Positions 1-23,695 of a stretch of 23,695 bases of DNA are shown here, one piece after another (position 1 is the stretch's first letter; every line of letters begins with the position of its first letter). Below the pieces are notes generated by a model. It ran no database searches. It had not been told where the DNA came from and was given only the letters and a program-made list of their open reading frames with translations. The translations under genes were made by a program, and so were the position numbers. Source of the stretch: a virus; IMG/VR virus record IMGVR_UViG_3300047480_000882, positions 1-23,695 of that record. One strand, given 5' to 3'.

Positions 1-1576
1 CTTTTTGTTCTATTCCTTTTGCGTTTACTAAATGTCTGGACAATTGATCTTTATATTCATCTTCTAAAGATCTTAGATAAAAATCACTTCCTTTGAATCT
101 ATTTGTGTCAGGACCTCCAGCACCAAGCCTATAGAAATCTTGACTAAGTCTGGTAAGTTTGCTGGAGTGTTGAGATTGGACTGCATTAATTGCTTTATTT
201 AAAACTTCATCTGCAGAAGTTCCATTTAAGCCTCTTAGTTTTAATCTACTTCCATTTTCAGCTAATGCAGTAGTGAACGCATCGTCTGTTGAGTATCCAA
301 ACTTTTGAGTAAGCCTACCTAGTGCCTGCTCTCTTGTTAGCCTTCCGGAAACAACATCATGAGCTACGCCTAAAGCTTTGAATTGGTTTTTTCCTGCGGC
401 AATTCCTACGCCTGCGCCTTTAAATGTCGGAAGTACGTCAAGTACTCCTACTCCATCCTCAGTTGTTCCAGTAAAAAATCCTCTGGCTCTAGCCGTCATT
501 ACCTTAAGTCTCTTAGACCTATCAGCATTAGCCATATCTTCTACGGCTTGTTTTGCTCCGTGTCTAGCTGCCCTTAAAGCCTGAACAAATTCTGGCTGAG
601 AATTACCAGCTTCAGAAACACCTGCTGCAAATGCTCCACTTGTTTGAGAAGACATTTTTAGGACTTTATTTGTCATCCCTGCTATATCTTGACCAACTTC
701 AGCAAGGAGCGATCTGATATCTATTGCAGCGTTTGCCGCTTTCTTTTGGATAGGAGACAAAGCCCTAAGGTCATTCATTGACCCAGCTAATGTTGTAAGT
801 GAACTTCTTCCAGCTGCTCCAGCTGCTCCTACTGCCTCAAAGGGCAACACCATTGTTGCAACGTTTAAGGTAGACTGTTTTACGAAGTCAGAGATTACGT
901 CTGCTGGATTATACCAATTTAATCTTTTCTTCTCTTGATTCTGTCCAAATAATGGTTCAGTAACTGCCCTTTGGGTTACGTACAGTGCAGGTAATTCATA
1001 TGGCATTCTTCTAGCAGCTCTAACAAGCCTAACCTGTAGCTCGTCTCTCATCGTCCAGGCTTCAGCAGACTCAGAGGTTAAGCCTCTAGCGGAACTTCTT
1101 GCACCTTCTTGACTTAAAGGTCTAAAGAACTTTCTTCTACCTAAAGTAGGGTTGTAACCAGTTGTTAATTTTCCATCAACTTCATAAACAGCCTTAAGGT
1201 ACGGATCATCTACTCCGTCAATGCTTCGGTGCATTGCACTGAGATTGTCTAATTCTTTTCTTATCTCAGTAATACTTCTTATTGCCCTGGTAGAAAGGGC
1301 ATCCGTTCTTCCGGCTGTTACGGCTGAATCAGAAGACCTTTGTAAGGCTTGACCTAGTTTTAATCCACCAGATTTTGTTAACCTTGAAGCAAGAGTTGTA
1401 ACAAGCATTGCTGTGCCAGCAGATGCAAAAAAGCGCATCATAGGATGCGCATCTAAAGCCTTTGCTACATAGCCTGAATTAGGACTGGGTGTTTCTGTTT
1501 CACCCTCTCTAGACGGCATATCTCTAGAGGAGACTCCATGCCCTAAATTATGTATAGGTCCCTTGTCCCTAAACAT
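1..1576 (-). CDS. Partial large virion protein, probable tape measure protein (N-terminal 525 codons)
   Basis: The reading frame is open from an ATG at 1576 to the window edge with no stop, so the true gene is longer. A very strong ribosome binding site (AGGAGG) lies 5 bases before the ATG. The visible part is Ala/Ser/Arg-rich and mostly predicted helical. It has a short hydrophobic stretch near residues 46-63 and another around residues 240-265 rich in Val, Ala and Gly. I recognise no enzymatic motif. It directly follows two tail-assembly chaperones; in tailed phages the gene after the chaperone pair is nearly always the tape measure, which sets tail length and is chaperoned until the tube closes around it. 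The call rests on position, size and composition rather than on a motif. Another large tail or baseplate protein remains possible. Confidence 0.6.
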   Translation of the reverse strand, partial: MFRDKGPIHNLGHGVSSRDMPSREGETETPSPNSGYVAKALDAHPMMRFFASAGTAMLVTTLASRLTKSGGLKLGQALQRSSDSAVTAGRTDALSTRAIRSITEIRKELDNLSAMHRSIDGVDDPYLKAVYEVDGKLTTGYNPTLGRRKFFRPLSQEGARSSARGLTSESAEAWTMRDELQVRLVRAARRMPYELPALYVTQRAVTEPLFGQNQEKKRLNWYNPADVISDFVKQSTLNVATMVLPFEAVGAAGAAGRSSLTTLAGSMNDLRALSPIQKKAANAAIDIRSLLAEVGQDIAGMTNKVLKMSSQTSGAFAAGVSEAGNSQPEFVQALRAARHGAKQAVEDMANADRSKRLKVMTARARGFFTGTTEDGVGVLDVLPTFKGAGVGIAAGKNQFKALGVAHDVVSGRLTREQALGRLTQKFGYSTDDAFTTALAENGSRLKLRGLNGTSADEVLNKAINAVQSQHSSKLTRLSQDFYRLGAGGPDTNRFKGSDFYLRSLEDEYKDQLSRHLVNAKGIEQK

Positions 1577-1589
1577 ATAGTCCTCCTAA

Positions 1590-2216
1590 TTACATTGCCC
1601 CCCAAAGCTTTCTGGCAACTGGGTCTTCATAAGCTGCTTCGCCTTGCTTTCTTGAAGCATTGTAGTTTGCAGCTTTTGCTTGTTCTTTTTGCATTTCTTC
1701 TTCTGGATCTATTAGCTCTAGTTTAATATTTGTGGCCTCAATGCCATATATATTTTGTTGAATTTCAATTATTTTTTCTGCTAGGGCAACTCTTTCTGAC
1801 AGTTGAGAAAAAGTCATATTATCAAGATCTTCTGGAGAATATGTATTTATAGTAGCCAGAACAAAGGCTTTCATTAAACTTCTAACCTCTCCAGCGACTT
1901 GTCTTTTTGAGTCAAGTATTCTTTTTGCAACCCTTGCAGACTGAAAACCTGATGCATCAAGAACTTCTTGTGCAACTGAAGATACCATTCCAGCAGGGAT
2001 CCTATATATGTCAAAACCTTCTGGATATACAATTGTAGCTTTTAAAATTTCATCTTCTGCGTCGGCAGAAGAAAAACCTTGAGCTTGTCCTATTAAAGAA
2101 ATTTTATCAAACTCAGCGAATGTTAGTTCCCTGAATAACAAATCAGTCCCCTTTACATTAACTGCGTAAAGGGGACCGTATTTTTGCTTAAGTTCTAAGA
2201 GAACTTCATTATCCAT
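1590..2216 (-). CDS. Tail assembly chaperone, second of a paralogous pair
   Basis: A 208-residue protein just before the putative tape measure gene. Residues about 9-91 align by eye with residues about 65-159 of the preceding gene: both have a Tyr-containing strand, a short 'L-x-x-x-E-[FY]' helix start, and a block ending in Q-E-[IV]-L-[ED]-A-S-G-F. The C-terminal half (about 100-208) is helical, charged and unique to this copy. The start ATG lies three bases after the stop of the upstream gene and in the same reading frame. No good Shine-Dalgarno sequence is suitably spaced (an AGAGG lies about 17 bases upstream), so translation probably depends on termination-reinitiation. Position and paralogy suit the long partner of a gpG/gpGT-type chaperone pair, which coats the tape measure and recruits tube subunits. 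The chaperone family itself is inferred from context. Confidence 0.6.
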   Translation of the reverse strand: MDNEVLLELKQKYGPLYAVNVKGTDLLFRELTFAEFDKISLIGQAQGFSSADAEDEILKATIVYPEGFDIYRIPAGMVSSVAQEVLDASGFQSARVAKRILDSKRQVAGEVRSLMKAFVLATINTYSPEDLDNMTFSQLSERVALAEKIIEIQQNIYGIEATNIKLELIDPEEEMQKEQAKAANYNASRKQGEAAYEDPVARKLWGAM

Positions 2217-2219
2217 AAA

Positions 2220-2723
2220 TTATAACTGACGGACCTCTAGGGCAACGAAGCCAGAAGCTTCCAGTATTTCCTGAGACAGAAGCGACGGTAGACCTGCCAT
2301 CTCGTTTGAGAGGGCAATCTTGTCATACGCTGGAAAGAGTAGGCAAATTTCAGTAATAGCCTCTTCATTCCAGAGATTAGCTTCTGCAGTTGACATTTGC
2401 CCTGCTTGAACAAGCTGCTCCATCTTTTTTACAAGCTGCTTATATTCATTTCTATTTAGGGTTCTCCAAACAATGTGTTTGTCAAATGTAATAGATGTTA
2501 CATATACGTCACCAAACATTGACTTCCATTGCTTAATTTGACCAGCAGTTGGGCCACCGTCCCAAATCTCTTCATCATCAGCAAGGTCTTCAACGGTCAT
2601 ACCCTGTTGGTCATCATAGACGCCTTCTTCATCCTCAATCGAAAGAACTTGGTAGTCTTCAACACCAAGCTCTTCTTTCGTAGTCTCATCAGTAGTAATT
2701 ACTACTTTCTTTTCACCTGACAT
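2220..2723 (-). CDS. Tail assembly chaperone, first of a paralogous pair
   Basis: A 167-residue acidic protein. Residues 1-58 are highly acidic and probably disordered. Residues 65-159 form the domain shared with the next gene, ending in the Q-E-I-L-E-A-S-G-F block. It has a strong AAGGAG site before its ATG and a promoter-like extended -10 element just upstream. Synonymous codons look more GC-rich than in the second chaperone gene, which would fit higher expression; the short form is normally the more abundant partner in gpG/gpGT systems. The frame ends in a single TAA, and the same frame then continues into the second gene. I see no obvious slippery heptamer at the junction. Function is inferred from position between the tube genes and the putative tape measure gene. 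Confidence 0.6.
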   Translation of the reverse strand: MSGEKKVVITTDETTKEELGVEDYQVLSIEDEEGVYDDQQGMTVEDLADDEEIWDGGPTAGQIKQWKSMFGDVYVTSITFDKHIVWRTLNRNEYKQLVKKMEQLVQAGQMSTAEANLWNEEAITEICLLFPAYDKIALSNEMAGLPSLLSQEILEASGFVALEVRQL

Positions 2724-2758
2724 TTTTTCTCCTTTTGCGCAATTGGATCATTGCCTTA

Positions 2759-2767
2759 ATTATATCA
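2759..2767 (-). promoter_or_regulatory. Extended -10 promoter element before the chaperone/tape measure genes
   Basis: Reading the minus strand, TGATATAAT is a perfect extended -10 (TGnTATAAT) in the 54-base gap between the 344-residue tube paralogue and the first chaperone. No convincing -35 box sits 16-18 bases upstream, which is tolerable for extended -10 promoters. Transcription would start near 2751, leaving a short leader that carries the AAGGAG site of the chaperone gene. Confidence 0.5.
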
Positions 2768-2777
2768 TATTTCTATA

Positions 2778-3812
2778 CTAAGCTGTATACTCGCCATTAT
2801 TAAAAGTAACTCCAGATGTAACAGTTTGAGTGGTTACATTCTGAGTAGTATATTCTTTTTCCGTCTCATCTGGTACGGTAACTTTTTGACCGGTAACCGC
2901 ATTATCCCCTACTCTTGCGTCTGTAAAATACATGTCTCTAGCTACAAACTGATAGTTTTCTACTAGCGGTTGACCCCCACTTGTATAAGAGGTTGTCATG
3001 GACATTAAATTAATATTTTGAAGAACTAATTTCATAGGAGATGAACTAGAAAGATCGGTTAAAGTCTTGCGTTCATTATAGTCCGTTGATAAAATTCTGT
3101 CTGAATTTAATTGTCTATTTATACTATTTGCAGAATCGTATGTAACTATTTTATTATTAGTTACAGCGTCTTCTTCCACTCCATAAAATATAATTAAATT
3201 AAAAGGCGGATGAGCACTAAAGATATTATGACCCGCACCTTGACCTTCAATTAAAGTTCTAGACATTGGATCTGATGTAACCCTATCAAGCTCTGAATTA
3301 AGCCAGTATTTTTGAATGTTAATTTCATCATCTTTTCTAGCTTGGTCAGTAGAACTTCCTAGGGTACTTCTAACTGCAGACGATGGGTTGGAGCTAGAGC
3401 TTTCCATTCTTACTTTTGCTGCTTGCTCTAGTAAGTCCGTCATTCTTCTTGGATACCTAGAATAGATTGAAAGCTCACCAGTAATCAACCTAGTGCCCAG
3501 CATCATAGCGTCATAGTTATATGACCAAAAACCGTATAAAGGCTGCTTTTCCTGCTTGACAACAAAGGCCATTGAAGCAATGTCCATTTCGTCTTTTTCA
3601 TCAAAAAGACCGTCTATGTATACCTTGACATCTTCCCCTGAAAAGAAATAATCATAATAACTGTTAAATCTTTCGTCAGTTCTAGTGCCACCCCACTCAA
3701 GATCTATTGCCTCGTTTATAGGGTCAAAAAAATTATCGCCCTCTTTTAAATTCCTTGGCATGTATGCAGTAAAAGGCCTATAGGGAGCTCTTCTATATTG
3801 TTCTGCTGGCAT
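2778..3812 (-). CDS. Tail tube-family paralogue, long form (third of three)
   Basis: A 344-residue protein whose core follows the plan of the two preceding genes. Residues 57-70 resemble the F-S-G-x-D-[IV] strand of the tube genes. Residues about 84-120 hold the segment corresponding to K-x-P-[IL]-Y-[TG] followed by a G-x-L-x-[IF]-[FY] strand. A P-P-F-[ND]-[IL] strand near residue 200 and an F-V-A-R-[DE] segment near the C terminus match the other two copies. It is about 100 residues longer because of an inserted Ser/Thr-rich helical region (about 130-190) and a Thr-rich tail. The ATG immediately follows the TAA of the previous gene. A tube initiator, baseplate hub-side tube protein or distal tail protein would fit a divergent low-copy member; which one cannot be decided here. 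Confidence 0.55.
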   Translation of the reverse strand: MPAEQYRRAPYRPFTAYMPRNLKEGDNFFDPINEAIDLEWGGTRTDERFNSYYDYFFSGEDVKVYIDGLFDEKDEMDIASMAFVVKQEKQPLYGFWSYNYDAMMLGTRLITGELSIYSRYPRRMTDLLEQAAKVRMESSSSNPSSAVRSTLGSSTDQARKDDEINIQKYWLNSELDRVTSDPMSRTLIEGQGAGHNIFSAHPPFNLIIFYGVEEDAVTNNKIVTYDSANSINRQLNSDRILSTDYNERKTLTDLSSSSPMKLVLQNINLMSMTTSYTSGGQPLVENYQFVARDMYFTDARVGDNAVTGQKVTVPDETEKEYTTQNVTTQTVTSGVTFNNGEYTA

Positions 3813-4538
3813 TTAGTTTGCTATCCTTGAATTAATAAAATTCTTATAAAGTTCTATTCTATCACCAAAAAAGTTTGTTGATATATCAGTTTCCATCTTG
3901 AGCATATCGTCGGAGCTGTTAGAATAAATGTTTCTATCCTCTATAGGATCTATATGCATTAAGGGCTGTATACCTCTTGCCATATAAGTATATGTCTGTT
4001 CCGTAATAAGATCGTCTACAGACATAGTTTGACCTTCGTCAACTATAGTAACTCCATATATCTTCATTTTAGCAGCTAAACCGTATTCATTAAAGAATGT
4101 TAAAACAATATCAAAAGGTGGCAGCATGTCAGCTAATGGGGCATAGTTTTTATTAGCTAGTGCGTTTTTGAATCTTTTAATTCTATAAAAAGCGTACTCA
4201 TTAAATACAGTAAAGATTAAAGAACCAGCTATTGTTCTAGAACCTTTCACGAATCCCCTAGGATTTACGTGCCCAAGAGTTCTAACTGGACTATTCTCTC
4301 TATGCACAGAGTATGAGATTGTTTGAATTTCACCAAGCTCAATAAAATCTCCAACATCGCTTGAAGTTTCGGTTCCCATTCTAGGTAAAACCATTGTGGC
4401 TTGAATGTCAACACCGGCAAAGGACATATTAGAGAATGGATCTGGGAGACCCTTTTCTCTTCTAATTGACTCAACCTGATTACCGTAGTCAACTATTTTT
4501 CTTTGTTCTATTTTAAGTTTTTCAATATCTTTGTACAT
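3813..4538 (-). CDS. Tail tube-family paralogue (second of three)
   Basis: A 241-residue protein clearly homologous to the 230-residue tube protein encoded just upstream. Residues 40-48 (F-A-G-V-D-I-Q-A-T) and 71-117, containing P-R-G-F-x-K-G-x-R-x-I-A-G-S-L-I-F-T-V-F, match the neighbour closely. So do residues 139-192, with P-P-F-D-I, I-Y-G-V and a Y-x-A-R-x-I segment. The N-terminal 30 residues are an added helical, charged extension, and residues 55-66 are a short insertion. A terminator hairpin sits between the two genes, ending about a dozen bases before this start codon, so this copy should be made at a lower level than the first. Codons are visibly more AT-rich than in the first copy. 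I read it as a minor tube-like protein, for example a tube-baseplate adaptor. Confidence 0.65.
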   Translation of the reverse strand: MYKDIEKLKIEQRKIVDYGNQVESIRREKGLPDPFSNMSFAGVDIQATMVLPRMGTETSSDVGDFIELGEIQTISYSVHRENSPVRTLGHVNPRGFVKGSRTIAGSLIFTVFNEYAFYRIKRFKNALANKNYAPLADMLPPFDIVLTFFNEYGLAAKMKIYGVTIVDEGQTMSVDDLITEQTYTYMARGIQPLMHIDPIEDRNIYSNSSDDMLKMETDISTNFFGDRIELYKNFINSRIAN

Positions 4539-4549
4539 TTTGCTCCGAT

Positions 4550-4595
4550 AAAAACTAAAGCGTGGAGGACAAACTAGTCATCCTCCACGCTTTAG
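4550..4595 (-). terminator. Rho-independent terminator after the main tube gene
   Basis: A perfect 15-bp stem (arms 4555-4569 and 4581-4595) with an 11-base loop is followed on the minus strand by a run of five Ts (4554-4550). It lies between the main tube gene and its first paralogue, ending 11 bases before the next ATG, so any transcript past it is read-through or starts elsewhere. Confidence 0.85.
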
Positions 4596-4618
4596 CTATT
4601 AAGACTTAACCTTAAGAA

Positions 4619-5311
4619 TTATGGTCTAATGATTTCTGAGTTTAGACCGCTTGAGGTTACTGCGTCCTTAGAAATGATGTCAGACAAGCTGCCACCGAAT
4701 CTGCTCAATTGTGAGTTAGAAATGGTGTACATAGGACCAATCTCACGAGCTACGTAGGTCATTGTCTCTTCAATAACGATGTCGTCCATTGAAGCGCCAG
4801 AACCTTCGTTTAGAAGCTCAACGCCGTAGATTGATCTTACTGCGCCTTGACCATACTCATTGACAAAAGTAATTGTAATGTCAAATGGTGGGATCTGGTC
4901 AGCGTAGTAAGGAACCTTGCTTACAACGTCTCTTGTTTGGTCGTCAAACTCAGCAATGCCTCTTCTGTGTGAAGGATCACCTGGAAGTGTGTTGCTTGAT
5001 CTTGTCCAAAATTTCATTTCCTGAGAAGTGCCATGATGTGTCTCTAGCATTGTGTAAAGAGCTGGGCGGTCAAAGACTGTGAAAATCAATGAACCAGCGA
5101 TACCTCTTTTACCTCTGGAGAATGACCTTGGGTTTGGTGAACCCATGGTGTAAATTGGGGCTTTTTCTCTTGTGACCGAGAAAGTAATACCTGAAAGTGC
5201 TCCAATCTCCTTACCGCCAAAGGTGGCAACAATATCTGCTCCGGAGAAAGTGGTGTATGTATTAAGGTATTTGTTAACCGGTGAATCGTAGTACTCGCCT
5301 GATGCTGGCAT
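4619..5311 (-). CDS. Major tail tube protein (first of three tube-family paralogues)
   Basis: A 230-residue protein directly after the tail sheath gene, the usual place of the tube gene in contractile-tailed phages. The beta-rich core includes residues 22-30 (F-S-G-A-D-I-V-A-T), 41-86 with R-G-K-R-G-I-A-G-S-L-I-F-T-V-F, and 141-193 with P-P-F-D-I-T-I-T-F and Y-V-A-R-E-I. It has a strong GGAGGG site and relatively GC-rich codons like the sheath and capsid genes, and it is closed by a strong terminator. All of these fit a protein needed in high copy. The two following genes are divergent copies. I assign it as the principal tube subunit from synteny, expression signals and codon usage; the fold itself is not proven from sequence alone. 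Confidence 0.7.
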   Translation of the reverse strand: MPASGEYYDSPVNKYLNTYTTFSGADIVATFGGKEIGALSGITFSVTREKAPIYTMGSPNPRSFSRGKRGIAGSLIFTVFDRPALYTMLETHHGTSQEMKFWTRSSNTLPGDPSHRRGIAEFDDQTRDVVSKVPYYADQIPPFDITITFVNEYGQGAVRSIYGVELLNEGSGASMDDIVIEETMTYVAREIGPMYTISNSQLSRFGGSLSDIISKDAVTSSGLNSEIIRP

Positions 5312-5342
5312 CTGTGTACCCTCCTATCTTATAGTGTTAATA

Positions 5343-6629
5343 TTAAAGGTTAACTGCTATTTGAACTTCAATTGACTTAAGTTCAAATGCTGGTGTTAGC
5401 ACTAGGTCAACAAGGGCCTTGTTCTCTGTTGGGATGTAACTTACTGTGAAGTCACTGTCGAGAAGGGCACCAAGCTGTTGCATGCCACGTAGACCCGAAG
5501 TAATAGCTGTTTCCATCGAGTTACGAACTTGCATTGTTGAAGGCTCACCAATAAACTTCTGGCAAACCTGGCGGACTACAAGCGAAGCCTCATTAATAAT
5601 TCTTGAGGTTGAAATTCTATTGTAATCTGAGGTTGCAGGAGCAAATGTCATGCCTTCTGCATATACTGGAATCTTATTAAAGTTAAGGACAATTGCATTT
5701 ACGCCTTTGTCGGTAACGCCAGTTGCTTGATCGTTTGAAAGCTGTGTTCTTGTTGGGTTGTAACGAAGTCTTGTTACGTTGAAGACAACCTTGTTAACTG
5801 GGCTTACATAAGAAGCCATTCTGCTGAGAGAAGCAGCAAATGTAGTTGCACCATTGGCATAACCAAAATCGCTGTAGTTTTCTGAGCTGTAGTTAACTGG
5901 CTTAACTTCTGCGGCAATGATAATAACGTATCTACCAATGCCACCCCATGTATAGGATGAACCGCTTGTGGCGTTCTTATCTGGCAAGCGGGTAAGTGTT
6001 AAGTGTGAAGATACGTTGGCTGGAGTCATTGTCTCTGCTGTTGCAGGGGTTGCTCCAGTTCCAATCCATGGTCTAATACCCATTACTGCAACACATGGGT
6101 TTGTATTTTCACTAATTGACTTGACCTTGTTTGCAACCTTGTATGCCCAGTTGTTTGCTACAGTAGTTGTATTGTCAGCATGGAAGCCATACTCGACGTC
6201 ATCGCTTGGTGTAGCTGGATCTTGCCAGTCAGATGTGACTCCGCCTCTGCCCCAAGGGACAATGATGTCTGGAAGTGCTACTTCAGCAGCAGCAAATGCG
6301 TCATCAAATACATCTGAACCACCAGAGGTTACTGTACCATTTGTGTGGTTAAAAGTTGTGTTGCTTGGAAGAGGAACCATGAAGATTCTATCTGCACCTG
6401 CAGCAACAAGTTCTTTATAAGACTTGTGTAACTGTGAGCCCTCACCAAAAGCGGTGATGACATCTGATTCTTTAGTGACTTGGACTACGTCTAAGTCAGC
6501 TACGTTGCCAGTGCCATCAGCAGTATTGCGCATGCCGATAACACAGATTCTTGGACCGACAGGAGAATCCTGTCTTGAGATGCTATAAAAGCGATCTTTT
6601 ACGATTGTTTTAACGCCAGGTAGAGCCAT
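5343..6629 (-). CDS. Tail sheath protein (main sheath)
   Basis: A 428-residue protein with the pattern of contractile tail sheath proteins. The N terminus (M-A-L-P-G-V-K-T) leads into a V-x-R-I-C-V-I-G strand. Then comes a region on loading a neighbouring coordinate (about residues 50-75, 'VTKESDVITAFGEGSQLHKSY'-like spacing) and a helix-strand unit with A-G-A-D-R-I-F-M-V-P-L near residue 80. The C-terminal third has the R-I-I-N-E-A-S-L-V-V-R-Q strand/helix typical of the domain that links sheath subunits. Length is in the normal range. Codons are GC-richer than most of the window, and it is followed 31 bases later by the tube gene. The sheath contracts around the tube to drive it through the host envelope. 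A second, more divergent sheath-like gene lies upstream. Confidence 0.85.
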   Translation of the reverse strand: MALPGVKTIVKDRFYSISRQDSPVGPRICVIGMRNTADGTGNVADLDVVQVTKESDVITAFGEGSQLHKSYKELVAAGADRIFMVPLPSNTTFNHTNGTVTSGGSDVFDDAFAAAEVALPDIIVPWGRGGVTSDWQDPATPSDDVEYGFHADNTTTVANNWAYKVANKVKSISENTNPCVAVMGIRPWIGTGATPATAETMTPANVSSHLTLTRLPDKNATSGSSYTWGGIGRYVIIIAAEVKPVNYSSENYSDFGYANGATTFAASLSRMASYVSPVNKVVFNVTRLRYNPTRTQLSNDQATGVTDKGVNAIVLNFNKIPVYAEGMTFAPATSDYNRISTSRIINEASLVVRQVCQKFIGEPSTMQVRNSMETAITSGLRGMQQLGALLDSDFTVSYIPTENKALVDLVLTPAFELKSIEVQIAVNL

Positions 6630-6676
6630 TGAATTTTAAACCTCCGGTTTGCAGTCTTTTGTAGGTCTAGTCTTAA

Positions 6677-6706
6677 TGTATAGTAACGAACAACCTATAA
6701 AAACAA
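6677..6706 (-). promoter_or_regulatory. Possible promoter before the tail sheath gene
   Basis: On the minus strand TTGTTT (6706-6701) and TATACA (6682-6677) are separated by 18 bases, a plausible -35/-10 pair, about 50 bases before the sheath ATG at 6629. The 77-base gap is the longest intergenic space between the neck and tail genes. No inverted repeat is seen in it. The sites are imperfect matches in AT-rich DNA, so this is tentative. Confidence 0.35.
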
Positions 6707-7447
6707 CTATGAACTAAGATTTGGAGTGGAACTTTGATATAGGTCTATAATACTTACCTCTGTTCCCTCAAAGTTAGGGGTTGCCATTTCTAATGGCTCT
6801 TTAACTAATTCTTTTTCGTAAGCCATATAGGTTCTTACGTCTATGGCTATTTTTTCTATGGTTCCAACCGAAGTAGCTATTAATTTTTCGGTGGTCAACA
6901 TATAGGTGACGGTTCTTTTAACTACGTCAGTACTACCTTTATTTTCTTCTGCATCAGCCAATCTTCTAGCATAAACAAACTCTGAAGCTCCTAATCTTTT
7001 AAAAACAGGAGTATACTCCAGCATAAAGTCTTCAAATATTTCCGCTAGAGAATCTGCGACTTCAGCTCCGTCATACCTAGATTCTGGAGTCCTAGTGGCT
7101 CCGCCCATCACCTTAGTGGTTATGGTAAAAGAGACTACATTTTGAAATCTCTGACCAAATACCATGACATCATTTTCAACAACATGTCTGCTTCTTGGCT
7201 TTGGCTCAACTGAGTGAGCTTTTCTTAACTCTAGGCCATAAACGATACAGGGGTAGACAGCGTACTGAGCTGGTTGAGTTGGAACAATTGGAATGTCTGG
7301 ATGTAGGTTTTCCCATAAAAGTTTAACAACAGAAACAAACTCTAAATAAGTTAAATTTCCTGCAGCCTGCAGTGGTGGACCAAATGTCCTGTTGTTAGCG
7401 ACTTCATTTAAAGCTGGAAGTGGAAAACCAAATGCGTTCTGTGCCAT
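6707..7447 (-). CDS. Tail terminator / tail completion protein
   Basis: A 246-residue protein between the second sheath-like gene and the main sheath gene. Residues about 98-185 show the alpha/beta pattern common in tail terminators of phages with contractile tails. A strand (V-V-S-F-T-I-T-T-K) leads to a long amphipathic helix (A-D-S-L-A-E-I-F-E-D-F-M), then F-K-R-L-G-A and a beta strand (R-T-V-T-Y-M-L-T-T-E-K). Tail terminators cap the finished tube and sheath and present the surface that joins the head. The first 60 residues and the last 60 are extra and unassigned. An AAGG lies about 10 bases before the ATG, which comes two bases after the stop of the upstream gene. Family is assigned from secondary-structure pattern and synteny. 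Confidence 0.6.
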   Translation of the reverse strand: MAQNAFGFPLPALNEVANNRTFGPPLQAAGNLTYLEFVSVVKLLWENLHPDIPIVPTQPAQYAVYPCIVYGLELRKAHSVEPKPRSRHVVENDVMVFGQRFQNVVSFTITTKVMGGATRTPESRYDGAEVADSLAEIFEDFMLEYTPVFKRLGASEFVYARRLADAEENKGSTDVVKRTVTYMLTTEKLIATSVGTIEKIAIDVRTYMAYEKELVKEPLEMATPNFEGTEVSIIDLYQSSTPNLSS

Positions 7448-7449
7448 TT

Positions 7450-9105
7450 TTAAGCTGCCTTACCTGATGATATGCTGAAGGATAATTTCTTTAACCCCAA
7501 CGAAGAAACGACACTGATGTCAAAATAAAGCTTCCCCTTTACTTCTTGATCACTATATGCTTCAAAAGTATAATCTGATATTATATTATTGGTTTTTAAA
7601 TATGACAGAAGACTTCTTACATCTTCTACTGCTTTTTGAGAAGAAAATTTACTTATATTATTATTAGATAAAGACTTTATCTCGTTTATAAGCATAGCGC
7701 AGAGTCTAATCTGTGGAAGTTTTCTATAGTTTGAGGTAGGATGAGCCATGGTATTATCATTGGTTAAATACACTTGATACATATTACCTCTTCTACTTCT
7801 AGCGTTTCTGGTAAAAGTATTGACCCCTATGTTATCTAATCTATCAACTTGAGATTGGTTTAAAGATATTCCGCTAAGCCCGAAAGCAGAAGGTACATTT
7901 TTTCTTATTAAACTCTGGTTTACTGGATTAGAAGATATCATTCCAGCAGCGGTTGCTGCAGCGGAAGAGATATATGTGATATTCAAAAAGTTATGATTAA
8001 TTATTAATTCTCCATAAACTGGAACTATGAATCTGCCCATATCTCCTATTATTTGATTCTGAGAATCAAACATTGTATATCGATTAGTAAATATATTTTT
8101 ATTTTCAAGTGCAGCTATATCAGCTTCCGATATTCCACCAGTTCTACTGCCAATAACACCTATCTGAATCATTCCGCTCTTATTGTGAAAGTCTTGACAA
8201 TACATGGCTAATTGAGTAGTAAAATCTATAGATCCTGTATTCAGGATACTTGTCTCTAGTGGAACTATTATATCTAAATAATCATAATCTTTTATAATTT
8301 CATAAGTTTCTTCTAGCCTAGACCAGTATCTTTGATAGAAGTTATAATTAATAGGAGTTGCATCGCCCATAGAGTAAAATGGTATTGCAGTATTTCTTTG
8401 GCCTAAGTCTTCAATGTACTCAGTCATTGGAGCGGCTGCACAAATATATATATCTCTAGCACCTGCTGCGTATGCATCAAATACACCTCTTAGTAAGGGT
8501 GAATTAACATTTGCCTTAAGAAGATCTACCGCTTCTTGAATAGAGCTTATTCTAATAATATTATTTAAAGCAATTCCGTCAGCATGGCCTATCAAGAGTA
8601 TAGAGTTAGTCTTGTATTGTTCAAGGGTTTCATAAGCTGGAACAAATGATTGAATAATTTCTCTTTGACCGGATGCATATGAAGAAGACAGCGCAGCGCT
8701 AGTTTGCGGTACTTGAAAGTGCGCTATATATTGTATTATTTTAGCTCCAGAATAAGTTGTAGCTACAACTGAATAGTTACCAGGAAACAAGCTATTAGAA
8801 ACTGTATAATAAAAAGAAAACTTTGTTGTATTTAGATTAGAAACATTTTGCCCTGGCAAATCTCCAAAATTGCCATGATATATAGTGTTGTTTGTAGTTT
8901 TCTCAATATAGTTACCACTAGGTGTGGCGTCTTGAAATAAGTAAGAATAAGGACCATCTATAATAGTTCCCGACCCTGCGTCACCTCTATATACCGATAC
9001 TAAGACATCAGAAGGAGTTGCTCCTGCTGTTGGATCGTAAAAAGTATTATTTTCGTTAAAAATAAATTCAAAAGTACCAGTTTGGCCTGGAGATAACACT
9101 ATCAT
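7450..9105 (-). CDS. Second tail-sheath-like protein with N-terminal Ig-like domain
   Basis: A 551-residue protein. I place the start at the ATG at 9105, which shares one base with the preceding stop (TGATG) and has an AAAGG site, rather than the in-frame TTG one codon earlier. Residues about 1-135 are beta-rich and resemble an Ig-like fold, ending in P-G-N-Y-S-V-V-A-T-T-Y. From about residue 150 it follows the sheath pattern: N-S-I-L-L-I-G-H-A, a helix leading to a strand A-A-G-A-R-D-I-Y-I-C-A-A-A, then D-I-I-V-P-L. Near the C terminus it has a domain with R-L-C-A-M-L-I-N-E-I. It lies in the neck module, before the terminator, well away from the main sheath gene, and is AT-rich. A sheath-like neck or tail-completion protein is the best guess. 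Confidence 0.6.
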   Translation of the reverse strand: MIVLSPGQTGTFEFIFNENNTFYDPTAGATPSDVLVSVYRGDAGSGTIIDGPYSYLFQDATPSGNYIEKTTNNTIYHGNFGDLPGQNVSNLNTTKFSFYYTVSNSLFPGNYSVVATTYSGAKIIQYIAHFQVPQTSAALSSSYASGQREIIQSFVPAYETLEQYKTNSILLIGHADGIALNNIIRISSIQEAVDLLKANVNSPLLRGVFDAYAAGARDIYICAAAPMTEYIEDLGQRNTAIPFYSMGDATPINYNFYQRYWSRLEETYEIIKDYDYLDIIVPLETSILNTGSIDFTTQLAMYCQDFHNKSGMIQIGVIGSRTGGISEADIAALENKNIFTNRYTMFDSQNQIIGDMGRFIVPVYGELIINHNFLNITYISSAAATAAGMISSNPVNQSLIRKNVPSAFGLSGISLNQSQVDRLDNIGVNTFTRNARSRRGNMYQVYLTNDNTMAHPTSNYRKLPQIRLCAMLINEIKSLSNNNISKFSSQKAVEDVRSLLSYLKTNNIISDYTFEAYSDQEVKGKLYFDISVVSSLGLKKLSFSISSGKAA

Positions 9106-9482
9106 CAACTTGGCCTTTCTCTGGTAGCTCCAACTGTCCAGTATACTATTTTGCCCATTCTACCCCTTACTGGGGCGGCAAAGTCGATCAGATAAACATT
9201 TGGATCATTAATATTAGAAGGAGACTCTTCGTATATCCTGTCTCCTTGCTTTGGGTTGACTTCTGATTCAAAATAAAAAATTAAATCAACATTAGTAACA
9301 AAACCTTCATTGTCTTCTTTTTGTGCTTGAGCAAGAACTTCAGCGGAGGGAAAAAAATGTCTTGTTGTTATTCTTTCAAAATTTGTGGAATATAGAAAAT
9401 CATCAGATACTCTTCTTTGCAAGAGGACATCATGACCATATTCTCTAAGGATTTTTCTAAAAGCTTTTTTTGGATCAATCAT
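9105..9482 (-). CDS. Head closure (head-tail stopper) protein
   Basis: A 125-residue protein, taking the ATG at 9482, which overlaps the end of the adaptor gene by eight bases. The frame extends upstream to 9548, but that would overlap the adaptor by 74 bases and no better ribosome site is present. Residues about 60-120 are beta-rich, with a strand D-L-I-F-Y-F, then a G-D-R-I-Y-E turn, Y-L-I-D-F and a final strand. This is the small-barrel pattern of head-completion stoppers, which close the connector after DNA packaging. Position between the adaptor and tail terminator genes supports it. Confidence 0.6.
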   Translation of the reverse strand: MIDPKKAFRKILREYGHDVLLQRRVSDDFLYSTNFERITTRHFFPSAEVLAQAQKEDNEGFVTNVDLIFYFESEVNPKQGDRIYEESPSNINDPNVYLIDFAAPVRGRMGKIVYWTVGATRERPS

Positions 9483-10377
9483 ACTTCTTGAATTTTCTAT
9501 CCGGCATTGGGTCATCCGGTTCGGTTGGAGTTGTTCTACCTGGACCATAAAGTTCTTTGTCGGAAAGGTACACTAATTTACCTGTATCTGGATCAACAGT
9601 TTTGTAATTACTGTGAACTTTTTTATTTGGCAAACCTTTTGGAACAACAGCCCTCATGCCTACTCTAGATGCCATCATTTCTTTTCTTAAAGCTGCTGCT
9701 ATTTGACACCATGTTGTGGCATTGCCTCTATTGACCGAATTTCTTGGATTTGATCTATTTGTAATAGAAAGATCAGCCAGCTTGAGCGACAGTTCATCAT
9801 CTCCGCCAAATCCATAGGTTCTACTTAGCTCACAGCATGCAGAGGCCTTAATGTACTCGGCTGCTGTAAAGCTAATTCCAGATCCGTCTTCTGTATCCTG
9901 AAGATTAAAAATCTCTTTCATTTCAAGTGAGTAATGATGTATTAGTTCACCTATTTCTAATAGAGATGCGTCTGGGAAAAAGGATAAAAGTTCTTCTGGA
10001 TCAACATATAGTGGATCTATATCAGCTGCAAATATTATTGTTTCATCAGATTTTAGAGTTACGCTTGGCCTATAGTCTGAATCTGTATCGCTTACGTATA
10101 AGTTTTGATTGACTACGATCTGAGAAGTATCCGGCATAATTCCGTTAAAAGTGACTGTATATTGCCCCGGTTCTGAGGGGGTAAAATCATAATAATATTC
10201 TGATGAAGTTAAAGAGGTAGCAAAATCATTGATAATTATATCTTCGCCATCAGCTTTTTCTATATTAACTATCACAGAAGAAGGAGATACCGATTCTTGC
10301 TCTCCTGTATTAGGGTCTATGTCTACAAATTTAACCTTGATCCTTACGGTATCATTTACTAATACTGAACTAGACAT
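9475..10377 (-). CDS. Head-tail adaptor with N-terminal Ig-like domain
   Basis: A 300-residue two-part protein. Residues about 5-95 look like an Ig-like beta-sandwich, including a strand S-S-V-I-V-N-I and the typical penultimate strand P-G-Q-Y-T-V-T-F. Residues about 125-240 are helical: D-P-E-E-L-L-S-F-F, E-I-G-E-L-I-H-H-Y, then A-A-E-Y-I-K-A-S-A-C-C-E-L. This resembles the helical connector adaptors that bind the portal. The C-terminal 60 residues are Pro/Lys/Asp-rich and probably extended. GGAG precedes the ATG. The next gene, the head closure protein, overlaps its end. A similar Ig-like domain starts the second sheath-like protein two genes later, so neck proteins of this phage appear to be decorated. 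Adaptor function is inferred from helix pattern and gene order. Confidence 0.55.
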   Translation of the reverse strand: MSSSVLVNDTVRIKVKFVDIDPNTGEQESVSPSSVIVNIEKADGEDIIINDFATSLTSSEYYYDFTPSEPGQYTVTFNGIMPDTSQIVVNQNLYVSDTDSDYRPSVTLKSDETIIFAADIDPLYVDPEELLSFFPDASLLEIGELIHHYSLEMKEIFNLQDTEDGSGISFTAAEYIKASACCELSRTYGFGGDDELSLKLADLSITNRSNPRNSVNRGNATTWCQIAAALRKEMMASRVGMRAVVPKGLPNKKVHSNYKTVDPDTGKLVYLSDKELYGPGRTTPTEPDDPMPDRKFKKYD

Positions 10378-10395
10378 TTTATCTCCATTGTATTT

Positions 10396-10412
10396 TACTA
10401 TTGATAATAGTA
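10396..10412. repeat. Short inverted repeat in the gap before the adaptor gene
   Basis: TACTATT-GAT-AATAGTA, two perfect 7-base arms around a 3-base spacer, lies 19 bases upstream of the adaptor ATG in a 53-base gap. It has no T-run, so it is not a terminator. It could be a weak operator or simply AT-rich chance; I would not weigh it heavily. Confidence 0.4.
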
Positions 10413-10430
10413 CTTATTAGATAAGGATTA

Positions 10431-10793
10431 CTAAGCAAGGTTGTGTTCTGCGGATTGAGACCTTGACACTATAGAGACCCTAACGGAAGTCCCTTGTTCT
10501 AAAGTATTGTTTACAACAGAAACATCAGCGACATTATTTAAATAAATAATAGCTGATTCTGCTATAGACTGTGCTTGCTGTTGAGTTGTCTGAAGGGTAA
10601 TTGACCCTGACTTAACTGAAGAAACAGTAGCAAAGCCGACAAAAGTTGCATTGCTATTATCTGGCTCATCGCCTATATATACACCTATTGAAGGGGCAAC
10701 TAATATCCTAGAAAAACCAGGAACAGTTAAAGTCAACGTACCTTGATAGGATACGCCAGACTGACTATATCCAACAAGATCATTGTATAACAT
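10431..10793 (-). CDS. Small beta-rich protein, unknown function
   Basis: A 120-residue protein with alternating hydrophobic/polar strands (T-L-T-L-T-V, S-I-T-L-Q-T-T, V-R-V-S-I-V), no transmembrane segment and no recognised motif. The AAGGGG ribosome site is well spaced before the ATG. It lies between the small membrane protein gene and the adaptor gene, so it could be a head or neck decoration protein, but I cannot assign it. Confidence 0.75.
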   Translation of the reverse strand: MLYNDLVGYSQSGVSYQGTLTLTVPGFSRILVAPSIGVYIGDEPDNSNATFVGFATVSSVKSGSITLQTTQQQAQSIAESAIIYLNNVADVSVVNNTLEQGTSVRVSIVSRSQSAEHNLA

Positions 10794-10802
10794 ATAATCC
10801 CC

Positions 10803-11102
10803 TTAAAGAAAATGTTTTAGTATTGTCGTACTAGCCAAAATCACCCAGCATACATTAAATAGTATTATAGTTGGAAGAGTTTTTACAGTTGAAGACCAAA
10901 TTAGTGCAATGCTTGAAATTATTGCAAATATATAAAACCACCAAAACTGCTTACCAAACAAAAGACCAGGAAAGATAATTGCTATTTTAGTTGCAAAACC
11001 CCAAGCTTCTACAGTGTTTGCTTTGGTCCAATATGATTTACTGGACATTGTTTTTATGGCTGACTGTATCTTTTGAAAGAATAAACTTATATTATTATAC
11101 AT
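10803..11102 (-). CDS. Small integral membrane protein, three predicted helices
   Basis: A 99-residue protein with hydrophobic segments at about 34-50, 52-71 and 76-95, and a basic, polar N-terminal arm of about 30 residues. It starts directly after the stop of the upstream gene (TAA then ATG). An internal Met at residue 19 would still leave all three helices. Size and three helices match many phage holins, which make the lesion that starts lysis, and such genes can have in-frame dual starts. However no endolysin gene is nearby, and a role in the adjoining tailoring module (for example anchoring) is also possible. Function is undecided. Confidence 0.75.
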   Translation of the reverse strand: MYNNISLFFQKIQSAIKTMSSKSYWTKANTVEAWGFATKIAIIFPGLLFGKQFWWFYIFAIISSIALIWSSTVKTLPTIILFNVCWVILASTTILKHFL

Positions 11103-11774
11103 TTATAATTGCTCTTCAAAACGCTTGTATGGATATTGTTCAGAAATCTGCAGAATCCAATCTTTAAAAGGCTGAGAGATAGCTACATGATCTGGTATTT
11201 GCTTGTAGTCTGCTTGCCCTTTTAAAAACTTTGCTAGATGCATGTCTGGCATTGCGTCTATCTCATTCAATATTTCTTGGGATGGATTTAATGAGTCTAT
11301 AACCATCTTGGAATAAATAGCCATTGGATGATCTGAGTTAAATGGCTCTTGAATCATAAAAGACCATTCTCTAATATTTTTAAACAGTTGATAAATTGAT
11401 CTAGCTGCCCACATTGTGGAAGGTGTTAAATCAGACTGAAGGTCTTTTACTCCTAGCGGAATATCTAAAGCATTATGATTTGCTTCTATATAAGAAATTA
11501 GAAATTTAGGAGGAAAATATATTGGATATTCAAATTTGACAATATGTTTTGGATGAAGAACTGTATTTGAGTAGTCTGAAGATTTGCCCACAAGATAGGC
11601 ATGACCTTCATATTCTGTTCCTTGAGATACGGAAACCCCAGTAACCTGAAGAACATCGCACCTATCTACTCTTGGAACATTAACACCTGGAATAACTAAA
11701 TTTACTTTAGCTAATATAAAAAATCCAGGAGAAAGTGCTTCAGTTTCTTCCAATAATCTTTCTATTTGAATCAC
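11103..11774 (-). CDS. Unknown protein in the halogenase operon
   Basis: A 223-residue protein starting at GTG in a GTGA overlap with the preceding gene. The first 100 residues look alpha/beta, with strands I-L-A-K-V-N-L-V-I and a V-L-Q-V-T-G-V-S-V segment; the rest is helical, with several Trp-containing helices. It has no signal peptide, transmembrane segment or recognised motif. Because its translation is coupled to the upstream genes of the halogenase operon it probably works with them, but I do not recognise the family. Confidence 0.75.
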   Translation of the reverse strand: MIQIERLLEETEALSPGFFILAKVNLVIPGVNVPRVDRCDVLQVTGVSVSQGTEYEGHAYLVGKSSDYSNTVLHPKHIVKFEYPIYFPPKFLISYIEANHNALDIPLGVKDLQSDLTPSTMWAARSIYQLFKNIREWSFMIQEPFNSDHPMAIYSKMVIDSLNPSQEILNEIDAMPDMHLAKFLKGQADYKQIPDHVAISQPFKDWILQISEQYPYKRFEEQL

Positions 11775-12022
11775 TCTAATTCCTTTATTTTAGACTCAAC
11801 TAAAGAAAATTTATTACACAATTGTAAAAGTAATATTCTTTCTGGACCAATGCTGATTTCTGGATTATCTATAGTCTGACTTATATAGTTGTCAACATTA
11901 AAGCTTTCTGGATCAAAGCCAGAATTAATACATGTTATATATATTTCTTTAGCTAATATTGTTCTAAGTTCCTTTAGAGCCAAGAGCTTATCGCCATTTC
12001 CAAGATATGATTCTATACCCAC
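11771..12022 (-). CDS. Small helical protein, paralogue of the 76-residue protein at 15322-15552
   Basis: An 83-residue protein starting at GTG, eight bases after a GAGGGG ribosome site. It is predicted almost wholly helical. It aligns with the 76-residue protein encoded 3.3 kb upstream: K-[LI]-x-[AT]-L near the start, then K-x-E-I, a G-[FV]-D-P-[ED]-[ST]-F turn, an E-R-I segment, and a final V/I-E-S-K-I-x-x-L. The two copies flank the oxygenase/halogenase genes. Length and shape suggest a small coiled-coil adaptor or assembly helper. Function is unknown. Confidence 0.75.
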   Translation of the reverse strand: MGIESYLGNGDKLLALKELRTILAKEIYITCINSGFDPESFNVDNYISQTIDNPEISIGPERILLLQLCNKFSLVESKIKELE

Positions 12023-12024
12023 TT

Positions 12025-12822
12025 CTAATCCCCTCTTCTAAAGAGCTTTTTTTTAGAATTGCTTTTTAGCTCAGCGTCAACCTTGATTCTCTCTCTTCTA
12101 TACGGAGCACCGGTCCCGTCTGCTGGAGAAAGATTGCCGCTACCCATACCTGAAGAAGATACATACTTAAAGTAATCCTCATCATTAAAAAGAACTTCTG
12201 TAAAATCTGAATCTCTTTTAAATGGTATAAGTTGAGCTACTGGTGTTCCAAATCTTATAGTAAAAGGTTTATCGCCAATTGGATTTATAACAACATTCAT
12301 TTGATGATAAAAATCAGTATGCACTATTGCTGGCAGAACCGTGTAATCTTCATTGGGCTCCCAATGCATTGGGAGCATTAAGGTTGACCACCCTGGTGCT
12401 GTCTCTATTCTCCAAGGGTTAATAATTTTTGGATATTGGCCCGTCTCAATTTTTCTAACTGACGTCATAGGGCATTCTCCAGTAGAATTATATTTAAAAC
12501 CAGTAACTAGACCAATAGATACTTCTCTTCCACCTATCATAGCCGATGGAAAAAAATCATCTGCCCCTGTTTCCCATGTGCCATTGATATCTGGCCTAAA
12601 ACGATAATTAGTCCACATAGGCAATGTTGCACCCGCACTAAGAAAGTCTATAGTACCGGCGCATCTTCTTAAAGAGCCGCCTTCTTTTCTAATTCTCTTA
12701 AACCAAGAAGGTTGATTTGTAAGAGTATTTATATATGGAGCGGACTCCATAAGCCTATTATCCATAGGGGTAAATCGAATTTGACCTGGTTTTAATTTTT
12801 CTTTTTTAGGTTTAGGGCTCAC
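12025..12822 (-). CDS. Halogenase-linked protein of unknown function (DUF6065-like)
   Basis: A 265-residue protein starting at GTG in a GTGA overlap with the halogenase stop, so the two are translationally coupled. The first 12 and last 25 residues are Lys/Arg-rich. The middle is a beta-rich domain with A-P-G-W-S-T-L-M-L-P (about residues 142-151), then I-V-H-T-D-F, then F-G-T-P-V-A-Q-L-I-P-F near residue 200. This order (PGWS, a [ED]TD[WF] strand, a G-x-P-x-A-Q-L strand) recalls the DUF6065 family from memory; I could not check it. The last strand also resembles the dCTP deaminase/dUTPase barrel, but their catalytic motifs are absent. Tight coupling makes it a likely partner of the halogenase, for example a substrate-binding or recruiting protein. 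Confidence 0.55.
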   Translation of the reverse strand: MSPKPKKEKLKPGQIRFTPMDNRLMESAPYINTLTNQPSWFKRIRKEGGSLRRCAGTIDFLSAGATLPMWTNYRFRPDINGTWETGADDFFPSAMIGGREVSIGLVTGFKYNSTGECPMTSVRKIETGQYPKIINPWRIETAPGWSTLMLPMHWEPNEDYTVLPAIVHTDFYHQMNVVINPIGDKPFTIRFGTPVAQLIPFKRDSDFTEVLFNDEDYFKYVSSSGMGSGNLSPADGTGAPYRRERIKVDAELKSNSKKKLFRRGD

Positions 12823-14333
12823 TGTTTATTCCATTCTTGATCTAAATTGTAAAGTTCTCTTAGCGACTGAGCGTGGTCAATAAGTTCATGATTACTTCTA
12901 CCTTTATAGAATTCATCTAATTGTTTATCTACTTCTCTTCTAATTCCAAAATGGTTAATAGCCATTGTACATGCTTCTACATTTATAATCCCTTGACCTT
13001 GACCTACATGGGTCATATGAGGGGCTAAGAACATTTCCCCGTGAGAATGATCAAAGTCATTTCTTGACGGAGGTCTTTCTGACCATAAATCAATGATATC
13101 TTGAAGCTCTTTGTTTATTGGCATGTTTGCCATTTCTTGCCAGAACTTACTATCTCTTCTATCACTATAATAATGCAATCTAATCATAGTTAGTATGTTT
13201 TTCATAACTTTTTCAAAAGACTGATTAAAGTGTTTTTGTGAAAATTTATGACTTGGCATATAAGAGGAAATATATGGTATTGCTTGACGAATCTGCTGTA
13301 TCGTTGAACCAATACTAGTAGCCTCTAGTGGCTCAACAAAAGAAGAGGCTAATCCAACTGCAATAACATTTTTTTGCCAAGGTTCTTTTACATATCCGGC
13401 ATCAAACTTAATTACTCTAGGATCTTTAGGAAGCTTATACCCGCTTATTTTTTCTGCTTCTTCTACTGCTTGCTCAACAGAAATAAACTGATCACAGAAA
13501 ACATATCCATTGCCTCTTCTTTCTTGAGTTGGTATCTCCCACATCCAGCCAGAAGAAGCTGCTTTTGCTCTTGTGTATCCATGAATCTTTCCGCTTGGGT
13601 CAGATTCTGTAGGAAATGGAATAGCAGTATTGCATAATAGATAATCACTAAAAGACTGCCAATTTACATCGCCAACTTCTTTCAATAAGACTCTACTAAA
13701 ACCTGATGCATCAAACCAAAAGTCGGCTTCTATCTCATCACCCTGTTTTGTTTGAACAGATTTTATAGTTCCATCTTCATTTTTCTGAACTTTTTGAACA
13801 AGGCCGTCAATAAATCTAACATTCCTATTAAATGCTAAAGAAACAAAATATTCATTTAACTTAAAAGTATCAAAATGATATTGATTTGTATTATTGTGTA
13901 GATTTTCTCTTCTAATCTTATCTCTTACTAAGCCTATTGAAGATGTTTGAGATGTTAATGTTTTACCCGTTTCTATAATTCCCATATATGCTCCGAATAA
14001 ACCAAAGCAGTATATATCATCTATACCTGAAACGCTGTGGAAATAATCTGGAGTATGCTCTGTCCAGTTTTCATATCTAATTCCATATTTATGCGTAGCT
14101 GCGGTTTCCATTAACATTTCGTGAAGAGGTATATCGCATAACTCCATAAACTGACGCCAATGTTCGGTTGACCCTTCTCCTACACCTATAATACCAATGT
14201 CAGAAGAAGAAACAACGGTAATTCCACATGATGGAAAAGCTCTTCTTAAAAGAAGGGCGGTTATCAACCCCGCTGTACCAGATCCTATTATGCCAAAAGT
14301 TCTTGGCTTAAATTTATTCAAATTATCGTCCAT
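12819..14333 (-). CDS. Flavin-dependent tryptophan-halogenase family enzyme
   Basis: A 504-residue protein of normal family length (about 500-540). These enzymes use FADH2, O2 and halide to form hypohalous acid, which a lysine carries to an electron-rich aromatic substrate. Motifs: G-S-G-T-A-G FAD-binding turn at 17-22, G-V-G-E-G-S-T at 50-56, K82 in T-H-K-Y-G-I-R-Y corresponding to the PrnA active-site lysine, W-M-W-E-I-P (263-268) matching the diagnostic WxWxIP, and F-V-E-P-L-E-A-T-S at 332-340 with E337 corresponding to the catalytic glutamate. It therefore looks active. A halogenase of this family from cyanophage Syn10 (VirX1) is known to iodinate aromatic substrates in vitro. No flavin reductase is encoded here, so FADH2 must come from the host or elsewhere in the genome. 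Substrate and halide cannot be read from the sequence. Confidence 0.92.
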   Translation of the reverse strand: MDDNLNKFKPRTFGIIGSGTAGLITALLLRRAFPSCGITVVSSSDIGIIGVGEGSTEHWRQFMELCDIPLHEMLMETAATHKYGIRYENWTEHTPDYFHSVSGIDDIYCFGLFGAYMGIIETGKTLTSQTSSIGLVRDKIRRENLHNNTNQYHFDTFKLNEYFVSLAFNRNVRFIDGLVQKVQKNEDGTIKSVQTKQGDEIEADFWFDASGFSRVLLKEVGDVNWQSFSDYLLCNTAIPFPTESDPSGKIHGYTRAKAASSGWMWEIPTQERRGNGYVFCDQFISVEQAVEEAEKISGYKLPKDPRVIKFDAGYVKEPWQKNVIAVGLASSFVEPLEATSIGSTIQQIRQAIPYISSYMPSHKFSQKHFNQSFEKVMKNILTMIRLHYYSDRRDSKFWQEMANMPINKELQDIIDLWSERPPSRNDFDHSHGEMFLAPHMTHVGQGQGIINVEACTMAINHFGIRREVDKQLDEFYKGRSNHELIDHAQSLRELYNLDQEWNKQ

Positions 14334-14339
14334 ATATAT

Positions 14340-14348
14340 ATTATATCA
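14340..14348 (-). promoter_or_regulatory. Extended -10-like element immediately before the halogenase start
   Basis: TGATATAAT, identical to the element at 2759-2767, ends six bases before the halogenase ATG, in the 15-base gap after the oxygenase stop. If it works, the transcript would be nearly leaderless, which fits the absence of a Shine-Dalgarno sequence there. It has no -35 box and overlaps AT-rich DNA, so it may be chance. Confidence 0.3.
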
Positions 14349-14930
14349 CTATTCATACCATGTTACTAGGCTATATTTGACGCCTGAATTAACCGGATGG
14401 GCTATGTGTAGATAGGGAAAATTAGAAGGAAAAAGTATTACTGTTCCAGTTTCCATTGGTATAGACAAGTCAAAAAATGGAAACTCTAAATCTCCACCAT
14501 CTTTTGGGGCAAGGATGCAAGACACCATGCTGAACACTCTTCTATTGTCAGGAGCGTGATCTACGTGTGCGTGATACTCTGCCTCGGGATAATACTTTAG
14601 CAGCTGGTAAGCTGCGTGCATTCCAGAAGGAATTAAATATTCTGTTCTATAATCATAGGTAGCTTTTTCCACTGGGATTAAAATGTTTTCGGTAAAATAT
14701 TTAGATAATTCTGTTTCTGGATAGGGTTTCATTATTGGAATTAATGAACAAGTTAAAGATGTTCTATATTTAGAGGAAATACCATCGCCAATTCTTGAAG
14801 AACTCCAGTGTAGTTCAGACCAATCAGAAGCAGTTTCTTTTTCTAAACTTTGTATAAAATCCTCTGCTTGATTTTTTGAAAAAACATCCCTATAAATAGA
14901 GATACACTTTGCTGGACTTTCTACTTTCAT
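14349..14930 (-). CDS. 2-oxoglutarate/Fe(II)-dependent oxygenase (prolyl-4-hydroxylase type)
   Basis: A 193-residue single-domain oxygenase. It shows the facial triad as H122-x-D124 (H-V-D) and distal H178 (H-I-A-H-P-V). Seven residues after H178 is K185, in the G-V-K-Y-S-L-V-T-W block, where these enzymes carry the Arg or Lys that binds the 2-oxoglutarate carboxylate; Lys is the choice of prolyl-4-hydroxylases. A G-G-D-L-E-F strand at 145-150 and T-G-T-V-I-L-F-P-S at 161-169 complete the double-stranded beta-helix. It starts in an ATGA overlap with the upstream gene and is followed after 15 bases by the halogenase. The enzyme couples O2 and 2-oxoglutarate to hydroxylation, often of protein side chains. 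Substrate is unknown; a structural protein of the virion is one candidate. Confidence 0.88.
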   Translation of the reverse strand: MKVESPAKCISIYRDVFSKNQAEDFIQSLEKETASDWSELHWSSSRIGDGISSKYRTSLTCSLIPIMKPYPETELSKYFTENILIPVEKATYDYRTEYLIPSGMHAAYQLLKYYPEAEYHAHVDHAPDNRRVFSMVSCILAPKDGGDLEFPFFDLSIPMETGTVILFPSNFPYLHIAHPVNSGVKYSLVTWYE

Positions 14931-15325
14931 ACTACCTCAAATCTACCTTCATGCAACATGGTATCGTTGTTCCAAATTTCATAATTATACTTATTCTTTT
15001 TAAATATCCTAAAACGAAATCTTAGTATATGCTTTTCTTTTATTGTTGGAAAAAATTTATACTCATCATCAGAACTTTTACAAACAATAAATACATTTTT
15101 TGAAAAATTATTATACTCATCAGTAACGTCTAACCAATATATATATCCACTTTCAACAAAATCAGGAGACTCAATAGCAAAAGTTTCAGGAACAGAACCT
15201 ATAGATATATGGGTATATTCTTCGGAAATACTTATTGGAAGCTGAGATTCTTCAGATAATTTTTTAGCTTCTTCTGGCATTCCCTGTTCTGTTAAAGACT
15301 GTGGAACGCAAACAAACCTTTTCAT
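14927..15325 (-). CDS. Unknown beta-rich protein upstream of the oxygenase
   Basis: A 132-residue protein overlapping both neighbours by four bases (ATGA at each end), so it is translationally locked into the operon. The first 35 residues are polar and partly helical. The rest alternates strands such as Y-I-Y-W-L-D-V, N-V-F-I-V-C and L-R-F-R-F-R-I-F, and suggests a small beta-sandwich or barrel. No transmembrane segment or catalytic motif is seen. It may be a substrate-binding partner for the oxygenase or a small structural protein; I do not recognise a family. Confidence 0.75.
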   Translation of the reverse strand: MKRFVCVPQSLTEQGMPEEAKKLSEESQLPISISEEYTHISIGSVPETFAIESPDFVESGYIYWLDVTDEYNNFSKNVFIVCKSSDDEYKFFPTIKEKHILRFRFRIFKKNKYNYEIWNNDTMLHEGRFEVV

Positions 15326-15552
15326 TGTAGACTTGCTATTTTACTCTCAATCATTGCTAAACCTGATATCAAACTTTCAATTCTTTCTCTTTCTCCAACC
15401 ATAACTGGGTTAAACCCAGAAAGATCAGTCTCATCAAAAGTGTCAGGATCAACGCCTACCCTAATTAATATATTAAAAATTTCTGATTTAATATTTTTTC
15501 TTGTAGCAGTTAACGTATCTATTTTTTGTTGTGGTGTTAGTTCAAAATCCAT
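15322..15552 (-). CDS. Small helical protein, first gene of the tailoring operon
   Basis: A 76-residue protein. The frame is open further upstream, but the ATG at 15552 has an excellent AAAGGAG site and begins after the stop of the fibre gene, so I choose it. The sequence is helical throughout with a G-V-D-P-D-T-F turn near the middle. It is a paralogue of the 83-residue protein at 11771-12022, sharing the turn, an E-R-I segment and the I-E-S-K-I-x-x-L end. The pair brackets the oxygenase, halogenase and DUF6065-like genes. Function unknown. Confidence 0.75.
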   Translation of the reverse strand: MDFELTPQQKIDTLTATRKNIKSEIFNILIRVGVDPDTFDETDLSGFNPVMVGERERIESLISGLAMIESKIASLQ

Positions 15553-15568
15553 TTTATTTTTCTCCTTT

Positions 15569-17137
15569 TTAGATATTGTATAGTATATACGATGAACCAG
15601 AAGAGGCAGAAAAATTATCCGAATCTGCCGTAAGACCTGCCCTAGTATCAAAAGAAACTGTATTTGATATTGTATCACAAACTACGACAATTGCGCCTCC
15701 GCCTCCAGCTCCTCCTCTTTTTCCTGTTCCACCTGTTATAGCTGGAGCTCCTCTACCGTGAGAACCATCATTAACTCCTCCAGCTCCACCAGCATAGTGT
15801 GCTGATGCATCAGGATTGGGATGCGAAACAGAGTGGTTATGATGATGATACCTAGGAGAACTGCTAGTGTAAGAACCAGCATGGGTGTGGGTGTGTGGCG
15901 GTTCGCCAAAGTGTGCATGAACGTGTCCATCGTGACCACCAAAAGAGCCATGATAGATTCTTTCATGGTGGTGAGCATTACCGTCTGGCTGATACCAGTT
16001 ATGATGTCCATTTGGCTTTTGATGTCCATGTGGTGGATAATGAGCCCAGTTTCCGTATCCATCATAGTGAGGCCTCCAAGCATGCCAATAGTGCCCGTCC
16101 CAGTGGTGGACTCCACCATGAGGGCCATCATTATGGGGATGGTGATAATGACCACCATGATGCCAGTGTGGCCCTTCCCAGTGACTAGTTGAACCCTTGA
16201 AGTGGAGAGATTCATGTGGCGCAACCTTGTGCCCATGACGGTCTGAGTGATTTGTCGTATGATTATGGTGGTCATGATTTCTTGTATGAGGTGCATGACT
16301 ATGACCAGGAGCTACATGATGGTGGTCCGTACGACTTGGTGCTGCGGCACCATCTGCTCCGTTGGCACCTGCGGGAATTGTAGTTCCTACTGATCCAGCT
16401 GCTCCAGATCTACCTAATGAAAATACTTTTCCAGATCCAACTATTGTTTTTGCAAAGATAGCAACTACGCCACCTCCTGCTCCACCAGAACCTCCTGCTC
16501 CACCTGGAGCTGGACCAGAGTTGGCGGAACCATCTGCTGCTGGATTACCTCTTCCGCCTGGAGCATTAACAGTATGGGAACTTGGTCCATATCCACCAAG
16601 AGCTCCTGCTATACCTGCTTTATTTGGCCATGTAGCTGGCGCAGGAGTTGTTGTTCCTGTTGTGCCAGTTGTGCCAGAAGATCCACCAGTAATTTTTACT
16701 CCACCAGTGTTTGTCGGATCAATATAACTTCCACCTAAAAGGTTATTTAAACTCTTGTACAGATAGCTTGGCAAGGTTGATACATTTGGATTAGAACCAC
16801 CACCACCTTGTCCTCCAAGTCTATAAGAAATAGTAGATGTGGCTTGTCCTGCAATTGAACCATCGGAAATGTTTGATCCAGATTCGCCAACTATACCAGA
16901 AGTAACAGAACCTATCCCGATAAATCCATTAAGAGTTAAAGTGTTTTTTACAAAAACTTTAAACCCATTAGTATAAATAATTCCAGTTAATGTAACCTCT
17001 AAATTGTCATAATACATGTCGCTAGTTAGCGTTACTGCAGAGTTAACGTATCCATTTCCATCTAAACCTGAACCATAAATGGAATCATTTCCAACTCTTT
17101 GTGTTCTTTGCTGACCGATTCTGTCCATTGCTGGCAT
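15569..17137 (-). CDS. Glycine-rich fibre/adhesin-like protein with a large histidine-rich insert
   Basis: A 522-residue protein. I start it at the ATG at 17137, one base after the upstream stop (TAA-A-ATG), because M-P-A-M-D-R matches the start of its paralogue (M-A-A-M-V-R); a 17-residue extension to 17188 would overlap the gene before. Regions: residues 1-90, beta-rich, with I-Y-G-S-G-L-D-G and a V-K-N-T-L-T-L-N strand; 90-270, Gly/Ala/Thr/Pro-rich with G-G-x-G-G blocks; about 269-447, a His-rich insert with roughly fifty His, seven Trp and ten Tyr; then G-G-A-G-G-G-G-A-I-V-V-V and a C-terminal beta domain to the end. Glycine-rich repeats occur in phage adhesins such as T2-type gp38, and HxH motifs bind iron in the T4 gp37 tip. 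I infer a host-binding appendage protein. The oxygenase/halogenase operon follows 16 bases later. Confidence 0.75.
   Translation of the reverse strand: MPAMDRIGQQRTQRVGNDSIYGSGLDGNGYVNSAVTLTSDMYYDNLEVTLTGIIYTNGFKVFVKNTLTLNGFIGIGSVTSGIVGESGSNISDGSIAGQATSTISYRLGGQGGGGSNPNVSTLPSYLYKSLNNLLGGSYIDPTNTGGVKITGGSSGTTGTTGTTTPAPATWPNKAGIAGALGGYGPSSHTVNAPGGRGNPAADGSANSGPAPGGAGGSGGAGGGVVAIFAKTIVGSGKVFSLGRSGAAGSVGTTIPAGANGADGAAAPSRTDHHHVAPGHSHAPHTRNHDHHNHTTNHSDRHGHKVAPHESLHFKGSTSHWEGPHWHHGGHYHHPHNDGPHGGVHHWDGHYWHAWRPHYDGYGNWAHYPPHGHQKPNGHHNWYQPDGNAHHHERIYHGSFGGHDGHVHAHFGEPPHTHTHAGSYTSSSPRYHHHNHSVSHPNPDASAHYAGGAGGVNDGSHGRGAPAITGGTGKRGGAGGGGAIVVVCDTISNTVSFDTRAGLTADSDNFSASSGSSYILYNI
15797..16333 (-). other. 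Histidine/aromatic-rich insert within the glycine-rich fibre gene
   Basis: This DNA encodes about 180 residues with close to fifty histidines, often as HxH, HH or HHH, mixed with Gly, Pro, Trp, Tyr, Asp and Asn and almost no aliphatic residues. The paralogous gene just upstream lacks it: there the G-G-G-V-V-I-I strand is followed within about 30 residues by the final G-G-G-V-I-I-A-V segment. It therefore looks like a domain inserted into, or lost from, an ancestral glycine-rich protein. Such composition suggests metal binding or an adhesive, low-complexity segment. Confidence 0.8.
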
Positions 17138-17138
17138 T

Positions 17139-17544
17139 TTATACCAACTGCATGTAGTAGACTGTGCCTGAATTTTGCCCCGTAACATCTGTAGAAATTG
17201 ATGCCGGAAGTGCTGAATGAGAGGATACCGCTATAATCACTCCTCCACCAGCAGGTGCAGTTCCTGGAGCTTGAATATATGCCGTACCAGAACTTGGACC
17301 AGTTATATACCTTGCAGCTATAATAACTACTCCACCACCTGCTTGACCAGAGCCACCTGCACCACCTCTTAGAAATGTTGGAGTTGTACTAGAGGCACTT
17401 ACCGCCCATCCTCTTATGGCCTGATGAGGAATTTGGTAATACTTTGAACCACCCAATGCAGCTGCTGGTGCAGTTGCAGAATAACCAGTTGCAGAACCAC
17501 CAAGACTATGAGTTACAGCAGTTGCTGCAGCCCCTCCGCTGTGC
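17139..17544 (-). pseudogene. C-terminal part of a frameshifted glycine-rich fibre protein
   Basis: This frame continues the protein whose N-terminal part is at 17506-17850 after a one-base shift. It has no good start of its own: the first candidate is a TTG at 17456 without a ribosome site, and the frame is open back to about 17540. Read through, it gives a G-G-A-A-A-T-A-V-T-H-S-L-G-G segment matching the intact paralogue's region after G-S-I-A. It then has G-G-A-G-G-S-G-Q-A-G-G-G-V-V-I-I and a C-terminal beta domain ending at 17139. Conserved protein sequence on both sides argues for a recent event, a programmed frameshift, or a sequencing or assembly error. Confidence 0.65.
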
Positions 17545-17850
17545 TATTGATCCAGCAGTTGAATAACCAGTTGTAAAACCTATAATTGAGTTATTGTTTA
17601 GGGTTAAAATATTTTTAACAAATATTCTATACCCATTTGGAGCTAATCTAACTCCAGCGTTAATAGTTAAATTATTAAAAAAAAGATCTGTTGTCATTGA
17701 GTAAACATTAGAAGATGGAGCCATTCCTAAAATAGTTGTTGACCCATCTAATGTAGCGTCTCCATCCACTCCAGTTCCAAATATTGGATCAGGCGCATCA
17801 ATAAAAGATGCCATTGCGCTAGGAGCGCCATACCTAACCATTGCTGCCAT
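17506..17850 (-). CDS. N-terminal part of a frameshifted glycine-rich fibre protein
   Basis: The ATG at 17850 starts a 114-residue frame. Residues 1-93 are a clear paralogue of the start of the 522-residue fibre protein: M-A-A-M-V-R, D-P-I-F-G-T-G-V-D-G, a D-L-F-F-N-N-L-T-I strand and V-K-N-I-L-T-L-N. After G-S-I-A the frame turns into an unrelated Cys/Arg-rich tail (Q-R-R-G-C-S-N-C-C-N-S) and stops at 17506, while the homologous continuation is in the +1 frame. The shift lies around 17531-17544, beside a GGGG run on the coding strand. Repaired, the gene would run 17850-17139 and encode about 236 residues, the insert-free version of the next gene. Confidence 0.65.
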   Translation of the reverse strand: MAAMVRYGAPSAMASFIDAPDPIFGTGVDGDATLDGSTTILGMAPSSNVYSMTTDLFFNNLTINAGVRLAPNGYRIFVKNILTLNNNSIIGFTTGYSTAGSIAQRRGCSNCCNS

Positions 17851-17855
17851 TCTTA

Positions 17856-18209
17856 TTAAGCCTCTTCTATTCCAAACACAGATATATTTACAGAGCTATT
17901 TGCACTACAAAGTGCTTTTAATTCATCTCCAGCTCCACCTGTATAAACCATTACCATAGAGCAGTTAAAAGCCATTGTTTCATTAGCGGACAAAGTCATT
18001 GCGCTGATGATATCTAGTGAATTAGGTGTAGCACCTTCGCTAGCTCCAGAGGGAACTAGTCTAACAGTGACTGTTTTTGCAGATGCTGTTGTATTGGTTA
18101 ATACAACTTGCTTAACTATAGTAGTAGTTGCCGCTGGAACAGTATAGTATGCAACGCTTGAGGTTCCAAGCTGTGTTGGGCCCGCCAAACGTTTCTGATT
18201 AATTGCCAT
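17856..18209 (-). CDS. Small beta-rich virion-associated protein
   Basis: A 117-residue protein with a strong GGAGG site lying inside the end of the preceding gene; the start comes one base after that stop (TAA-G-ATG). After a short polar start it has strands typical of a small beta-sandwich: Y-Y-T-V-P-A, V-K-Q-V-V-L-T-N-T, K-T-V-T-V-R-L-V-P-S-G, then a Met/Cys-containing strand and N-I-S-V-F-G-I. Proteins of this pattern (V-P-A-x-T-T-x-I-V-K, then V-T-V-x-L-V-P-S-G) are common in phage tail-fibre neighbourhoods. I infer a small appendage component; exact role unknown. Confidence 0.75.
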   Translation of the reverse strand: MAINQKRLAGPTQLGTSSVAYYTVPAATTTIVKQVVLTNTTASAKTVTVRLVPSGASEGATPNSLDIISAMTLSANETMAFNCSMVMVYTGGAGDELKALCSANSSVNISVFGIEEA

Positions 18210-18210
18210 C

Positions 18211-18435
18211 TTAAATGACCTCCATATAAAGCATTATTTTTACGTCTCTTATATCTTCTGTAATGCCAGTAGTTGAAACTGAGCCAGAAGAAGATGAAAG
18301 TTCTACTATTTGATCCAGATTATTTCTATAAAATAGCTTACCATCTGTATAATTTATTGCTAGCTCTCCATGTTCTAGTGAGCTTGGAACCTGTGTGGCT
18401 GTGCCGCTTCTTTTAATCTTAATAGTGTTAGCCAT
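18211..18435 (-). CDS. Mini tail-fibre protein: N-terminal attachment module only
   Basis: A 74-residue protein that repeats the first 45 residues or so of the next-upstream fibre gene: M-A-N-T-I-[KR]-I-K-R, S-G-T-A, P-S-S-L, E-L-A, L-[FY]-Y. It lacks any fibre shaft after it. Residues 48-58 are Ser/Gly-rich and the end is a short hydrophobic strand. The CGGAG site before the ATG looks functional and the stop is normal, so it may be a genuine short paralogue rather than debris. In phage fibres this type of N terminus is thought to serve attachment or trimer initiation; a cap or a chaperone role is possible. Confidence 0.7.
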   Translation of the reverse strand: MANTIKIKRSGTATQVPSSLEHGELAINYTDGKLFYRNNLDQIVELSSSSGSVSTTGITEDIRDVKIMLYMEVI

Positions 18436-18462
18436 TTAGACTCCGTTTAACAATAGTTTTAA

Positions 18463-19353
18463 TTAAAAAGTTCCACCATCAATGGATATGCCATCTATTG
18501 TACCACCTGTAATGTTTACATTATTAGCATTTTGTGTTGCAATTGATCCAAGTTCAAGTGCAGTTCTTGCGCCAGATGCAGTTGTGGCACCAGTGCCTCC
18601 ATATGCAATTCCAATTGCTGTACCTTGCCATACTCCAGTTGCAATAGTGCCAACTGATGTAAGGCTAGATGAAGTAATTCCAGATCCAAGGGTGCTTGAA
18701 CTTAAAACAGCAGTGCCATTAATATAAAATGATTTTCCAGTCAATAAATTAAGATGCTCAGAAGATGTCCATGCATCTGTTGCATCAACCCAGTTAAATG
18801 TTTTATCCGTAGTTCCCTTGACGGTTATACCAGCTCCATCAGCTCCAGCATCGCTTGGTGACGATGTGCTTGCCAATTCTATATTCTTGTCGTCAAGAGA
18901 AACTGTTGTAGAATTAACTGTTGTAGTAGTTCCGTTTACTGTAAGGTTTCCAGTTACGGTCAAGTCTCCTGGAGTTGTAACACTTGAAGCCAAAGATACA
19001 ACGCCACTTGTTACCGTAATTTGATTAGCAGTTCCGCTTACTGTTACGCCAGAAACTGCAGTGTCTACATAAAGTTTTGTAGCTGCATGAGCGTTAGAGG
19101 ATGGCGTTGCAACTGATACTGCTCCAGAAAATGTTTTGTCACCAGTTACTGTTTGAGAAGTACCTAAAGTTAAATATGCTCCTGCTCCAGCAATAGCAGG
19201 AATAGATGTAGCGTCACCGCTCCCATCTGATCCCTTACCGTAGTAAAGAATGTCATCAGCCTCATTGTAGGCTAGCTCTGCGTTCTTTAATGAAGATGGG
19301 GCCCCTGCGGACCCTGTTCCGGCCCTTCTTTTAATTCTTATTGTGTTTGCCAT
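18463..19353 (-). CDS. Tail fibre-like structural protein
   Basis: A 296-residue Ser/Thr/Gly-rich protein with a GGAGGA site before its ATG. It starts with the M-A-N-T-I-R-I-K-R attachment module and continues with Q-T-V-T-G-D-K-T-F-S-G, a V-T-G-N-L-T-V-N-G strand and D-D-K-N-I-E-L-A. It then has the repeat-like W-Q-G-T-A-I-G-I-A-Y-G-G-T-G-A-T-T segment and ends in G-I-S-I-D-G-G-T-F. The Y-G-G-T-G-A-T-T block and the T-G-D-K-T-F block are characteristic of trimeric fibre shafts of many phages, including cyanophages. It belongs to a run of appendage genes between the capsid and tailoring modules and is probably one segment of a multi-protein fibre. Confidence 0.8.
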   Translation of the reverse strand: MANTIRIKRRAGTGSAGAPSSLKNAELAYNEADDILYYGKGSDGSGDATSIPAIAGAGAYLTLGTSQTVTGDKTFSGAVSVATPSSNAHAATKLYVDTAVSGVTVSGTANQITVTSGVVSLASSVTTPGDLTVTGNLTVNGTTTTVNSTTVSLDDKNIELASTSSPSDAGADGAGITVKGTTDKTFNWVDATDAWTSSEHLNLLTGKSFYINGTAVLSSSTLGSGITSSSLTSVGTIATGVWQGTAIGIAYGGTGATTASGARTALELGSIATQNANNVNITGGTIDGISIDGGTF

Positions 19354-19355
19354 GT

Positions 19356-19694
19356 TTAAAAGTTTCCTCCATCTACAACGTCGGCTTCAGAATAATTAAC
19401 CCACTGAGAACCATTATATCTTAATATATTTCCAGTTGAGGCTGATGTAATAGTAACATCATTTAAACCGTTTAATACTGACTGACTAGATATAGTGGTT
19501 TCAGCTGAAATTATTCTATCTTTAATAGTTAAATGTGCACCTGCTGGATTCAAACCCAACACGGTCTGTATTGCTTCAACTGCATCATTTACATTTGCAT
19601 GTTGCAAATGGTGGGGAACGCTGCCTGAGTTTAAGGTGTCAGTTGCAGTTGGATTTGTAAATACATCTAAAGAATTTGGATATTGTGTGGTCAT
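19356..19694 (-). CDS. Small tail fibre-associated protein
   Basis: A 112-residue protein; an AAGGA site at the end of the preceding gene precedes the ATG. Residues 1-60 are helical and include H-H-L-Q-H-A-N-V-N-D-A-V and a V-L-G-L-N-P-A-G segment, common in phage fibre-cluster proteins. Residues 75-112 hold a fibre-type repeat, G-L-N-D-V-T-I-T-S-A-S-T-G-N-I-L-R-Y-N-G, and the end V-D-G-G-N-F resembles the I-D-G-G-T-F end of the next gene. A helical collar followed by a short shaft is a likely shape, acting as a connector between fibre parts. Confidence 0.75.
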   Translation of the reverse strand: MTTQYPNSLDVFTNPTATDTLNSGSVPHHLQHANVNDAVEAIQTVLGLNPAGAHLTIKDRIISAETTISSQSVLNGLNDVTITSASTGNILRYNGSQWVNYSEADVVDGGNF

Positions 19695-19701
19695 ATTTTC
19701 C

Positions 19702-20103
19702 TTATAGTGTTAAAATTGATCCAATCCAATCAAAAGCTACTGTTACAGAATTTTGGGATCCCGTAAAAGGAAGCCCAGAAGCTGTGTCTGTATAACTTAG
19801 TAACCTTGAATTTGATTGATTTGAACCAACTTGATATATTACTGCTGCATTAAAAGCCGTATTTACCGGCAATGTAAATACAAAATTTTGAGAATTTACA
19901 ACTCCTAAATTATTTACTAAAGACGGAAGATTTTCTGTTGTGTATGCAATATTTGCATTTGATATATCTGATAAAAATTCGTCAGTATTCTGATTGGGAG
20001 TATAAGAGTTTTTTACTAATGCTACTTTAAAATTATTATCAGCAAAGTTAAAGTAGCCATTTAACATACCCTGCTTTGCCTTTCCATAAATAAAGTTAGC
20101 CAT
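19702..20103 (-). CDS. Phage appendage structural protein (KVAL-SYTP family pattern)
   Basis: A 133-residue protein with the order typical of a widespread phage virion protein: a short N-terminal helix (Y-G-K-A-K-Q-G-M-L-N-G), then F-K-V-A-L-V-K-N-S-Y-T-P-N-Q-N-T-D-E-F, then a strand ending in V-A-F-D-W near the C terminus. Proteins of this pattern sit beside fibre genes in many phages and their precise function is not known to me. The start follows the previous stop by five bases with no ribosome site, so translation is probably coupled. Confidence 0.75.
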   Translation of the reverse strand: MANFIYGKAKQGMLNGYFNFADNNFKVALVKNSYTPNQNTDEFLSDISNANIAYTTENLPSLVNNLGVVNSQNFVFTLPVNTAFNAAVIYQVGSNQSNSRLLSYTDTASGLPFTGSQNSVTVAFDWIGSILTL

Positions 20104-20108
20104 AATAA

Positions 20109-20879
20109 TTATATGCCTATATCTTTAGATAATATAATTCTATATTTATATCCAGTTTCAAAATATTCTTTATTAGAAGTTGTATAAACTGGCGTTGAAT
20201 CATTTGATGGAAAGTCTATGTAAACTTCTGGCTTCCAAGAATGAAGAGACACGTTAGCGTCTACTGATTCCCATCTAGATGGTGTTCTTTGTATTTTCTT
20301 TTTTTGCGCTTTAAAATACTTAGCATTAAGGAAGTTTGAAGCTGGTCGAGCATTAAACTCAATTGTTACTCTTCCATTATTGTAAGAGTTATCTAGATAA
20401 AAGTCTCCATTAACAGGATCTACAGAAACTACGTAAAAATTAGGGTTTTTAGCCAGAATTTGAACAGTAGAATATGCATCTGTTCTAACGGATTTATCTT
20501 CTATCAATATTTCTTCATATACAGGTTCTGAATACGAAGTTACTGTAGAGGGTGTTGCAGCATCTGCTTTTATGAACTTAATTTTTTCTGTTGGTATAGT
20601 TTCGTTTACTGCGTCTTTTATATTTGAAACTATTATTTCATATTCTTGACCAGAAGTTAAAACTACGTCCCAGAACAATCTTAAAGTTCTAGATATTTGA
20701 TTAAAATCGGTAATAGTATTTATTGCTGCAAATGGGCTAGCGACAACAACTGGGGTAGCAGCTGTGGTTTGCACTGTAAAGTTAGCATTTATTAATGAGC
20801 TAATTTTGACAGTTCTTCCAAACTTTATTACGACAACATCAGCGTCTACGCTGGCGCTTTCTATTAGATACAGAGCCAC
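20109..20879 (-). CDS. Beta-rich structural protein at the head of the appendage cluster
   Basis: A 256-residue protein starting at GTG (20879) behind a strong AAGGAG site. It has many amphipathic strands; the first 105 residues look like one Ig/fibronectin-like domain (V-V-V-I-K-F-G-R-T-V near the start and G-Q-E-Y-E-I-I-V-S closing it). A second beta domain covers about 115-180, and a C-terminal part contains Q-K-K-K-I-Q-R-T-P-S-R-W. It is the first gene after the capsid terminator. I see no enzyme motif. A structural appendage or baseplate-fibre linker is likely from its neighbours. Confidence 0.7.
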   Translation of the reverse strand: MALYLIESASVDADVVVIKFGRTVKISSLINANFTVQTTAATPVVVASPFAAINTITDFNQISRTLRLFWDVVLTSGQEYEIIVSNIKDAVNETIPTEKIKFIKADAATPSTVTSYSEPVYEEILIEDKSVRTDAYSTVQILAKNPNFYVVSVDPVNGDFYLDNSYNNGRVTIEFNARPASNFLNAKYFKAQKKKIQRTPSRWESVDANVSLHSWKPEVYIDFPSNDSTPVYTTSNKEYFETGYKYRIILSKDIGI

Positions 20880-20928
20880 AGATTCTCCTTATTAAGATTC
20901 TATTGAAATAGTAACAGTTTTCTGATAT

Positions 20929-20966
20929 AAAAAACAGAGGGTGGTAGCTTCCGCCACCACCCTCTG
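20929..20966 (-). terminator. Rho-independent terminator after the major capsid gene
   Basis: A perfect 11-bp GC-rich stem (arms 20935-20945 and 20956-20966) with a 10-base loop is followed on the minus strand by six Ts (20934-20929). It lies 53 bases after the capsid stop and before the fibre cluster, so it separates high-level capsid expression from the appendage genes. Confidence 0.92.
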
Positions 20967-20968
20967 CC

Positions 20969-20996
20969 TACGGGCTGTCACTTTTCAGTGACCGTA
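20969..20996 (-). other. Extra RNA hairpin between the capsid stop and the terminator
   Basis: On the minus strand GTCACT-GAAA-AGTGAC forms a 6-bp stem with a GNRA-type tetraloop (20992-20977). It can be extended below a four-base bulge by four more pairs (TACG/CGTA). It has no T-run of its own and sits just before the terminator stem. It may stabilise the 3' end of the capsid messenger. Confidence 0.6.
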
Positions 20997-21018
20997 ACTA
21001 TAATGCCCTAAGGTCAAA

Positions 21019-22074
21019 TTAGAGTTCGTTTGTAACCTGAACCTCGTAGTTACGGCTGAGCTTGATGTTCTTAGCGACGGTAATACCTTCGCCATCGCCC
21101 AGCATTACGATGTCGTAACGCTCCTTCATCTTCATCTGACGAATGTCACGTGATGGATCATCAAACTGGTCAGTGGACAGATCGTCCTTGACTAGAAGTG
21201 AGCCAACCTCGTTACGGTCAATGAGGAAAAGGTCAGACTTAGCTGCACTGCCACTTGTCTTAGCTGTAAAGCTGACGAATGGTGATACAAGTACGTTAAG
21301 ACCCATTGGAGCAGTTGCGTTTAATGCGCCTTCTGGAGACTGTGGACGGTAACCCCAGCTAGTACCTACAGCTGAAGCTGCGCCACCTGCATGGAAGATG
21401 CTGTCCTTCAAGAAGACTGACCACATGAGTGGATGGAGGATGAAGTCTGTTGGTACATGCTTCTCTGCCATCAAAACTGCAGCCATGTCTACGATGTCGT
21501 CCCAGGTGACGGTGTCATTAAAGGCACCATTGATGTCACGGCCGGTTGTTGAATCGTAGGCATTGTCGTCGTTATCAAAGACGATTGTTGCAGCGTCCTT
21601 GAAACGGCTAAGTGCAATTTGCTCTTTTAAGCGAGCAAGGGCACGACCTGCAGCGCGGACATGAAGGCCGACGATATCCCAAAGTGAGTCAGCAATAACT
21701 TCCTCTGTGAAAGCTAGCTTGACACCCTTCTTGGACACCTTTCCTTCAATTTGCTTTGCAAAGGCTAATGCCTGCTCTGGGTACTCTTGTCCTTCGGGAA
21801 TCTCAGCTGCTTGAATTGCATTAACTGCTGGGAATTCAAGTGAACGACCCTTACCGAGACGTACAGTTGAAAGTAGGGGAGTAACTAGAAGCTGGGGTTC
21901 AGCTGCTTCCTTAAGAGTACGAGAAATAACCTTTGGGAAGAGAATTGCAGCATCTGGTGATGCAAAAGCTTCCTTAATGGTAACTCTGTTGTCTTGGTCT
22001 AGATACCCGTCCTCAGATAATGCGGCTTCCCAAGCTGGGAGTCCTGAGAGGAGCTCTTGGATTGTTTTACTCAT
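21019..22074 (-). CDS. Major capsid protein (HK97 fold)
   Basis: A 351-residue protein with the layout of HK97-fold capsid proteins. The N-terminal arm spans about 1-60. An E-loop-like region around R-S-L-E-F-P-A-V-N to Y-P-E-Q-A-L-A-F follows, then a long spine-helix region rich in A-L-A-R-L-K-E-Q. An A-domain stretch holds D-D-I-V-D-M-A-A-V-L and T-D-F-I-L-H-P-L-M-W. A late strand D-L-F-L-I-D-R leads to I-R-Q-M-K-M-K-E-R-Y-D-I-V-M, a classic feature. Position after scaffold and decoration genes, a strong AGGAGGA site, GC-richer codons and a strong terminator all fit the most abundant virion protein. No protease cleavage site is assigned. Confidence 0.93.
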   Translation of the reverse strand: MSKTIQELLSGLPAWEAALSEDGYLDQDNRVTIKEAFASPDAAILFPKVISRTLKEAAEPQLLVTPLLSTVRLGKGRSLEFPAVNAIQAAEIPEGQEYPEQALAFAKQIEGKVSKKGVKLAFTEEVIADSLWDIVGLHVRAAGRALARLKEQIALSRFKDAATIVFDNDDNAYDSTTGRDINGAFNDTVTWDDIVDMAAVLMAEKHVPTDFILHPLMWSVFLKDSIFHAGGAASAVGTSWGYRPQSPEGALNATAPMGLNVLVSPFVSFTAKTSGSAAKSDLFLIDRNEVGSLLVKDDLSTDQFDDPSRDIRQMKMKERYDIVMLGDGEGITVAKNIKLSRNYEVQVTNEL

Positions 22075-22095
22075 CTTAGGATATTCCTCCTGTTA

Positions 22096-22869
22096 TTATA
22101 AGGTTAGGTTGACGCGGAATGCGCCAATGACGTTGTGGACATCCAGGTTGCTACGGATACCAAGCTTGCCTGAGTAAGTACCTGAGCGAGTAATCTCAAA
22201 TACTGTCTTAAGCGCACCTGGATCTGAAGGAAGCTGCATGTAGGAAAGAAGACCATCATCAAAGTTGGTTGCAAACTTTTCTACTTCGACTACCTTACCA
22301 ACCTGGAGGTAAGAGTAGACTGCACTGCTGGCATAAAAGTCAGCTGCAGCTGCCAATACTGGACGGCCCATATGGTCCGAACGAACTACGCTACCAACGG
22401 TAACGTCTGCATTGACTCCAGTGACCATTGGGTACTCAACGTAACCATGGGTGATGAAGCCTGCACCTTGTGAGGTGCCCTTGTCAAATGGACGGTAAAG
22501 GTCATACTGAGCAACGCCAACTGGAATTGATCTTGCGCCTACTGCAACAGTGTCAGTTGCACCAGAGCTGTAAGATGGAGTTGCACCATCTAGTGGATCC
22601 CAAGATGATGGCATGTTGTCACCCCAGGTGACTGAAGCTGATGTACCATTAGCTGGAACAACCCTTGCATCGCCATTGCTGTCGGCTACGACTGAAAGAA
22701 TGGTACCTTTTGGAATTACGATTTCGAAGCGATCATCTTCGCTGTCGGAATACCAAGTTGGTAGACCAGGATGTGGGAGAAGGTATGCTGCTGGAGCAAT
22801 GCCCTCTGAAACCACAAAACGGCCTGAACCAGTCTTTGTGCCTACTTTACGAAATTTTGCTAAGCTCAT
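22096..22869 (-). CDS. Probable head decoration / capsid-associated protein
   Basis: A 257-residue beta-rich protein directly upstream of the capsid gene, the usual position of head decoration proteins. Notable are an F-E-I-V-I-P-K-G-T-I-L strand region (about 48-58), V-G-V-A-Q-Y-D-L-Y-R (about 117-126), a V-G-K-V-V-E-V-E strand pair and a C-terminal S-G-K-L-G-I-R-S-N-L-D-V segment. There is no membrane segment or enzyme motif. Codon choice matches the capsid gene, arguing for abundance, and an AAGGAG site precedes the ATG. A decoration protein or capsid-stabilising minor protein is the likely role, inferred from order and composition. Confidence 0.6.
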   Translation of the reverse strand: MSLAKFRKVGTKTGSGRFVVSEGIAPAAYLLPHPGLPTWYSDSEDDRFEIVIPKGTILSVVADSNGDARVVPANGTSASVTWGDNMPSSWDPLDGATPSYSSGATDTVAVGARSIPVGVAQYDLYRPFDKGTSQGAGFITHGYVEYPMVTGVNADVTVGSVVRSDHMGRPVLAAAADFYASSAVYSYLQVGKVVEVEKFATNFDDGLLSYMQLPSDPGALKTVFEITRSGTYSGKLGIRSNLDVHNVIGAFRVNLTL

Positions 22870-22888
22870 TTCTTATTTTCTCCTTGTT

Positions 22889-23620
22889 TTAAAGCTTACG
22901 ACGGCCCATGAGAGCGTCAACAAATACTTGCTCAAGTGATACTTCTTCCTTAGCCTCAGTAATCTCATTGTCCTCGTCAACAGTTGCTACGTTTTCTTCG
23001 TTTGCAACTGCTGCAGATTCGTTATGGATTTCTGGTGCTTCGGCATGACGTGACTTGCGGACTGGTATTTTTGCAATATCTCTGAGTGAATCAGCAAGAG
23101 AAGAGGCTGTTCTGGTCAAGTGTGACTCAATCAGTTCATCTCTCTGCTCTGCTGTTTCTACGCCAGCGTTGATTTTTGCATCCACTACTCTTTCCACAAG
23201 AATTCTGTGAAGTGCTGCCTTGAGCTTTGCATTTTCTTCTTCAAGAGCTTTTACCTTGTCGAGAACGTCGTTGTCTTGCTCAGCGGGCTGTTCAGCCTTA
23301 TCGCTGAGGTCTTCGTCCGTACTCTTGGACTCTTGAGTACCTTCGGCCTCTTCTTCTTTGGCCTCTGGTTCTTCAGACTCTGCAGCTTGTTCGGAATCAA
23401 CAGCCTCTTCAGCTTGTTCATCCGCTTTCTCTGTATCGTCCTTAGACTCTTCTGCACCGGCTTCTTCGCCGGCTTCTTCGCCACCTTCAGCTGGTGCCTC
23501 TGGTGCCTCTTCCTCGCCACCTTCAGACTCTTCAGTCTTTCCTGCGGCAATTGAAGATAGATCCTCGCTCAACTCTTCGGTTACAGCTAGGATATCCTCT
23601 TCTTGATTGCGATCTTTCAT
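22889..23620 (-). CDS. Acidic scaffold-like head assembly protein
   Basis: A 243-residue protein with an extremely Glu/Asp/Ala-rich first half (about 1-115), probably disordered. A short coiled coil follows (V-K-A-L-E-E-E-N-A-K-L-K-A-A-L), then a helical region with a basic patch (P-V-R-K-S-R-H) and a helical C-terminal tail with V-D-A-L-M-G-R-R-K-L. Acidic, helical, coiled-coil proteins ending in a short basic tail and lying just before the capsid gene are typical scaffolds; the basic tail would bind the capsid shell from inside. The chosen ATG has a good AGGAG site. The frame stays open upstream to the window edge, so a longer form or a nested scaffold inside a protease gene cannot be excluded. 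Confidence 0.65.
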   Translation of the reverse strand: MKDRNQEEDILAVTEELSEDLSSIAAGKTEESEGGEEEAPEAPAEGGEEAGEEAGAEESKDDTEKADEQAEEAVDSEQAAESEEPEAKEEEAEGTQESKSTDEDLSDKAEQPAEQDNDVLDKVKALEEENAKLKAALHRILVERVVDAKINAGVETAEQRDELIESHLTRTASSLADSLRDIAKIPVRKSRHAEAPEIHNESAAVANEENVATVDEDNEITEAKEEVSLEQVFVDALMGRRKL

Positions 23621-23695
23621 ATTAGAGTTCTCCTGTAGATCGGTGTTATTAACAGCTTCCTCGCTAGATAGTAATGAAACTGCTTTATTATGTGC
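23617..23695 (-). other. End of an upstream gene, frame undecided
   Basis: Two of the three minus-strand frames are open here. One ends in a TGA that overlaps the scaffold ATG (ATGA at 23620-23617), as seen at other junctions in this window, and would give a basic, helical C terminus. The other is the scaffold frame itself, with no stop. The remaining frame has an early TAA. Only 75 bases are visible, so no product can be named; a portal or prohead protease gene would be expected here. Confidence 0.35.

Follow-up and report, generated by a model that had tools for sequence, protein, structure and literature searches.

Examination of the window, i.e., the whole of the 23.7-kb stretch (23,695 nucleotides) comprising IMG/VR record IMGVR_UViG_3300047480_000882, revealed genes matching a tail sheath protein and a major head protein. 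These genes, together with the entire cassette considered here, are found on the minus strand. The features of the cassette are as follows:

17139..17850, minus strand: Gly-rich fibre paralogue without a His insert, present here as two frames (17850-17506 and 17456-17139)
15569..17188, minus strand: Gly-rich fibre-like protein of 539 residues, with homologues in IMG/VR contigs and a structure model
about 15794..16318, minus strand: His-rich insert within the fibre protein (its residues 291-465), as seen from composition, the model and purifying selection
15322..15552, minus strand: small ORF p82, bounded by its first ATG (15552) and its stop codon (15322), with no family match in Pfam or PHROGs
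14927..15325, minus strand: ORF p132 of 132 residues, with no family match in Pfam or PHROGs
14349..14930, minus strand: 2OG-Fe(II) oxygenase (PF13640, E 1.1e-9; phrog_61, E 2.6e-24; H122, D124, H175 and K185)
12819..14333, minus strand: flavin-dependent halogenase (PF04820, E 1.7e-101), with FAD and catalytic motifs intact
12025..12822, minus strand: protein of 265 residues (phrog_7084), with a predicted trimeric-dUTPase fold

The order of transcription thus runs from the split paralogue to the fibre, p82, p132, the 2OG oxygenase, the halogenase and the 265-residue protein. From the fibre to the 265-residue protein, neighbouring genes either overlap by 4 bases or are separated by gaps of 15-16 bases. 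The initial annotation of this DNA had described a tight operon encoding the two enzymes and beginning 16 bases after the fibre gene. This distance is correct for p82, the first ATG of which lies 16 bases past the fibre stop codon, but not for the enzymes, given that p82 and p132 come first. An internal ATG at 17137, where the initial annotation had ended its region of interest, offers an alternative start for the fibre gene.

The predicted halogenase matched PF04820 over the whole protein (340.8 bits, relative to a cut-off of 21), as well as 30 distinct solved sequences. These include, by name, PrnA, RebH, Thal and VirX1, along with 2wet and 5uao, which we take to be PyrH and MibH, respectively. 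In a 58-row alignment, the GxGxxG, Lys (K82), GWxWxIP and VEPLE motifs were intact and conserved, with G17, G19, G22, K82, W263, P268, E334 and E337 appearing in 58/58 rows, I267 in 57/58 and W265 in 54/58. Besides GxGxxG and the catalytic Lys, the family is characterised by GWxWxIP and a catalytic Glu. GxGxxG and a Lys (K79) are named for VirX1 in the available part of the report on that enzyme (PMC8407142). With the PF04820 match obtained and all motifs kept, the earlier description of the protein as an intact-looking flavin halogenase holds. The predicted oxygenase scored above the PF13640 cut-off, with prolyl 4-hydroxylases being its nearest solved relatives by sequence, albeit weakly (E 0.03). 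Residues H122, D124 and H175 were found in 99/99 aligned rows and K185 in 97/99; the HxD...H residues correspond to the iron triad of the family, with the basic residue, K185, at the 2OG-binding position. Given the PF13640 match and the conserved triad, assignment of the protein as an Fe(II)/2OG oxygenase was likewise borne out. Some 2OG enzymes are known to hydroxylate proteins. Judging by sequence, both the halogenase and the oxygenase look functional.

The fibre insert (175 residues) contains 49 His, 7 Trp, 10 Tyr and 21 Gly, in agreement with the about fifty His, seven Trp and ten Tyr counted earlier. Comparison of the insert with those of close relatives yielded dN values of 0.148 (L002), 0.101 (L003) and 0.091 (L004), with dS being saturated in the first case and reaching 1.849 and 2.165 in the second and third, respectively. 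Because dN is low and dS high or saturated in these comparisons, the insert is, as judged from its substitution pattern, a real coding region under purifying selection. In the structure model of the fibre, the Gly-rich body was confidently predicted (pLDDT mostly 85-95; residues about 171-290 and 461-520, with block means of 83-95), while most of residues 291-459, corresponding to the insert, presented pLDDT values below 50; the insert is predicted to be unstructured. Weak matches of the model to collagen-like giant-virus proteins probably reflect the Gly-rich body. The make-up and tail-region position of the protein, rather than a fold match, lead us to regard it as a putative virion fibre or adhesin. 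In T-even-like phages, gp38 is a polyglycine-type adhesin, encoded near the tail module, with a Gly-rich body that forms a polyglycine helix sandwich and bears loops or inserts. The protein considered here shares with gp38-like adhesins the Gly-rich body with an insert and the tail-region location, yet its model found no match among solved structures (Foldseek, PDB) at E <0.001.

Homologues of the fibre were sought beyond IMG/VR as well. The fibre query returned no match, and hence no named isolate carrying the protein, in the phage collection, whereas the paralogue query returned one weak partial match in that collection and two partial matches, both to metagenome-assembled contigs, among bacterial genomes. 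In most of the relatives seen, the paralogue is encoded in one frame of about 230-280 residues. The length and His content of the insert vary widely among relatives.

The distribution of fibre and halogenase genes across relatives was next considered using loci drawn from the fibre side, with the fibre N-terminal domain (best 80 of 486 loci kept), the paralogue (best 80 of 246), a divergent fibre group (best 80 of 408) and the L124 fibre (1, itself) serving as queries. Since one contig may be fetched repeatedly, distinct fibre sequences were also counted. In the loci obtained with the fibre and paralogue queries, 190 of the 207 complete fibre ORFs shared their stretch with a halogenase. The remaining 17 comprise 12 with less than 1.7 kb of downstream sequence and three copies of L124, as well as L305 and L314. 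When flanks of at least 3 kb downstream and at least 8.6 kb upstream of the fibre were present, a halogenase was found in 135/136 stretches, corresponding to 57 of 58 distinct fibres. Clustering of fibres at 90% identity, with no preference given to enzyme-bearing representatives, assigned a halogenase to 66 of 72 clusters; three of the six clusters without a full halogenase end less than 1.6 kb after the fibre, with the others being L124, L305 and L087, in which the halogenase is present but cut. The contigs of L141, L215 and L159, which end 0.5-1.5 kb past the fibre, contain no halogenase. L124, with its 3 His and no halogenase on a 35-kb contig, was considered as a supporting exception but was dropped, as the contig provides no more than 541 bases of sequence ahead of the fibre; in its near relative L091, the halogenase lies about 7 kb upstream.

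Pooling of these loci with those found using the halogenase (best 80 of 120) gave 95 non-redundant fibres, 89 of which are accompanied by a halogenase, with clustering in this instance having preferred representatives with the enzyme. In these 89 cases, the halogenase lies at most 3 kb downstream of the fibre in 79 and about 7 kb upstream in 10, and an oxygenase of the same family as that of the window lies at most 3 kb downstream in 74. The halogenase and fibre of L128 and its copies are encoded on opposite strands. Seven of the 80 halogenase-found loci had no scored fibre ORF, namely, L064 and six edge cases in which the halogenase begins at most 1.9 kb from the edge of the stretch.

As a control, loci were drawn blind to both fibre and halogenase, using a 296-residue tail-associated protein encoded upstream (80 of at least 580 candidates). 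As this gene belongs to the same tail region, the control addresses linkage within such phages, not within all viruses. Both fibre and halogenase were present in 6 of the 80 loci and neither in 73 (43 of at least 10 kb, including 19 of at least 15 kb), while none had the halogenase alone and one, L368, had the fibre alone. The L368 stretch ends about 1.5 kb past the fibre, and the same contig, as fetched in L028, does hold a halogenase. Fisher's test returned p = 2e-8, a value calling for caution, given that related contigs are not independent and that many of the 73 loci are short. A tail-sheath query yielded 7 loci, too few to serve as a control. Hence, fibre and halogenase are linked. The survey of relatives for halogenases lacking a His-rich fibre, as proposed in the initial annotation, thus mostly favours the view put forward there.

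Such linkage bears on the possibility that the two enzymes produce or change a small molecule of the host, as part of auxiliary or secondary metabolism, their position in the tail-fibre region being incidental. The halogenases of cyanophages (VirX1 of Syn10; P-SSM2 and relatives) are also of the PF04820 type and, in the records viewed, have 2OG-type genes nearby. A cyanophage cluster containing a halogenase and 2OG enzymes is interpreted in terms of secondary metabolism or capsule decoration in the available part of one report (PMC7824862), while VirX1, a characterised cyanophage halogenase, is described in the available part of another as accepting many small aromatics in vitro (PMC8407142). 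Moreover, in P-SSM2, Syn1 and S-SCSM2R, the halogenase is found among metabolic and hypothetical genes, with 2OG-type genes near and away from any such fibre. In the pelagiphage HTVC008M, no such fibre adjoins the halogenase either, which lies between terminase genes, next to a dioxygenase gene. The cyanophage enzymes are, however, distant from that of the window (at most 39% identity among the matches listed, i.e., 40 of 70 records, and below 60% in all 70), and those included in the tree branch separately. In the tree, constructed without VirX1, the cassette halogenases form one supported group (59 rows) apart from those of P-SSM2, S-SCSM2R and HTVC008M, although HTVC008M and one faecal record are on long branches and their placement is unsure. 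With the halogenase almost always accompanying one type of fibre and being absent from all 73 fibre-free control loci (just 19 of which reach 15 kb), and with no scaffold or carrier gene having been named by Pfam or PHROGs among the cassette proteins scanned, action on a small molecule is considered unlikely.

In most of the halogenase-found loci (best 80 of 120), the gene order is paralogue, fibre, (p82), (p132), oxygenase, (extra genes), halogenase and 265-residue protein, where parentheses denote genes that are not always seen. Relatives of p132 occur in many but not all cassettes, and in several, p82 and p132 are absent or unrecognised. The genes flanking the cassette differ between loci and in L089, the cassette appears twice on one contig. 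Some other phage fibres have His-rich metal-binding tips. The fibre and enzymes could travel together solely as determinants of host range, exchanged as a single block set among varied flanking genes, with the His insert serving as a metal-binding part of an adhesin and no modification being needed. Cases in which enzymes and insert come apart, described below, would also fit this scenario. Still, linkage to the fibre extends to halogenases sharing only about 37% identity with that of the window, and no halogenase stood alone in the control, whereas unconnected genes should separate more frequently across such divergence. Overall, a block of this kind, free of any modification, seems very improbable, even if linkage alone would be compatible with co-inheritance.

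Exceptions to the linkage between His insert and enzymes were seen in both directions. A search with the L064 halogenase yielded 40 loci, including L320 and L321. In all three of these named loci, the halogenase and an oxygenase-like gene (identified by eye) lie behind a Gly-rich fibre without a His insert, and the halogenases are nested inside the cassette group of the tree. Conversely, L305 and L314 retain the fibre, the paralogue, oxygenases and genes like that encoding the 265-residue protein, but not the halogenase; in L305, no PF04820 match was found anywhere on the 32.8-kb contig. L305 was considered as a His-poor control, its fibre containing 11 His and 32 Tyr, but was rejected, as 8 of the His fall within 40 residues and hence form a His-dense stretch (defined as at least 5 His within 40 residues). 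Because this His-dense stretch is found without a halogenase, His density alone does not predict the enzyme. Insert and enzymes are, therefore, nearly always but not strictly found together.

These exceptions are also pertinent to the possibility that the enzymes modify another virion protein, be it the paralogue without a His insert, p82 or p132. The paralogue adjoins the fibre in most cassettes and contains invariant Tyr across nine aligned members, and the L064, L320 and L321 enzymes, although no His insert is present there, are encoded just downstream of a Gly-rich fibre. On the other hand, the inconstancy of p82 and p132 noted above and the retention of the paralogue in L305 and L314, where the halogenase is absent, argue against these proteins being the substrate, as does the presence of a His-dense stretch in 89/89 non-redundant halogenase-linked fibres despite varying sequence. 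Modification of one of these other proteins is considered quite unlikely.

Returning to the fibre as the putative substrate, the residues available for modification were considered. As the insert was poorly delimited by automatic means in a few cases, residues were recounted after an AK-type motif (leaving out 6 of the 95 fibres) and on His-dense stretches. Trp is absent from 40 of the 89 His-dense stretches, Tyr from two (L094 and L096), and both from these same two. Trp as a general target was thus rejected, this residue not being a constant feature of the insert among relatives. His content was low in the groups of L154, L091, L152, L096 and L158. In L094, the His-dense stretch contains 50 His but no Trp or Tyr over 173 residues, and the motifs of the adjacent halogenase are intact. 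If the insert is the target, then His would be the only strongly electron-rich aromatic residue on offer in L094, given that the stretch is free of Trp and Tyr. Across the family, His is the commonest candidate residue, as far as composition can tell. We know of no flavin halogenase that acts on peptidyl His. The available part of one report does describe 5-bromohistidine from sponge skeleton (PMC8659048). It is tentatively proposed, as a rather unlikely conjecture that is weakened further by the His-dense stretch of the halogenase-free L305 fibre, that the enzyme is a protein-histidine halogenase which, together with the 2OG hydroxylase, would generate halogenated and hydroxylated imidazoles in the fibre insert, so building or metallating an adhesive fibre.

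The broader interpretation, namely, that this is a mobile cassette in which the enzymes modify the fibre post-translationally, is considered moderately likely. According to this model, the phage would produce a Gly-rich fibre or adhesin, the body of which bears a His-dense insert. The Fe(II)/2OG hydroxylase and the flavin halogenase, encoded nearby (here, behind the fibre), would modify the fibre chain no later than virion assembly, the insert being the most likely site. Hydroxyl groups could thereby be added to Pro, Asn or His, and halogens to His or Tyr, or to Trp where present, with the modified side chains then altering metal binding, cross-linking or host adhesion. That the fibre is the substrate is an inference, as are the identity of the residues and of the halogen and the advantage to the phage. 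The initial proposal that the enzymes tailor the fibre insert is thus partly supported: linkage, conservation, intact motifs and selection on the insert speak in its favour, while Trp as target and a strict tie to the insert do not, such that the proposal is narrowed to a recurrent fibre-linked cassette.

Several known systems offer points of comparison. The halogenases ChlH, MibH and SrpI modify ribosomal peptides, as described in the available parts of two reports (PMC12518702, PMC10286304), with ChlH also modifying an internal residue of a 1054-residue protein (PMC12518702). In these RiPP systems, as proposed here, an enzyme encoded beside a ribosomal polypeptide acts post-translationally, and in the cassette, linkage to the fibre gene is strong, with the fibre being the candidate substrate. 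The RiPP enzymes, moreover, target Trp in a short precursor peptide, whereas the candidate substrate here is a structural-type fibre of roughly 540 residues, often without Trp in its His-dense stretch. The Nereis jaw proteins Nvjp-1 and Nai11527, to which the initial annotation had drawn a parallel, are Gly/His-rich, zinc-linked and found in halogen-bearing jaws (PMC13120676). They are components of an animal jaw matrix, with the available part of that report naming no halogenating enzyme, and so provide an analogy only. Among the matches listed in literature searches (15 of 4,850 in one and 8 of 9 in another), no paper named a fibre as a halogenase substrate. Phage halogenases are usually read as metabolic, with their purpose unclear, and the link to a fibre provides a concrete candidate substrate. 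Should the model prove true, halogenation would join the ways by which viruses modify their particles, and the cassettes would supply many naturally occurring candidate protein halogenases, each paired with its substrate, that could be of use in the chemical tagging of proteins.

Finally, other products of the cassettes were considered. Additional genes found in cassettes other than that of the window, encoding proteins of 231-248 and 366-387 residues, gave no good match in Pfam or PHROGs. The 265-residue protein encoded at the end of the cassette was modelled with high confidence (pLDDT 93.8), and the model resembled dUTPases in Foldseek (E 8.4e-5) and VIA (Z about 11 in the first rows) comparisons, with about 106-138 residues aligned. 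As such, the protein is predicted to adopt a trimeric-dUTPase fold. By eye, its sequence also bears a loose resemblance to dUTPase motifs.

The 265-aa protein (a member of PHROGs family phrog_7084) encoded at positions 12025-12822 of the window, on the minus strand, is the usual companion of the halogenase and is predicted to adopt a trimeric-dUTPase fold.

Examination of related loci fetched from IMG/VR contigs revealed extra genes in the interval between the oxygenase and halogenase genes of other cassettes, at:

L020, 7253-7960
L046, 7240-7986
L051, 6857-7993

These are of two types, one encoding a product of 231-248 aa that by eye looks methyltransferase-like and the other a product of 366-387 aa for which no family match was obtained in Pfam or PHROGs.

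A version of the cassette without halogenase is found at L305 (8962-18254) and L314, where a Tyr-rich fibre occurs together with several oxygenase-like genes. Two genes resembling that for the 265-aa protein are also present in this version, as is one for a small protein judged by eye to be ferredoxin-like. At L089 (2-14600), two cassettes lie in tandem on a single contig, to which L075 also belongs. Between them they have two halogenases that differ from each other, as well as two fibre ORFs bearing His, of which the first is truncated by the edge of the fetched stretch.

In the window, the Gly-rich fibre paralogue (17139-17850, minus strand) falls into two parts because its reading frame changes after some 110 codons, close to a G-rich, Shine-Dalgarno-like stretch. 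In the close relatives L002-L004, the first part is of the same length as in the window (114 aa); in L017, the paralogue is one undivided frame of 236 aa. Decay is one possible reason for the split, a programmed change of frame the other.

Finally, two tail-sheath-like and three major-head-protein-like genes (3813-9108 and 21019-22074) all lie within this one short virus contig.
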